Positions 1 through 64,000 of a stretch of 64,000 bases of DNA are shown here, one piece after another. The DNA is taken from assembly GCA_903884235.1 (NCBI GenBank), contig CAISEB010000012.1, positions 124,001-188,000 of the forward strand, in the 5' to 3' direction. Made by a program: the position numbers and the translations under genes. Origin of the DNA: an uncultured Pseudomonadota bacterium. Lineage in GTDB: Bacteria > Pseudomonadota > Gammaproteobacteria > Steroidobacterales > Steroidobacteraceae. Numbering within the stretch: position 1 is the first letter of the stretch; each line of letters begins with the position of its first letter. Under the pieces are notes generated by a model that was given only the letters and a program-made list of their open reading frames with translations, was not told the origin of the DNA and did not search any database.

Positions 1-1458
1 GCCGCGCTTCGACTTCGTGACGTAGCCGACCGCCTTGAGGTAGCGGTCATCGAGATGCTCGAGGCCTGCGAGCGCGACAAGGCCTGGGCGATCGTTGCCG
101 GACAGGAAAGCCTTGATCTCGACGATGGCGGGAATCGCCTCGCGCGCCTGCCCGAAGAACTCGAGGCACACGGTCCGGACATGCGGCGGCATGCGGTGCA
201 GGATCCAGCGCGCCGACGTCACGATCCCATCGGTGCCTTCCTTCTGCACCCCCGGCAGTCCGCCGAGGAACTTGTCGGTCGCGTCCTTGCCGAGCCCGGC
301 CTTGCGGAATGCGCGTCCTGGAATCGACAGCCGCTCCGTGAACAGCACGCGCGCGCGGTCGGGGGGCGCGGCGCCGTCCTTGCGGACGACCTCGAATTCG
401 GCGACTTCGACCTCGTGGATCTTGCCGCGATTGTGGGCGAGGCGGGTGACCTCGAGCCAGTTGCCCTCGGCGTCGACCATTCGCCACCAGGCGAGGTTGT
501 CGACGGCGGTGCCCCACAGCACCGCCTTCTTGCCACCGGCGTTGACGGCGATGTTGCCACCGATGCACGACGCGTCGGCGGACGTCGGATCGACGGCGAA
601 CACGAGCCCTGCCCGCTCGGCGGCCTCGCCGACTCGCCTGGTGACGACGCCTGCGCCACTCAGGATCGTCGGCACCGGGCTCCCGACGCCCGGCAGGGAG
701 GCGTGCTCCACGGCGCCGAGCTCCTCGAGCTTCTCGGTGTTGATCACCGCCGACATCGCGGTGAGCGGGATGGCGCCCCCGGTGTAGCCGGTGCCGCCGC
801 CGCGCGGGATGATCGTGAGCCCGAGCTCGATGCAGGCCCGCACGATGCCCGGAATCTCGTGCTCGTGATCCGGCGTCAGCACCAGGAACGGGAACTCGAC
901 GCGCCAGTCGGTCGCGTCCGTGACGTGCGAAACGCGCGCCACGGCGTCGCAGCGGATGTTGTCGGCACGGGTGTGGCGGCCGAGCACGCGCCGGGCCTGG
1001 CGTCGCAGCCGATCGGTCGCGGCGAACGAGTCCGCGAAGCGGCCGACCGCTTCGCGCGCGAGGGCGACCAGCGCGCCGACCTTCGAATCGGGGCCCCGAT
1101 CGGCGTCGGAGCGCCGCTTGTCGATTTCGCCCAGCCGGTGGTGGAGCGCCGTGATCAGCAGCTCGCGACGTCCCGGGTTGTCGAGCAGGTCATCCTCGAG
1201 GTAGGGGTTGCGCACGACGACCCAGATGTCGCCGAGCACCTCGTACAGCATGCGCGCTGAGCGGCCGGTGCGGCGCTCGGCCCTGAGCTCCCCGACCAGC
1301 CGCCAGCCCTCGGGCCCGAGCAGCCGCTCGATGATCTCGCGGTCGGAGTAGGAGGTGTAGTTGTACGGAATCTCGCGCAGCCGCGGCGCGGCCGAATCCG
1401 TGGGCCCCGCGACGTCGGGCAGCCCGGTCAGGCCGGTCGGCGGGGGGGCATTCAGCAT
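1..1458 (-). CDS. FAD-binding oxidoreductase, DUF3683 type (partial, N-terminal 486 residues)
   Basis: This gene is cut by the left window edge; 486 codons are visible from an ATG at 1458 and the frame is open to base 1. The start reads [15 protein letters not shown] and leads into [16 protein letters not shown], the opening typical of the very large DUF3683/FAD-binding oxidoreductases (FAD_binding_4 domain, often followed by Fe-S cluster domains). A glycine-rich FAD-loop segment ([17 protein letters not shown]) and a second conserved stretch ([20 protein letters not shown]) show the PCMH-type FAD fold of the glycolate/D-lactate dehydrogenase superfamily. The substrate is not readable from the sequence; a 2-hydroxyacid is the family-level guess. 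It lies 73 bases after the RND permease stop on the same strand, with a GC-rich hairpin between, so it probably has its own transcript. Confidence 0.85.
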
Positions 1459-1499
1459 CGGTGGCACGGGATCGGCGGGGCTTGCCCCAAGGTAGCCGA

Positions 1500-1526
1500 A
1501 CCGGGCCCGCCCGAAAAGGGCCCGGT
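1500..1526 (-). terminator. GC-rich hairpin after the RND permease gene
   Basis: ACCGGGCCC (1500-1508) pairs perfectly with GGGCCCGGT (1518-1526) around a 9-base loop. It begins 5 bases after the permease stop codon. There is no real T-run after it on the minus strand, so termination here is inferred from position and stem strength only. Confidence 0.4.
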
Positions 1527-1531
1527 CTCGG

Positions 1532-4500
1532 TCAGGCGGATGGACCCGGCCCCACGGCTGCGCCGGGCGCATCGGCAAAAGACAACTGCGGCGCGCTCCC
1601 CCGTAGCCCGCCGAGGAGCCACCCGCCGAGGTCGCGGAGCCAGTGGAGCAGTGGCGGCAGCCCGAGGTAGACGACCGGCGTCAGGAACAGCGTCAGGAAC
1701 TGGCTGAGCAGCAGGCCACCGACCACCGCGAGGCCCAGCGACTGGCGGGGACCGGCGCTGGCGCCGATCTTCAGCGCGATCGGCAGCGTGCCCAGCAACG
1801 CCGCGAAGGTCGTCATCATGATCGGACGGAAGCGCACCAGGCAGGCCTCGCGGATCGCCGCGACCGGCGTCGATCCGCGCGTGCGCTCGGCGTCGATCGC
1901 GAAGTCGATCATCATGATTGCGTTCTTCTTGACGATGCCGATCAGCATGATTACGCCGACCTGGGCGTAGAGGTCGAGCTCACGCCCGAAGATCAGCAGC
2001 GTCAGCAATGCGCCGAGTCCCGCCGCCGGCAGCCCGGACAGGATCGTCAGCGGGTGCACGTAGCTCTCGTAGAGGATGCCGAGCACGACGTAGATCACGA
2101 AAACCGCGAACAGCAGCAGCAGGCCCATGCCGGCGGTCGAGTCCTTGAACGCCTGCGCCGTGCCCTGGAATGAACCCGTGGTCGAGGGTGGCAGCACCAT
2201 CTTCTTCATTTCGGCGTTGATGCTCGCCATCGCCTGCGACAGCGCGACGCCGGGCGCGAGGTTGAACGACACCGTCACGGATGGAACCTGCCCAAGGTGC
2301 GTCACGAACAGCGGCGCGGCGCCGCGCGCGTCGCGCGTGACCTCGGCGATGGGCACCAGCACGCCCGCCGCCGAGCGCACGTACAGGTTGGCGAGGGCCG
2401 CCGGGGAGTCCCGGTATTCCGGCGCGACCTCCATGATCACCCAGTACTGGTTGGTGGACGTGTAGATCGTCCCCACCTGGCGCTGCCCGTAGGCGCTGTA
2501 GAGCGCGTTCTCGATCTGGTTCGCGGTAATGCCGAGCGCCGCGGCGCGCGGACGGTCGATCTCGAGCGCCACGCGGGTCTGGTTGAGCTGCAGGTCGCTC
2601 GTCACGTCGACGAGCCCCGGCAGCGCACGCATCGCGGCTTCGACCTTGGGTGCCCACTGGTAGAGGGTCGCCGTGTCGGCGTCCTGCAGCGTGTACTGGT
2701 AAAGGCTCTTGGAAATCATCGCGCCGAGCCGGATCGTCGGCGGCGACTGCAGGTAGACGCGGAGGCCTGGCTCGGAGAGCATCGCCGGGCGCAGCTGGCG
2801 CAGCACCTCGTCCGCCGAGGGACGCTCCGATGCCCGCTTCAGGCGGACGATCATGCGTCCCTGATTCAGCGTCTGGCTCGAACCACCGAGACCGAGCACG
2901 TCGACGACGCTGTCCACGTACTTGTTCTTCGCGATCGTCTGCGCGAGCCGATGCTGCTTCGCGGCGATGTCTGCGAATGAGGTGTCCTGCGCCGCCTCGG
3001 TGAGCCCGAGCAGCTGGCCGGTGTCGTCGGTGGGAATGAACCCGGTGGGTATCCGCCACGCCAGCAGCACGGTCGCCCCCAGGGTGGCGACGAACGCGAC
3101 CATCACCTTGCCACGGTGCGTGAACGCCCAGTCGAGGCCGTTGACGTACAGGGCGCGGCTGCGCAGGAACAGACGCTCGAACCATTCCGTGCCGCGGGCG
3201 CGGGGCGTTTCGTGCTCGGGCTTGAGCAGGCGCGCGCACAGGAGGGGCGTGAGGGTCAGCGAGACGACGCCCGAGACGATGACCGCGGCGATGATCGTCA
3301 CCGAGAACTCGTGCAGCAGGCGCCCGACGACGCCGCCCATGAAGAAGACCGGCAGGAACACGGCGATCAGAGACAGCGTCATCGACAGGATCGTGAACCC
3401 GATCTCGCGGGATCCGTTCATTGCCGCTTCAAGCGGTCCTTCCCCGGACTCCACGTGTCGCGCGATGTTCTCCATCATGACGATCGCGTCGTCCACGACG
3501 AACCCGACCGACAAGGTCATCGCCATCAACGACAGGTTGTCGAGCGAATACCCGCACAGGTACATCACTGGCAGCGTGCCGAGCAGCGACAGCGGCAGCG
3601 CGATGCCGGGGATCAGGGTTGCCCAGTAGCTGCGCAGGAACAGGAAGATCACCATCACGACCAGCGCGACCGCGAGCGCGAGCGAGAATTTCACGTCACG
3701 CAGCGAGTCGCGGATCGACTGCGAGCGGTCGAACATCAGCTCGAGCTTCATCCCGGGCGGCAGCGACTCCCGGAACTTGGGCAGCAGCGCCTTGATGGAG
3801 TCGACGAGCTGGACGGTGTTGGCGCCGGGCTGGCGCTGGATCGCGAGGATGATCGCGCGCTTGCCGTCGGCGCGCGCCACCACGTGGTCGTCCTGCACAC
3901 TGTCGCTGACCCGACCGAGGTCACCGAGCCGGACCGGCGCGCCGTCGCGGTACGCGACGATCATGCCGGCAAACTCGGCCGCGCTGTACAGCTGGCCCTT
4001 GGAGTCGATCGTGTAGATCCGGGTGCGGCTCTCGAGCTGGCCCGACGGCAGCATCACGCTCTGCTGCTGGACCGCCTGCTGCACTTCGTCGATGCCGAGG
4101 CCACGGACCGCAAGCTGCGCCGGGTCAAGCTGCACGCGCACCGCATACTTCTGCGTTCCGTAGATGTAGACCTGGGCAACGCCCGCGACCATCGAAAGCC
4201 GCTGCGCCATCCGGGTCTGCGCGTACTCGTCGACCTGGGACATCGGCAGCGTCTCGGAGGACAACGTCAGCAGGTACACCGGGCTGTCGGCCGGATTGAC
4301 CTTGCGGAACGAGGGCGGGGTGACCATCTCGACCGGCAATTGCCGGGCCGCCGCGGTGATTGCCGACTGCACGTCCTGCGCTGCCGCGTCGATGTCGCGG
4401 CTGAGCGAGAACTGGATGTTGATGTTGGTGACGCCCTGCGAGCTGGTCGAGGTCATCGAATCGATCGCCGCGATGGTCGACAGCTGCTTCTCGAGCGGCG

Positions 4501-4693
4501 TCGCCACCGAGGCGGCCATCGTCTCGGCGCTCGCGCCCGGCAGCACGGCCTGGACGCTGATGGTCGGCAGGTCCACGGTCGGCAGGTCGGACACCGGCAA
4601 CAGCTGGTAGGCGGCGACGCCGAACACGACCAGACAGACCATCAGGAGCCCGGTCATGACCGGGCGTTCGATGAACGGGCGACTGAGATGCAC
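1532..4693 (-). CDS. RND multidrug efflux permease (HAE1 family, MdtB/MdtC-like)
   Basis: This is a proton-driven inner-membrane drug/metabolite pump of about 1053 residues, the usual RND length. I chose the GTG at 4693 because it gives [18 protein letters not shown], the standard RND opening, with GAGG nine bases upstream; an in-frame start at 4750 would add 19 atypical residues and sit deep inside the upstream gene. Visible features are TM1 (about 13-31), the paired acidic residues of TM4 (Asp401-Asp402 in [15 protein letters not shown]) needed for proton relay, and a second repeat with the conserved membrane segments. It starts 10 bases after the stop of the adaptor gene and is surely co-transcribed with it. 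No outer-membrane channel gene lies nearby, so it probably borrows a TolC-like protein encoded elsewhere. The substrate is unknown. Confidence 0.95.
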
Positions 4694-4703
4694 GGCGCCC
4701 GCC

Positions 4704-5852
4704 TCAGTGCCGATCGGTGCTGCCAGGCGCCGGCGCGTCGGCGTCGGCAACCGGCTGGCCGGACAGCACCCGCGACTGGCCGTCGAGCACGACGCGCTGG
4801 CCGGCCGCGAGGCCTTCGGCGATCACGGTGCGATTGCCGGCGATGCGCGCGATCTGGACCGACTGCTGCTTCGCGACCAGGTGGTCATCGACGAGGAACA
4901 CGTACGGACCCTCGGGTCCCTGCCCGACCGCCGCCGACGGCACGTAGACGGCAGGGCCGCCGGCCGGCAGCTCGACCGTCACGCGCGCGAACTGTCCCGG
5001 CCACAGCGCGCGGTCCGCGTTCTGCACGAGGGCGCGCAGGTGGACAGTTCCCGTCGGCTGGTCGACCTGGTTGTCGAGGAACGTGAGCGTGCCGGTGCGC
5101 GCGAACGTCGTCCCGCCCGTGCCCTGCAGCTGCAGCTGGACCGCCACCGCGGCACCACCGGCTCCGGAACGGAGGTCGGCGAGGTAACGCTCCGGCACCG
5201 AGAAATCGACGTAGATCGGATCCACCTGCAGCACCGTGAGCAGCGTGGTCGTGTCGTTCGCCTTCACCAGGTTGCCCGTCTGCAGCATGGTGCGCCCGAC
5301 CCGGCCGGCGATCGGCGAACGCAGCTCGGTGAACTCGAGGTTGAGCTTCGCATTGGCGAGCGCCGCGCGATCGGCGTCCGCAGCCGCGCCTGCAGCACGC
5401 GCGTCGGCCTTCGCGTCGTTGTACTGGTTGTCGGAGATGTATCCCTTCGCGATCAGGTCGCCGGAGCGCGACAGCAGGTCCTCGGCCTTGGTCAGCAGGG
5501 CCTCGTCGCGTGCGAGGTTCGCGGCGGCAAGGTCGCGGGCGGCGGCGAACGGGCGCGGGTCGAGCCTGAACAGGACGTCGCCCTGGCGGACGTCGGATCC
5601 CTCGCGTACCGGCACGGCGATGATCTGGCCGTCGACGCGCGACTTGATCGCCACCGAGGTCACCGGGGTCACGCTGCCGATGCCGATCACCTCGGCGGGG
5701 ACCACGCCCGTTTCCGCGCGCACGAGATGCACCGGCGGCGCGGGCTTCTTCGCGCTGGCCTGGCCGCCACCACATCCGGCGACGATCGCGAGCACGACGA
5801 CGGCGAGGGCGAGGGCGAGGGCGCGGGGGGCGGGATGGAGCGGACTCGTCAT
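4704..5852 (-). CDS. RND periplasmic adaptor (membrane fusion lipoprotein, MdtA-like)
   Basis: This 382-residue adaptor joins the RND permease to an outer-membrane channel. The N-terminus has a lipoprotein signal (about residues 1-27) ending in the lipobox IVAGC, so it should be lipid-anchored in the periplasm. Next come the first lipoyl half (VDGQIIAVPVREGSDVRQGD), a helical hairpin (about 110-165), the second lipoyl half (ELRSPIAGRVGRTMLQTG) and the beta-barrel and proximal domains. AAGGA lies nine bases before the ATG at 5852. It is the first gene of a two-gene unit and diverges from a MarR-family regulator, with a SlyA-type palindrome in the shared 105-base spacer. That suggests repression by the neighbour and induction by an aromatic ligand (inference). 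Confidence 0.93.
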   Translation of the reverse strand: MTSPLHPAPRALALALAVVVLAIVAGCGGGQASAKKPAPPVHLVRAETGVVPAEVIGIGSVTPVTSVAIKSRVDGQIIAVPVREGSDVRQGDVLFRLDPRPFAAARDLAAANLARDEALLTKAEDLLSRSGDLIAKGYISDNQYNDAKADARAAGAAADADRAALANAKLNLEFTELRSPIAGRVGRTMLQTGNLVKANDTTTLLTVLQVDPIYVDFSVPERYLADLRSGAGGAAVAVQLQLQGTGGTTFARTGTLTFLDNQVDQPTGTVHLRALVQNADRALWPGQFARVTVELPAGGPAVYVPSAAVGQGPEGPYVFLVDDHLVAKQQSVQIARIAGNRTVIAEGLAAGQRVVLDGQSRVLSGQPVADADAPAPGSTDRH

Positions 5853-5908
5853 CCTGGAAAATCCTTCGACGGAACGGGTTGGCGGCGGGGGCCGCGGCGT
5901 GCAGAATC

Positions 5909-5920
5909 ATAGCTTGCTAA
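5909..5920. promoter_or_regulatory. SlyA/MarR-type operator
   Basis: ATAGCTTGCTAA differs at one position from the palindrome TTAGC-N2-GCTAA, the form known for SlyA-family operators. It sits almost centrally between the divergent adaptor gene (start 5852) and the MarR-family gene (start 5958). It is therefore the likely site for autoregulation and for control of the pump. Confidence 0.7.
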
Positions 5921-5957
5921 CGATTCCACCGGCCACGCCCCGGTGCAAAGAAGCGTC

Positions 5958-6431
5958 ATGGCCCGACGATCCCGGACACCGAGCCCCAGTCCCGCCGCCC
6001 CCGAATCGGAGTTCGGGCCACTGCTGGCGGAAACCGCACGGGCGTGGCGCCAGCGCCTCGACGAGCGTCTGAAGCCGCTCGGCCTCAGCCAGGCCAAGTG
6101 GGTGGCGCTCTTCCGGCTGGCCAGGATGCCCCACGCCCCGACCCAGGCCGCGCTCGCGGCCGAGATCGGCATCGAGGGACCGACCGTGGCGCGACTGCTC
6201 GCCCGCCTCGAGGCGACCGGCTATGTCGAGCGCCGGCAGGCGACCGGCGACCGGCGGCTGAAGGTCGTCCACCTGACCGCCAAGGCGCGGGCCGAGGCCG
6301 CGAGGATCGACCGGGTCGCGGCGGACCTGCGCGCGGAACTCCTGGCCGGACTCGATGCGGACGAGTTCGCCGCCGCCTGGCGGATCCTCGTCGAGCTGCG
6401 CCGCCGGCTCGGGCCCCTGCCCCCCCCATAG
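5958..6431 (+). CDS. MarR/SlyA-family transcriptional regulator
   Basis: This is a 157-residue winged-helix regulator. The region about residues 20-75 forms the dimerisation helices (LLAETARAWRQRLDERLKPLGLSQAKW). The helix-turn-helix and wing follow (TQAALAAEIGIEGPTVARLL, then GDRRLKVVHLT with the conserved wing Asp-Arg-Arg). MarR proteins usually bind palindromes as dimers and release them on binding small aromatic compounds. The ATG at 5958 is preferred over the GTG at 5943 since it follows a weak AAAGAAG; the call is not firm. It is divergent from the RND operon and separated from it by a SlyA-type box, the classic local-repressor layout. Confidence 0.92.
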   Translation: MARRSRTPSPSPAAPESEFGPLLAETARAWRQRLDERLKPLGLSQAKWVALFRLARMPHAPTQAALAAEIGIEGPTVARLLARLEATGYVERRQATGDRRLKVVHLTAKARAEAARIDRVAADLRAELLAGLDADEFAAAWRILVELRRRLGPLPPP

Positions 6432-6499
6432 CCCCTCGGGCCATCGGGCCCCGGCCCGGCGCGACCGGGCGGGCCCGGTCGCGGTATCCTTCGCGCCCC

Positions 6500-9205
6500 A
6501 TGCCCACGCCAAAACTGCGCCTTCCGGCCCTCCTGATCGCCCTTGCCTTCGCCCTCGTGACCGTCGGCACGTGGGCCTGGCTGAACCGTCCCGAGACCGA
6601 GCCCGAGTGGCCGCAGGTCGTCTGGGGCTTCGCGCTGTCGCCGTACCAGCCGAACCAGAATGCGATCAAGGAGGACTACCCCACCCGCGAGGAGATCGCG
6701 CACGACCTCGACCTGCTGAAGGGCAAGACCAAGGCGGTCCGCACCTACACGGTGTCGAGCACGATCGGCCTCGTCCCGGAGCTGGCCGCAGAACGGGGCC
6801 TGAACGTCACGCTCGGCGTCTGGATCGATTCACGCGCCGATCGCGCCGAGCGGGAGCTCGACAAGGCGATCGAGATCGCCCGCACGCACCGCAACGTCGT
6901 CCGCGTGATCGTCGGCAACGAATCCGTGCTCCGCGGCGACCTGCCGTTCGACCAGTTCGTCAAGCTCCTCGACCGGGCCCGCAAGGAGATCGAGCAGCCG
7001 ATCAGCACGGCCGAGCCCTGGCACGTGTGGATCAGTCATCCCGAGCTCGCGGATCACGTCGACTACATCGCCGTGCACCTGCTGCCGTACTGGGAAGGCA
7101 TCGAGGTCGAGAGCGCGGTCGACTTCACGATCCAGAAATACCACGAGATCCAGGCGCGCTTTCCCAACAAGACCGTCGTCATCGGCGAGGTCGGCTGGCC
7201 GTCCAACGGCCGCACTCGGGAGAAGGCCGTCGCCTCGGAAGCCGCGGAGGCGCTCTTCCTGCGGCGTTTCCTCGCCTGGGCCGATCGCGAGAAGGTTCCG
7301 TACTACATCATGGAGGCCTTCGACCAGCCCTGGAAGAGCCAGGACGAGGGCTCGGTGGGCGCGTACTGGGGCGTCTACGACGCCAATCGCCAGCCAAAGT
7401 TCGAATTCACGAAGCCCATCGTCAAGGTGCCGCAGTGGCAGATGCTCGCGGCCGTGTCGGTGGTTCTCGCCGCGGCGATGCTGTTCTGGTTCTACACCCA
7501 CAGCGGCACGCTCAAGAACCGTGGCCGCAGCTTCCTCGCGATCATCATCTACGCGACCAGCGCCCTGACGACCTGGATCATCTACGACTATTCCCAGCAG
7601 TACCTGACGGCGGCCAGCGTCATCGTCGGCGTGCTGCTGTTCATCGGCATGCTGGGCGTGATCGCGGTGCTGCTCGCGGAGGCACACGAGTGGGCGGAGG
7701 CCCACTGGGTGCGGCTGCGCCGCCGGCTGCTCGTCGGGCCCGCGCACCAGGGCTCGGACGGCGCCTACCGGCCGTTCGTGTCGATCCAGGTGCCGGCCTA
7801 CAACGAGCCGCCGGAAATGCTCGTCGAGACGCTCGACGCGCTGGCCGCGCTCGACTATCCCGATTTCGAAGTGCTGGTGATCGACAACAACACGAAGGAC
7901 GAGGCGGTCTGGCGCCCGGTCGAGGCCCACTGCGCCAAGCTCGGGCCCCGGTTCCGGTTCTTCCACGTCAGCCCGCTGGCCGGATTCAAGGCGGGCGCAC
8001 TCAACTTCGCGCTGCGCAACACGGACCCGAAGGCGGAGATCGTCGCGGTCATCGACAGCGACTACTGCGTCGCGCCGAACTGGCTCAAGGACCTCGCGCC
8101 GGTGTTCAGCGCGCCGCAGATCGCGATCGTGCAGGCGCCGCAGGACTACCGGGACGACGGCCAGAACGCCTTCAAGGCGATGTGCCACGCGGAGTACCGG
8201 GGCTTCTTCCACATCGGCATGGTCACGCGCAACGAGCGCAACGCGATCATCCAGCACGGCACGATGACCATGGTCCGCCACCAGGTGCTCAAGGACCTCG
8301 GCGGCTGGGCGGAGTGGTGCATCACCGAGGACGCCGAACTCGGCCTGCGCGTGTTCGAACACGGCTACGAGGCCACGTACATCCCGCACAGCTACGGCAA
8401 GGGGCTGATGCCGGACACGTTCATCGACTTCAAGAAACAGCGCTTCCGCTGGGCATACGGCGCGATGCAGATCCTGCGCGCCCATGCCGCCGAGCTGTTC
8501 GGCCGCCGGCCGATGCAGCTGACCAGCGGCCAGCGCTACCACTTCCTCGCAGGCTGGCTGCCCTGGCTCGCTGACGGCCTGAACATCATCTTCAACCAGT
8601 TCGCGCTGTTCTGGTCGCTGCTGATGATCTATTTCCCGCGCAAGATCGACGCGCCCCTGGCCATGTTCTCGGTGCTTCCGCTGCTGCTGTTCGTGTTCAA
8701 GCTCGCCAAGCTGATGCACCTGTATCGAGTGCGGGTCGGCGCCGGAGTCCGCCAGACGCTCGCTGCGTCGATCGCCGGGCTCGGGCTCGCGCACACGATC
8801 GGCTACGCGGTGCTGAAGGGACTGCTCACCAACAACGAACCATTCTTCCGCACGCCGAAGCAGGCGAACGCGCAGAGCTTGTGGGGCGCGCTGCAGGCGT
8901 GCCGCGAGGAGGCGCTCATGACGTTCGCGCTCCTGTTGAGCGCGTGGGCGGTGACCGTCAACCTCTCGGACGGCAGCCTCGACCGGATGCGCATGGACAG
9001 CCCGGACCTGAGGGCCTGGGTGCTGGTGATGGTTGTGCAGTCGATCTCGTACGCCTCGGCGGTCGCGGCCTCGATCATCAGCGCGCTGCAGCTCCCGGCG
9101 AGCCTGGTGGGCCTCGGCTACGCGCAGCTGACCACCGACGAGGAATACGCGACGATCGTGTCCGAGCCGCCGGCGCCGGCCACCGCGGCGCGCGCCGACG
9201 GCTGA
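6500..9205 (+). CDS. GH17-GT2 membrane beta-glucan synthase (NdvB-like)
   Basis: This 901-residue inner-membrane protein fuses two enzymes. After a signal-anchor (about 9-28) comes a glycoside hydrolase family 17 domain (about 40-305) with both catalytic glutamates: Glu141 in VIVGNES (acid/base) and Glu230 in VVIGEVGWP (nucleophile). Three membrane segments follow (about 315-395), then a family 2 glycosyltransferase domain (about 425-660) with Asp519 and Asp521 in the DSD motif, TED (609-611) and QRFRW (647-651), and C-terminal membrane helices. In Pseudomonas and Azotobacter NdvB relatives the GH17 domain acts as a beta-1,3-glucan transglycosylase on the chain made by the GT2 domain. The product here is probably a periplasmic or exported beta-glucan (inference). 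The ATG at 6500 lies 68 bases after the marR stop. Confidence 0.9.
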   Translation: MPTPKLRLPALLIALAFALVTVGTWAWLNRPETEPEWPQVVWGFALSPYQPNQNAIKEDYPTREEIAHDLDLLKGKTKAVRTYTVSSTIGLVPELAAERGLNVTLGVWIDSRADRAERELDKAIEIARTHRNVVRVIVGNESVLRGDLPFDQFVKLLDRARKEIEQPISTAEPWHVWISHPELADHVDYIAVHLLPYWEGIEVESAVDFTIQKYHEIQARFPNKTVVIGEVGWPSNGRTREKAVASEAAEALFLRRFLAWADREKVPYYIMEAFDQPWKSQDEGSVGAYWGVYDANRQPKFEFTKPIVKVPQWQMLAAVSVVLAAAMLFWFYTHSGTLKNRGRSFLAIIIYATSALTTWIIYDYSQQYLTAASVIVGVLLFIGMLGVIAVLLAEAHEWAEAHWVRLRRRLLVGPAHQGSDGAYRPFVSIQVPAYNEPPEMLVETLDALAALDYPDFEVLVIDNNTKDEAVWRPVEAHCAKLGPRFRFFHVSPLAGFKAGALNFALRNTDPKAEIVAVIDSDYCVAPNWLKDLAPVFSAPQIAIVQAPQDYRDDGQNAFKAMCHAEYRGFFHIGMVTRNERNAIIQHGTMTMVRHQVLKDLGGWAEWCITEDAELGLRVFEHGYEATYIPHSYGKGLMPDTFIDFKKQRFRWAYGAMQILRAHAAELFGRRPMQLTSGQRYHFLAGWLPWLADGLNIIFNQFALFWSLLMIYFPRKIDAPLAMFSVLPLLLFVFKLAKLMHLYRVRVGAGVRQTLAASIAGLGLAHTIGYAVLKGLLTNNEPFFRTPKQANAQSLWGALQACREEALMTFALLLSAWAVTVNLSDGSLDRMRMDSPDLRAWVLVMVVQSISYASAVAASIISALQLPASLVGLGYAQLTTDEEYATIVSEPPAPATAARADG

Positions 9206-9221
9206 GGCGGAGCGCGCCGGC

Positions 9222-9884
9222 GTGCAGCTCGACGCCGCGCTGCTCACGCCGTCCGTTCGGCTCGCGGTCGCGCTGGTGGCGTTTCCCTGCGTCGCCATGG
9301 CCGCCGTGCGTGCGCCGTGGCACACCTGGCTTGCCCGCAGCGACCGCCAGCACGTCTGGCTCGGCAGTCTCGTGCTGCTGCTGCTCGTCTGGTCGCTGCG
9401 CGCCGGCGTCACGCCCGGCCTCACGCTCCAGTTCATGCTGGTCGGCGCGCTCACGCTGATGCACGGCTGGGCGCTGGCCGTCGTCGGCACGGCCGTCGTG
9501 CTCGGCGTCGATGCGGTGCAGCATCGGGACCTCGCGGCCTGGCCGGCCAACCTCCTGTGCTCCGGGATCCTGCCCGCGACCGTCACGATCCTGCTGCATC
9601 GCCTGGCCGAGGCGCGCTTGCCGCGAAACTACTTCGTCTATTTCTTCGTCACGGCGTTCGCCGGCAGCTTCCTCGGCTACGTGCTCGCCGCGCTCGCACG
9701 ACTCGGCCTGCTGTGGGCCTCCGCGACGCTGCCGACGGGGCACGTCGGCGACGAGGTGCTGATGCTGCTGCCGATGCTGGCGCTCGCCGAGGCGTTCATG
9801 AACGGCCTGGTGATGTCCGTCGCCGTCGTCTATACGCCCCACTGGGTCGCCACCTTCGACGACCAGCGCTATTTCCATCGCTAG
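9222..9884 (+). CDS. CbiM-like polytopic membrane protein (COG3235 type)
   Basis: This is a 220-residue protein of about six or seven hydrophobic segments starting at a GTG 16 bases after the glucan synthase stop, so probably co-transcribed with it. The C-terminal part (LLPMLALAEAFMNGLVMSVAVVYTPHWVATFDDQRY) is the signature of the predicted energy-coupling-factor permease family related to CbiM, COG3235. The N-terminal metal-binding His motif of true CbiM cobalt/nickel transporters (MHIPDG-like) is absent. A transport role for a divalent metal is therefore only a family-level guess. What it does next to a glucan synthase is unknown. Confidence 0.7.
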   Translation: MQLDAALLTPSVRLAVALVAFPCVAMAAVRAPWHTWLARSDRQHVWLGSLVLLLLVWSLRAGVTPGLTLQFMLVGALTLMHGWALAVVGTAVVLGVDAVQHRDLAAWPANLLCSGILPATVTILLHRLAEARLPRNYFVYFFVTAFAGSFLGYVLAALARLGLLWASATLPTGHVGDEVLMLLPMLALAEAFMNGLVMSVAVVYTPHWVATFDDQRYFHR

Positions 9885-9889
9885 CCATT

Positions 9890-9904
9890 CGAGAATCATT
9901 CTCG
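9890..9904. promoter_or_regulatory. Fur-box-like palindrome
   Basis: CGAGAAT-C-ATTCTCG is a perfect 7-1-7 inverted repeat. It matches the Fur 7-1-7 consensus TGATAAT-N-ATTATCA at 10 of 14 arm positions, including the core AAT-N-ATT. It lies six bases after the CbiM-like stop and 170 bases before the HiPIP start. It lacks a T-run, so a terminator is unlikely. Confidence 0.5.
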
Positions 9905-9911
9905 TTTGCGG

Positions 9912-9928
9912 GTTCAGCGCCCGTTCAG
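9912..9928 (+). promoter_or_regulatory. Direct repeat GTTCAG-N5-GTTCAG
   Basis: Two exact GTTCAG hexamers begin 11 bases apart (9912 and 9923). Hexamer repeats at this spacing are the usual binding format for OmpR/PhoB-family response regulators. The element sits just downstream of the Fur-like palindrome and upstream of the HiPIP gene. The cognate regulator is unknown. Confidence 0.4.
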
Positions 9929-10073
9929 GCTGTCCGGGACATGATGATTCCGCGATGGCATATCCGTAGAAGCAGACGACATGGACGAGAAATCCCCACT
10001 AGAATGGCTGCGCGCATGCCGACTGCGGCGTGCACTGGCCACCCCTCAGGCAGTCGATGGAAGGAGTCTGACG

Positions 10074-10403
10074 ATGATGGAGAAGAATATTGCGCGCCGC
10101 ACCCTGCTGAAGGGCGCACTCGCGAGTCTTGCGGCGATCCCGGTCGTTGCGGCCGTGGGTCGCGCCGATGCCGCTGCCGCCAAGGTCGACCCGAATGATC
10201 CGCAGGCGAAGTCGCTCGGCTACGTCGCGGACACCTCGAAGGTCGACGCCAAGGCGAACCCGACCCACAAGCCGGAACAGAAGTGCTCCGGGTGCGTGCA
10301 GTTCCAGGGCAAGGCCGGCGATGCGTCCGCGCCCTGCACGATCTTCGCGGGCAAGCTCGTCGAAGGGAATGGGTGGTGCAAGGTGTGGGCCAAGAAGCCC
10401 TGA
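10074..10403 (+). CDS. High-potential iron-sulfur protein (HiPIP), Tat-exported
   Basis: This 109-residue periplasmic electron carrier binds a [4Fe-4S] cluster working between the 2+ and 3+ states. The four ligands are visible as Cys71, Cys74, Cys88 and Cys102 (CSGC, PCTI, WCKVW), with the C-x2-C-x13-C-x13-C spacing of the family. The N-terminus has a twin-arginine signal (ARRTLLKG, Arg8-Arg9, then a hydrophobic stretch and cleavage near RADAAAA), as expected for a protein exported with its cluster. The start at ATG 10074 follows GGAAGGAG by seven bases. HiPIPs usually feed photosynthetic reaction centres or terminal oxidases; no partner is adjacent. A Fur-like box and a response-regulator-type direct repeat lie upstream. 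Confidence 0.95.
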   Translation: MMEKNIARRTLLKGALASLAAIPVVAAVGRADAAAAKVDPNDPQAKSLGYVADTSKVDAKANPTHKPEQKCSGCVQFQGKAGDASAPCTIFAGKLVEGNGWCKVWAKKP

Positions 10404-10426
10404 CCTGAGTTGAGTTGATTCGGCGG

Positions 10427-10452
10427 GCGGGCGCGCCGCGCGGCGCGCCCGC
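10427..10452 (+). terminator. Strong GC hairpin after the HiPIP gene
   Basis: GCGGGCGCGCC (10427-10437) pairs perfectly with GGCGCGCCCGC (10442-10452) across a GCGC loop, 24 bases after the HiPIP stop. No T-run follows, so it may be a pause or 3'-end stabiliser and not an intrinsic terminator. Confidence 0.4.
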
Positions 10453-10584
10453 ATCGCCCGCCGGCCTCGCCACCGAACGCGACGCCGGCGGCCGCCAGCC
10501 GCACTCCCGGGCGCGGCCTCAAGCCTCGAACCGATTCGCCGCGCGGCGCGGATCGCGCGGTCCTCCATGCCCGGAGACCGACCC

Positions 10585-12621
10585 ATGACATTGCTCCCTC
10601 GCCTCGCCATCCTGATGGCCTGCCTTCTGGCCGCGTGCACCGCCACCGCCGCGCCGCCGCCGCACGCCTCGATCGGTGAGTTCGGGCTCGACCTCGCCGG
10701 TGGCGATCCGGCCGTGAAGCCCGGCGATGATTTCTATCGCTACGCCGGCGGCACGTGGCTCAAGACCGAGGTCCTGCCTGCCGACCGCACGACCTGGAGC
10801 ACGCTCGGCAGGCTCGGCGCGGACTCGCAGGAACGCATCCGCACGCTGCTCGAGGCCGCGGCGGCCGGGCCGGCGGACGCGCCCCGGGTGGAGCACCAGA
10901 TCGGTGACTATTTCGCGGCTTTCCTCGACACGGCGAAGATCGATGCGCGCGGCCTCGCGCCGGCCGCACCCGGCCTCGCCGCAATCAGCGCGGCCGCGAC
11001 GCACGAGGACATCGCCCGCCTGCTCGCACGACCCGAGCTCGGCCTGCCCTCGCCGCTCGACTTCGGCGTCACGCTCGACCGCAAGAACCCGGACCGCCAC
11101 ATCGTCGTGGTCACCCACGGGGGCCTCGCTCTGCCGGAGCGGGACTTCTACCTGCGCGACGACGAACAGTTCGCGACGATCCGCACGCAATACCGCGAGC
11201 ACATCGCGCGCGTGCTCGGGATCGCGGGTCTGGACGCGCCGGCGCAGGGCGCCGAGTCGATCCTCGCGCTCGAGACCGAGATCGCGCGGCTGCACTGGCC
11301 GATCGCGGACCGCCGCGATCGGGAGCGCACCTACAACCTGCTGACGCGCGCCGAGCTCGACCAGTTCGCGCCGGAGTACCCGTGGGCCGCCGCCTTCGAT
11401 GCCGCCGGCCTGCCGCCGCTGCGCGAGGTCGTGGTCGCGGAGAAGTCCGCCATCCCCGGCCTCGCGAAGCTGTTCCGGGCGACCCCGGTCGGCACCTGGC
11501 GCCGATACCTCGCCTATCACTACCTGCGCACCCACGCCGCGGTGCTGCCCGGCCCGCTCGACACCGAGGTGTTCGCCTTCTTCGGACACACGCTGAACGG
11601 CCAGCCCGAGCAGCGGCCCCGCTGGAAGCGCGCTGTCGACGCGACCAACGGTGCGCTGGGCGAGGGCGTCGGCCAGCTGTACGTGGCGCGCTACTTCCCG
11701 CCCGCCTCGAAGGCTGCGGCGATCGAGCTGATCGCGAACATGCGTGCCGCGTTCGCCGACCGGATCGCGCACGCGACCTGGATGAGCGAGGAGACCCGGT
11801 CGATCGCGGTCGGCAAGCTCGCCTCGCTGCGGACCAAGATCGGCTACCCCGAGCGCTGGCGCGACTATGCCGGCCTCGAGGTCCGGCGCGACGATGCGTT
11901 CGGCAACCAGGCGCGCGCCGCCGAGTTCGACTGGCGCCGCGACGTCGGCCGGCTCGGGCGCCCGACCGACCGCGACGAGTGGTTCATGCCGCCGCAGACC
12001 GTCAACGCGTACTACAACCCGGTGTTCAACGAGATCGTGTTTCCGGCAGCGATCCTGCAGCCGCCCCTGTTCGACCCCGCCGCCGACGCGGCGGTCAACT
12101 ACGGCGCGATCGCCAGCATCATCGGCCACGAGATGGGACATGGCTTCGACGACCAGGGTGCGAAGCACGATCCGAACGGCGTGATGCGCATGTGGTGGCT
12201 GGAGCGCGACGTCGCGGCCTTCAAGGTGCTCGGCGACCGGCTCGCGGCCCAGTACGACGCCTTCGAGCCGCTGCCCGGGATCCACGTCAACGGGCGCCTC
12301 ACGCTCGGCGAGAACATCGGCGACCTGGGCGGCACATCGGTCGCGCTGGAGGCCTATCACCGCTCGCTGCAGGGCAAACCGGCACCCGTGCTGGCGGGCC
12401 TCAGCGGCGAGCAGCGGTTCTTCCTGGGCTGGGCCCAGGCGTGGCGGACGCTGTACCGGGACCAGAGCCTGCGCAACCAGGCCATGAGCGACCCGCACTC
12501 GCCCGGCATGTACCGCGTCAACGGCGTCGTGCGCAACGAGGATGCCTGGTACGAGGCCTTCGGCGTGAAGCCGGGTGACGCGCTCTACCTGCCGCCGGCC
12601 GAGCGAGTCCGCATCTGGTGA
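10585..12621 (+). CDS. M13-family zinc metallopeptidase (neprilysin/PepO-like), lipoprotein
   Basis: This 678-residue zinc endopeptidase has a lipoprotein signal (MTLLPRLAILMACLLAAC), so it should be anchored at the membrane facing the periplasm. The zinc site is complete: His515-Glu516-x-x-His519 in IIGHEMGHGFDDQG, and Glu576 in GENIGDLGG. The N-terminal lobe (PGDDFYRYAGGTWLK, about residues 45-60) and the C-terminal CxxW-less ending typical of bacterial members (DAWYEAFGVKPGDALYL) are both present. I place the start at ATG 10585 because GGAGA lies seven bases upstream; the ATG at 10567 would put the signal peptide internally. M13 enzymes cut short peptides. It converges on a small secreted-protein gene, with a long perfect hairpin between them. 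Confidence 0.93.
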   Translation: MTLLPRLAILMACLLAACTATAAPPPHASIGEFGLDLAGGDPAVKPGDDFYRYAGGTWLKTEVLPADRTTWSTLGRLGADSQERIRTLLEAAAAGPADAPRVEHQIGDYFAAFLDTAKIDARGLAPAAPGLAAISAAATHEDIARLLARPELGLPSPLDFGVTLDRKNPDRHIVVVTHGGLALPERDFYLRDDEQFATIRTQYREHIARVLGIAGLDAPAQGAESILALETEIARLHWPIADRRDRERTYNLLTRAELDQFAPEYPWAAAFDAAGLPPLREVVVAEKSAIPGLAKLFRATPVGTWRRYLAYHYLRTHAAVLPGPLDTEVFAFFGHTLNGQPEQRPRWKRAVDATNGALGEGVGQLYVARYFPPASKAAAIELIANMRAAFADRIAHATWMSEETRSIAVGKLASLRTKIGYPERWRDYAGLEVRRDDAFGNQARAAEFDWRRDVGRLGRPTDRDEWFMPPQTVNAYYNPVFNEIVFPAAILQPPLFDPAADAAVNYGAIASIIGHEMGHGFDDQGAKHDPNGVMRMWWLERDVAAFKVLGDRLAAQYDAFEPLPGIHVNGRLTLGENIGDLGGTSVALEAYHRSLQGKPAPVLAGLSGEQRFFLGWAQAWRTLYRDQSLRNQAMSDPHSPGMYRVNGVVRNEDAWYEAFGVKPGDALYLPPAERVRIW

Positions 12622-12657
12622 GCCGCGCAGCGCGGGCCGCGCGGACAGTCCAAATGA

Positions 12658-12692
12658 CGAGGGCCCCGGGAGCAGTGCTCCCGGGGCCCTCG
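12658..12692. terminator. Bidirectional hairpin between convergent genes
   Basis: CGAGGGCCCCGGGAGC (12658-12673) and GCTCCCGGGGCCCTCG (12677-12692) form a perfect 16-base-pair stem with an AGT loop. It lies between the M13 peptidase gene and the convergent small gene. T-rich tails are weak on both strands, but symmetry and position support a shared transcription end. Confidence 0.65.
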
Positions 12693-12718
12693 CGACATCG
12701 GTCTGTCTGGACTACCGC

Positions 12719-12898
12719 TTACTTCGCGGCGTCGTCCTTCTTCTCGGCCTTCTTGTGGTGCTTGTGGCCGTGCTTCTTCGCCGGCTTCGCGTCGGCGGCA
12801 GCGGCCGGGGCGGCAGCCGAGGGGGCGGCGGTCGTCTCGGCGAAGGCCGGCATCGTGAGGGTCAGGGCGGCGGCGAGCAGGGCGATCTTCTTGATCAT
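12719..12898 (-). CDS. Small secreted Lys/His/Ala-rich protein
   Basis: This 59-residue protein begins MIKKIALLAAALTLTMPAFA, a clear Sec signal with cleavage after AFA. The mature peptide is only about 39 residues, Ala/Pro-rich, then strongly basic with clustered Lys and His (KPAKKHGHKHHKKAEKKDD). GGAGG lies nine bases before the ATG at 12898, so translation is well supported. Similar short periplasmic Lys/His-rich proteins are common in proteobacteria and are usually unnamed; acid-shock-like or metal-buffering roles would fit the composition but are guesses. It converges with the M13 peptidase gene. Confidence 0.7.
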   Translation of the reverse strand: MIKKIALLAAALTLTMPAFAETTAAPSAAAPAAAADAKPAKKHGHKHHKKAEKKDDAAK

Positions 12899-13121
12899 GA
12901 AACGTAACCTCCAGGAGTACTTCAGGCATCGCGCCCGGGTGGGGGCGTCGAGGATCCATGTTGCGACGCCGGCGGGCCTCCGCACCGAGTATGAAGCACA
13001 CTTAATTCGTCGGGCCGCGCCCTACATGGCCCAAGCCTAACCGGCAGCCCACTGTGGCTTTCTCGGATACCGGCCCCGGCGGCCGATTGCGACTCTCGCG
13101 CCATCATCGGACGGAGTCGGG

Positions 13122-13967
13122 ATGGCACGCGCGCACGTCGAGTACCTGCAGTCACAGAGCCTGCCATGGCAACCGAGCCCGTGGCCCCACCTCGCCGGCT
13201 GCCATACGAAGGTCCTGAGCCGTGACCCAGTCGATGGCGCGGTCAGCCTGCTCGTGCGCTTCCCGGCGGGTTGGCAGAATGCATCGCCCGGGTACCTGTC
13301 GACCAGCGAGGAGATGTTCGTCCTCGAGGGCGCGCTCGACGTGAACGGACGGCGCTGGGGCCAGGACTGCTACGCCTGGTTCCCGCCCGGCTTCGCGCAC
13401 TCGAGCCGGGGCGCCCCGGACGGCGCGGTGGCCCTCGTCTTCTACGACACCGAGCCGAACTGGACCGTCGCCGGCGCCAGCTCGCTCGCGGTGGCGAGCG
13501 AGCCGACGATCTTCGTCGACGCCTACGAGATGCCGTGGGAGGCAGTGACGCAGCGTCCGGTTCCCGGCATCTGGGGTCCCGCCCAGAAGGTGCTGCGCGG
13601 CGATCTGGACTCGGACTCGCTGACGATGCTGGTAGCATTCCCCGCGCACTTGCACCCCGAGCAGTGGGTCGGTCCACAGGAACTACACGCATGCACCGAG
13701 GAGTTGTTCCTGTTGTCAGGGGACTGCCTGTCGAACACCGGGCAGATGTTTCCGGGCGCCTATTTCTGGCGCCCGCCCGGCATCGCCCATGGGCCGTACG
13801 GCTCCCGCGGCGGCAACCTCGCACTGTTGCGCACGCAGGGCGCGCCGCTGACGATGACCTGGACCTCGCACGAGGTCGGCCTGGCGCGTACGCCGCAGTA
13901 CCAGCCGGTGCTGCCGCGCGAGCTTGGCGCGCTGCGCACGCGCCCCTGGCGGCCCCAGCAGTACTGA
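13122..13967 (+). CDS. Bicupin protein, DUF4437-like
   Basis: This 281-residue protein has two cupin barrels (about residues 35-115 and 155-245). Each shows cupin hallmarks: the first has [20 protein letters not shown] and then [12 protein letters not shown]; the second has [19 protein letters not shown] and [15 protein letters not shown]. The Glu and His residues in each half could bind a metal. No signal peptide is seen, so it is cytoplasmic. The enzymatic role is unknown; cupins of this sort include dioxygenases, isomerases and sensors. It leads a compact plus-strand run: the cysteine-synthase-like gene starts 16 bases after its stop, and that gene overlaps the L,D-transpeptidase gene. The context suggests linked function but does not name a pathway. 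Confidence 0.75.
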
Positions 13968-13983
13968 CGCCAGGGGCAATCCG

Positions 13984-15052
<1,069 letters not shown>

Positions 15053-15066
<14 letters not shown>

Positions 15067-16699
15067 GCGCAAGCCTCCCCGATCCCGCCTGCTGCTGACC
15101 TGCGCGTTGCTGCTGCTCGGCGCACTGCCGGCCGCCGGCGCGACGCTGGCCGAGCGGCTCGCCGCGCTGCCCGATCACGCGCCACCGGTGGTCCGCGGCG
15201 AGGACCTCGTCGCCCTGGCCATGCTGCCGCGGATCTACGCGGCGACCGGCAATCAATTGCTGTGGCGGGAACCCGCGCGCCGCACCGCGCTCATCGCGGC
15301 GATCCGCGACTCGTTCGACGACGGCCTCGTGCCGCGCGACTACCACCTCGCCGCACTCGAAGCGCTCCCGGCCGGGGACGACCCGGATCCCGACGACGAC
15401 CTGCTCGCCACCGACGCCTACGCGATGCTCGTGTTCCACCTCGCGCTCGGCAAGGTCGACGCCGTGAAGCTCGAGCCGAACTGGTCGCTGGCGCTGTCCT
15501 CCGCGCGCCAGCGCGCGGCGTTCGAGGCGATCGTGACGGCGCTCAGCGGCGGCCGCATCCGCGAGACGGCCACCGAAGCGCGGCCGCATCACTATCTGTA
15601 CGAACGCGGGCGCGCCGCACTCGCCCGCTACCGGCAATTGGCCGCCGACGGCGGCTGGGAGCCGCTGCCGCCGGGCGACAGGCTCGGACCCGGCATGTCG
15701 GATCCGCGCGTCCCGGCGCTGCGCCGGCGCCTCGCCGCGGAGGGCGACCTCGCACTGGCCGGCGGCACCACGTCGTATGACGCGCCGGTCGCGGCCGCGG
15801 TGCGGGGCTTCCAGCACCGACACGGGCTGCCCGCCGACGGTGCGGTCGGTGAGGCAACGCGACGTGCGCTCAACGTCCCGCTGGAGGCACGCATCGATGC
15901 ACTGCGGCTGAACCTCGAGCGCGGCCGCTGGGTGCTCGGCGACATCGGCGAGGGTGACCTCGTCGTCGTGGACATCGCCGGCTACGGCGTGCGGTACGTG
16001 CGCGACCGGCAGGTCATCTGGCGCGGTCGGGCGATCGTCGGTCGCCGGTACCGGCAGACGCCGGTCTTCCGCGCCGTGGTGGACGACATCGTGCTCAACC
16101 CGACGTGGACCGTCCCGCCGGGGATCCTCGCGAAGGACGTCCTGCCCGCGATGCGTCGCGGCGAGGACGCACTCGGGCACAAGCATCTGGCGGTCCTCGA
16201 TCGTGCGGACCGGCCGGTCGACCCGGCGACCATCGACTGGAGCCGGCTCGATGGCGCGCACTTCCCCTACGTGCTGCGCCAGGCGGCCGGCGAGGCGAAC
16301 GCGCTCGGCCGCGTGAAGATCAACTTCGCGAATCCGTACTCGGTGTACCTGCACGACACCCCGTCCCGGGAGCTCTTCGACCGCGACGAACGCGCGTTCA
16401 GCTCGGGGTGCATCCGCATCGACCGTCCCGTCGAACTCGCCGCGCTCGTGCTCGGCGACGCCGCGCACTGGAACCCGGCCGCGCTGCAGGCCGCGATCGA
16501 TACGGGCACCACGCGCGCGATCCCGGTGCGGCGACACGTGTCGATCCTCATCATGTATTGGACCGCCGAGGTCGACGCCGACGGGCAGGTCACGTTCCGT
16601 CGCGACCTCTATGGCCGCGATGCGCGGCTGCTCAGGGCACTCGACCATCACCCCGCGGCCGGGGATCACGGCCGGGAGAACCGCCCGCCGCCGGCATAG
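15053..16699 (+). CDS. L,D-transpeptidase with peptidoglycan-binding domain (LdtD/YcbB-like)
   Basis: This 548-residue periplasmic enzyme forms 3-3 peptidoglycan cross-links or attaches proteins to the wall. It has a Sec signal ([19 protein letters not shown]), a scaffold domain, a peptidoglycan-binding domain (about 220-290, ending [26 protein letters not shown]) and a YkuD catalytic domain (about 305-485). The nucleophile is Cys453 in [11 protein letters not shown], the SSGC form seen in the YcbB branch, with the upstream HDTPSRELF segment. The ATG at 15053 overlaps the preceding gene by 14 bases. Its 3' end overlaps the convergent NlpC/P60 gene by 34 bases, so two cell-wall enzymes meet tail to tail. 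Confidence 0.9.
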
Positions 16700-17142
16700 C
16701 CGAGGATGAAGAACGGGGCATCGAGCCGCGCGCGCTCGACGCGCTTGCCGCTCGAGGGGGCATGGAGGAACTCACCACCGCCGAGGTAGAGGCCGACGTG
16801 ATCGGCCGGCGTGTAGAAGAAAACGAGATCACCCGGTCGCAGGTCGCCCGAATCGACGTGCCGTGCGCTTGCGCGCTGCTCGGCCGCCGAACGCGGGACC
16901 GCGATGCCGAGCTCCCGGTAGACGTACCAGACGAGACCGCTGCAGTCGAAGCCCTGCGGCGAATCCCCGCCGAACCGATACGGCACGCCGACGAACCGCT
17001 CCGCCAGCGCGGCGGCGCGGGCGCCGACGTCGTCGATGCCCGGCACGACGGTGCCCTGCGGGGCCGCGATCCGCACCCGCGGCGGTGCGGCACAGCCGGC
17101 CAGCAATGCGGCGACGAGACTGGCGAGGACAACGGCACGCAT
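16666..17142 (-). CDS. NlpC/P60 cell-wall hydrolase lipoprotein
   Basis: This 158-residue papain-like endopeptidase probably cuts the D-Glu-mDAP bond of murein stem peptides. A lipobox LLAGC places the lipidated Cys at residue 17. The catalytic set is visible: Cys67 in GFDCSGLVWYVY, His115 in ADHVGLYLG and His127 in FLHAPSSG. I prefer ATG 17142 over GTG 17160 because it gives a clean lipoprotein signal. It lies 31 bases downstream of lon on the same strand and may share its transcript. Its 3' end overlaps the convergent L,D-transpeptidase gene by 34 bases. Confidence 0.92.
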   Translation of the reverse strand: MRAVVLASLVAALLAGCAAPPRVRIAAPQGTVVPGIDDVGARAAALAERFVGVPYRFGGDSPQGFDCSGLVWYVYRELGIAVPRSAAEQRASARHVDSGDLRPGDLVFFYTPADHVGLYLGGGEFLHAPSSGKRVERARLDAPFFILGYAGGGRFSRP

Positions 17143-17173
17143 GGGCCGAGTGTAGCCCACCGCATCGCCAGCC

Positions 17174-19567
<2,394 letters not shown>

Positions 19568-19601
19568 CGGGGCATCCTCGGGAACAGTCCGTGTCTCCCG
19601 G

Positions 19602-19629
19602 GAATGGGGCCGGCCGGCCCCGTTTCAAC
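19602..19629 (-). promoter_or_regulatory. Sigma32 (RpoH)-like promoter of lon
   Basis: Read on the minus strand: GTTGAA (19629-19624), a 14-base spacer, then CCCCATTC (19609-19602). This matches the heat-shock pattern CTTGAA-N13 to 15-CCCCATnT closely. The predicted transcription start is about 28 bases before the lon ATG. The spacer is largely the perfect palindrome GGGGCCGGCCGGCCCC. Confidence 0.65.
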
Positions 19630-19635
19630 GTCCGC

Positions 19636-20553
19636 TCAGCGGTTCCGTGGTGGGCGGCGCGCCCAGTACGCCGCCAGGGTCGAGCCGCTGAGGTTGTGCC
19701 AGACGCTGAACACCGCGCCGGGCAGCGCGGCCGCGGGGCTGTACAGCTTCAGCGCCAGCGCCACCGCGAGCCCCGAGTTCTGCATTCCCACTTCGATGGC
19801 GATCGTGCGCGCACTCGCCTCGTCGGCGCGCGCCAGCCGCGCGAGCGCATAGCCCGCCGCGAGCCCGATGCCGTTGTGCAGGACGACGGCCAGCAGGACG
19901 CGCGGCGCAGCGGTCGCGAGGCGCGGCGCGTTCAGGCCGACGATGATCGCGACGACGGCGGCGATCGCGATCGCGGACAGCAGCGGGAAGACGGGCTCGA
20001 GGCGCGCGACGCGCGCGCCGAGCATCGCGCGAAGCAGCATGCCCGCCAGCACCGGACCGACGGCAACCTGCGCGACCGCGCGCATCATGTCGGCCGCCGG
20101 GACCGGGACGGTGCGACCGATCAGCAGCCACGCGAGCGCCGGCAGCATCACCACCGCCATCAGCGTCGAGATGGCCGTCATCGTCACCGACAGCGCCACG
20201 TTGCCGCGCGCCAGATAGCTGACGACGTTCGAGGCGGTCCCGGCGCTGGTCGAGCCGACCAGGATGACGCCGATCGCCGTGTCGGCATCGAGCGCCAGCA
20301 GCCGGATCAGCAGCCACGCGGCGGCGGGCATCACCGTGTAGTGGAGCACCACGCCGACGACGACGAGACGGGGCGTCGCGAGTACCGCACGGAAATCGCG
20401 CGGCGTCAGCGTGAGGCCCATGCCCAGCATCACCGCCATCAGCAGCGGCACGATCGCGCCGCCGCCCGCCGCGAATGGGGCCGGCACCTGCCAGGCCACG
20501 AGGGCGAGCACGACGAGGGCCAGTGGGAACGCGCGACCGATGGCGGCAGACAT
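19636..20553 (-). CDS. Bile acid:sodium symporter (BASS) family transporter
   Basis: This 305-residue protein has about ten hydrophobic segments and the BASS fold signatures: a [11 protein letters not shown] motif after TM2, [19 protein letters not shown] in the substrate-site helix pair and [15 protein letters not shown] near the C-terminus. Bacterial members move organic anions with sodium; known cargoes range from bile acids to pantoate and 2-oxoacids, so the substrate is open. The ATG at 20553 gives [16 protein letters not shown]. It diverges from the 4-hydroxyproline epimerase gene (107 bases apart) and its stop lies just upstream of the lon promoter. Confidence 0.9.
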
Positions 20554-20660
20554 CCGGCCATTGTCGCGGATGCACCCCGCAGGGGGAAGGCGGGCCTCTT
20601 GGCACACCGACCGCGATGGCGCAGGATCGCAAACTGCCACGCCACGTAGGGTTCCCGCGC

Positions 20661-21602
20661 ATGCAGCGCCTGCAGACCATCGACTCCCATACGGGCGGGG
20701 AACCGACCCGCGTCGTCATCGACGGGGGGCCCGCGCTCGCCGGCAGCCTCGCCGACCGGGTTGTCGCGCTGCGCACGCGGCACGACGAGCTGCGCGCCGC
20801 GGTCTGCAACGAGCCGCGCGGCTCGGACGTGCTGGTCGGCGCGCTCGTCACGGCGCCGGTCGACCCGACGGCGACGGCCGGCGTCATCTTCTTCAACAAC
20901 GTCGGCTATCTCGGCATGTGCGGCCACGGCACGATCGGGCTCGTCGCGACGCTCGCGTTCCTGGGCCGGCTCGCGCCGGGACCGCACCGCATCGAGACGC
21001 CGGTCGGCGTCGTGACGACGGAGCTGCTGCCCGGCGGCGAGGTGTCGGTGCGCAACGTGCCCGCCTACCGTCACGCGCGCCAGGTCGCGGTGGACGTGCC
21101 CGGCCACGGCCGGGTCCACGGCGATGTCGCCTGGGGCGGCAACTGGTTCTTCCTCTGCGACGACCACGGACAGCGCCTGGAGTTCGCGAACGCGGACGGC
21201 CTCGTGGAATTCAGCTGGCGCGTCCGCCAGGCAATCGAGGCGGCCGGCATCACCGGCCGCGATGGCGGGCAGATCGATCACGTCGAACTCGTCGGCCCAT
21301 CGACGACGCCTGGCGTCGACAGCCGCAACTTCGTGCTGTGTCCCGGCAAGGCCTACGACCGCTCGCCGTGCGGCACGGGCACGAGCGCCAAGCTCGCGTG
21401 CCTCGTCGCGGACGGCAAGCTCGCGCCGGGCCGGCGCTGGCGACAGGAAAGCATCATCGGCAGCACGTTCGAGGGCAGCGTCGAGTTGGTCGGCGACGAG
21501 ATCGTGCCGACGATCACCGGTCGCGCCTGGATCACCGGAGAGGCGACGCTGCTGATCGACCCCAACGATCCCTACCGTCATGGAATACGAGGACCCGCAT
21601 GA
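20661..21602 (+). CDS. 4-hydroxyproline 2-epimerase (proline racemase family)
   Basis: This 313-residue enzyme belongs to the proline racemase fold. Two active-site cysteines, Cys87 ([10 protein letters not shown]) and Cys237 ([10 protein letters not shown]), mark an epimerase; dehydratase relatives have lost one. The start [18 protein letters not shown] and the cysteine positions match the known 4-hydroxyproline epimerases, which convert trans-4-hydroxy-L-proline to cis-4-hydroxy-D-proline. The rest of the hydroxyproline pathway (D-hydroxyproline dehydrogenase, deaminase, aldehyde dehydrogenase) is not in the window, so a physiological role in collagen or plant hydroxyproline use is an inference. 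The stop overlaps the start of the MATE gene as ATGA. Confidence 0.88.
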
Positions 21603-22942
21603 AGGACCTGACCAAGGGCTCGATCATGGGCCACCTGCTCGCGATGGCGGCGCCGATGGCGATCGGCATGCTGGTCCAGACGCTGTACATGCTCGTCGAC
21701 CTCTACTTCGTCGCGCGCCTCGGCGGGCCCGCGCTGGCAGGCGTCGGTGCCGCGAGCAACTTCAACATGGCGGTGCTGGCGCTGACCCAGATGCTGGGCG
21801 TGGGCACCGTCGCGCTGATCTCGCATGCGGTCGGCGCCAAGGACCGGGACGCCGCGAACCTCGTGTTCAACCAGTCGCTGTTGCTCGCGGCGCTGTGTGG
21901 TCTGATCGCGCTGGTGGGCGGCTACGGCCTCGCCGCGCCCTACATGCGCTCGCTCGGCGCGGACGCGGCCACGGTCGCGGCCGGCACCGCGTACCTCGAC
22001 TTCCTGATCCCGGGCCTCGCGCTGCAGTTCGCGATGATCGCGATGGGCTCGGCGCTGCGCGGCACCGGCATCGTCAAGCCGACGATGGTCGTGCAGCTCG
22101 CGTCGGTTCTCATCAATATCGTCCTCGCGCCCGTCCTGATCGCCGGTGTCGGCACCGGGCATCCGCTCGGCGCCGCCGGCGCGGGGCTCGCGACGACCCT
22201 CTCGGTCGCATTCGGGACGGTGCTGCTGGCCATCTACTACGGCCGGCTCGAGAAGTACGTCGGCTTCCACCCCGACCTGTGGCGTCCGCGCTTTCGCACC
22301 TGGTGGCAGATCCTCGACATCGGCCTGCCGGCCGGCGGCGAGTTCGCGCTGATGTTCGCCTACATCGGCGTCATCTACTTCGTGATCCGCGACTTCGGTG
22401 CCGCGGCGCAGGCTGGATTCGGCGTCGGCCAGCGCGTGATGCAGATGATCTTCCTGCCGGCGATGGCGATCGGCTTCTCGATCGCGCCGGTCGCAGGCCA
22501 GAACTTCGGTGCCCGGGACGCGGCGCGCGTGCGCGAGACATTCCATGTCGGCGCGGCGCTCGGCACGGGCGCGATGGCGATCCTCACGCTGCTGTGCCAG
22601 TGGCGTGGCGACCGGATGATCGGCCTGTTCACGACCGACCCGGAGACGATCGCGGTGGGCACCGGATTCCTGAAGGTGATCTCGTGGAACTTCGTCTGTT
22701 CGGGGTTCGTGTTCACCTGCTCGGGCATGTTCCAGGCGCTCGGCAACACGTGGCCGGCGATCTGGTCGAGCGGCACGCGCCTCGTGACGTTCGTCCTGCC
22801 GGTGCTGTGGCTGTCGCAGCAGCACGGATTCCGGATCGAGCAGGTCTGGCTCGTCTCGGTCACGACGGTGACGCTGCAGGCCCTGGTCAGCTACCTGCTG
22901 CTGCGACGTCAGTTCGGCCAGCGCCTGCAGTTCGCGTCCTGA
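21599..22942 (+). CDS. MATE-family efflux transporter
   Basis: This 447-residue protein has twelve predicted membrane segments in two similar halves. The opening ([27 protein letters not shown]) and the repeat in the second half ([28 protein letters not shown]) are typical of the DinF/NorM superfamily of sodium- or proton-coupled exporters. The ATG at 21599 shares the ATGA overlap with the epimerase stop, so the two are translationally coupled. The HrpB helicase gene follows after eight bases. The substrate is unknown; an amino-acid-derived or toxic cationic compound would fit the context, but that is a guess. Confidence 0.92.
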
Positions 22943-22950
22943 GGACGCCG

Positions 22951-25461
22951 ATGGGCGCGATCGCGCTCCCGGAGCTGCCGATCCAGGCGGCACTGCCGTC
23001 GCTGCGCGCCGCGCTCGCGTCGTCGACCGCCGCGGTGCTCGAGGCGCCACCCGGCGCCGGCAAGAGCACCGTCGTGCCGCTCGCGCTGCTCGGCGAGCCG
23101 TGGCTCGGCGGCCGGCGCATCGTCATGCTGGAACCGAGGCGACTCGCGACGCGCGCCGTCGCGACACGCCTCGCGGCGACGCTCGGCGAGGCGGTCGGCC
23201 GGCGCGTCGGCTATCGCATGCGCCTCGACACTCGCACCAGCCGCGACACGATCGTCGAGGTCGTCACCGAAGGCATCCTTGCGCGCCGACTCGAGTCGGA
23301 TCCGGCGCTCGAGGATGTCGGCCTCGTGATCTTCGACGAGTTCCACGAACGCAGCCTCGCCGCCGACCTCGGCCTCGCGCTGTGCCTCGATGCCCAGCGC
23401 AACCTGCGACCGGACCTGCGCCTGCTGGTGATGTCGGCGACCCTCGACGGCGCAGCCGTGGCGCGCCTGCTCGGCGACGCCCCACGCGTCACGAGCGAGG
23501 GCCGCATGTTCCCGGTCGAGGTCCGCCACGCGAGGCGCGCACCGGAGCACGTCGAGCGCGAGGTGGCCGCGACCGTGCGCCGCGCCCTCGAGGAGTCCCC
23601 GGGCGATGCGCTCGTGTTCCTGCCGGGCGCGCCGGAGATCCGCCGCCTCGAGCGCAACCTCGGCGACGGTGGCCTGCCCGCCGGCGTGCGCGTGCTGCCG
23701 CTGCACGGCGAACTGCCGCCCGATGCGCAGGATGCGGCGCTCGCGCCCTCGCCACCCGGATCGCGCAAGGTCGTGCTCGCGACCAGCATCGCCGAGACGT
23801 CGCTGACCATCGAGGGCGTGCGCATCGTGGTCGATTCCGGGCTCGCGCGCCGCTCGCGCTTCGACGCTGGCAGCGGCATGAGCCGCCTCGAGACGCTGCC
23901 GGTGTCGCTCGCCGCGGCCGAGCAGCGCCGCGGCCGCGCGGGCCGCCTGTCGCCGGGCGTGTGCTACCGGGTCTATACCGCGGCGGCGGAGCGCCTGCTG
24001 CCTGCGGCCACGGCGCCGGAGGTGCTGGAGGCGGACCTCGCGCCGCTGGCGCTCGAACTCGCCTCCTGGGGAACCGATGCGGCCCAGTTGTCGTGGCTCG
24101 ACGCACCGCCAGCGGCGCATCTCGCCCAGGCGCGCGAGTTGCTTGCGTCGCTCGGCGCGCTCGAGCCGGCGGGCCGCATCACGCCTGTCGGGCGGCAGAT
24201 GGCCGGGCTCGGCCTGCATCCGCGACTGGCGCGCATGCGCCTCGCCGCGCGCGGCGGCGAGGTGGTGGCGATGGCCGCGCGCCTCGCGGCCCTGCTCAGC
24301 GAGCGTGATCTCGCCCGCAGCCGGCCCGGCGAGCGCGATGCCAGCCTCGAGCAGCGCCTCGAGCTGCTCGCCGGCCGGGAGGTCGCGGGACTCGAGGCCG
24401 ATCGAGGCGCCCTCGCGCGCGTGCGCCGCCTCGCGACGTTGTGGGCGGGCGCGCTGCCGCCGGCGCCCGGATCGCGCGTCACGGTGGCGGATGCAGGGCT
24501 GCTGCTTGCCACGGCGTACCCGGATCGGATCGCCCGTCGGCGCGGCGACAGCCCGCGCTACCTGCTGGCGAACGGGCGTGGCGCGGCGTTCCCGGGCCCT
24601 GACGCGTTGAGCCGGCACGAATTCCTGGTCATCGCCGACCTCGACGCGGGCGAGCGCGAGGCGCGCATCCACCTCGCCGCACCCGTCGCGCGCGAGGCGC
24701 TGGTCGAGTCGCTCGGCGAGGCGGTGCGGCGCGTCGATCGGGTCGAGTGGGATCGACGCGAGGCGGCGGTCGTCGCGCGCCGGGAGTGGCGCTACGGCGC
24801 ACTGGTGCTCGAGGAGGCGCCGCTGCGCGCTGCGCCTCGCGACGCGCAGGTCGCCGCGATGCTGGACGGGGTCGCCGATCTCGGGCTCGATGCGCTGCCC
24901 TGGTCACGGGCCGCCCGGGTGCTGCAGACCCGCGTCGCGTTCGTGCGCGCCGCACTCGGCGCCGACGCCGCATCGGCCTGGCCGGATCTTGCCGACGGGG
25001 CCCTCGCCGCGACGCTCGCGGACTGGCTCGGGCCGTACCTCGACGGCATCCTGCGCCGCGACCACCTCGCGAGGCTCGACCTCGCCTCGATCCTCGCCGC
25101 ACGGCTGGACCACGCGCAGCAGCGCGAGCTGGATCGACTGGCCCCCACCCACCTGACCGTACCGAGCGGGTCGCGCGTGCCGATCGACTACGATTCGGAC
25201 CCGCCACGAATCTCGGTCCGGCTGCAGGAGGTGTTCGGGATGGCGACGACGCCACGCGTCGCGAACGGCCGCGTGGCCCTCGCGCTGGAGCTGCTGTCGC
25301 CGGCGCACCGACCGGTCCAGGTCACGCGTGATCTCGAGAGCTTCTGGGCCCGTGGCTACGCGGAGGTCCGCAGGGAGCTGAAGGGGCGCTACCCGAAGCA
25401 CCACTGGCCGGACGACCCGATGACCGCGGAACCGACCGCGCGCGCCCGGCCGCGGCGCTGA
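22951..25461 (+). CDS. hrpB: ATP-dependent helicase HrpB (DExH type)
   Basis: This 836-residue superfamily 2 helicase has Walker A APPGAGKST (about 32-40) and DEFH (129-132), followed by MSAT (motif III) and the C-terminal motifs ATSIAETSLTIEGVRIVVDSG and QRRGRAGR. After the ratchet region comes the HrpB-specific C-terminal domain, ending with a KGRYPKHHWPDDP stretch that is highly characteristic of HrpB. The cellular role is poorly known; RNA processing is assumed from DEAH-box relatives. The ATG at 22951 is eight bases after the MATE stop, with GAGGA in the spacer, so the three plus-strand genes look like one unit. Confidence 0.95.
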   Translation: MGAIALPELPIQAALPSLRAALASSTAAVLEAPPGAGKSTVVPLALLGEPWLGGRRIVMLEPRRLATRAVATRLAATLGEAVGRRVGYRMRLDTRTSRDTIVEVVTEGILARRLESDPALEDVGLVIFDEFHERSLAADLGLALCLDAQRNLRPDLRLLVMSATLDGAAVARLLGDAPRVTSEGRMFPVEVRHARRAPEHVEREVAATVRRALEESPGDALVFLPGAPEIRRLERNLGDGGLPAGVRVLPLHGELPPDAQDAALAPSPPGSRKVVLATSIAETSLTIEGVRIVVDSGLARRSRFDAGSGMSRLETLPVSLAAAEQRRGRAGRLSPGVCYRVYTAAAERLLPAATAPEVLEADLAPLALELASWGTDAAQLSWLDAPPAAHLAQARELLASLGALEPAGRITPVGRQMAGLGLHPRLARMRLAARGGEVVAMAARLAALLSERDLARSRPGERDASLEQRLELLAGREVAGLEADRGALARVRRLATLWAGALPPAPGSRVTVADAGLLLATAYPDRIARRRGDSPRYLLANGRGAAFPGPDALSRHEFLVIADLDAGEREARIHLAAPVAREALVESLGEAVRRVDRVEWDRREAAVVARREWRYGALVLEEAPLRAAPRDAQVAAMLDGVADLGLDALPWSRAARVLQTRVAFVRAALGADAASAWPDLADGALAATLADWLGPYLDGILRRDHLARLDLASILAARLDHAQQRELDRLAPTHLTVPSGSRVPIDYDSDPPRISVRLQEVFGMATTPRVANGRVALALELLSPAHRPVQVTRDLESFWARGYAEVRRELKGRYPKHHWPDDPMTAEPTARARPRR

Positions 25462-25463
25462 CC

Positions 25464-26075
25464 TCAGCCGCCGCGCATGAAGCGGTACACGAGCAGCCAG
25501 TACAGGATGCCGAGCACGCCGACCGCCCCGGCGAGCCACAAGGTCACGCGATGCATGTCCCCGGCGAGCAGGGCCGCGTCCTGGCCGGCGACGACGCCCA
25601 CGGCGCAGAGGACCGCCGTCCAGACCGCGGCGCCGACGAGCGTGACGAGGCTGTACCAGCCATAGTGCATGCGCACGATGCCGGCCGGGATGCCGATCAG
25701 GTGGCGGATCACCGGCAGCAGGCGCGCGGCGAAGACGCCGTACGGCCCGAAGCGCAGGCTCCAGCGCTCGGCTGCGGCTATTTTATCCGGCGTCACGAGC
25801 AGGTAACGTCCGAAGCGCAGCAACAGGGGACGGCCGAGCAGGCGCGAGAGCCAGTACATCGCGCTGGCGCCGATCCAGGAGCCGATGGCGCCGGCGACGA
25901 CGATGCCGGCCAGGCTCATCCTGCCGGTCGTGACCGCAAGATGGGCCGCCGGCGGGACGACCAGTTCGGATGGCAGCGGCACGACCGAACTCTCGATGGC
26001 CATCAGCAGGCCGACGAGCCAGTAGCCGCCGGCATCGAGCGCACCGAGATACCAGTCTATGAACGTCTTCAGCAC
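25464..26075 (-). CDS. DedA-family membrane protein
   Basis: This 203-residue protein has four to five membrane segments. The family's functional motifs are visible: the acidic/proline stretch MAIESSVVPLPSELVVPPA near the N-terminus and FAARLLPVIRHLIGIPAGIVRM with the conserved arginines. DedA proteins are linked to undecaprenyl-phosphate or phospholipid translocation. I chose the GTG at 26075, with GGGGGA just upstream, because it gives the normal family start (MLKTFIDWYLGAL). Its first 17 bases overlap the start of the divergent 5'-nucleotidase gene. The gene converges with hrpB two bases apart. Confidence 0.9.
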   Translation of the reverse strand: MLKTFIDWYLGALDAGGYWLVGLLMAIESSVVPLPSELVVPPAAHLAVTTGRMSLAGIVVAGAIGSWIGASAMYWLSRLLGRPLLLRFGRYLLVTPDKIAAAERWSLRFGPYGVFAARLLPVIRHLIGIPAGIVRMHYGWYSLVTLVGAAVWTAVLCAVGVVAGQDAALLAGDMHRVTLWLAGAVGVLGILYWLLVYRFMRGG

Positions 26076-27900
26076 AAGTCCCCCGGTTCGACCCGCGTTC
26101 GCCGCGCAGCATAGCGCGCGGGCGTGGCACGGGCTTGCCGGTCTCGCATTCGGGCTCCTCGCCGCAGCGCCGCTCGCGTTCGCCCACGAGGACGGCGAAC
26201 TGCTCGAGCGCCGGATCGGGGCGGCGCCGGTCAGCTGGGTGGCGCCCGCCTCCTCGACGCTGCCGATGTCGCTGCGGATCCTGGCGTTCAACGACTTGCA
26301 CGGACAGCTCGAGACCCACCAGCGGGTCTCCGGTTCCGACGGCAGTCGCCCGGTGGGCGGCGTCGCGGTACTCGCGTCCTATCTGGCGGCCGAGCGCAGC
26401 GAGGACCCCGCCCATACGCTGACGCTGATCGCCGGCGATTCGGTCGGGGCCAGCGCGCTGATCTCGGGCCTGCTGCACGACGAACCGACCTTGGCGGTGC
26501 TGAACGGCCTCGCCGGTGCCGACTGCCCGCGAATCGCGCGACCGACGTCCGACGAGCCCGTCGTGACGCGCTGCCTGACGCTCGCGACCGTCGGCAACCA
26601 CGAGTTCGACCACGGCGTCGGCGAACTCGAGCGACAGCTGTACGGCGGCGCCCACGCGGACGGCACCGGCCTCGGCCGGCGCTGGGACGGCAGCCATGTT
26701 CCGGAACTCGCCAGCAACGTGCGCCGGCGCGACGGGACGCCGTTCCTGCCGCCGTCCGCGATCGTCACCGTTGATGGCGTCCGCATCGGCATCGTTGGCG
26801 CCGTCACGGCCGAAACGCCTGCGCTCGTGCCGGCCGAGGGCATCGCCCCGATCACGTTCGAGGACGAGGTCCCGCGCATCAACGCGGCGGTGCGCGACCT
26901 GCATGCGCGCGGCGTCGCGACCGTCGTGCTGCTGATCCACGAGGGCCTGCTCTCGCCCCGGAATCCGGTCCCGGCGCCGCTCGGACCGGGCGACGCGCAC
27001 GGCCGCCTGGCGCCGATCCTCGCCGGTCTCGAGGGTGGCGTCGACGTCGTCGTCGCGGGCCACACGCACCAGCCGAACAACGTGCTCGTCCCGCTGCGCA
27101 GCGGTCCGCCGGCGCTGGTGGTCCAGGCGCGCTCGTACGGCACGGCGTACGCCGCGATCGACCTGGAGATCGATCGCAAGACAGGCGCGGTCGTCGCGAA
27201 GTCCTCGCGCGTGATGACGACCTGGGCGGACGAGGGTCCGGGCCGCAGCCCGGATGCCCGGGCCGCACGCATCGTCACCGCGGCCGCGCGTGCCACGGCG
27301 ACCGTCCGCGAGCGAGCCATCGCCGTCGCCGGCGCCGCGATCCGGCGCGGCAACCAGACCGATCCGGAGACGGCGCTCGGCGATCTCGTCGCCGATGCGC
27401 TGCGGGCGACGGCCGGGACCGATTTCGCGTTCACGAACCCGGGCGGACTGCGCAATGACCTCGAGGCCGGCCGCGTGACGCACGGCAATCTCTACGACGT
27501 CCTGCCCTTCGGCAACCGGCTCGTGCGGATGACGATGACCGGACGCGACGTGCTCGCGATCCTCGAACAGCAGTTCGAGGGCCCCCGCGTGTCGCTGCCG
27601 GCCTTCCTGCGCGTGTCGGGGCTGCGCTACGTGTACGACCTCGGTCGCCCCGTGGGCTCGCGCATCCTCGCGGTCGATGACGCCACCGGCCGTACGCTCG
27701 ATCCCGCGCGCCGCTACAGCGTCGTCACGACGGACTACCTGCTGGCCGGCGGCGACCACTACACGGCCTTCTCCGCCGGCACGGAGGCGACGCCGCTGGT
27801 GACGGACATCGAGGCGGTCGAGGCGGCACTCGCGAGCGCAGCGGCGCCCCTCGCACCGCGCACCGACGGCCGCGTGCGGCCGTTCGCGGCGCCGCGCTGA
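26059..27900 (+). CDS. Periplasmic 5'-nucleotidase / UshA-CpdB family metallophosphatase
   Basis: This 613-residue enzyme hydrolyses nucleotides or related phosphoesters in the periplasm. After an unusually long n-region there is a hydrophobic stretch (AGLAFGLLAAAPLAFA) with cleavage before HEDGE. The metallophosphatase domain (about 70-350) holds the two-metal motifs FNDLHGQ, AGDSVGAS, VGNHEFDHG and VAGHTHQP. The C-terminal 5'-nucleotidase domain (about 400-590) includes NPGGLRND, the YDVLPFGN segment and a final TTDYLLAGGDHY. There is no alternative ATG or GTG start before the signal, so ATG 26059 stands, overlapping the divergent dedA start by 17 bases. A phosphate-scavenging role is inferred. 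Confidence 0.9.
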   Translation: MNVFSTSPPVRPAFAAQHSARAWHGLAGLAFGLLAAAPLAFAHEDGELLERRIGAAPVSWVAPASSTLPMSLRILAFNDLHGQLETHQRVSGSDGSRPVGGVAVLASYLAAERSEDPAHTLTLIAGDSVGASALISGLLHDEPTLAVLNGLAGADCPRIARPTSDEPVVTRCLTLATVGNHEFDHGVGELERQLYGGAHADGTGLGRRWDGSHVPELASNVRRRDGTPFLPPSAIVTVDGVRIGIVGAVTAETPALVPAEGIAPITFEDEVPRINAAVRDLHARGVATVVLLIHEGLLSPRNPVPAPLGPGDAHGRLAPILAGLEGGVDVVVAGHTHQPNNVLVPLRSGPPALVVQARSYGTAYAAIDLEIDRKTGAVVAKSSRVMTTWADEGPGRSPDARAARIVTAAARATATVRERAIAVAGAAIRRGNQTDPETALGDLVADALRATAGTDFAFTNPGGLRNDLEAGRVTHGNLYDVLPFGNRLVRMTMTGRDVLAILEQQFEGPRVSLPAFLRVSGLRYVYDLGRPVGSRILAVDDATGRTLDPARRYSVVTTDYLLAGGDHYTAFSAGTEATPLVTDIEAVEAALASAAAPLAPRTDGRVRPFAAPR

Positions 27901-28020
27901 ATCCGGCGGCACCGTGCTGCGGGCAGCCGGGGCGTGCCGGTGGCCGCGGCGAGCGACGAATCCAGACGGGGCTGCTAGGCTCGGTCCGCCCGCATTCGGG
28001 TTGGTGCCGGAGCCTGCGCA

Positions 28021-28815
28021 ATGACCACCGCCGCCCTGCTCGGCGTCGCGACGCTGCTCGTCGTGGCGAGCATGACCGGCCTGTTCGTGCTGGGGCTCAG
28101 GCGCGGCAACTTCAGCTACGTCGACATCGGCTGGTCCGGCAACTTCACGCTGCTGGCCGTGTTCTACGGGCTGTATGCGGGCGGCGACCCGGCGCGGCGA
28201 CTGCTGATCGGCACGATGTACGGCCTGTGGGGCCTGCGCCTAGCGTGGCACCTCGGGCGCCGCATCGTCGGTGAGCCCGAGGAGGGCCGCTACGTGGACC
28301 TGCGCCGCAAGTGGGGCGCGGCGGGTCCCGCCGCGTTCCATCGCCGCATGTACCGCTTCTACCTGCTGCAGGCGGCCCTCGACGTCGTGCTCGCGCTGCC
28401 GCTGCTGTGGGTGGCGCAGAACCCGGCGCCGTCGATCGCGCCGCCAGAGTGGGCCGCCCTCGCGATCTGGGTGGTGGCGCTCGGCGGCGAGACGCTGGCC
28501 GATGCCCAGCTCGCGGCCTTCAAGCGCGGCGGCGCACGGCACGACGAGGTCTGCGATCGCGGCCTGTGGTCCTGGTCGCGGCACCCCAACTACTTCTGCG
28601 AGTGGCTGGTCTGGGTCGCCTACGCGCTGGCCTCGCTCGCCGCGCCGCCGTGGGGGGTGTTCGGCCTCGCGATGCCGGCGCTGATGCTCTTCTTCCTGCT
28701 GCGGGTCACCGGGATCCCCGCCACCGAAGCCCAGGCGCTGCGCTCCAAGGGCGATGCGTACCGCGACTACCAGCGGCGCACGAGCGCCTTCGTGCCGTGG
28801 CCGCCGCGCCGTTGA
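28021..28815 (+). CDS. DUF1295 membrane protein (steroid 5-alpha-reductase-like)
   Basis: This 264-residue protein has six or so hydrophobic segments and the DUF1295 signature YVDIGWSGNFTLLAVFY near the N-terminus. The C-terminal block CDRGLWSWSRHPNYFCEWLVWVAY is shared with steroid 5-alpha-reductases and isoprenylcysteine methyltransferases. The C-terminal YRDYQRRTSAFVPWPP is also typical. The reaction is not established for most bacterial members; NAD(P)H-dependent reduction of a lipid is a superfamily-level guess. The gene stands alone, 120 bases after the 5'-nucleotidase. Confidence 0.88.
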   Translation: MTTAALLGVATLLVVASMTGLFVLGLRRGNFSYVDIGWSGNFTLLAVFYGLYAGGDPARRLLIGTMYGLWGLRLAWHLGRRIVGEPEEGRYVDLRRKWGAAGPAAFHRRMYRFYLLQAALDVVLALPLLWVAQNPAPSIAPPEWAALAIWVVALGGETLADAQLAAFKRGGARHDEVCDRGLWSWSRHPNYFCEWLVWVAYALASLAAPPWGVFGLAMPALMLFFLLRVTGIPATEAQALRSKGDAYRDYQRRTSAFVPWPPRR

Positions 28816-28931
28816 TTGCGCGCCGCGGCTGATTTTTCACCCATGACGGGGTGTCGGCTGACATCGCTTGTGTGGCAGACTCCGCACGCCCGCCGTGCCC
28901 GGAACTGCTTGTATTAGTACCGCCCCGCATC

Positions 28932-30659
28932 ATGCCTCACACCCCCACCGCCTGGAGCACAGCGAGCCGCGGCGCACCGTCGCGCTTTGACTTCATTGCG
29001 CTGCTGCTGGTGCTGGGGCTGCTGGCCTTCTTCGCCGAGGCGAGCCGCGGGGTCCTCGCCCCGCTGACGACGCTGGACGCGAGCCCGGTCACGCTCGATC
29101 CGCACCACCTGCCGATGTACGCCGCGCGCACGACGCTGCGGATGCTCGCGGCGCTCGTACTCAGCCTGCTGTTCACGTTCACCTACGCGACCTGGGCGGC
29201 GAAGAGCCCCCGGGCCGGACGCATCCTGGTGCCGCTGCTCGACATCCTGCAGTCGGTGCCGGTGCTCGGGTTCATCTCGGTGACGATCGTGTTCTTCCTG
29301 TCGCTGGCGCCGGGCAAGGTGCTGGGCGCCGAGTTCGTGTCCGTGTTCGCGATCTTCACGAGCCAGGCCTGGAACATGGCCTTCAGCTTCTACCAGAGCC
29401 TGCGGACGGTCCCGGTGGAACTGACCGAGGCGGCGCGCAGCTTCCGCATGTCGGCGTGGGCGCGCTTCTGGCGGCTCGAGGTGCCGTTCGGGATGCCGCC
29501 GCTGATCTGGAACATGATGATGTCCATGTCCGGGGGCTGGTTCTTTGTGGTGCTCTCGGAGGCCGTCACGGTCGGCAAGACCACCGTGACGCTGCCCGGC
29601 GTCGGCTCCTACATCGCGCTCGCGATCGAGCAGAAGAACCTGCACGCCGTGGGCTGGGCGATCGCGACGATGCTGGTCGTCATCCTGCTCTACGACCAGC
29701 TGCTGTTCCGGCCGCTGGTCGCCTGGGCGGACCGCTTCCGCTTCGAGCAGGATCCGGGCGGCGTCCCGCCGCGCTCGTGGGTGCTCGAGGCGCTCGGCGG
29801 CTCGCGGCTGATTGCCCGCTTCCTGCGCCAGTTGCGCCACGCCGCGCGCGCGGTGGGCGCTGCGATCCGGACGACGACCCCGGTCGTCATCCACATCGAG
29901 GCACCGGACCACGGCAAGCAGCTCGACCGGATCGCCACGGGCATCGTCGGGGCGCTGCTCGCGATGGCGCTGTGGGAGGCGGTCAAGTTCCTGGCGCCGG
30001 AGCTCGGCTGGCATGACATCGGCATGACCCTCGGGCTCGGCGCGATCACGGGCCTGCGCGTCTTCCTGCTCATCGGGCTCGCCAGCGTCATCTGGGTGCC
30101 GATCGGGGTCTACGTCGGGCTGCGCCCCGGTGTTGCGCGCATCGTCCAGCCGATCGCGCAGTTCATGGCGGCCTTCCCGTCGAACCTGCTGTTCCCGGTC
30201 GTCGTCGCCGGCATCGTCACCTGGAAGCTCAACCCGAATATCTGGCTGAGCCCGCTGATGATCCTCGGCACGCAGTGGTACATCCTGTTCAACGTCATCG
30301 CGGGCGCCGCCGCGATGCCGGGCGAGATGCGCCACGTCGCCAGCAACTTCAAGGTCACCGGCTGGCTGTGGTGGAAGCGCATCGCGCTGCCGGCGGTAAT
30401 GCCGTTCTACGTGACCGGGGCACTGACGGCATCGGGCGGCTCGTGGAACGCCGCGATCGTCGCCGAGGTCGCCAGCTGGGGCGACGAGCATGTCACCGCG
30501 ACCGGCCTCGGCGCGTACATCGCGGATGCGACCAGTGCCGGCGACTTCCATCGCATCGTGCTCGGCGTCGTGACGATGAGCCTTTACGTGCTGCTGATCA
30601 ACCGCCTCGTATGGCGACCGCTCTACTACTACGCGGAACGCAAGTTCCGACTGTCGTGA
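28932..30659 (+). CDS. Duplicated ABC permease, anion (nitrate/sulfonate) type
   Basis: This 575-residue inner-membrane protein carries two BPD_transp_1 permease domains in one chain, as in COG4986 'duplicated permease' proteins. The first domain spans about 75-280 (EAA-like loop ELTEAARSFRMSAWARFWRLEVPFGMPPL) and the second about 340-565 (EMRHVASNFKVTGWLWWKRIALPAVMPF). A single chain therefore supplies both membrane halves of the transporter. The ATG at 28932 gives MPHTPTAWST; an in-frame GTG at 28851 is possible but adds an atypical leader. The ATPase gene follows after four bases. No binding protein is encoded next to it, so the substrate cannot be named. Confidence 0.9.
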   Translation: MPHTPTAWSTASRGAPSRFDFIALLLVLGLLAFFAEASRGVLAPLTTLDASPVTLDPHHLPMYAARTTLRMLAALVLSLLFTFTYATWAAKSPRAGRILVPLLDILQSVPVLGFISVTIVFFLSLAPGKVLGAEFVSVFAIFTSQAWNMAFSFYQSLRTVPVELTEAARSFRMSAWARFWRLEVPFGMPPLIWNMMMSMSGGWFFVVLSEAVTVGKTTVTLPGVGSYIALAIEQKNLHAVGWAIATMLVVILLYDQLLFRPLVAWADRFRFEQDPGGVPPRSWVLEALGGSRLIARFLRQLRHAARAVGAAIRTTTPVVIHIEAPDHGKQLDRIATGIVGALLAMALWEAVKFLAPELGWHDIGMTLGLGAITGLRVFLLIGLASVIWVPIGVYVGLRPGVARIVQPIAQFMAAFPSNLLFPVVVAGIVTWKLNPNIWLSPLMILGTQWYILFNVIAGAAAMPGEMRHVASNFKVTGWLWWKRIALPAVMPFYVTGALTASGGSWNAAIVAEVASWGDEHVTATGLGAYIADATSAGDFHRIVLGVVTMSLYVLLINRLVWRPLYYYAERKFRLS

Positions 30660-30663
30660 CCCC

Positions 30664-31989
30664 ATGAACGCCAACATCAAGCCCTCGACGGAGACCGCCC
30701 CGCTGCTCGACGTCATGCATGCACGCAAGTCATTCCCGCGCGGCGACGGCGCGGAACTGCTCGTGCTGGAGGACGTGAGCCTGTCGGTCAAGCCCGGCGA
30801 GATCGTCGGCCTGCTCGGCCGGTCGGGCTCCGGCAAGTCGACACTGCTGCGCCTCATCGCCGGCCTGTCGACGCCGGCGGGCGGCGAGGTGCGCTACCTC
30901 GGCCGCAAGGTCGAGGGCCCCGCCGAGGGCATCGCGATGGTGTTCCAGAGCTTCGCGCTGTTCCCGTGGCTGACCGTGTACGAGAACGTGGCGCTCGGCC
31001 TCGAGGCGCTCAAGGTGCCGCGCGACGAGATCCGCCGCCGCTCCCTGCAGGCGATCGACCTGATCGGCCTCGACGGCTTCGAGTCCGCCTACCCGCGCGA
31101 GCTCTCCGGCGGCATGCGCCAGCGCGTCGGCTTCGCGCGCGCGCTGGTCGTGCACCCGAACATCCTGCTGATGGACGAGCCGTTCTCCGCGCTCGACGTG
31201 CTGACCGCCGAGACGCTGCGCACCGACTTCCTCGACCTGTGGTCCGACGGGCGCATGCCGATCAAGGGCGTGATCCTCGTGACGCACAACATCGAGGAGG
31301 CGGTGCAGATGTGCGACCGGATCCTCGTGTTCGGCAGCAACCCGGGCCGCATCGTCTCGGAGATCGAGGTGCCGATCACGCGCCCGCGCAACCGCCTCGA
31401 TCCCGCGTTCGCGGCACTGGTCGAGCGCATCTACGTCGAGATGACCGCGAAGCCGGGGCGCGGCACCGCGCCGAACGTGCATCGCCCGATGGGCAGCGGC
31501 ATCGACACGATCCTCGCGCGCGTGTCCTCGAACCTGATCTCGGGCCTCATCGAGACCGTCGCGGCGCCGCCGTTCTCGGGCAAGGCGGACTTGCCGGAGA
31601 TCGCCTCGGAGCTGCAGCTCGAGATCGACGACCTGTTCCCGGTCGCGGAGACGCTGCAGATGCTGCGACTCGCCGACGTCGAGGGCGGCGACCTGCGCCT
31701 CACGCCGGAGGCCATCCAGTTCGCGGACGCGACCGTCGACGAGCGCAAGCGCCTGTTCGCGCGCCACCTGCTCGCGTACGTGCCGCTGGCGGCCCACGTG
31801 CGACGCGTGCTCGACGAGCGCAAGTCGCATTCGGCGCCGAAAAGCCGGTTCCTCGACGAGCTCGAGGACCACATGTCGCCGGAGGCAGCCGAGCAGTCGC
31901 TGCGCGCCCTGGTCAGCTGGGCGCGCTACGCCGAGGTGTTCGCGTACGACGACGAGACCGGCTCGTTCAGCCTCGAGAACCCGACCTGA
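30664..31989 (+). CDS. ABC transporter ATPase with AAA-associated C-terminal domain
   Basis: This 441-residue ATPase pairs with the upstream duplicated permease. Walker A GRSGSGKST (52-60), the Q-loop (VFQSFALFPWL), signature LSGGMRQR (147-154), Walker B ILLMDEP (168-173) and the H-loop (VTHNIEEA) are all intact. It resembles the nitrate/sulfonate/taurine group (NrtD/SsuB). About 170 C-terminal residues form a separate AAA-associated domain found with COG4986-type permeases, possibly a regulatory lobe. The start ATG is four bases after the permease stop. The gene converges with the radical SAM gene six bases away. Confidence 0.93.
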   Translation: MNANIKPSTETAPLLDVMHARKSFPRGDGAELLVLEDVSLSVKPGEIVGLLGRSGSGKSTLLRLIAGLSTPAGGEVRYLGRKVEGPAEGIAMVFQSFALFPWLTVYENVALGLEALKVPRDEIRRRSLQAIDLIGLDGFESAYPRELSGGMRQRVGFARALVVHPNILLMDEPFSALDVLTAETLRTDFLDLWSDGRMPIKGVILVTHNIEEAVQMCDRILVFGSNPGRIVSEIEVPITRPRNRLDPAFAALVERIYVEMTAKPGRGTAPNVHRPMGSGIDTILARVSSNLISGLIETVAAPPFSGKADLPEIASELQLEIDDLFPVAETLQMLRLADVEGGDLRLTPEAIQFADATVDERKRLFARHLLAYVPLAAHVRRVLDERKSHSAPKSRFLDELEDHMSPEAAEQSLRALVSWARYAEVFAYDDETGSFSLENPT

Positions 31990-31995
31990 GCGAGC

Positions 31996-33072
31996 TCACA
32001 GCAGCGCGAGCTGCCCGCCGGCGGACGGCCGCCTGAACAGCGAGCAGTCGAGCGGTTCCCCGTCGCCCGTGCCGAGGCCGAGCCGCTTGGTCGCAACCCG
32101 GAACCGCTGCTCGAGCAACTGCGCGAGCGGGCCCGAGCCGCTCATGCGCCGGTGGAACGCGTGCTCGTCGTTCTGGCCACCGCGGCTCGCCCTGAGCAGG
32201 CTCAACACGTGCGCCGCAGCCAGCGGCCTGTGCGCGTCGAGCCATTCCTGCATCAGCTCGCGCAGCTCGAGCGGCAGCCTGAGCAGGATCCAGCCGGCAC
32301 GCGTCGCGCCGGCGTCCGCCGCCGCCTCGAGGATCGCCTCCATCTCGTGGTCATTCACGCGCGGGATCACCGGGGCGACCATCACGGCCGTGGGAATGCC
32401 GGCAGCGGCGAGCGCGCGGATCGACCGCAGCCGCGCCGCGGCGGATGCGGCGCGCGGTTCCAGCGTGCGCTTGAGCTCGGGATCGAGCGTCGTGATGCTG
32501 ATCGCCGCCCGCGCGAGGCCGAGTTGCGCGAGTTGCGCAAGCACGTCGATGTCGCGCTCGATCAGCGCTCCCTTGGTCAGCACCGTGACCGGATGGCGCA
32601 CCTCGAGCAGCGTCTCCAGGATCGAGCGCGTCAGCCGCGTCTCGCGCTCCAGCGGCTGGTACGGGTCGGTGTTCGAGCCGAGGTGGATCGGCTCGGGCCG
32701 GTAGCCGGGCCGGCCGAGTTCCTCGCGCAGCAGGCGCACGGCCTCTGGCTTCACGAGGATCCGCGTCTCGAAGTCGAGCCCGGGCGACAGGTCGAGCCAG
32801 GCATGCGAGGGGCGCGCGAAGCAGTAGACGCAGCCGTGCTCGCAGCCGCGGTACGGATTGATCGAGCGACTGAATGGCACGTCCGGCGAGGCGTTGTAGG
32901 CGATGATCGACCGACTGGCGTCGACGAGCATGCGCGTCTGCGGATGCCGCGACGGCTCCTCGTCCGCGTCGGCGGGCGCATCGATGTAGCGCGGGGCCGC
33001 ATCGAGCGCGGCCGCGCGGAAGCGCGGGGTGCGGTTCGAGGCGACGCCCCGACCCTTCAGTGGCTTGGGCAT
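31996..33072 (-). CDS. PA0069-family radical SAM protein, LexA-controlled
   Basis: This 358-residue radical SAM protein binds a [4Fe-4S] cluster through Cys77, Cys81 and Cys84 (RGCEHGCVYCFAR), and resembles the SplB/spore-photoproduct-lyase-like PA0069 family. The start MPKPLKGRGVASNRTPRF matches the family N-terminus, so ATG 33072 is preferred over an in-frame ATG at 33093. A near-perfect LexA box ends two bases before that ATG, and promoter elements overlapping the box would start the transcript at about the ATG itself, so the mRNA is probably leaderless. My recollection is that PA0069 belongs to the LexA regulon of Pseudomonas aeruginosa. A DNA-damage role is likely; the substrate is not known. 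Confidence 0.92.
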   Translation of the reverse strand: MPKPLKGRGVASNRTPRFRAAALDAAPRYIDAPADADEEPSRHPQTRMLVDASRSIIAYNASPDVPFSRSINPYRGCEHGCVYCFARPSHAWLDLSPGLDFETRILVKPEAVRLLREELGRPGYRPEPIHLGSNTDPYQPLERETRLTRSILETLLEVRHPVTVLTKGALIERDIDVLAQLAQLGLARAAISITTLDPELKRTLEPRAASAAARLRSIRALAAAGIPTAVMVAPVIPRVNDHEMEAILEAAADAGATRAGWILLRLPLELRELMQEWLDAHRPLAAAHVLSLLRASRGGQNDEHAFHRRMSGSGPLAQLLEQRFRVATKRLGLGTGDGEPLDCSLFRRPSAGGQLALL

Positions 33073-33073
33073 A

Positions 33074-33089
33074 CTGTATAGATATACAG
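33074..33089. promoter_or_regulatory. LexA (SOS) box
   Basis: CTGTATAGATATACAG is a perfect CTGT-N8-ACAG operator with 8-base arms when flanks are included (ACTGTATA-GA-TATACAGT, 33073-33090). On the minus strand a TTGACC -35 (33107-33102) and a TATATC or TATCTA -10 inside the box can be drawn. LexA bound here would cover the promoter and the start of the radical SAM gene. Confidence 0.88.
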
Positions 33090-33103
33090 TCATGTCGGTC
33101 GGG

Positions 33104-34357
33104 TCAAGCGTCGCGGAAGCGGTCCATCCGTGCGAGCTCCGGGAACCACCGCGACCAGACCGCGACGACGACCAGCGTCGCGACGCCGCCGATCAGCACC
33201 GAGGGCGCGAGCCCCCACCACGCCGCCGTGAGCCCGGACTCGAACTCCCCGAGTTCGTTCGAGGCGCCGATGAACATCGAGCTGACCGCGCCGACGCGCC
33301 CGCGCATGTCATCCGGGGTCTCGAGCTGCACGAGCAGGTGGCGCACGAAGACGCTGATCATGTCCGCGGCGCCGAGCACCGCGAGCGCCACGACGGACAG
33401 CAGGTAGCTGCGCGACAGTGCGAACACCACGGTCGCGACGCCGAACACGGCGACGCCGCCGAACATGGCGCGACCGACGCGCCGATCGATGGGATGCACG
33501 GTCAGCCAGGTGGCCATCAGCGCCGCGCCGATGCCTGGCGCCGCGCGCAGCCAACCGTAGCCGAACGGCCCGACGCCAAGCACGTCGGTCGCGAATGCGG
33601 GCAGCAGCGCCGTCGCGCCGCCGAATAGCACCGCGAACAGGTCGAGCGAGATGGCGCCGAGCACCGTGTGGCGGCGCCACACGAACCGCAGGCCCTCGAC
33701 GACCTCGTGCCAGCCCGGGCGGCCGGCGTGCGCCGGATCCGGCACGGCCTGCACGACGGGCGGCGCATTGATCGAGAGCGCCGTGAACACCGCCACCGCG
33801 AACAACAGCGTCACGACGCCATAGACGAACGCGGGACCCGCGTAGGCGTACAGCGCGCCGCCCAGCGCCGGACCGAGGATCGTCGTCACCTGCCAGACGG
33901 AGGAATTGATGCCGACCGCGCGGCCGAGCAGGCCGCGCGGAACCACGTTCGGCAGCAGTGCCTGGCTCGCCGGCGCCATCATGGCGCGCGCAATCCCGAA
34001 CGGCACCATCAGGATGAACACCGGCAGCACGGTCTCGAGGCCGCGGACGGTGAGCCCGGCGAGCCCGAGGGCGCAGAGCAGATCGAGCAGCAGGCAGGCG
34101 GCGACGATCTTCTTGCGGCTCCAGCGGTCGGCGGCGTGGCCGGCCGGCAGCACGAACAGGAGGAACGGCAGGAACTGCGACAGGCCGATGAGGCCGAGGT
34201 CGAGCGGACGGTGGGTCAGCCCGTAGACCTGCAGCCCGACTGCCACGGTCTGCATCTGCGCACCGAGCGAGCCGGCGAGTTTGGCGACCAGGTAGTTGAT
34301 GAACGCGCGTTCCGAGAGCAGGTCCCGGACCGTGCCGCCCCCCGCCCCACGACTCAC
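33104..34357 (-). CDS. MFS transporter (EntS/MFS_3-like exporter)
   Basis: This 417-residue protein has twelve membrane segments. The early NYLVAKLAGSLGAQMQTVAVGLQVY and the loop AGHAADRWSRKKIV fit the MFS_3 (enterobactin-exporter-like) group. The GTG start at 34357 overlaps the upstream hydrolase stop as GTGA, so translation is coupled. The cargo is unknown. Although EntS exports a siderophore, no siderophore genes are present, and many proteins of this group have no known substrate. The stop codon overlaps the -35 region proposed for the LexA-controlled gene. Confidence 0.92.
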   Translation of the reverse strand: MSRGAGGGTVRDLLSERAFINYLVAKLAGSLGAQMQTVAVGLQVYGLTHRPLDLGLIGLSQFLPFLLFVLPAGHAADRWSRKKIVAACLLLDLLCALGLAGLTVRGLETVLPVFILMVPFGIARAMMAPASQALLPNVVPRGLLGRAVGINSSVWQVTTILGPALGGALYAYAGPAFVYGVVTLLFAVAVFTALSINAPPVVQAVPDPAHAGRPGWHEVVEGLRFVWRRHTVLGAISLDLFAVLFGGATALLPAFATDVLGVGPFGYGWLRAAPGIGAALMATWLTVHPIDRRVGRAMFGGVAVFGVATVVFALSRSYLLSVVALAVLGAADMISVFVRHLLVQLETPDDMRGRVGAVSSMFIGASNELGEFESGLTAAWWGLAPSVLIGGVATLVVVAVWSRWFPELARMDRFRDA

Positions 34358-35241
34358 GACGCGCCGCCGGCGAGGAAGGTCTCGATCAGCCTCGCCACGG
34401 CCTCGGGGGCGTCGTGGTGCAGCATGTGGCCGGCATCCGGCACGGTCACGACCTCGGCGGTGGGGTGATGGGCGCGCAGGTACGGCTCGCCGGCGTCCTC
34501 GCCGAGCTGGCGGACGGCATCGGAGGCCGCCCCGAGGAGGACCAGCATCGGCGCGGTGACGGCCCGCCAGCAGGCCTCCGCCTCCTCGCGCCGGTACAGC
34601 ACCGGGTTCACGAACTTGTGGGCGGGGTCGGCCGACACGACCCAGCCGCCGTCGGCCAGTGGCCTCGACCAGCTGGCCGCGATGAACGCGGCGCGCGGCT
34701 CGGTCAGCCGCGGATTGCGCCGCCGCAGTACCGCGGCGAACCGATCGAGTGAATCGAAGCGCGCGAACTCCGGCGGCGTGCGCAGCTCGTCCAGCCAGCG
34801 CCGGTAGCGCTCCGGGGCCTCGTCGGGCCGCGTACGCCGCATCCCGATGCCCTCGAGGTTGACGATCCGCGCGACCCGGTCGGGTCTGACGCCGCCGTAG
34901 AGGCAGGCGAGGTTGCCGCCCATGCTGTGGCCGATCAGGGTTGCCGGCGCATCGGGCGACACGGCCTCGAGCAGGGCCTCGAGGTCGGCGAGGTACTCGG
35001 GAAAGTAGTACGGGCCGCCCTGCCAGGCGCTGCGCCCGAATCCGCGCCAGTCCGGCGCGACGATCGGGTGGTCCGCGGCGAAGGCATCCACCACGAACTG
35101 GAACGTGTCACTGGTGTCGGCCCAGCCATGCAGCAGCACCCATGGCGCTGGCGAGTCCGGCCCCCAGCGGGTCAGGTGGTGCTCGAGGCCCCGCAGCGTG
35201 ATGCGCTCGTGCCGCGGAACCCGGCGCGGCGGGTCACTCAT
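34354..35241 (-). CDS. Alpha/beta hydrolase
   Basis: This 295-residue hydrolase has the oxyanion segment LHGWADTSDTF, a DWRGFGRS strand-loop, the nucleophile Ser106 in IGHSMGGN and a C-terminal His272 in VPDAGHMLHHDAPE. The acidic residue is probably in the LLGAASD segment. No signal peptide is present. The substrate (ester, epoxide or other) is not predictable. Its stop overlaps the MFS start (GTGA), so the hydrolase and exporter are probably made together. Confidence 0.92.
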   Translation of the reverse strand: MSDPPRRVPRHERITLRGLEHHLTRWGPDSPAPWVLLHGWADTSDTFQFVVDAFAADHPIVAPDWRGFGRSAWQGGPYYFPEYLADLEALLEAVSPDAPATLIGHSMGGNLACLYGGVRPDRVARIVNLEGIGMRRTRPDEAPERYRRWLDELRTPPEFARFDSLDRFAAVLRRRNPRLTEPRAAFIAASWSRPLADGGWVVSADPAHKFVNPVLYRREEAEACWRAVTAPMLVLLGAASDAVRQLGEDAGEPYLRAHHPTAEVVTVPDAGHMLHHDAPEAVARLIETFLAGGAS

Positions 35242-35310
35242 CGGAGATCGGGTCCGGCGAGGGCACGGCCGGCCGCAGGGCGGTCGGCCGCACCCACACG
35301 GGACGTGGCG

Positions 35311-35619
35311 TCAGCCGCCGCTCGGGGCGTCCGCCGCTGGCGCCGGCGCTGCCTCTACGGCGACCGGCGCGGGCGCCGGGGCCGGCGTCGCGGCCGGCTT
35401 CGCGCGCCGCTTGGCGGCCTTCTTCTTCGGAGCCGGCTTGCGAGCCGGGGCCTTCTGGGCCTTCTTCTTCGGCGCAGCCTTGCGCTTCGCAGCCTTCTTC
35501 GCGGCCTTGCGCACGGCCTTCTTGGCCGACTTCTTGGTCGCCTTCTTGACCGGGCGCTTCGCCGCCTTCTTCTTCGCCTTGACCGGCTTCGCCTTCGCCT
35601 TCTTCTTCCGCTTCGCCAT
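35311..35619 (-). CDS. Histone H1-like Lys/Ala-rich DNA-binding protein
   Basis: This 102-residue protein opens MAKRKKKAKAKPVKAKKKAA and is built of AKK/KKA/RKA repeats up to about residue 75, ending in an Ala/Pro tail (ATPAPAPAPV). This is the composition of bacterial H1-like proteins such as AlgP/AlgR3, HctA/B or the C-terminal tails of HupN-type proteins, which bind DNA through charge. TAGGAG before the ATG at 35619 supports translation. The gene stands alone between ilvA and the alpha/beta hydrolase gene. Low-complexity sequence makes finer homology unsafe. Confidence 0.8.
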   Translation of the reverse strand: MAKRKKKAKAKPVKAKKKAAKRPVKKATKKSAKKAVRKAAKKAAKRKAAPKKKAQKAPARKPAPKKKAAKRRAKPAATPAPAPAPVAVEAAPAPAADAPSGG

Positions 35620-35737
35620 GACAGCTCCTATGGAAGGACTCGATTCGTGCAGGACCGCTGCGCGCGAGCGCAGTCGGGGGACCGCTACGTTCGCCCGAAT
35701 CGACGGTGTTGCGCAAGGGGTTTGAGACGTGCCGCGC

Positions 35738-37264
35738 TCAGCCGCCGAGGAACATCCGGCACGCGGGATTCTCCGTCTCCTCGACGAAGTTGAATCCGAG
35801 CTCGCCGAGATGCCCCAGGAACTCCGCTTCCGTCGCGGCCGGCACCTGGATCCCCGCCAGCACGCGCCCGTAGTCGGAGCCGTGATTGCGGTAGTGGAAC
35901 AGGCTGATGTTCCAGCGATCACCGATCGCGGTGAGGAATCGCAGCAGGGCGCCGGGGCGCTCCGGGAACTCGAACCGGAACAGCCGCTCGTCGGGGATCC
36001 CGTGCGCCTGCCCGCCCACCATGTAGCGGACGTGCAGCTTGGCGACCTCGTTGTCGCTCATGTCGACCACCGGGAAACCGGCCTCGGCGATCGTCGCCCG
36101 GATCCTGTTCTTCTCGGCGGCGCCGCCGGCGATCGCGAGGCCGACGAAGATGTGCGCCGCGGCGGCGTCGGTGTAGCGGTAGTTGAACTCGGTGACGTTG
36201 CGCGTCCCGATGAGCTCGCAGAAGCGGCGGAAGCTGCCCGGCCGCTCCGGGATCTCGACCGCGAACAGGGCCTCCCGCTGCTGGCCGAGGTCGGCGCGTT
36301 CGGCCACGTGGCGGAGGCGGTCGAAATTCATGTTCGCGCCGCAGTTGATGGTGACGAAGGTCTTGCCCTCCACGCCTTCGCGCGCCACCCATTTCTTCAT
36401 GCCCGCGACGGCGAGCGCGCCCGCCGGCTCCGCGATCGCGCGGGTGTCCTCGAAGATGTCCTGGATCGCCGCGCAGGTCTCGTCGGTGGTGACCAGCACG
36501 ATCTCGTCCACGTACTGCTGCGCCAGCCGGAACGTCTCCTCGCCGACGCGCCGGACCGCGACGCCGTCCGCGAAGATCCCGACCCGGTCGAGGGTGACGC
36601 GCTGGCCGGCCGCGATCGAGGCATGCATGCTGGCCGCGTCCTCGGGCTCGACGCCGACGATGCGGATCGACGGATACAGTGCCTTGACGTAGCAGGCGAT
36701 GCCGGCGATCAGGCCACCGCCGCCGATCGGCACGAAGATCGCGTCGATCGCCGCGTCGTGCTGGCGCAGGATCTCCATCGCGATCGTGCCCTGCCCGGCG
36801 ATGACCTCGGGGTCGTCGAACGGGTGGATGAAGGTCATCCCGCGCTCGGCGGCGAGCTTGAGTGCGTGCTCGCAGGCGCCATCGTAGTCGTCACCGACGA
36901 GCTCGATTTCGCCACCGAGGTCACGAACCGCCTGGATCTTGATCTGCGGCGTCGTGCGCGGCATCACGATCAGCGCCGGGATGCCGCGCCGCCGCGCCGA
37001 CAGCGCGACGCCCTGGGCGTGGTTGCCCGCCGATGCGCAGATGACGCCGCGAGCGGCCTCGGCCGCGGTCAGGTGCGAGATACGGTTGAACGCGCCGCGC
37101 AGCTTGAAGGAGAACACCGGCTGCAGGTCCTCGCGCTTGAACAGCACGCGGTTGCCGATCCGTCGGGACAGGCGTGCCGCCGGTTCGAGCGGGGATTCGA
37201 TCGCGACGTCGTAGACGCGCGCCTTGAGGATGCGTTCGAGGTATTCGGATTTCACGGGCGGCAT
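35738..37264 (-). CDS. ilvA: Threonine ammonia-lyase, biosynthetic (threonine deaminase)
   Basis: This 508-residue PLP enzyme turns threonine into 2-oxobutanoate, the first step to isoleucine. Lys54 in VFSFKLRGAFN is the Schiff-base lysine, CASAGNHAQGVA the substrate loop and IGGGGLIAGIA the phosphate loop. The C-terminal third holds two ACT-like regulatory repeats (about 330-415 and 425-505), for isoleucine and valine feedback. The frame is open far upstream, but ATG 37264 gives the standard MPPVKSEYLERILKARVYDVA start. It complements the acetolactate synthase genes at 47.7-50.2 kb. A putative hydrolase gene lies 37 bases upstream on the same strand. Confidence 0.97.
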   Translation of the reverse strand: MPPVKSEYLERILKARVYDVAIESPLEPAARLSRRIGNRVLFKREDLQPVFSFKLRGAFNRISHLTAAEAARGVICASAGNHAQGVALSARRRGIPALIVMPRTTPQIKIQAVRDLGGEIELVGDDYDGACEHALKLAAERGMTFIHPFDDPEVIAGQGTIAMEILRQHDAAIDAIFVPIGGGGLIAGIACYVKALYPSIRIVGVEPEDAASMHASIAAGQRVTLDRVGIFADGVAVRRVGEETFRLAQQYVDEIVLVTTDETCAAIQDIFEDTRAIAEPAGALAVAGMKKWVAREGVEGKTFVTINCGANMNFDRLRHVAERADLGQQREALFAVEIPERPGSFRRFCELIGTRNVTEFNYRYTDAAAAHIFVGLAIAGGAAEKNRIRATIAEAGFPVVDMSDNEVAKLHVRYMVGGQAHGIPDERLFRFEFPERPGALLRFLTAIGDRWNISLFHYRNHGSDYGRVLAGIQVPAATEAEFLGHLGELGFNFVEETENPACRMFLGG

Positions 37265-37301
37265 CTTGCGGGGAAATTGTGCGTCGCCGCAAGCCGGGCC
37301 A

Positions 37302-38111
37302 TCAGCGCCCGAGGAAGGCCCGTACCTCATCCGCCACCTCCGCGGCCTCGAGGTGGAACATCGCCGCCCCGCTCCGCGGGTGGTCGCGCAGGACGGCCTT
37401 CGGCGAGGCATCGCGGGTCGCCGCGGCCGTGTCGGGCTGAGCCCCGCCGGCGCGCAGCACGAGCAGCGGCTGGGCCAGCTGGCGCAGCCGCTCGCGACCG
37501 GGCCAGGCCGCCGCGGCCGCCGCGCCCCAGGCCGATCGAAGCCCCTGACGCAGTTCTTCCGCATATCCGCTCGCGAAGCGCTCGAGCGGCTCGTCCGCGC
37601 CGCGCGCGCCACGACTGCGCGCCCATCCGGCGGCGAGGTGGCGGCCATCCTCCGTCGGCGCGGGCACGGCCGCCGGCCGCTCCGCTGCGATCGGCACCTG
37701 CGCCACGACAATGCGGCGGATCCCCTGCGGCCGCGCGAGGCCGAGCTCGATGGCGGTCGCCGCGCCGGACCCGATGCCGACGACATCCGCCTCGCGCAGC
37801 CGGAGCCCGTCGAGGAAGTCACCGATCGCTATGGCGTAGTCGGCGATCGAGGGCGGATCGGCCGTGGGATCCGATTCGCCGTGGCCCGGCAGGTCACAGG
37901 CGTAGACCGAGCGGTCGGTGGCCATCGCCGCGAGGAAGGCCCCGAACGAGGCGCTCGAGCGCGGACTCTCGTGCAGGCAGATCAGCGGGGTCAGTTCGTC
38001 GAAGCCGCCGGTCGAGGGAAACGCGGTGCGCACGTGCAGCTGGCCGAAGCGGCACTCGAAGTAGGCACGACGCTGGTTGATGACCGGTTGGCGGGAGGCG
38101 GGTTTCTTCAT
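37302..38111 (-). CDS. Alpha/beta hydrolase with atypical nucleophile elbow
   Basis: This 269-residue protein has the alpha/beta hydrolase layout: LICLHESPRSSASF oxyanion segment, ACDLPGHGESD turn and a conserved C-terminal His in AAMFHLEAAEV. The expected G-x-S-x-G elbow reads VGIGSGAAT, so the flanking small residues are shifted and the nucleophile assignment to that Ser is provisional. The substrate is unknown. It precedes ilvA by 37 bases on the same strand and diverges from the urcA-like gene. Confidence 0.78.
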   Translation of the reverse strand: MKKPASRQPVINQRRAYFECRFGQLHVRTAFPSTGGFDELTPLICLHESPRSSASFGAFLAAMATDRSVYACDLPGHGESDPTADPPSIADYAIAIGDFLDGLRLREADVVGIGSGAATAIELGLARPQGIRRIVVAQVPIAAERPAAVPAPTEDGRHLAAGWARSRGARGADEPLERFASGYAEELRQGLRSAWGAAAAAAWPGRERLRQLAQPLLVLRAGGAQPDTAAATRDASPKAVLRDHPRSGAAMFHLEAAEVADEVRAFLGR

Positions 38112-38271
38112 GTGCGGAAGACTACGGCTTCGGCCCCGATCGCGAAAGTGCCGCCGGCGAGGGCGAGATTGCGGCGAGCCGACGTGCGCGGGCGACGAGG
38201 CGCCGCAACGCGAGGCCGCCTCGATGCATCTTATCTACGCAGGAAGCAAGCCCTTCACCCCGGAGCCCGCC

Positions 38272-38613
38272 ATGTCACCCAAGACCCTCGTGCTGATCTT
38301 CGCCAGCCTCGCCGCAGTGCCCTTCGCCGCAGGGGCCGCGACGCCGTCCGATGCACCGACCGTACGCGTCCAATTCGACGACCTCGACCTGTCCCACGAT
38401 GCCGGCGTCGAGCGGCTGTACACCCGCCTGCGCCATGGCGCGGAGTCGGTCTGCTACAACCACGCCGACATTCGCGACTTCCGTGCGACCCGCGCGCAGC
38501 AGTCGTGCACGACCGCGGCGCTCGATCGCGCCGTCGCGGACATCCACAGTTCGCGCCTGTCCGCTCGTCACGCTCTCGGCGCCGCCGCGTCGAGCGTCGC
38601 GATGCGCGACTGA
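38272..38613 (+). CDS. UrcA family secreted protein
   Basis: This 113-residue protein starts MSPKTLVLIFASLAAVPFAAGA, a Sec signal, at an ATG with CGGAG seven bases upstream. The mature part (VRVQFDDLDLSHDAGVERLYTRLRHGAESVC with a second Cys in QQSC) matches the UrcA family, short exported proteins of unknown function with two conserved cysteines, common in Caulobacterales, Sphingomonadales and Xanthomonadales-like Gammaproteobacteria. A textbook terminator follows. Confidence 0.9.
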   Translation: MSPKTLVLIFASLAAVPFAAGAATPSDAPTVRVQFDDLDLSHDAGVERLYTRLRHGAESVCYNHADIRDFRATRAQQSCTTAALDRAVADIHSSRLSARHALGAAASSVAMRD

Positions 38614-38641
38614 TCCGATTTCGTCCCGCCGTGACTCCCTC

Positions 38642-38666
38642 GCGCGGCTTCGGCCGCGCTTTTTTT
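38642..38666 (+). terminator. Intrinsic terminator after the UrcA-family gene
   Basis: GCGCGGC (38642-38648), a TTCG tetraloop and GCCGCGC (38653-38659) are followed directly by seven T (38660-38666). It begins 28 bases after the UrcA-family stop. This is one of only two clear T-tailed terminators in the window. Confidence 0.93.
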
Positions 38667-38673
38667 GGGAGGT

Positions 38674-39210
38674 CTAGCGGTGGGCGGTATCGTCGATCAG
38701 CAGCCGACCGTCGCGAACCGGGATGCGCTCCGGTGGGCGCTGCCGGGTGCGCACGACATCGGTCGTGTCCCCGAGGCGGTAGCGGACGTCGTAGCCGACG
38801 ACCTCGTGCTGGACGTCCTGCACGGTGTGGCAGCGGTGCGCGTTCACGCGCTCCGTGTCGCCGTCCTGCATGTGCTTCTGGACACGGTTGCCGGCATAGC
38901 CACCGGCCGCCGCACCCGCCGCAGTCGCGAGCGTGCGCCCGTTGCCATTGCCTACCTGGTGACCGAGCACGCCGCCGAGCACGGCGCCGATCGCCGTGCC
39001 GGCGACCCGATGTTCATCCTGGACCGGGCGTCGCTGCTCGACGAGTTCGTCGCCGCAGACCTGGCGCGGCAAACGGACCTCCTGGGTCACGGGCTGCACG
39101 TCGAGCACTTCGGCGTAGCGCGAATCGCGCGATGCAAACCCGGCGACCACCGCGCCGCTCGTCGCGAGCGCGACACCGATCAGCACGCCACCCACCATCG
39201 CTTTGTTCAT
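38674..39210 (-). CDS. Glycine-zipper 2TM-domain outer-membrane-type protein
   Basis: This 178-residue protein has an N-terminal hydrophobic signal (MVGGVLIGVALATSGAVVAG) and a glycine-zipper domain (GTAIGAVLGGVLGHQVGNGN and GAAAGGYAGN, about 70-110), as in SlyB/17-kDa antigen-like envelope proteins. Two cysteines in the periplasmic part (CGDEL and HRCHTV) could pair. GGAGG twelve bases before the ATG at 39210 supports the start. Its role is probably structural in the envelope. It diverges from ompW. Confidence 0.85.
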   Translation of the reverse strand: MNKAMVGGVLIGVALATSGAVVAGFASRDSRYAEVLDVQPVTQEVRLPRQVCGDELVEQRRPVQDEHRVAGTAIGAVLGGVLGHQVGNGNGRTLATAAGAAAGGYAGNRVQKHMQDGDTERVNAHRCHTVQDVQHEVVGYDVRYRLGDTTDVVRTRQRPPERIPVRDGRLLIDDTAHR

Positions 39211-39309
39211 CGAGTCGCCTCCGCGTCGCGGCATGCATGCCGCGCCGCGATTCTAGGCAAGCGCAGCGGGCACGGGATCGCCCGGGCTGTCGTGGATTGG
39301 CGACTTGAG

Positions 39310-39402
39310 AGACGCATCGCATTTCTGGCCGGACCGGGTAGTCCGGGCAACTACGGATGGCGTCTGCGGGATACCGCGATGGGACCCATCGGGAACTCCC
39401 GC
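39310..39402 (+). other. Hairpin-rich leader region upstream of ompW
   Basis: In the 269-base spacer before ompW, three nested structures stand close together: AGACGC (39310-39315) with GCGTCT (39360-39365) enclosing CCGGAC/GTCCGG (39329-39346); then GCGGGA (39366-39371) with TCCCGC (39397-39402) enclosing GATGG/CCATC (39378-39390). I do not recognise a known riboswitch. It may be a structured 5' leader of ompW. Confidence 0.4.
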
Positions 39403-39479
39403 AAATACGAATGTCCTTGCCGCTGTGCAGCAATCAAACTGCCGGCCGTCTCTTCCAGGTTCGAAGCAAAGGATTTCTT

Positions 39480-40163
39480 GTGCGCAACATCACCCGGATC
39501 ACCATCGCCACCGCCCTCGCATCAGCAGCGCTGCTCAGCGTCACCGCCCAGGCCGACGAGAGCCCGTTCGTGGTCCGCCTGCGCGCACTCCACATCGCCC
39601 CGGCGAACAAGTCCGACGCAGTCAGCGTCCCGTCTCTGGTCGCGGGTGCACCGGCACTCAACCTGCCGGCCGACTACATCGAGGTCTCCTCGAAGTGGAT
39701 CCCGGACATCGACTTCGAGTACTTCTTCACGCCGAACTGGTCCGCCGAGCTGGTGCTGACCGTTCCGCAGAAGCACGACGTGTCGGTGAAGGGCGTCGCG
39801 ACGATCGGCACGTTCAAGCACCTGCCGCCGACGCTGACCGCGAAGTACAACTTCAACCCGACCGGCACGATCCGTCCGTACGTCGGCGCCGGCGTGAACC
39901 TCACGCTGATCATGAACGTCGACATCACGGTGCCTGCGGCCCTGAGCCCGACCGGCGCGGACCTGCCGCTCTCGCTGGACAACCACAGCCTCGGCGCCGC
40001 GGTTCAGGCCGGCGTGGACATCAAGCTCGCGGACCATTGGTTCGCGAACGTCGACGCGAAGTACGTGCAGCTGAAGAGCGACGTGAAGGCCGGACAGCTG
40101 AAGGTGTCGACCGTGAAGCTCGACCCGGTGCTGCTCGGCGTCGGCGTCGCGTATCGCTTCTGA
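39480..40163 (+). CDS. ompW: OmpW-family outer-membrane beta-barrel protein
   Basis: This 227-residue protein has a signal (RITIATALASAALLSVTAQA, cleaved before DESPF) and an eight-stranded barrel ending in the C-terminal Phe needed for BAM recognition (GVGVAYRF). Conserved OmpW blocks are WIPDIDFEYFFTPNWSAELV and PTLTAKYNFNPTGTIRPYVGAGVN. OmpW forms a small hydrophobic channel. The GTG at 39480 has AAAGGA seven bases upstream; upstream in-frame codons do not give a signal-peptide start. The spacer before it contains several inverted repeats. Two hairpins follow the gene. Confidence 0.93.
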   Translation: MRNITRITIATALASAALLSVTAQADESPFVVRLRALHIAPANKSDAVSVPSLVAGAPALNLPADYIEVSSKWIPDIDFEYFFTPNWSAELVLTVPQKHDVSVKGVATIGTFKHLPPTLTAKYNFNPTGTIRPYVGAGVNLTLIMNVDITVPAALSPTGADLPLSLDNHSLGAAVQAGVDIKLADHWFANVDAKYVQLKSDVKAGQLKVSTVKLDPVLLGVGVAYRF

Positions 40164-40178
40164 CGAGCGGGTTCCTAT

Positions 40179-40212
40179 AACGACAGTCCCGGTCCCCCTT
40201 GGGACTGTCGTT
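40179..40212 (+). repeat. Inverted repeat following ompW
   Basis: AACGACAGTCCC (40179-40190) and GGGACTGTCGTT (40201-40212) form a perfect 12-base-pair stem with a 10-base loop, directly before the T-tailed terminator. It may protect the 3' end or act as a first terminator for msrB readthrough from the other strand. Confidence 0.6.
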
Positions 40213-40217
40213 CATTC

Positions 40218-40246
40218 AGAGGCCGGGCCAGTCCCGGCCTCTTTTT
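40218..40246 (+). terminator. Intrinsic terminator of ompW
   Basis: AGAGGCCGGG (40218-40227), a CCAGT loop and CCCGGCCTCT (40233-40242) are followed by a T-run to 40246. It lies between ompW and the convergent msrB. Confidence 0.92.
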
Positions 40247-40262
40247 ATTCCGGCCTGGCGCA

Positions 40263-40664
40263 TCAGGCGTCCGGCTCGAAGCGCAGCACCACCCCATTGA
40301 TGCAGTAGCGCAGGCCGGTCGGCTTCGGGCCGTCCGGGAACACGTGCCCGAGGTGGCCCTCGCACTTCGCGCAGTTCACTTCCGTGCGGATCATGCCGTG
40401 GCTGCGATCGCTCGTCGTCGCGACCGCACCGGGCAGTGGCGAGAAGAAGCTTGGCCAGCCGGTGCCACTGTTGAACTTCGTCGTCGACTCGAACAGCGCA
40501 GTCCCGCACCCGACGCAGAAATAGCGCCCGGGCCGGTACTCCTTGTCGAGCGGGCTCGAACGCGGCGGTTCGGTGCCGTGCTCGCGCAACACGCGCTGCT
40601 GCTCCGGAGTCAGGCTGACGCAGTGGGCGCCGACGAGTTCGCCGCCTCCAGTCTTCTCAGTCAT
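40263..40664 (-). CDS. msrB: Peptide-methionine (R)-S-oxide reductase MsrB
   Basis: This 133-residue enzyme reduces the R-form of methionine sulfoxide in proteins, using thioredoxin. The structural zinc is held by Cys50, Cys53, Cys98 and Cys101 (CVGC and CAKC). The catalytic Cys121 is in [21 protein letters not shown] and [11 protein letters not shown] are family signatures. There is no signal peptide, so it acts in the cytoplasm. It converges with ompW and diverges from the M23 peptidase gene. Confidence 0.97.
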
Positions 40665-40747
40665 GCGAGGGCTCCGTTGGCTTCGGGAGGCGCCATTGGA
40701 TCACGTCGCACGCTGCACGGCACGCCCCTTCGGGCTAGGATCACCCC

Positions 40748-41599
40748 ATGAAATGCGTCGCCTCGATCCTCGGCGCCACCCTGCGTGCGGCCGTGCTCGC
40801 CGTCGCGCTGCTGGCGGGCGCCGCTGCGGCCGCGCACCTGCCGACGGCCCGGCCGGTACCGGGCGGCATCGTCGTCCTGGACCTCGGGCCGGCGGGCGAG
40901 CGCAGGCCGGTCGTGATGGCCGACGGGCACGCGGCGCTGGTCGTGGCCGAAGCGGGCCACTGGATCGCGATCCTGGGCATCCCGCTGTCGGCGTCGCCGG
41001 GACACGCGAGCGTGATCGTGCGCACCGAGGATGGCAGCCGCGGCGTGGGGTACGACATCGTCGATCACGCCTATCCGACGCAGGCGCTCCAGGTCGCACC
41101 GAAGCATGTCGACCTGTCGCCACGCGACCTCGCGCGCTTCAATCGCGAGAAGCCGATGCTCGAACGGGCGCTCGCGACCTTCAGCGACGTGCCTCCGGGC
41201 GAGGTCACCCTGCGTCCGCCGGTTCCCGGACCGCGCTCGAGCTCGTTCGGGTCGCGGCGCGTCTTCAATGGCCAGGGCCGCAATCCGCACACGGGCATGG
41301 ACATCGCCGCGGCGACCGGCGAACCGGTACTGGCCGCGGCGACCGGGCGCGTCGTCGGCATCGGCGATTTCTTCTTCAACGGACAGACCGTGATCCTCGA
41401 CCACGGCAGCGGCTGGCTGACGCTCTACTGCCACCTCAGCCGCATAGACGTGCACGAAGGCCAGCCGGTGACGCCGGCCACGCGGCTCGGGCTTGTCGGT
41501 TCCACCGGCCGGGCGACCGGGCCTCACCTGCACTTCGGCGTGATGCTGAACCGGGCGTGGGTCGACCCGGAGCTGTTCCTGCCGGCGCCCGACCGCTAG
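40748..41599 (+). CDS. M23-family peptidase (peptidoglycan endopeptidase type)
   Basis: This 283-residue periplasmic protein has a Sec signal (LRAAVLAVALLAGAAAAA) and a C-terminal lysostaphin-like domain (about 175-275) with zinc ligands in NPHTGMDIAAATG and GPHLHFGV plus the YCHLS segment. All catalytic residues appear present, so it is probably an active endopeptidase and not an EnvC-like activator. The N-terminal half (GGIVVLDLG to GYDIVDHAY) is a beta-rich domain often found before M23 domains. A TAGGAT box 13 bases before the ATG may be its -10. Confidence 0.92.
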   Translation: MKCVASILGATLRAAVLAVALLAGAAAAAHLPTARPVPGGIVVLDLGPAGERRPVVMADGHAALVVAEAGHWIAILGIPLSASPGHASVIVRTEDGSRGVGYDIVDHAYPTQALQVAPKHVDLSPRDLARFNREKPMLERALATFSDVPPGEVTLRPPVPGPRSSSFGSRRVFNGQGRNPHTGMDIAAATGEPVLAAATGRVVGIGDFFFNGQTVILDHGSGWLTLYCHLSRIDVHEGQPVTPATRLGLVGSTGRATGPHLHFGVMLNRAWVDPELFLPAPDR

Positions 41600-41609
41600 C
41601 CGCGCACGC

Positions 41610-42329
41610 TCACCAGGGCAGTTCGCGCCCGTCCCACTGCCAGAAGCGCCCGGACCGCTCGCGCGTCAGCGCCGCGATCACCTGGCGCATGCCGGCCACG
41701 CTGTGCTGCGGGCGCAAGGGTGCGTTCGCACCGCCCATCTCCGTCGCGGCCCAGCCCGGATGCAGTGGCGCGACGATGAGGCCGCGGCGCGCGAGATCGA
41801 GCGCCATCGACTTCAGGATCGCGTTCAGCGCGGCCTTGCTGCTCCGATAGGCGTAGAACCCGCCCAGATTGTTGCTGCCCATCGACGCCATCACGCTCGA
41901 CAGGGCGACGATCTTCTTCTGGTCGCTCGCGGCGACATGGTCGGCGAACGCCTCGCACAGCTTCATCGGGCCGAGTGCATTGACGCGGAACATCTCGGCC
42001 CAGTCGTCGTAGTCGGATTGCCCGAAGCGCTGCGCCTGCATGCCGCGACCGGCGTAGCCCTCGCGACCCATCGTGCCGGCATTGTTGATGAGCACGTCGA
42101 TGGTGGTGCCGGCGAGCGAAGCGGCGAAGCCGTCGATGCCGGTCGCGTCCGCGACATCGAGCGCGTGCAGCCGAATGCGTCCCGCCGCGGCACGCTCGAG
42201 GGTCTTCAGCTCCTCGTGGCGTCCGGGATCACGGGCCGTGGCGATGACGCTCCAGCCGTCGGCGGCATACTGGCGGACGAATTCGAGCCCGAGTCCGCGT
42301 CCGGCCCCGGTGATCAGCACGGTCGGCAT
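41610..42329 (-). CDS. Short-chain dehydrogenase/reductase
   Basis: This 239-residue NAD(P)-dependent oxidoreductase has the cofactor motif TGAGRGLG (7-14), NNAG at about 82-85 and the catalytic Ser145, Tyr161 and Lys165 (YAYRSSKAAL). The C-terminal PLHPGWAATEMGG is typical of the carbonyl-reductase-like SDRs related to CsgA/sniffer. The substrate is not predictable. It converges with the M23 gene and sits after the S1/P1 nuclease gene on the same strand (54 bases). Confidence 0.92.
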   Translation of the reverse strand: MPTVLITGAGRGLGLEFVRQYAADGWSVIATARDPGRHEELKTLERAAAGRIRLHALDVADATGIDGFAASLAGTTIDVLINNAGTMGREGYAGRGMQAQRFGQSDYDDWAEMFRVNALGPMKLCEAFADHVAASDQKKIVALSSVMASMGSNNLGGFYAYRSSKAALNAILKSMALDLARRGLIVAPLHPGWAATEMGGANAPLRPQHSVAGMRQVIAALTRERSGRFWQWDGRELPW

Positions 42330-42383
42330 CCCTACACTCCCCTTCCCGTCCCTGGGCCACCGGCTGGCGGCATCGCGATGTTA

Positions 42384-43256
42384 TCAGCCGCCGGCCGCCC
42401 CGAGTGTCGAGCGGAGCACCGCGGCGAGGCGGATGCCGGCGCGCGCGAGGCGCTCCTCGACGATCGGTTTCGCGCCGTCGACGTACGCGGTCGACAATCG
42501 CACCGTCATCGGCAGGTCCGACCCGCAGGCGAACCCCGGCAGGCGGCCGTACGCGTAGTCGCGCGCGATCGCATAGGACTCGCCCATCCAGGCCGCGAAT
42601 CCGCCGCGCTCGATCCGCGCCAGTTCGCTGCGATGTGACTCGACGAGGCGCGCCGCATAGGCGTCCTCGGACATGCCGCGGGCGGCGCGTTTCACGAAGT
42701 CCTTGTCCCAGACCGTGTGCAGCGGCGTCGCGCGGTTGCGCGAGCCGAACAGCACCAGCACCTCGTTGCCACCGCGATCGCCATGGTCGGCGGCATGCAG
42801 GGGCTGGTGCGCGTCGCCGATGAGGTGCACGACGACGTGCAGCGCGAGCAGCCGCTCCTCGCGGCTCGCGTGGCGGTCGCCGAGCTTGGCGAGGTAGCGA
42901 TCGTAGGCGCGCGAGGCGCAGTTGCCATCGGCGCAGTAGCGATCCGCGTCCGCGGTCGCGTCGCACACGGGCCGGTCATCGTAGTGCCAGGCCGGCGAGC
43001 CGCGCAGGGTGCGGCGCAGGTGCTGGCGTTCGCGGTCGAGCCAGGTGCTTGCGTCCTCGAGCGTCTCCTCGCCCGCGATCTCGCGAAGCGCCGCCCGGGT
43101 CCGCGCATCGAGCAGCGGCTCGGCGACCCGGGCGACGATCCGGTGACCTTCGGCGCCCCACGCCTGGGCCGGCGCGGGCCGCAGCAGGGCGGGCAGCAGC
43201 AGGACGGCGACGCCGAAGGCGGCGCGGACGGATCGGATGGGCGGGCGGCACGTCAC
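42384..43256 (-). CDS. S1/P1-type secreted zinc nuclease
   Basis: This 290-residue nuclease cuts single-stranded nucleic acids and 3'-nucleotides with three zinc ions. After the signal (VAVLLLPALLRPAPAQA) the mature protein begins with Trp33 in AWGAEGHRIVARV; in this family the N-terminal Trp itself binds zinc, and His38 follows. HVVVHLIGDAHQPLHAADHGDRGGNE carries further ligands. The GTG at 43256, with GGAGA upstream, gives a proper signal; the open frame further upstream is not needed. Export suggests nucleic-acid scavenging or defence of the periplasm (inference). Confidence 0.9.
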   Translation of the reverse strand: MTCRPPIRSVRAAFGVAVLLLPALLRPAPAQAWGAEGHRIVARVAEPLLDARTRAALREIAGEETLEDASTWLDRERQHLRRTLRGSPAWHYDDRPVCDATADADRYCADGNCASRAYDRYLAKLGDRHASREERLLALHVVVHLIGDAHQPLHAADHGDRGGNEVLVLFGSRNRATPLHTVWDKDFVKRAARGMSEDAYAARLVESHRSELARIERGGFAAWMGESYAIARDYAYGRLPGFACGSDLPMTVRLSTAYVDGAKPIVEERLARAGIRLAAVLRSTLGAAGG

Positions 43257-43411
43257 GCGGGTCTCCGGACGGGGCGGCCCCGGCACTCTAGCGCAGGCGC
43301 CGGCGACGCCGGGAGGCCGGGGATTCGGTTTCCGCTGTTGTGCGTCGCGACGCCGAAGGCGTTCCATGAACCATCGCAGGAACGCGAATTTGCCCGGCTG
43401 GAGTACACCTC

Positions 43412-43825
43412 ATGAAAACCCGTCTTTTTCTGACTGCCGCCCTTGCCCTGTGGGGCCTCTCCGCCCAGGCGGACCCCGCGCCCGGCGACGCCGCGCGTGG
43501 CGCGGAGGTCTTCAAGGCACAGTGCGCGGCGTGCCACCTGGCCAAGGCCACCGACAAGTCGCCGCCGATCGGCCCGCAGCTGCTCGGCGTCGTCGGCCGC
43601 AAGGCGGGCTCCTGGGATCACTTCGGCTACACGCCGGCGATGAAGAAGGCGGGTTTCACGTGGGACCCGAAGCTGCTCGACAAGTACCTGGAGAACCCGT
43701 ACGCGGTGGTGCCCGGCGCCGCCATGGGCCTGCTGGTCCCGTCGCCGTCGCACCGCGCCGACGTGATCGCCTACCTGTCGACGAATCCCGACCTGCTGCG
43801 CCAGCCCGAGCGCCCGGCGCCCTGA
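43412..43825 (+). CDS. Class I c-type cytochrome
   Basis: This 137-residue periplasmic protein has a signal (MKTRLFLTAALALWGLSAQA) and one haem site, Cys38-x-x-Cys41-His42 (CAACH). The sixth ligand is probably Met105 in VVPGAAMGLLVP. IGPQLLGVVGRKAG and GYTPAMKKAGFTW match the c2/c550 type with mitochondrial-like loops. It carries electrons to an oxidase or reductase not encoded here. It is divergent from the S1/P1 nuclease gene. Confidence 0.95.
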   Translation: MKTRLFLTAALALWGLSAQADPAPGDAARGAEVFKAQCAACHLAKATDKSPPIGPQLLGVVGRKAGSWDHFGYTPAMKKAGFTWDPKLLDKYLENPYAVVPGAAMGLLVPSPSHRADVIAYLSTNPDLLRQPERPAP

Positions 43826-43874
43826 CGCGCAACGGCTGGGGGCGCCTGGACGGGCGTCCCCACGCCGCGTGACC

Positions 43875-44294
43875 TCACCAGACGCCCGTGTTCTGCATCG
43901 AGGCCCAGGGCTCGGCCGGCGCCTGGGCCGCGCCCTTCTGCAGCAGCTCGATCGACACGTTGTCGGGCGAGCGCACGAACGCCATGCGTCCGTCACGCGG
44001 CGGACGATTGATGGTGACCCCGGCCGCCATCAGGCGCGCGCACAGCGCATAGACGTCATCGACCTCGTACGCGAGGTGGCCGAACGCCCGCCCCATCGTG
44101 TATTCCTGCGGATCCCAGTTGTAGGTCAGCTCGACCTGGGCACCGTGGTCGCCCGGCGCCGCGAGGAACACGAGCGTGAAGCGCCCCGCGTCATAGTCCC
44201 TGCGATCGACCAGGTCGAGGCCGAGCTTGTTGCAGTAGAAATCGAGCGATGCCTCAAGGTCGGTGACTCGGACCATCGTGTGCAGGAACTTCAT
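43875..44294 (-). CDS. VOC-family lyase, lactoylglutathione lyase-like
   Basis: This 139-residue protein has the glyoxalase I pattern: MKFLHTMVRVTDLEASLDFYCNKLGL at the start (His5 as metal ligand), QVELTYNWDPQEYTMGRAFGHLAYEVDD (Glu and His ligands) and DNVSIELLQ (final Glu). It is likely to turn the methylglyoxal-glutathione hemithioacetal into S-lactoylglutathione, though other VOC substrates are possible. GGAG eight bases before ATG 44294 supports the start. It diverges from the DsbA-like gene. Confidence 0.88.
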   Translation of the reverse strand: MKFLHTMVRVTDLEASLDFYCNKLGLDLVDRRDYDAGRFTLVFLAAPGDHGAQVELTYNWDPQEYTMGRAFGHLAYEVDDVYALCARLMAAGVTINRPPRDGRMAFVRSPDNVSIELLQKGAAQAPAEPWASMQNTGVW

Positions 44295-44385
44295 CGGCGA
44301 ACTCCTCCGGCCACGTCGTGGGGTGGCGTGCGGACGCTATGCTAGTCTGCCGGCGACGGCAATCGCCCCCTCTCGGAACGCGCCC

Positions 44386-45156
44386 ATGAAGACGCCGATC
44401 CTGTCCCTGCCCCGCGCGGCGCTCGTGGCCTGCGCGCTGTTTCTCCTCGGAGGCGCCGCCCAGGCCGGTCCGGGCGAGTTGTCCAGCACGCAGGGCGAGC
44501 AGATCCTCACCGAGCTGAAGGAGATCCATCGGCTGCTGCTCGCCCAGCAGGCGCAGGCCGCGAAGCCCCCCGCACCCGCGGCGCCGGATCAGCCGGCGCT
44601 GGTCTCGGTCCCGGCCGGGAACCACGAGTCCCTCGGTGCCGCGGATGCGCCCGTGGTGCTGGTCGAGTACACGGACTATCAGTGTCCGTTCTGCCGTCGC
44701 TTCCATGAGCGCACCTGGCCCGAGCTCAAGCGCCGGTACATCGACACCGGAAAGGTGCGCTACGAGGTGCGCGACATGCCGCTGCCGTTCCACGAGGAGG
44801 CGTTGCCCGCCGCGCTGGTCGCGCGCTGCGCCGGCCGCCAGGGCAAGTTCTGGCCCGTGTTCGAAGCGCTGCTCGGCAAGCCCGAGGCGATGACCCCGGA
44901 CGGTCCGCGCAAGGCCGCGATCGACGCCGGCGCCGCAGCGGTGCTGGTCGACCAGTGCACGCGCGATCCGGCCATCCGTCAGGCCATCGATGCCGACACG
45001 GCCGATGCGCAGCGCATCGGCGTCGACGGCACCCCCGGCTTCGTCATCGCCCGCAGGCGCGGCGACAAGCTGGAGGGCACGCTGATCCTCGGGGCCCAGC
45101 CGGCGAGCACGTTCGCGACCCGCATCGACGCGCTGCTGGCCACGCCGCCGCTCTAG
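44386..45156 (+). CDS. DsbA-family thiol-disulfide oxidoreductase, exported
   Basis: This 256-residue periplasmic protein has a signal (AALVACALFLLGGAAQA), a linker helix (about 35-65) and a DsbA-like thioredoxin domain (about 75-250) with the redox pair Cys100-x-x-Cys103 (CPFC). The cis-proline loop is GVDGTPGFVI. The domain opening DAPVVLVEYTDYQCPFC resembles BdbD/DsbG-like proteins that fold secreted proteins. It is divergent from the VOC gene and converges with chrA nine bases away. Confidence 0.92.
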   Translation: MKTPILSLPRAALVACALFLLGGAAQAGPGELSSTQGEQILTELKEIHRLLLAQQAQAAKPPAPAAPDQPALVSVPAGNHESLGAADAPVVLVEYTDYQCPFCRRFHERTWPELKRRYIDTGKVRYEVRDMPLPFHEEALPAALVARCAGRQGKFWPVFEALLGKPEAMTPDGPRKAAIDAGAAAVLVDQCTRDPAIRQAIDADTADAQRIGVDGTPGFVIARRRGDKLEGTLILGAQPASTFATRIDALLATPPL

Positions 45157-45165
45157 TCGTCGGGA

Positions 45166-46413
45166 TCAGCGCAGCCACGCCGCGGCGAACGAGGCGATCG
45201 CGCCGCCCGCGAGGACCCAGGGCAATCCGATCCGACCACGCCACAGCGCGAGGCCCGCCGCGGCGACGATCAGGGTCGCCACCGGATCCGGCCCGTGCCC
45301 GCGGCCTGCCGGGAACAGCACCGCGATGGCGACGCCGAGCGCGAAGGTGGCGATCACACCGACGACGGCGGCGCTCACGCCGCCCAGCATCGCCGCGAGT
45401 CGACGATTCGCCTGCAGGCGCTCGACATACGGGGCGAGCGCGATCACCAGCACGAACGAGGGCAGGAACGTCGCCCACGCAGCGAGCGCCGAGCACTGCA
45501 GCGCGGATGCCATCGGCGACCCGGCGCCGGGCGCGTGCCAGCCGGTCGCAAAGCCGTAGAACTGCAGCACCAGCAGCAGTGGCCCCGGGGTCGTCTCCGA
45601 CAGCGCCAGTCCCGCCAGCAGGTCCCCCGGCTGCAGCCAGCCGAGCGAGCCGACGAGCTCCTGGTTCACCCAGGCCAGCACCGCATAGGCCCCGCCGAAG
45701 CCACCGAGCGCGACTCGCGTGAAATACAGGTAGAGCGACCCGGCGCGCGATGCCGGCGACCCGACGGCGACGAGCAGCCACGGCAGCAGCCACGCGGCAG
45801 CGCCCGCAGCCAGCACGGCGGCGGTACGGCGCCAGGACACGGGCGCCGTCCGCGTCGCGGGCGCCGCCTCCCGCCGCCCGCGCGCCAGCGCCCCGGCCAG
45901 CGCACCGATCGCGATCACCGCCGGGAACGGTGCACGCGCGAACACGAGCAGCACGAACGCGACCAGGGCGATCAGCCGTTGCGGCCAGCCCGCGAGCGCA
46001 CGCCGCCCGAGCCGGACGACCGCCTGCAGGACCAGCGCGACGACTACGCATTGCAAGCCGGCCACCGTCGCCGCCACCGGCGCCAGCGCGCCGTACAGCA
46101 CGTAGACCACCGAGAGGCCCGTGAGCAGCAGCGAGGCGGGCACGAGGAACGTCAGCCCGCCGACGATAGCGCCCGGGATGCCATGCCAGCGCCAACCGAG
46201 GTAGATCACGAGCTGGAGCGCTTCGGGACCGGGCAGCAGCATGCACAGGTTGAGCGCGCGCGCGAACTCCAGGTCGGACAGCCAGCGGCGTTCGTCGACC
46301 ACCTCGCGATGCAGGATCGCAATCTGGCCGGCCGGACCCCCGAACGAGATGCAGCCAAGGCGCAGACCATAGAACAGCGCCTCGCGCCGCCGCGGGGTCG
46401 CGCCAACGATCAT
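45166..46413 (-). CDS. chrA: Chromate transporter ChrA (CHR family, two-domain)
   Basis: This 415-residue protein has two homologous CHR halves. The first begins FYGLRLGCISFGGPAGQIAILHREVVDERRW; the second has TRVALGGFGGAYAVLAWVNQELV. The FGGP and FGGA motifs and the PGP/TPGP turns mark long-chain ChrA proteins, which export chromate or take it up with sulfate-like anions. The ATG at 46413 overlaps the stop of the WecA-like gene as ATGA, so the two are coupled. No chrB is adjacent. Confidence 0.93.
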   Translation of the reverse strand: MIVGATPRRREALFYGLRLGCISFGGPAGQIAILHREVVDERRWLSDLEFARALNLCMLLPGPEALQLVIYLGWRWHGIPGAIVGGLTFLVPASLLLTGLSVVYVLYGALAPVAATVAGLQCVVVALVLQAVVRLGRRALAGWPQRLIALVAFVLLVFARAPFPAVIAIGALAGALARGRREAAPATRTAPVSWRRTAAVLAAGAAAWLLPWLLVAVGSPASRAGSLYLYFTRVALGGFGGAYAVLAWVNQELVGSLGWLQPGDLLAGLALSETTPGPLLLVLQFYGFATGWHAPGAGSPMASALQCSALAAWATFLPSFVLVIALAPYVERLQANRRLAAMLGGVSAAVVGVIATFALGVAIAVLFPAGRGHGPDPVATLIVAAAGLALWRGRIGLPWVLAGGAIASFAAAWLR

Positions 46414-47453
46414 CGAGGACGCGCGGCGAGCGTGACCGAACCGACGAGCACCGCACCCGCCAGCCACCACGCGGCGAACGAGCCCCACGCCGGCACGCCG
46501 GCGATCTCGAGCGCGACACCCGAGATGCCAGCGCACAGGGTCACGCCGACGATGCAGGCAGCGACGGCGACGGGACCGAGGCCCGCGCGACAGAGCATGT
46601 GATGCAGGTGCTCGCCGTCGGCGCGCAGGATCGATTGGCGACGCAGCGTGCGGCGCAACACGCTCCACAGGAGGTCGACCGCCGGCACGAACACGATCCA
46701 GAGTGCCGTCACCGGCGCGAGGACCGGGTGCGACCCCTGGCTGGTGCGGATCAGCAGCCAGGCAAGGGAGAAGCCGAGCATCGTGCTGCCGGCATCGCCC
46801 ATGAAGCACTTGTAGCGCGTGTTGTCCCAGGGCACCGGGGCGTTGAACACCAGAAACCCCGCGACGCTCGCGGCGAGGATCGTCGCCAGCACGGCACTCG
46901 CCGGGTCGATCGCGGCGGGGCCGAGCGACAGGAACACGACGAGCGCCGCGAGCACGACCCCGCCGGCCACGCCATCCATGCCGTCGACGAGATTGAACGC
47001 GTTGATCGCGGCCACCGTCACGAAGACGGTCACCGCGAGCGACGCGTCGCCGACGTCGAGTGGCCCGATGCCGACGAGGTCGCCGAACGTCTGGATGCGC
47101 ACGCCCATGCCGAGCACCATCGGCAGGACCGCGCCGACCTGGGCGAGCAGCCGCAATCCGGGCGACAGCGCGAAGTTGTCATCCAGGGCGCCGACGACCG
47201 CAAGCAGCAGCGCCGAGGCAAGGTACGGCTGCAGCGCGCCACCCGTGTTGCCGCTCATCAAGAGACCGACCGCGATTCCAAGCACCATGCCGAGCCCGCC
47301 GACCAGCGGCACCTGACCTTCGTGCGTCTTGCGGCCGCCGGGATAGTCGACGAGGCCGACCCGCAGCGCGACCCGGCGCAGCGCGAGGATCGAGGCTGCG
47401 GTCACGATGAACGCGCCCGCGCTCGCACCGAGCAGGGTGGCTCCTGCCATCAT
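46410..47453 (-). CDS. WecA-like undecaprenyl-phosphate sugar-1-phosphate transferase
   Basis: This 347-residue integral membrane enzyme (about eleven helices) starts lipid-linked glycan synthesis by moving a HexNAc-1-phosphate from UDP-sugar to undecaprenyl phosphate. The MraY/WecA motifs are present: Asp91-Asp92 (GALDDN), NLVDGMDG (Asp157, Asp160), FMGDAGS (Asp220) and the HLHH box at 282-285, which favours the WecA side. No O-antigen genes are near, which is odd for wecA. It is translationally coupled with chrA by an ATGA overlap. The start at ATG 47453 lacks a clear ribosome site. Confidence 0.92.
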   Translation of the reverse strand: MMAGATLLGASAGAFIVTAASILALRRVALRVGLVDYPGGRKTHEGQVPLVGGLGMVLGIAVGLLMSGNTGGALQPYLASALLLAVVGALDDNFALSPGLRLLAQVGAVLPMVLGMGVRIQTFGDLVGIGPLDVGDASLAVTVFVTVAAINAFNLVDGMDGVAGGVVLAALVVFLSLGPAAIDPASAVLATILAASVAGFLVFNAPVPWDNTRYKCFMGDAGSTMLGFSLAWLLIRTSQGSHPVLAPVTALWIVFVPAVDLLWSVLRRTLRRQSILRADGEHLHHMLCRAGLGPVAVAACIVGVTLCAGISGVALEIAGVPAWGSFAAWWLAGAVLVGSVTLAARPR

Positions 47454-47728
47454 TCAGTGATGCGCCCGCCAGCCTGGGCGATAGCCGGTCCCATCGTGCC
47501 TCTCCCGGTCGCCCCATCGCCGAGGCGGCGGGGGCCGCCCATTCTAACCGCGAGCATGGGCCGCCTTGCTGTCGCCGCTGGCCTCGGGGACGAGCTGGCG
47601 GCCGGGCGGTGGCGCGGGTCGGCGCCTGCATGCCTGCGGCACGCGGACCCGCGACGGGATGCACCGGGCCGCCGTGTCGAGGTCGGTCGCCTGAGTCCCA
47701 CTGTCGGCGCGGGAGATCGGCGCGTCCG
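47454..47728. other. Intergenic region between ilvI-like and wecA-like genes
   Basis: This 275-base spacer follows the acetolactate synthase stop and precedes the WecA-like gene, both on the minus strand. I see no convincing gene. A TAGAAT box on the minus strand near 47542-47547 could be a -10 for the wecA-chrA pair, but it has no good -35. Confidence 0.4.
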
Positions 47729-49567
47729 CTAGAACATTTCCGAGGCGCCGGGTGGGCGGGTCGCCACCTTGCTGCGCGACGGGATGAAGTCGCCGGTGAT
47801 CATGTCCTCGTACGCCTGGCCGGGACCGACCATCGGATAGACGCCCGCATCGGGATCGATCAGGACCTCGAGGAACGCCGGGCCCTTGAACGCGACGAAG
47901 TCGGCGATGACGCGCGCCACGTCCTCCTTGCGCTCGAGGCGCTGCACCCACGGGAATCCGTCGGCCTGCGCGGCCTTGACGAAGTCCTTCTTGTGCAACG
48001 ACTTGTCGCTCGCGGACAGCCGCCCCTTGAAGAACAGCTTCTGCCACTGCTTGACCATGCCGTCGCCGAAGTTGTTGAGCACCACCACCTTGACCGGCAG
48101 GTCGTAGGTCGTGACCGTCTCGAGGTCGCCCAGGTTCATGCGGATGCTGGCATCGCCATCGATGTCGATGACCAGTCGCTTCGGGTTCGCGAACTGCGCG
48201 CCGATCGCCGCCGGCAGGCCGAAGCCCATCGTGCCCATGCTGCCCGAGGTCAGCCACAACCGCGGCTCGCGAAAATCGAAATACTGCGCAGCCCACATCT
48301 GGTGCTGTCCGACGCCGGTCGCGATGATCGCCTCGCCGTTCGTCAGGCGATTGATCTCCTCGATCACGTAGTACGGCTGGATCAGCGCGCTGTCCCTGTC
48401 GTAGTTCATCGCATAGGTACGCTTGAGCTCGGCGCAATGCGCGTGCCAGGGCGACCAGTCGCGCGCGAAGCCCGTTGTCTTCGCGTAGGCGGCCAAGCGC
48501 GACAGCGCCTCGCGCATCTCGCCGACGTGGCTCCAGTCCACGCGCTTGACCTTGTTGATCTCCGACGCGTCGATGTCGATGTGGGCGATGTGGCGCGCCT
48601 TCCTCGCGAATCGCTGCGGGTCGCCGGCGACGCGATCGTCGAAGCGCGCGCCGACGGCGACCAGGAAGTCGCAGTCATCGACCGCATAGTTGGCGAACGC
48701 CGCACCGTGCATGCCGAGCATGCGCATCGATTGGGCGGCCGTCGTATCGACCGCGCCGATGCCCATCAGCGTGGTCACGACCGGAATGCCGAGCGCGCCG
48801 GCGAATGCGCGCAGCTCCGCCGCGGCTTCGCCATGGATGACGCCGCCGCCCGCGTAGATCAGCGGCCGCTCGGCCTGGCCGAGCATCGCGTAGAAGGCGG
48901 CGAGGTCGGCATCGGCGAGGCGCCGTGCCGCAAGCTGCCGCAGGCGCGTGCGGTAGCCGGGCAGCGGCAGCACGCCCTCGCCCGCGAACGGGCCCGTCCA
49001 GTTCTGCACATCCTTCGGCACGTCGATGACGACCGGGCCCGGGCGGCCGGTCCGGGCGATCTCGAACGCCGTGCGCACCGTCGCCTCGAGGCGGGCCGGA
49101 TCGGTGACGAGGAACACGTGCTTGGCGACCGATCCCATCAGCGCCGACACCGGCGCCTCCTGGAACGCATCCGTGCCGATTGCGCCGGTCGGGACCTGGC
49201 CGCAGATGACGACCATCGGCACCGAATCGGCCATCGAATCGCGCACGGGCGTGATCGTATTGGTGGCGCCGGGGCCCGAGGTGACGATGCAGACGCCCAC
49301 GCGGCCGCTGGCGCGCGCGTATCCGGCCGCCATGAATCCCGCGCCCTGCTCGTTGGCCGGCACGATCAGCGGCATCGGGCTGCGCTTCGGATCCTTGTTG
49401 TGGACGAATACGGCGTCGTAGGTCGGCAGGATGGCACCGCCCGAATACCCGAAGATGACGTCGACCCCCTCGTCAGCCAGCACCTGAACGATGATTTCGG
49501 CGCCGGACATCGGCTGGCCGGCTTTGGGGTGGGACGCGGTCCCGGTGGGTTGCAAATGTGGGCTCAC
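47729..49567 (-). CDS. ilvI: Acetolactate synthase large subunit, divergent type
   Basis: This 612-residue ThDP enzyme condenses pyruvate with pyruvate or 2-oxobutanoate for valine, leucine and isoleucine. The catalytic Glu73 (ANEQGAGF), the central FAD domain (MRMLGMHGAAFANYAVDDCD) and the ThDP/Mg motif near residue 471 (DIDGDASIRMN, then LNNFGDG) are present. Several blocks differ from ordinary IlvB/IlvI, for example IGTDAFQEAPVS where most have a QEtD form, and FKGRLSASDKSLHKKDF. The GTG at 49567 follows GGAAAG; ATG 49510 is the alternative. The small subunit is encoded divergently, which is unusual, since the two are normally an operon. Confidence 0.92.
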   Translation of the reverse strand: MSPHLQPTGTASHPKAGQPMSGAEIIVQVLADEGVDVIFGYSGGAILPTYDAVFVHNKDPKRSPMPLIVPANEQGAGFMAAGYARASGRVGVCIVTSGPGATNTITPVRDSMADSVPMVVICGQVPTGAIGTDAFQEAPVSALMGSVAKHVFLVTDPARLEATVRTAFEIARTGRPGPVVIDVPKDVQNWTGPFAGEGVLPLPGYRTRLRQLAARRLADADLAAFYAMLGQAERPLIYAGGGVIHGEAAAELRAFAGALGIPVVTTLMGIGAVDTTAAQSMRMLGMHGAAFANYAVDDCDFLVAVGARFDDRVAGDPQRFARKARHIAHIDIDASEINKVKRVDWSHVGEMREALSRLAAYAKTTGFARDWSPWHAHCAELKRTYAMNYDRDSALIQPYYVIEEINRLTNGEAIIATGVGQHQMWAAQYFDFREPRLWLTSGSMGTMGFGLPAAIGAQFANPKRLVIDIDGDASIRMNLGDLETVTTYDLPVKVVVLNNFGDGMVKQWQKLFFKGRLSASDKSLHKKDFVKAAQADGFPWVQRLERKEDVARVIADFVAFKGPAFLEVLIDPDAGVYPMVGPGQAYEDMITGDFIPSRSKVATRPPGASEMF

Positions 49568-49643
49568 GGCAGTGCTTTCCGGGATTTCCGGACCTTTTTC
49601 GGGCTAACGCCCCGAGAGTAGCAACGGCCGGTCGCCCCGTCTA

Positions 49644-49655
49644 TGCACTGCAAAA
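49644..49655 (+). promoter_or_regulatory. TGCACTGCAAAA motif before ilvH
   Basis: TGCACTGCAAAA lies in the ilvI-ilvH spacer, 61 bases before the ilvH ATG at 49705 and followed by a -10-like TATGCT (49666-49671). The identical 12-mer occurs in the phaC promoter (55744-55755). Its meaning is unknown. Confidence 0.35.
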
Positions 49656-49704
49656 AGATCCGGGTTATGCTGGAAAACCCCTGATGCGACACTCGGTTAC
49701 TTCC

Positions 49705-50190
49705 ATGCGACACATGATTGCGATCCTGCTCCAGAACGAGGCGGGGGCGCTCAGCCGCGTCGCCGGCCTGTTCTCGACGCGCGCCTACAACATCGAGTCC
49801 CTGTCGGTCGCGCCGACCGACGATCCGACCGTGTCGCGCCTGACGCTCGTGACCACCGGCAACGACTCGGTGATCGCGCAGATCGTCAGCCAGTTGCGCA
49901 AGCTCGTCGACGTCGTCGAGGTCGAGGACCTGACGCGCGGCGAACACTTCGAGCGCGAGCTGCTGCTCGTCAAGCTGAAGGTCTCGTCGGCCCAGCTCGA
50001 GCCCCTGACGGCACTGGTCACCGAAGCGTCGGGGCGGATCCTGGCTGGTGCGCTGTCGAGCTTCGTCGTCGAGCTGACCAGCAGCGAGGCGCAGGTGTCG
50101 CGCTTCATCGCGCACGTGTCGCAGCACGCCGAGGTACTCGAGGTCGTGCGCAGCGGCGCACTCGGCATCCGCCAGGGCGCGGCGGCCTGA
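49705..50190 (+). CDS. ilvH: Acetolactate synthase small (regulatory) subunit
   Basis: This 161-residue protein, the standard length, carries the ACT domain MRHMIAILLQNEAGALSRVAGLFSTRAYNIESLSVAPTDDPTVSRLTL and a second ACT-like half that ends near EVVRSGALGIRQG. It binds valine and controls the large subunit. I place the start at ATG 49705 by family alignment; ATG 49684 is possible. The gene faces away from the large-subunit gene, with 137 bases between the start codons. A glutathione transferase gene follows after three bases, so it is probably in one unit with that gene. Confidence 0.95.
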   Translation: MRHMIAILLQNEAGALSRVAGLFSTRAYNIESLSVAPTDDPTVSRLTLVTTGNDSVIAQIVSQLRKLVDVVEVEDLTRGEHFERELLLVKLKVSSAQLEPLTALVTEASGRILAGALSSFVVELTSSEAQVSRFIAHVSQHAEVLEVVRSGALGIRQGAAA

Positions 50191-50193
50191 GCG

Positions 50194-50802
50194 ATGTACC
50201 GCCTCTACGACTACCTGCCCTCTGGCAACGGCTACAAGGTCCGCCTCACGCTCAAGTACCTGCGCCTGCCCTACGAGCTCGTCGAGCTCGACATCAAGCA
50301 GGGCGCGACCCGGACGGCGGAGTTCCTGGCCAAGAACGCGGACGGACGCATCCCGCTGCTCGAGGTCCCGGGCCGCGGCTACCTCGCCGAGAGCCACGCG
50401 ATCATCACGTTCCTCGCCGCGGATTCGCTGCTGGTGCCGAACGACGCGTGGCAGCAGGCGCAGATGTGGCAGTGGCTCTGCTTCGAGCAGTACAGCCTCG
50501 AGCCCAACATCGGCACCGCGCGGTTCTGGCTGAAATCGATGCGGCGCACGCCCGAGGAGCTGGGCGACAAGCTCGTCGAGAAGCAGGGCAAGGGCGCGGC
50601 GGCCCTCGCCGTGCTGGAACGCGGCCTCGCCGACCGCGCGTTCCTGCTCGGCGACCAGGTGTCGCTGGCCGACGTCGCGCTGTACGCGTACACCCATGTC
50701 GCACCGGATGCGGGACTCGCGCTCGAGCCGTATCCCGCGATCGGTGCGTGGCTCCGTCGCTTCGAGTCGGAACCCTGGTGGGAACCGATTACCGCGCGCT
50801 GA
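50194..50802 (+). CDS. Glutathione S-transferase family protein
   Basis: This 202-residue cytoplasmic protein has an N-terminal thioredoxin-like domain (YRLYDYLPSGNGYKVRLTLKYLRLPYEL, with Ser10 or nearby as the likely glutathione-activating residue; NADGRIPLLEV with the cis-Pro; ESHAIITFLA) and a C-terminal helical domain ending in FLLGDQVSLADVALYAYTHVA. It may conjugate or isomerise electrophiles. It starts three bases after ilvH. It converges with the BamA-like gene. Confidence 0.92.
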   Translation: MYRLYDYLPSGNGYKVRLTLKYLRLPYELVELDIKQGATRTAEFLAKNADGRIPLLEVPGRGYLAESHAIITFLAADSLLVPNDAWQQAQMWQWLCFEQYSLEPNIGTARFWLKSMRRTPEELGDKLVEKQGKGAAALAVLERGLADRAFLLGDQVSLADVALYAYTHVAPDAGLALEPYPAIGAWLRRFESEPWWEPITAR

Positions 50803-50811
50803 GGCGAAGCG

Positions 50812-52464
50812 TCAGAACCGGCTCTTCGTCTCGAACGAGACCTGCAGGCGCTTCGTGCCGGCGGGGGCGTCCATCGCGTACGACAAGTCGATGTGCAGCA
50901 CGTTGCCGAGCCCGGAGCGGACGTTGCCGAGCCGCAAGCCGAGGCCGACGTCCTTGAGCATGCCGAGCGGAACCGCGCCCGCGTAGTCACGGCCCCAGGT
51001 CCGCCCCGCGTCGAAGAACACCGCCCCGCCGACGCGCACGAGCCGGAACGGGAACCAGGGCGTGAAGACGCGGTGTTCGAGCGTCAGCAGCGCGCTCGAG
51101 GTCCCGCCCTGGAACCTGAGCGGGTAGCCGCGCATCCCCGTGTCGCCACCGAGCAGCACCTGGGCGTCGCGATCGAGGTTGCGCGAGACGGTCCCCGCGA
51201 GCGCCGCGTAGAACGTCTGGCTGTCGGTGACTTCCTCGAAGTAGCGCGCGCCCGCGACGAAGCGCACGTTGTCGGCGACGCCGCCATCGAGGCGGCCGTC
51301 GAGCGTCGCCGTCGCGTACAGCTGGCGGTGCGAGCCGAAGGTCCATGCGTCCGCTCCCACGAAACGCATGAAGAGCGCCGCGCCGCGCAGCCCGTCGCTG
51401 CGCGGCGATGCACCGAGTTCGCCGTAGAGCGAGCGGCCAAGGTAGATATCCTCGGTGCGACCGATCAGGTCGACGTTCTCTCCCGTCTGCCACTTGTCTT
51501 CCACGCGCTCCCAGCCGACCCAGGGATAGGCGAAGCGACGGTCGGCTGGCAGGGGGTAGGCGACCGGCACGTCGGGGACCGCGCTGAACCGCGACAGGTC
51601 GTAGCGCGCACCGGCGAACCAGCGCGTGGTCACGCCCTGCGCAAGCCCCTCGGACAGGCCGTAGTACACCTGCCCCGTGCGCTCGGTCTGCTGGAACTGG
51701 TCGAGCTGCGCGCCCCCCGACCAGCGTTCGACGCGGCTCGTGCCGTCGCTCGCGCTGGCGCCGAACGCGCGCCGGGTATCGAGCGCATAGAACGGCCTCG
51801 CCAGCGAGAGCGAGCGGACGCGCCCGTCGCTGTTGTCGGCATAGTCCGCGCCGAGCTGCCACCAGCTGCCGAGGAAGTTCGTGTCGGCGTAGCTGACGAT
51901 GACCGACGTGCGGTCGACGTCCTTCGAGCGCGACAGCGAGACGTGGCTGCCGGTGCCGAGCAGGTTCGCCTCCTCGAGGTCGACCTTCGTGCGGTTGCTG
52001 CCGCCCGAACGGCCGAGCGAAAGCCCGGGATTCAACGTCCACACGTCGCGCACCGTGACCGCGACATCGGCGGTGTTGCTCGCCTCGTCGTAGGCGATGG
52101 GCACGACCCATGCGTCGCTGAAGTAGCGACGCGAACGCAGGATGCGCGCCGTTTCCTCGAGCACTCGCCCGCGCAGCGCGTCTCCCGGCGCGAACAGGAG
52201 CTGGTTGCGCACCGTCGACTCGCGCGTCTTGTAGTGGAGCCGGTCCGCGGCACGGTACAGCGCGCGATCCTCGCGCGGATCGGACACGTCGAAGATGTTC
52301 TGGATGTGGACATCGACGCGACCGATCAGCGCATGGCGCGCTTCCAGCTCCGCGAGGCCCGGCATCCCGGCAGGCGACACGGCCGTCGGCGGGCGTTCCG
52401 CGGCGCCAGCCACCCCGGCGGCGAGCAGCGCCAGCAGCGCGAGCAGCCGGGTGCGGTGTCTCAT
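50812..52464 (-). CDS. BamA/TamA-like outer-membrane barrel protein (Omp85 superfamily)
   Basis: This 550-residue protein has a signal (LLALLALLAAGVAGA), an N-terminal region of about 170 residues that fits one POTRA-like fold (QNIFDVSDPREDRALYRAADRLHYKTRESTVRNQLLF, RYFSDAWVVPIAYDE) and a long C-terminal barrel with the Omp85 signature near the end (GGDTGMRGYPLRFQGGTSSALLTLEHR). The final residue is Phe. It is shorter than BamA (five POTRA) and close to patatin-less single-POTRA members. The role could be insertion or transport of a specific outer-membrane or secreted protein. It starts eight bases after the quinone reductase stop, so the two are co-transcribed. Confidence 0.85.
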   Translation of the reverse strand: MRHRTRLLALLALLAAGVAGAAERPPTAVSPAGMPGLAELEARHALIGRVDVHIQNIFDVSDPREDRALYRAADRLHYKTRESTVRNQLLFAPGDALRGRVLEETARILRSRRYFSDAWVVPIAYDEASNTADVAVTVRDVWTLNPGLSLGRSGGSNRTKVDLEEANLLGTGSHVSLSRSKDVDRTSVIVSYADTNFLGSWWQLGADYADNSDGRVRSLSLARPFYALDTRRAFGASASDGTSRVERWSGGAQLDQFQQTERTGQVYYGLSEGLAQGVTTRWFAGARYDLSRFSAVPDVPVAYPLPADRRFAYPWVGWERVEDKWQTGENVDLIGRTEDIYLGRSLYGELGASPRSDGLRGAALFMRFVGADAWTFGSHRQLYATATLDGRLDGGVADNVRFVAGARYFEEVTDSQTFYAALAGTVSRNLDRDAQVLLGGDTGMRGYPLRFQGGTSSALLTLEHRVFTPWFPFRLVRVGGAVFFDAGRTWGRDYAGAVPLGMLKDVGLGLRLGNVRSGLGNVLHIDLSYAMDAPAGTKRLQVSFETKSRF

Positions 52465-52472
52465 GGGGCGGA

Positions 52473-53447
52473 TCAGGGAACCAGCACGGTCGATCCGGTC
52501 GTACGACGTCCCTCGAGGTCGGCATGCGCGCGCGCCGCCTCCGCGAGCGGATAGCGCTGGCCAACGACGATCTCGACGACGCCGGCAGCGACCACCTCGA
52601 ACAGCTCCGCGGCGGCGCGGTTGAGTTCGCCGCGGGTGGCGATGTAATGGAACAGCGTCGGACGGGTCAGGAACAGGGATCCGCGCTTGCTGAGCTCGAG
52701 CGCGCTGAACGGCGCGACAGGGCCTGACGCGTTGCCGTAGGTGACCATCATGCCGAGCCGACGCAGGCAGTCGAGCGAGGCGAAGAACGTGTCCTTGCCG
52801 ACCGAGTCGTAGACCACGGGCACGCCCTTGCCGCGCGTGATCTCGCGGACCCGGGACACGAGGTCCTCGCGCGGGGTGACGATCACATGGTGCGCGCCAT
52901 GGTGGCGCACGAGGTCGGCCTTCGGCTCGCTGCCGACGACCGCGATGACCTCGGCGCCGAGGTGCTTCGCCCACTGCACGAGGATCAGGCCGACGCCGCC
53001 CGCCGCCGCGTGCACGACGATCGGGTCGCCCTTCTTCACCCGGTAGGTACGGCGCAGCAGGTACTGCGCGGTCAGGCCCTTCAGCATCATCGCCGCGGCC
53101 TGGTCATCGCTGATGGCGTCCGGCAGCTTCACCACGCGGTCGGCCGGCATGTTGCGGGCTTCCGCGTAGGAACCCGGCGAGGTCGAGGTGTACGCGACCC
53201 GGTCGCCGACCGCGAGCGAGCGCACGCCCGCACCGAGGGCGTCGACGACCCCGGCCGCTTCGCGACCGAGCACCGAGGGCAGCGGCATGGGATAGAGGCC
53301 CGTGCGGTCATAGACGTCGATGAAGTTGACGCCGACCGCCGTGTGGCGGATGCGGACCTCGCCGCGCTTGGGCGCGGGCACCTCGATCTCGGACCACTCG
53401 AGCGCTTCGGGACCGCCGTGCGCACGCACCAGGACGCCTCGGGTCAT
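52473..53447 (-). CDS. NADPH:quinone oxidoreductase (QOR, zinc-free MDR)
   Basis: This 324-residue enzyme belongs to the medium-chain dehydrogenase family. VGVNFIDVYDRTGLYP and the Rossmann fingerprint VHAAAGGVGLILVQWAKHLGA identify the quinone reductase group, which lacks the catalytic zinc ligands of alcohol dehydrogenases. It reduces quinones or reactive carbonyls with NADPH. It heads a two-gene unit with the BamA-like barrel gene eight bases downstream; a functional link between them is not evident. Confidence 0.95.
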   Translation of the reverse strand: MTRGVLVRAHGGPEALEWSEIEVPAPKRGEVRIRHTAVGVNFIDVYDRTGLYPMPLPSVLGREAAGVVDALGAGVRSLAVGDRVAYTSTSPGSYAEARNMPADRVVKLPDAISDDQAAAMMLKGLTAQYLLRRTYRVKKGDPIVVHAAAGGVGLILVQWAKHLGAEVIAVVGSEPKADLVRHHGAHHVIVTPREDLVSRVREITRGKGVPVVYDSVGKDTFFASLDCLRRLGMMVTYGNASGPVAPFSALELSKRGSLFLTRPTLFHYIATRGELNRAAAELFEVVAAGVVEIVVGQRYPLAEAARAHADLEGRRTTGSTVLVP

Positions 53448-53511
53448 GGGCTCTCCTCGAATTCAGGCTGGGGGGACGGGGCGGCAGTCTACCAGCCGGG
53501 GGCGCGGGCCT

Positions 53512-53880
53512 TCAGCGCGCCAGCGCACCCGTCGCGAGCACGAGATCCGCCACCGGGGTGCCACCGACCAGGTGCCCCTCGATGATGCGGTCGAGGTTCT
53601 CCGGGGTGCAGTGGCCGTACCAGGTGCCTTCCGGGTACACGACGGCGATCGGGCCCTCGCGGCACACGCGCAGGCAGCCGGCCTTCGTGCGCAGCACGCC
53701 CGCCTCGACGTCGACGAGGCGCCGTTCGCGAAGGCGCCGCTTCAGGTGCTCCCACGACGCCTCGCTGTCGGCGACCGGCGCGCACTTGCCGCCACCGACG
53801 CAGAGGAAGACATGGCGCCGTGCGCTGCTCAGATGCAGCGCGCCGAGCACGGTCGCTAGTTCGTCCACGGGAGTCGCCAT
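53512..53880 (-). CDS. Thioredoxin-like [2Fe-2S] ferredoxin
   Basis: This 122-residue protein has the cysteine pattern of thioredoxin-like ferredoxins: Cys27 and Cys33 (FLCVGGGKC), then Cys69 and Cys73 ([11 protein letters not shown]). The fold is that of the NuoE-like (2Fe-2S) domain; [20 protein letters not shown] is typical of the stand-alone family. It carries electrons; partners are not known. It is encoded on the same strand 39 bases after glnK and may be read from the glnK promoter. Confidence 0.9.
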
Positions 53881-53919
53881 GGCCGGGAGTGTACCCGGCC
53901 ACGGGGCCCGGGCGACGGA

Positions 53920-54312
<393 letters not shown>

Positions 54313-54316
54313 TCAT

Positions 54317-54332
54317 TGCAGCTTCCGTGCCG
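54317..54332 (-). promoter_or_regulatory. Sigma54 (-24/-12) promoter of glnK
   Basis: On the minus strand CGGCACGGAAGCTGCA has GG and GC dinucleotides with exact -24/-12 spacing. It matches TGGCACG-N4-TTGCW at all key positions except the first T and one T of the -12. The transcript would start near 54306, about 48 bases before the glnK ATG. Confidence 0.72.
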
Positions 54333-54383
54333 ACCTCGCGCCGGCCTCGAATCATGGACTTAGCAGCTCCGCGGCCTCGCATA

Positions 54384-54400
54384 CGCACCACCGTGGCGCG
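54384..54400. promoter_or_regulatory. NtrC-type binding site 1
   Basis: CGCACCACCGTGGCGCG matches TGCACCA-N3-TGGTGCA at 11 of 14 arm positions. Its centre is about 74 bases upstream of the -12 element of the glnK promoter, a normal enhancer distance. Confidence 0.6.
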
Positions 54401-54414
54401 ACGCGCGGCGACGA

Positions 54415-54431
54415 TGCCCGGCATTGGTGCG
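54415..54431. promoter_or_regulatory. NtrC-type binding site 2
   Basis: TGCCCGGCATTGGTGCG matches the NtrC palindrome at 10 of 14 arm positions, with one strong half (TGGTGC). Its centre lies 31 bases from that of site 1, about three helical turns, as in paired NtrC enhancers. Confidence 0.5.
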
Positions 54432-54458
54432 GCCAGCCTCCTCGCTACGCGCCAATCG

Positions 54459-54474
54459 CGACTTGGTAAAGTCG
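54459..54474. promoter_or_regulatory. Palindrome before the FAD reductase gene
   Basis: CGACTT-GGTA-AAGTCG is a perfect 6-base inverted repeat ending 21 bases before the ATG at 54496. It could be an operator or a small hairpin in the leader. No known regulator matches it. Confidence 0.35.
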
Positions 54475-54495
54475 TGGTTTGCCCCGGGATGCACC

Positions 54496-55728
54496 ATGCC
54501 AGACACGATCGCCATCGTCGGCGCAGGACACACGGCCGTTCAGGCCATCGACAGCCTGCGTCGCGAGGGCTTCGACGGGCGCCTCGTCGTGATCGGGGAC
54601 GAGCCCGGCCTGCCGTACCAGCGCCCGCCCCTGTCGAAGAAATTCCTCTCCGGCGAACTGCCGCTCGAGCGCCTGTCCCTGAAGCCCGCCGGGTTCTACG
54701 AGACCCACCGGGTCGAACTGCGCCTTGGACAGGCGGTGGAATCCATCTCGCTCGAGCGGCGTGCGCTCTCGATCGCGGGCGGCGAGGTGCTCGCCTACGA
54801 CCGGCTGCTGCTGACGACCGGCAGCGTGCCCCGGCACCTGACCGTGCCGGGGCATGAGCTCGAGGGGATCCATTACCTTCGATCGACCGCCGACGTCGAC
54901 CGGATCCGCGCCGGGCTCCAGCCCGGCGCGCGCGTCGTGATCGTCGGCGGCGGCTACATCGGGCTCGAGGTCGCCTCGACGTGCCGCCAGCTCGGCCATT
55001 CGGTCGACGTGCTGGAAATGACGGACCGGGTCATGAACCGCGTCGTCGCGCCCGAGATCTCGGCGTTCTTCGCCGCCGAGCACGTGCGCGCGGGCGTGCG
55101 GATCCACGTGGGGACGCTCGTCAGTGCGTTCGCACCGCGCGAGGACGCGCCGCAGCGCGTCGGACGGGTCGAGACGATGGAAGGGACGTCCTATCCAGCC
55201 GACGTCGTGATCGTCGGCGTGGGCGTCCTGCCGAACGTCACGCTCGCGGCGGCCGCCGGGCTCGCCTGCGAGAACGGCATCGCCGTCGATGAACACACGC
55301 GGACCTCCGACCCGCACGTCTGGGCCGCCGGGGACTGCACGAACCACCCGAGCCCGCGGTACCACCGCCGGGTGCGCCTCGAATCCGTCGACAACGCCTT
55401 TGAACAGGCGAAAACAGCGTCGATCAACATGCTTGGAGGGTCGATCATCCACGATCGCGTGCCCTGGTTCTGGTCCGACCAGTACGACCTCAAGCTGCTG
55501 ATCGTCGGCCTCAACTTCGACTATGACCGGGTCGTCGTCCGCGGCGCCCCCGACACCCGCTCGTTCAGCTGCTGCTACCTGCGCGGGACCGAGCTGCTGG
55601 CGCTGGACTGCGTCAACAACACCAAGGACTACATGGCGGCGAAGAAGCTGATCGCCGACCGTGCGCATTGCGATCCGGATCGACTCGCGGACCCTGCCGT
55701 CGCGCTGCGCGACACCGTGACGGGCTGA
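54496..55728 (+). CDS. FAD-dependent NAD(P)H reductase, ferredoxin/rubredoxin reductase type
   Basis: This 410-residue flavoprotein has the FAD fingerprint IAIVGAGHTAVQAIDSLR, a PYQRPPLSKKF segment, the NAD(P) fingerprint VVIVGGGYIGLEVAS and the second FAD motif VWAAGDCTN. This is the ferredoxin-NAD reductase layout of oxygenase electron chains (BphA4/ThcD-like). A ferredoxin partner gene is not adjacent; the thioredoxin-like ferredoxin on the other side of glnK is a possible but unproven one. The ATG at 54496 gives MPDTIAIVG. The NtrC-like sites in the shared spacer with glnK could also affect this gene. Confidence 0.93.
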   Translation: MPDTIAIVGAGHTAVQAIDSLRREGFDGRLVVIGDEPGLPYQRPPLSKKFLSGELPLERLSLKPAGFYETHRVELRLGQAVESISLERRALSIAGGEVLAYDRLLLTTGSVPRHLTVPGHELEGIHYLRSTADVDRIRAGLQPGARVVIVGGGYIGLEVASTCRQLGHSVDVLEMTDRVMNRVVAPEISAFFAAEHVRAGVRIHVGTLVSAFAPREDAPQRVGRVETMEGTSYPADVVIVGVGVLPNVTLAAAAGLACENGIAVDEHTRTSDPHVWAAGDCTNHPSPRYHRRVRLESVDNAFEQAKTASINMLGGSIIHDRVPWFWSDQYDLKLLIVGLNFDYDRVVVRGAPDTRSFSCCYLRGTELLALDCVNNTKDYMAAKKLIADRAHCDPDRLADPAVALRDTVTG

Positions 55729-55737
55729 ACGATCGCA

Positions 55738-55768
55738 TTTTGCTGCACTGCAAAACGGGGGCTATACT
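55738..55768 (+). promoter_or_regulatory. Promoter of phaC with embedded inverted repeat
   Basis: TTGCTG (55740-55745) and TATACT (55763-55768) are 17 bases apart, a good sigma70 promoter 30 bases before the phaC ATG. The -35 overlaps a perfect repeat, TTTTGC-TGCACT-GCAAAA (55738-55755), close to the CTGC-N3-GCAG sites described for PhaR of polyhydroxyalkanoate genes. Confidence 0.65.
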
Positions 55769-55797
55769 GGACCTGCCCGCCCTGCCGGAGACGCCGC

Positions 55798-57561
55798 ATG
55801 ACCACCCCGACGACGACCGAGAATCCGTTGCTGCCGCGCGCGCCGACCGCCGAGGCGATCGACCACGCTTTCCGAGCGGCGCTCGGCAAGCTCTCCGGCG
55901 GCCTGTCGACCTCCTCGTTCACGACCGCCTGGACCGACTGGGCGACGCAGCTCGCCGCCTCGCCGGCGCGGCAGATGGAGCTGGCGAGCGACGCGATGCG
56001 CCGCGCCGCCGACACGATGAGCTTCGCGGTGCGCGCCGCGTCCGGCGAGAAGCTCGCCCCGGCCGACGGCGCTGGCAAGGACGGCGATGCGCGGTTCGTC
56101 GCGGACGCGTGGAACCAGTACCCGTTCAACGTCTATGCGCGCGCCTTCCAGAACAGCGCCGGCTGGCTGAAGTCACTGCCCGAGGATGTCGACGGCCTGC
56201 AGAAGTACCACGGCGAGCTCGTCGAGTTCACCGTGCGCCAGTGGCTCGACGCGCTGTCGCCGACGAATTTCCTGGGTTCGAACCCGGAACTGCTCGAGCT
56301 GACCCGCGCGGAGGGTGGCCAGAACCTGATGCGCGGCGCGCAGAACCTCGTCGAGGACCTCACGCGCACGATGCAGAAGAAGGGGCCCGTCGGCACCGAG
56401 GCATTCGAGGTCGGCAAGGGCGTCGCGCTGACCCCCGGCCAGGTCGTGTACCGCAACGCCCTGATCGAGCTGATCCAGTACACGCCGTCGACCCCCGACG
56501 TGTACGCGGATCCGGTGCTGATCGTGCCGGCGTGGATCATGAAGTACTACATCCTCGACCTGAGCGCGAAGAACTCGCTCGTGAAGTACCTCGTCGACCA
56601 GGGCCACACGGTGTTCATGGTCTCGTGGAAGAACCCGGGCCCCGAGGATCGCGACTTCGGCATGGACGACTACCTCGCGCTCGGGCTCAAGGGCGCGCTG
56701 GATGCGATCTCGGCGATCGTTCCGGGCCGGGGCATCCATGCGGCGGGCTACTGCATCGGCGGCACGCTGCTGTCGATCGGCGCCGCGACCCTCGCGCGCG
56801 AGGGCGATACGCGGCTCGCGAGCGTGACGCTGCTCGCGGCACAGACCGACTTCTCGGAGCCGGGCGAGCTTGCGCTGTTCATCAACCCGAGCCAGCTCGC
56901 GCTGCTTGAGTCGAAGATGCACCAGGAGGGCGTGCTCGACAGCCGCCAGATGGGCGGTGCGTTCCAGATGCTCCGGCCGCGCGACCTGATCTGGCAACCG
57001 ATGGTGCAGAGCTACCTCAAGGGCGCCCGTGATCCGATGATCGACCTGATGGCGTGGAACGCCGATGGCACGCGCATGCCGTACCGGATGCACACCGAGT
57101 ACCTGTATCGCCTGTACCTCGACAACGAACTCGCCGGCGGCCGCTTCCCGGTGTTCGGCGCGCCGGTGCGGCTCGGCGACGTCACGGCCCCGATGTTCGT
57201 CGTCGGCACCGAGACCGACCACGTCGCGCCGTGGAAGAGCGTCTACAAGGTCGGCAATCTCGTGCGCTCGAGCGACTACACGTTCCTGCTGACGAGCGGC
57301 GGCCACAATGCCGGCATCGTCAGCGGCCCCGTGCACCCGAAGCGGCGCCATCGCGTGCGCCGGCTCGAGGCGGGCGAACGTCCGGTACCGGCCGACGAGT
57401 GGCTGGCCTCGACGCCGCCGGCCGCGGGCTCGTGGTGGCCCGTGTGGGAGGCGTGGCTCGCGGCCCGGTCGGGTGCGCGGACGGCACCTCCCGCGTCCGG
57501 TGCGCCGGACGCGGGATACGCGCCGCTCGGCGCCGCACCCGGCGAGTACGTGCGCGGCTGA
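55798..57561 (+). CDS. phaC: Poly(3-hydroxyalkanoate) synthase, class I
   Basis: This 587-residue enzyme polymerises (R)-3-hydroxyacyl-CoA, mostly 3-hydroxybutyryl-CoA in class I. The catalytic triad is Cys319 in GYCIGGT, Asp474 in GTETDHVAPW and His503 in GGHNAGIV, at nearly the same positions as in Cupriavidus PhaC (589 residues). The N-terminal 200 residues (PFNVYARAFQNSAGWL) are typical. No phaA, phaB or phasin gene is near. A sigma70 promoter with an inverted repeat lies just upstream. It converges with the M20 hydrolase gene four bases away. Confidence 0.97.
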   Translation: MTTPTTTENPLLPRAPTAEAIDHAFRAALGKLSGGLSTSSFTTAWTDWATQLAASPARQMELASDAMRRAADTMSFAVRAASGEKLAPADGAGKDGDARFVADAWNQYPFNVYARAFQNSAGWLKSLPEDVDGLQKYHGELVEFTVRQWLDALSPTNFLGSNPELLELTRAEGGQNLMRGAQNLVEDLTRTMQKKGPVGTEAFEVGKGVALTPGQVVYRNALIELIQYTPSTPDVYADPVLIVPAWIMKYYILDLSAKNSLVKYLVDQGHTVFMVSWKNPGPEDRDFGMDDYLALGLKGALDAISAIVPGRGIHAAGYCIGGTLLSIGAATLAREGDTRLASVTLLAAQTDFSEPGELALFINPSQLALLESKMHQEGVLDSRQMGGAFQMLRPRDLIWQPMVQSYLKGARDPMIDLMAWNADGTRMPYRMHTEYLYRLYLDNELAGGRFPVFGAPVRLGDVTAPMFVVGTETDHVAPWKSVYKVGNLVRSSDYTFLLTSGGHNAGIVSGPVHPKRRHRVRRLEAGERPVPADEWLASTPPAAGSWWPVWEAWLAARSGARTAPPASGAPDAGYAPLGAAPGEYVRG

Positions 57562-57565
57562 GTGC

Positions 57566-58990
57566 TCAGCGCGCGGCGGCCAGCGACTTGATCAGCCGGT
57601 AGCTGAACTCGAGCGATTCGTAGAACTCGTTGACGCCGACCCGTTCGTCGCGGCCGTGCGCCCGCAGGTCCGATTCGTCGACGAACGTGCCCGAGACCCC
57701 GAAGGTCTGCAGCCCAGCACGGCGGAAGAACACGCTGTCGGACGCGCCGGAGGACATCACCGGCACGACCTTCAGGCCCGGCCACATCTCATCGGTGACG
57801 TGCTCGACCTTGGCGACCACCGCCGGATCCAGCGTCGCGGCCGGGCTCGGGTTCGGCGGATAGACGACGCCGACCTCGACCTCCGGGTCGCCGATCACGC
57901 GGCGCAGCGTCGCAATCACCTCGTCCGTGTTCTCGTCCGGCAGCAGCCGGCACTGGATCGTCGCCTTGGCTCGCATCGGCAGCGCGCTCTCGCTCTGGCC
58001 ACCCTGCACCAGTGTCACCGGGCAGGTGCTGTGTGCCTGCGCGTTCAGCACCGGGGCATCGCGCAGCTTGTCGAGCGCCACGGCGTCGGCCGGGTTCGCG
58101 AGCAGCGCGCGCACTGCGGCGGCCGTGTCCGGCGCGACACGCGCCTGCACCGCCTCGAGGTAGCGTCGCGTCGTCTCGCTGAAGCGCACCGGGAAGGAGT
58201 AGACATCGAGCTTCGCGACGGCGCGCGCGAGGCGCGCGATCGCGTTGTCACGCGCCGGCAGCGAACTGTGCCCGCCGGCGGATCCCGTCGTCAGTGAATA
58301 CGTGACGTACACCTTCTCCGCGGTCTGGATCGTGTTCCAGAGCTTCTCGCCATGGAGGGCCTGGCCCTTGCCGGCGTCGTGGTTGATCACGAGGCCTGCA
58401 TCGATGAGATTGCGATGTTCGGCGAGCATCCACTCGACGCCGTTGGCGTCGCCGCCCGTCTCCTCGTCGGTGTTGAAGAACAGGATGACGTCGCGATCGG
58501 GCTTCCAGCCCTCGCGCTTCAGGCGCAGCAGGTTCGCGGCAAGGATCGCCACCTCCTGCTTCACGTCGACCGTGCCGCGCCCGTAGAAGAAGCCGTCCTT
58601 CTCGGTGAGCACGAACGGATCGACGCTCCAGGTCTCGCGGATCGCCTCGACGACGTCGAGGTGCGCGTTGAAGAGCACCGGCTTGCCCTTGCCGCGCCCG
58701 TGGAAGCGCACGACGATGTTCATCTTGTCCGGACGCGGACCGCCGACAAAGATGTCCTCGGCCGGGACCCCGGCCGCGAGGAAGCGCGCCGCGAGCGCGT
58801 CCGTCGCCTTCGCCGAGCCGATCGCGTGGGTCGTGTTGAGCCCGACGAGCTCGGCGAAGATCGAGCGCGCGAGCTGCTCGGAGTCCGCGGGGGAGCGCGG
58901 CGCGGGCGGCGCGGCTTGAACGGACGTCGCGACGAGGGCGGCGGCCAGTGCACCGATGGCGACGGAACGCAGGCGGACGGTCGGGGTCAT
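57566..58990 (-). CDS. M20-family metallopeptidase, exported
   Basis: This 474-residue zinc hydrolase has a signal (AIGALAAALVATSVQA) and the M20 zinc ligands His110 and Asp112 (FNAHLDVV), Asp142 (GRGTVDVK; shared metal ligand) and Glu176-Glu177 (NTDEETGG). A dimerisation lid domain lies about 215-330 (SAGGHSSLPARDNAI). It resembles carboxypeptidase or acetylornithine-deacetylase-like enzymes that trim dipeptides or N-acyl amino acids. The spacing to the pyc stop upstream is 82 bases on the same strand, so they may share a transcript. Confidence 0.9.
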   Translation of the reverse strand: MTPTVRLRSVAIGALAAALVATSVQAAPPAPRSPADSEQLARSIFAELVGLNTTHAIGSAKATDALAARFLAAGVPAEDIFVGGPRPDKMNIVVRFHGRGKGKPVLFNAHLDVVEAIRETWSVDPFVLTEKDGFFYGRGTVDVKQEVAILAANLLRLKREGWKPDRDVILFFNTDEETGGDANGVEWMLAEHRNLIDAGLVINHDAGKGQALHGEKLWNTIQTAEKVYVTYSLTTGSAGGHSSLPARDNAIARLARAVAKLDVYSFPVRFSETTRRYLEAVQARVAPDTAAAVRALLANPADAVALDKLRDAPVLNAQAHSTCPVTLVQGGQSESALPMRAKATIQCRLLPDENTDEVIATLRRVIGDPEVEVGVVYPPNPSPAATLDPAVVAKVEHVTDEMWPGLKVVPVMSSGASDSVFFRRAGLQTFGVSGTFVDESDLRAHGRDERVGVNEFYESLEFSYRLIKSLAAAR

Positions 58991-59072
58991 GGACGGCTCC
59001 GGAGCTGGGCGCGCGGGTCGCGCGGATGCAGACTGTGCCCGTCCGCGGTCCGGACGGCAATCGCCGGGCCCG

Positions 59073-62000
59073 CTACTTGAGCGTCACCAGCAGGTCCTTC
59101 GCATCGACGTGCTGGCCCGGGCGGACGACGACCTCGACGACCTCGGCGTCGCGCTCGGCGCGTACCGCGGCCTCCATCTTCATCGCCTCGAGCGTCACGA
59201 GGGTGTCGCCCGCGACGACTTTCTGGCCCGCCTTGACCGCGACGGTCACGACGTTGCCCGGCATCGGTGCGCCGACCTGGTCGGGATCGCCGATCTCGGC
59301 CTTGCGCGCCGGCGGGCGCTTGGCGACCGTGCTCCTGTCGGCGACCCGCACCGAGCGCGGCTGGCCGTTGAGCTCGAAGAACACCGTTCGCGAGCCGTCC
59401 TCGTGCGCCTCGCTGCAGGCAACCAGGCGCACGATCAGCGTCTTGCCGCGCTCGAGGTCGATCGACAGCTCCTCGCCGACCTCCATCCCGTAGAAGAACG
59501 TCGGCGTCGGCAGCACGCCGACGTTGCCGTAGTGCGCACGCTGCTTCGCGTAGTCGACGAACACCTTTGGGTACATGAGGTACGAGGCAAGTTCGGCATC
59601 CGAGATCGCGCGGCCCGCCTTCTTCTCCGCGGCGGCGCGCTCCGCGTCGAGGTCGGCCGGCGGCAGCACCTCGCCCGGGCGCGCGGTGAGCGACGGGCGG
59701 CCCTTGAGCACCTTCCGCTGCAGCGCCGCCGGGAATCCCTGGTAAGGCTGGCCGATGTCGCCGTGGAAGAACTGCACGACGGATTCCGGGAACGCGACCT
59801 CGTGGGCCGGATCCTCGACCTGGGCGCGGGTGAGACCGGAGGTCACCATCATGATCGCCATGTCGCCGACGACCTTCGAGCTCGGCGTGACCTTGACGAT
59901 GTCCCCGAACAGGTCGTTGACGTCGGCATAGGCCGAGGCCACCTCCGGCCAGCGATGCTCGTCGATGCCGAGCGAGCGTGCCTGCTCGCGCAGGTTTGTG
60001 TACTGGCCGCCCGGCATGCCGTGCAGGTAGACCTCGCTGGCGCCGGCACGGATGTCGCTCTCGAACGCGCCGTAGACGTGGCGCACCTGCTCCCAGTACA
60101 CCGACAGCAGCCTGATGTTCGCCGCGTCGAGCCCGGGGTCGCGCGGCGAGTGCCGCAGCGCCGCGGCGATCGATCCGAGGTTCGGCTGCGAGGTCAGTCC
60201 GCTCATCGAATCGATCGCGGCATCCACCGCGTCGCAGCCGGCGTCGACGGCGGCGAGCACGCTCGCCGCAGCCACGCCGCTCGTGTCGTGCGTGTGGAAG
60301 TGGATCGGGATCGCGATTTCGTCCTTGAGCGCCGCGATGAGCGCGCGCGCGGCGTGCGGCCGGCACAGGCCGGCCATGTCCTTGATGCCGAGCACGTGCG
60401 CGCCCGCCTTCTCGAGCTGCCTGGCGAGGCCGACGTAGTACTTGAGGTCGTACTTCGTCTCACGCGGGTCCGAGAGGTTGCCCGTGTAGCAGATGGCCGC
60501 CTCCACCACCTTGCCCGTCGCGCCCACCGCGTCGATCGCGACGCGCATGTTGTCGATCCAGTTCAGCGAATCGAACACGCGGAATACGTCGACGCCGGCC
60601 TTGGCGGCCTGCTCGACAAAGTAGCGTACGACGTTGTCCGGATAGTTCGTGTAGCCGACCGCGTTCGCCGAGCGCAGCAGCATCTGCAGCAGCAGGTTCG
60701 GCATCGCGGTACGGAACTCCACGAGGCGCTCCCACGGATCCTCCTTCAGGAACCGCATCGCCACGTCGAACGTGGCGCCACCCCAGCACTCCACCGAGAA
60801 GAGCTCGGGCAGCAGGCTCGCGTAGTAGGGCGCGACGATCGCCATGTCGTGCGTTCGCATGCGCGTCGCGAGCAGCGACTGGTGCGCATCGCGCATCGTC
60901 GTGTCTGTGACCAGCACGCGCTCGGAGGCCAGCATCCAGTCGGCGAGGCCCTTGGCGCCGCGCTCGTCGAGGATCTGCTTGGTGCCCTTCGGCGGCGGCG
61001 GCAGGTCCAGCTTCGGCAGGCGCGGCGCGACGAGGCGGGTGGGCCGCGGCCGGGCCTTGGTCTCCGGGTTGCCGTTGACGATCAGGTCGCCGACGAAATT
61101 CAGCAGGCGCGTCGCCCGATCGCGCCGCTGCGGGAAGTTGAACAGTTCCGGCGTCTGGTCGATGAACTTCGTCGTGTAGTCGCCGTCGACGAAGCGCGGA
61201 TGGTTGATCACCTGGTCGAGGAATCGCAGGTTCGTCGTCACGCCGCGGATGCGGAACTCCCAGAGCCCGCGGTGCATGCGGCGGATCGTCTCCTCGGCCG
61301 TCGGCGCCCAGGCGGTCACCTTCACCAGCAGCGAGTCATAGAAGCGCCCGATGAACGCGCCGGAATACGCCGTACCCGCGTCGAGGCGGATGCCGAAGCC
61401 CGCCGGGCTGCGGTAGGCCGTGATCGTGCCGTAGTCAGGAATGAAGTTGTTCTCCGGATCCTCCGTCGTGATCCGGCACTGCATCGCATGGCCGAACACG
61501 CGAATGCCGGACTGCTCCGGCACGCCCGAGGCGGGCGTGCCGATCTCGGCACCCTCCGCGACGCGGATCTGAGCCTTGACGATGTCGATCCCGGTCACGA
61601 CCTCGGTGACGGTGTGCTCGACCTGGATGCGCGGATTGACCTCGATGAAGTACATCTTGCCGGTGTCGGCATCCTGCAGGAACTCGACGGTGCCGGCGTT
61701 GTGGTAGTGCACCGCATTGCCGATCCTGAGCGCGAGCGCGCAGAGCTCGCCGCGCTGCTCGTCGCTCAGGAACACCGCCGGCGCGCGTTCCACGACCTTC
61801 TGGTTGCGACGCTGCACGGTGCAGTCGCGCTCCCACAGGTGCACGAGGTTGCCGTGCGAGTCGCCGAGCAGCTGCACCTCGACGTGCCGGGCACGCCGGA
61901 TGAGCTTCTCGAGATAGACCTCGTCGTTGCCGAATGCGGCCTTGGCCTCGCGACGCGCCGCGGCGACGAGCTCGGCGAGCGATGCCTCGTCCTCGACGAC

Positions 62001-62537
62001 GCGCATGCCGCGACCACCACCACCCCAGCTGGCCTTCAGCATCAGCGGGTAGCCGACCTCGGCGGCGAGTCGGGCGGCCGCAGCGGGATCCGCCGGCAGC
62101 GGGCCCGTCGCGGGCATCACCGGGACGCCCGCGGAGATCGCGAGGTTGCGCGCCGCGACCTTGTTGCCGAGGGTGCGCATCGTCTCCGGCGTCGGGCCGA
62201 TGAAGATCAGGCCCGCCGCCGCGCAGGCCTCCGCGAAGTCAGGGTTCTCGGAGAGGAAGCCGTATCCCGGGTGGATGGCGTCGACGTGCGCCTCGTGAGC
62301 GATGCGGATGATGTCCGGGATGTCGAGGTAGGCCTCGATCGGGCCCTTGCCGTCGCCCACGAGGTAGCTCTCGTCGGACTTGGTCCGGTGCAGCGAGAAG
62401 CGATCCTCCCGGGAGTGGATCGCGATGGTGCGGATGCCGAGCTCGTTCGCGGCACGCATCACGCGGATCGCGATCTCACCGCGGTTGGCGATCAGGAGGC
62501 GCTGGATGCGGCCTCGGGGAGGGTGGAGGTTCGACAT
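59073..62537 (-). CDS. pyc: Pyruvate carboxylase (single chain)
   Basis: This 1154-residue enzyme makes oxaloacetate from pyruvate, bicarbonate and ATP. Order: biotin carboxylase (about 12-465, opening RLLIANRGEIAIRVMRAANELG, glycine-rich loop SWGGGGRGM), carboxyltransferase (about 540-810, with TTMRDAHQSLLATRMR and FHTHDTSG), allosteric/linker domain, and biotin carrier (about 1085-1154) with biotinyl Lys1120 in LEAMKMEAA. The length matches the alpha4 type. The ATG at 62537 gives MSNLHPPRGRIQRLLIANRG. It provides anaplerosis for gluconeogenesis or amino acid synthesis and would compete with PHA storage for acetyl-CoA carbon. Confidence 0.98.
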   Translation of the reverse strand: MSNLHPPRGRIQRLLIANRGEIAIRVMRAANELGIRTIAIHSREDRFSLHRTKSDESYLVGDGKGPIEAYLDIPDIIRIAHEAHVDAIHPGYGFLSENPDFAEACAAAGLIFIGPTPETMRTLGNKVAARNLAISAGVPVMPATGPLPADPAAAARLAAEVGYPLMLKASWGGGGRGMRVVEDEASLAELVAAARREAKAAFGNDEVYLEKLIRRARHVEVQLLGDSHGNLVHLWERDCTVQRRNQKVVERAPAVFLSDEQRGELCALALRIGNAVHYHNAGTVEFLQDADTGKMYFIEVNPRIQVEHTVTEVVTGIDIVKAQIRVAEGAEIGTPASGVPEQSGIRVFGHAMQCRITTEDPENNFIPDYGTITAYRSPAGFGIRLDAGTAYSGAFIGRFYDSLLVKVTAWAPTAEETIRRMHRGLWEFRIRGVTTNLRFLDQVINHPRFVDGDYTTKFIDQTPELFNFPQRRDRATRLLNFVGDLIVNGNPETKARPRPTRLVAPRLPKLDLPPPPKGTKQILDERGAKGLADWMLASERVLVTDTTMRDAHQSLLATRMRTHDMAIVAPYYASLLPELFSVECWGGATFDVAMRFLKEDPWERLVEFRTAMPNLLLQMLLRSANAVGYTNYPDNVVRYFVEQAAKAGVDVFRVFDSLNWIDNMRVAIDAVGATGKVVEAAICYTGNLSDPRETKYDLKYYVGLARQLEKAGAHVLGIKDMAGLCRPHAARALIAALKDEIAIPIHFHTHDTSGVAAASVLAAVDAGCDAVDAAIDSMSGLTSQPNLGSIAAALRHSPRDPGLDAANIRLLSVYWEQVRHVYGAFESDIRAGASEVYLHGMPGGQYTNLREQARSLGIDEHRWPEVASAYADVNDLFGDIVKVTPSSKVVGDMAIMMVTSGLTRAQVEDPAHEVAFPESVVQFFHGDIGQPYQGFPAALQRKVLKGRPSLTARPGEVLPPADLDAERAAAEKKAGRAISDAELASYLMYPKVFVDYAKQRAHYGNVGVLPTPTFFYGMEVGEELSIDLERGKTLIVRLVACSEAHEDGSRTVFFELNGQPRSVRVADRSTVAKRPPARKAEIGDPDQVGAPMPGNVVTVAVKAGQKVVAGDTLVTLEAMKMEAAVRAERDAEVVEVVVRPGQHVDAKDLLVTLK

Positions 62538-62717
62538 GGGCGGTTCCGCGGGCTGGCGCCGACCGCGAATCGCGACCGGGTTTGCAGCGCATCATAGCTG
62601 GCGCGGGCGGCGCCCCGCGACAGGATCGAGGCGCTGGTCCGGGATCCCGGGCGCGTTGCACCGACACGGGGCGGCGCGCGCGCGGCGTGCCTCGGGATGG
62701 CGCGGCGCGAGCCCCGA

Positions 62718-63998
62718 TCAGCCGGCGGCACGACCCCGGAAGGAGCCGGTCTCGAGGTCGGCGTAGGCCGTCTCGCTGAACACGGACCGGTTGCGACCGA
62801 GGCCCTTGGCCTCGTACAGCGCCTCGTCGGCAAGCTGCAGCAAGCCGGCGGCACTGCGCTCGAGGGTCGGAACCACGTAGGCGATGCCGACCGACACGCT
62901 CACTGCGGGCGCGACGTCGGAGTCGCCATGCGGGATGCCGAGCGCGGCGACGTTCGAATGGATCCGCGCCGCGGTGTCCTGCAGGTACTGGCGCGTCGGG
63001 TCGTACAGGATGAGCGCGAACTCCTCGCCGCCGTAGCGGGCGGTGAAATCGAGCGGCCTGCGCGCCGAGCGGGCGAGTGCCGCGGCCACCGCCTTCAGGC
63101 ATTCGTCGCCGGCCTGGTGGCCGTGCCGGTCGTTGAAGCGCTTGAAGAAGTCGATGTCGACCAGCAGCAGCGCGAGCGTCGCGCCCTCGCGCTGTGCCAT
63201 GTACCAGGCCGTGTCGAGGTGCTCGTCGAAGCGGCGCCTGTTGTAGATCCCGGTCAGGCCATCGCGTGCCGCGGTCTCCTGCAGCATTCGCTGCTCGAGG
63301 AAATGCGTGCGCGTCTCCATCTCGAACGTGTAGGCGACCGTGGCGCCGACGATGTTGGCGATCAGCAGCACTAGCGTGTTGTAGAGCACGCCCGCTTCGG
63401 GGAGCGCGTAGATGATGCCGACCGCGAGGTAGGAGCACCAGAGGATGACGTTCGCCCGCAGCGCCTCGTAGAACAGCAGCCCGACGAGGTAGTAGATGTA
63501 GATCGAGGTCAGCATCACGCCGACGAACAGGATCTGCACGCCGTCGCGCGCGGCCCGCGCCTCGACGAGCACGACGGAGACGCCGATGAACGCCGCGAGG
63601 AACGGCGCATAGCGCTGGTAGACCTTCGGCGCCTGGTGGTGGTGCGTGAACGCGACCATCATCCCGATCGCCGGCAGCACCATGCCGAACTGCATCACGT
63701 ACATCGACAGGTGGCCGGTCGCGCCGATCACGAGCGTGTTCAGGAGCGCGAAGGCCAGCACCAGGATCGCCGCGAGGTAGAGGTTCGACCTCACCTGCGG
63801 AAGACGCCCGCGCAGCTGCTCGCGGCGGAATTCCCGCTCGAGGTCCTGCTCGAAGCGCAGCCACGGGAATCCGGCCCGCAGCTGCCGGGCCGCCGCGGAC
63901 TCATCGATGATGAGTTTTTGGGTCTCGTCGGGGTTCAAAGCCGGTACCGCCGGTCGAAGGAACGCAGCCTGGATGCACCAATTATGTCCAGTAGACAC
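62718..63998 (-). CDS. Membrane diguanylate cyclase (GGDEF), start near the right edge
   Basis: This protein of up to 426 residues has six membrane helices (about 70-240) and a C-terminal GGDEF domain (about 260-420). The active site is RYGGEEF and the product-inhibition I-site RPLD lies five residues before it, so it should be an active, feedback-controlled c-di-GMP synthase. MVAFTHHHQAPKVYQRYAPF is a cytoplasmic loop. The frame is open to the window end; GTG 63998 is the first possible start seen, while TTG 63938 (MNPDETQKLIIDE) is a plausible alternative. The true start may lie beyond the window. It lies 180 bases upstream of pyc on the same strand. Confidence 0.9.
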   Translation of the reverse strand: MSTGHNWCIQAAFLRPAVPALNPDETQKLIIDESAAARQLRAGFPWLRFEQDLEREFRREQLRGRLPQVRSNLYLAAILVLAFALLNTLVIGATGHLSMYVMQFGMVLPAIGMMVAFTHHHQAPKVYQRYAPFLAAFIGVSVVLVEARAARDGVQILFVGVMLTSIYIYYLVGLLFYEALRANVILWCSYLAVGIIYALPEAGVLYNTLVLLIANIVGATVAYTFEMETRTHFLEQRMLQETAARDGLTGIYNRRRFDEHLDTAWYMAQREGATLALLLVDIDFFKRFNDRHGHQAGDECLKAVAAALARSARRPLDFTARYGGEEFALILYDPTRQYLQDTAARIHSNVAALGIPHGDSDVAPAVSVSVGIAYVVPTLERSAAGLLQLADEALYEAKGLGRNRSVFSETAYADLETGSFRGRAAG

Positions 63999-64000
63999 TG

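Follow-up and report, generated by a model that had tools for sequence, protein, structure and literature searches.

Does the stretch upstream of a P-II gene in a Steroidobacteraceae genome hold a genuine nitrogen-limitation promoter, and which P-II gene does it serve, if the next gene encodes a ferredoxin and not AmtB? We analysed a window of 64,000 nucleotides, which is the whole stretch of DNA under study, together with the rest of its genome and with related genomes (Table 1). We suggest, with high confidence, that an NtrC-activated, IHF-assisted σ54 promoter drives a stand-alone P-II gene under nitrogen limitation, probably together with the adjoining downstream ferredoxin gene. The reading is made from the sequence and rests on the matrix ranks and joint score of the elements, on how they are conserved, on their recurrence before glnA and the second P-II gene, and on the presence of the regulators in the genome.

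Table 1. Genes and control elements of the P-II locus, in window coordinates.
Feature	Position	Strand	Remarks
Thioredoxin-like [2Fe-2S] ferredoxin	53512..53880	-	39 bp downstream of the P-II stop
P-II nitrogen regulatory protein, 112 aa, stand-alone (glnB-like)	53920..54258	-	Tyr51 present; Pfam P-II, E 1.1e-33
-10-like hexamer TAGAGT, possible second (vegetative) start, weak	54284..54289	-	from the genus alignment
σ54 (-24/-12) promoter element, CGGCACGGAAGCTGCA	54317..54332	-	GG-N10-GC; 10/12 consensus letters
IHF-like site, AATCATGGACTTA	54350..54362	+	8/9 letters of consensus WATCAANNNNTTR; between the enhancers and -24
NtrC-like site 1, CGCGCCACGGTGGTGCG	54384..54400, centre 54392	-	11/14 consensus letters
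NtrC-like site 2, CGCACCAATGCCGGGCA	54415..54431, centre 54423	-	10/14 consensus letters
Divergent ferredoxin reductase (Pyr_redox_2 + Reductase_C)	54496..55728	+	shares the intergenic region of about 240 bp with P-II

The candidate σ54 element has GG and GC exactly 10 bp apart within the -24/-12 consensus and predicts a transcription start at about 54306. It ranks first among the 127,970 positions of the window when the scoring matrix is built from promoters of amtB-linked P-II genes. Consensus forms of the σ54, NtrC and IHF sites served as seeds. TGGCACG-N4-TTGC is the σ54 consensus as printed in the part of PMC3224663 consulted. From 30 matrix training loci 11 were dropped, having no P-II gene within reach, and 17 of the remaining 19 gave σ54 sites. 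These 17 training sites come from relatives, where they precede amtB-linked P-II genes, and from the other P-II gene in the same genome; they include two weak ones (L145 and L129, with candidates more than 230 bp upstream) and no ferredoxin-linked promoter. A σ54 promoter facing the divergent reductase was considered and rejected, as the best plus-strand GG-N10-GC of the intergenic region matches only 7/12 letters.

Upstream of -24 the two NtrC-like enhancers are paired and helically phased, at a centre-to-centre distance of 31 bp. From the -12 GC the centres are about 74 and about 105 bp away. The NtrC matrix is built from 13 sites that passed the NtrC cut, taken from amtB-linked P-II promoters and the same genome's other P-II gene. 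By this matrix site 2 is the second-best distinct place in the window and site 1 the fifth-best. One half-site of site 2 is weak, and this counts against the proposed promoter.

Could such elements be look-alikes that arise by chance in GC-rich DNA? Taken singly by simple consensus they come near expectation in this GC-rich window: σ54 alone gives 7 matches against 5.48 expected in the whole window and NtrC alone 3 against 2.08, neither of them significant. However, the trio, that is the σ54 site with two NtrC sites 31-32 bp apart, reaches a combined matrix score of 42.7, while the best trio in 120 random 64-kb windows of equal dinucleotide frequencies scores 30.0. By matrices trained on other promoters, the elements together are far beyond chance. 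The joint score, the conservation across species and the specificity within the genome, given below, all contradict a chance origin, to which we assign a practically negligible probability.

Orthologous loci were found through the downstream ferredoxin: 60 genomes were searched, the window's included, 37 gave a match and 30 loci were fetched. The P-II gene stands beside the ferredoxin in 20 of the 22 loci from the window's family and in none of the eight from other families. The trio with its 31-32 bp enhancer spacing is present in 17 of the 20 orthologous promoters (the window's included), against an expectation of 0 when each is shuffled 40 times, and such conservation at a fixed spacing already refutes a chance match. 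The trio can be lost, since three orthologues (L033, L036 and L038) do without it. These three P-II-ferredoxin loci lost the σ54/NtrC trio or never had it, and in L033 traces remain of the conserved block that separates enhancer and promoter. Of 80 named P-II loci, selected solely for their P-II similarity, no more than 15 pass the trio threshold, some of them with one very poor NtrC site; the arrangement is thus not general to gammaproteobacterial P-II genes. The P-II gene of Povalibacter uvarum (Steroidobacteraceae) is among the nearest named ones, from which the family of the orthologous loci was judged to be Steroidobacteraceae. In the cultured strain P. uvarum DSM 26723 (L047) the P-II promoter has this trio too, with a score of 39.5, although its 5.3-kb locus gave no match to the ferredoxin or the reductase. 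A literature search on such a promoter in Steroidobacteraceae returned nothing recognisable in the parts of the sources that it covered.

Between the enhancers and -24 the alignment reveals another conserved block, which holds an IHF-like element. At 8/9 letters or better it is found in 12 of 19 scored orthologous promoters against 0.35 expected; one of the 20 orthologous regions, having no σ54 candidate, was left out of this scoring. All 12 positive promoters carry it at an identical offset, and every one of them is within the window's genus. The same element precedes the other P-II gene and glnA of the window's genome, which also contains ihfA above the curated cut-off. The form AATCAA-N4-TTG is the IHF site as printed in the consulted part of PMC3224663.

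The preliminary description had called this stretch a complete nitrogen-limitation control region. Its exact GG/GC spacing in the -24/-12 element and its two palindromes of NtrC form, with their distances, are borne out, and the weight-matrix scan that it had proposed returns high ranks for both elements instead of the poor scores that it had named as refuting. The σ54/NtrC reading is one that the sequence strongly supports, whereas "complete" went too far, as the IHF-like site was overlooked and is absent from that account.

Is the control region shared with other nitrogen genes of the genome? A combined pattern of one NtrC site and a σ54 site 40-70 bp apart, written after both P-II promoters were seen and before that of glnA, so that it is a sharing test and not a blind search, has 3 matches in the 4.12-Mb genome; the control, the same pattern read backwards, has 0. 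The three matches precede the second P-II gene (contig C8), the window P-II gene (C12) and glnA (C31), and the control region is hence common to known regulon genes in the same genome. The pattern admits variants of the NtrC half-sites. Across 60 genomes, the window's included, it matches 40 times and its backward control twice; inspection by eye places at least 23 of these 40 matches just upstream of a listed P-II or amtB gene. The regulators are also in place. The genome has one copy of rpoN (Sigma54_DBD, 214.5 bits), an NtrC orthologue of 695 bits against a cut-off of 558.6, and an NtrB orthologue of 333.9 against 240, whose gene directly precedes ntrC. This NtrC (L005:1501-2862) has GSFTGA in the σ54-contact loop, of which the usual form is GAFTGA.

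We next consider which P-II gene the promoter serves. The preliminary description called it glnK and regarded its lack of amtB as the mark of an odd regulon unit, that is, of a glnK operon that had lost amtB. No amtB adjoins the gene, and the σ54/NtrC promoter is of the sort typical of glnK-amtB. Nevertheless, the name glnK is not supported. When 49 P-II proteins are placed in a tree, one branch (support 99/93) splits 20 ferredoxin-linked from 19 amtB-linked proteins, with 10 named rows in neither group, and the window protein does not group with the amtB-linked ones. It is also not encoded directly upstream of amtB, the next gene being that of the ferredoxin, and none of the 20 ferredoxin-linked P-II genes has amtB within 500 bp downstream (37 family genomes tabulated). 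The NCBIfam equivalog models leave the name undecided, because neither cut-off is passed (NF008111, 181.3 against 202; NF007946, 180.9 against 181). By tree and neighbours the gene is best named a stand-alone, glnB-like P-II paralogue, and "glnK" is the wrong name for it.

The search of the rest of the genome, which had been proposed as a check, found both the amtB and the second P-II gene. The single amtB of the genome and the second P-II gene both lie at contig ends, amtB on C28 and the P-II gene on C8. The 230 bp left over on C8 after the P-II match and the 108 bp on C28 before the amtB match add up to 338 bp; in 11 same-genus pairs from other genomes the gap between the two matches is 247-371 bp, and in 9 of these it is 327-371 bp. 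Judged by eye, C8 past the P-II gene seems to encode a protein start that is signal-peptide-like and Ala-rich, and C28 opens with an Ala-rich stretch running into amtB. As the contig-end spacing fits and both ends look Ala-rich, C8 and C28 very likely represent a split glnK-amtB operon, and it is apparently the second P-II gene that occupies the place next to amtB. Hence amtB is missing beside the window gene but not from the genome. With the fitting contig ends, the separation in the tree and the 20 ferredoxin-linked genes all against it, loss of amtB from a glnK operon is a highly improbable account of this locus.

The next gene does encode a thioredoxin-like ferredoxin, as had been proposed: its best match among solved structures is the thioredoxin-like [2Fe-2S] ferredoxin 1f37 (E 5e-17), and its Pfam score of 19.7 is below the cut-off of 24.8. 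A terminator scan found none between the P-II and ferredoxin genes, and with the gap of only 39 bp this makes it likely that the two are co-transcribed. A short perfect inverted repeat, GGCCGGG...CCCGGCC (53881-53900, minus strand), abuts the ferredoxin start codon, and by eye similar repeats occur in some same-genus loci. On the other side, 15 of the 20 ferredoxin-P-II loci contain a match to the divergent reductase. The reductase gene adjoins the σ54 promoter but is unlikely to be its target. Both genes, the ferredoxin downstream and the reductase upstream, are kept beside P-II across much of the family. The pairing of P-II with a ferredoxin is unusual against textbook operons, and to this extent the locus is the unusual unit that it was said to be; within the family it is regular, however, being kept in nearly all ferredoxin loci. 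The stable P-II-ferredoxin-reductase linkage is a testable lead and the sole unusual one here. We consider it improbable that in Steroidobacteraceae this arrangement exists because P-II or nitrogen status directly tunes the ferredoxin/reductase electron-transfer pair. If true, it would link nitrogen sensing to redox supply, a link not met in the parts of the P-II literature consulted.

We propose the following working of the promoter. The σ54-RNA polymerase would wait as a closed complex at the -24/-12 element. Under nitrogen limitation phosphorylated NtrC would bind both enhancers, which are separated by three turns of the helix and share one face of the DNA. IHF, bound between them and the polymerase, would bend the DNA, thus allowing NtrC to contact the polymerase. 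The NtrC ATPase would then open the promoter, with transcription from the predicted start. P-II acts via uridylylation at Tyr51, via control of NtrB and via control of glutamine synthetase adenylylation. The extra P-II could through these same routes strengthen nitrogen sensing.

Alternatively, the gene might be driven mainly by a σ70 promoter around the TAGAGT hexamer, the σ54 elements being real and giving only a boost. Tandem vegetative and σ54 promoters occur at glnA or glnB-glnA in other bacteria. The genus alignment keeps TA(G/C/A)AGT just before the P-II Shine-Dalgarno sequence, and the three orthologues without the trio live without it. On the contrary, a σ70 scan finds no match, a -35 cannot be recognised, and a mere 25 bp or so separate the end of the motif from the ATG. 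We therefore regard a mainly vegetative promoter as unlikely, though as the least unlikely of the rival accounts. The conserved -10-like hexamer may weakly suggest a possible second, nitrogen-independent start beside the σ54 promoter. A similar conserved TA(G/A)AGT is seen ahead of the divergent reductase.

By this proposed promoter a stand-alone P-II gene is firmly assigned to the NtrC regulon predicted for a gammaproteobacterial family that has been little studied. Together with glnA and the second P-II gene, which is probably part of glnK-amtB, it makes up a compact core regulon that can be read from the sequence. The control region itself is ordinary, an NtrC-σ54-IHF promoter of a known kind. 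It has the same anatomy as the glnA promoter of Xylella fastidiosa, for which the consulted part of PMC3224663 gives a σ54 site with a mapped, rpoN-dependent start and, upstream, an IHF site of the form quoted above as well as two putative NtrC sites. However, that promoter drives glnA and not a P-II gene, and it belongs to another bacterial family (PMC3224663).

NtrC control of a stand-alone P-II gene is likewise known in kind, because Caulobacter glnBA is so controlled (PMC10274813) and because glnB/glnK stand in the proteobacterial core NtrC regulon, together with glnA, amtB, ntrB and ntrC (PMC5343134). The window P-II gene fits this core regulon, in the consulted description of which Steroidobacteraceae are not named (PMC5343134). 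In Caulobacter, as the part of PMC10274813 consulted has it, the P-II gene (glnB) is under direct NtrC control, which is predicted here. There are differences, however: the Caulobacter NtrC has no GAFTGA and acts in an unconventional way, and the partner gene is glnA and not a ferredoxin gene (PMC10274813). Herbaspirillum seropedicae also has two P-II genes, one stand-alone (glnB) and one with amtB in the NtrC-dependent nlmA-glnK-amtB operon, according to the consulted part of PMC3023670. Its stand-alone glnB is constitutive (PMC3023670), whereas the stand-alone P-II gene of the window carries a full predicted NtrC-σ54 promoter.
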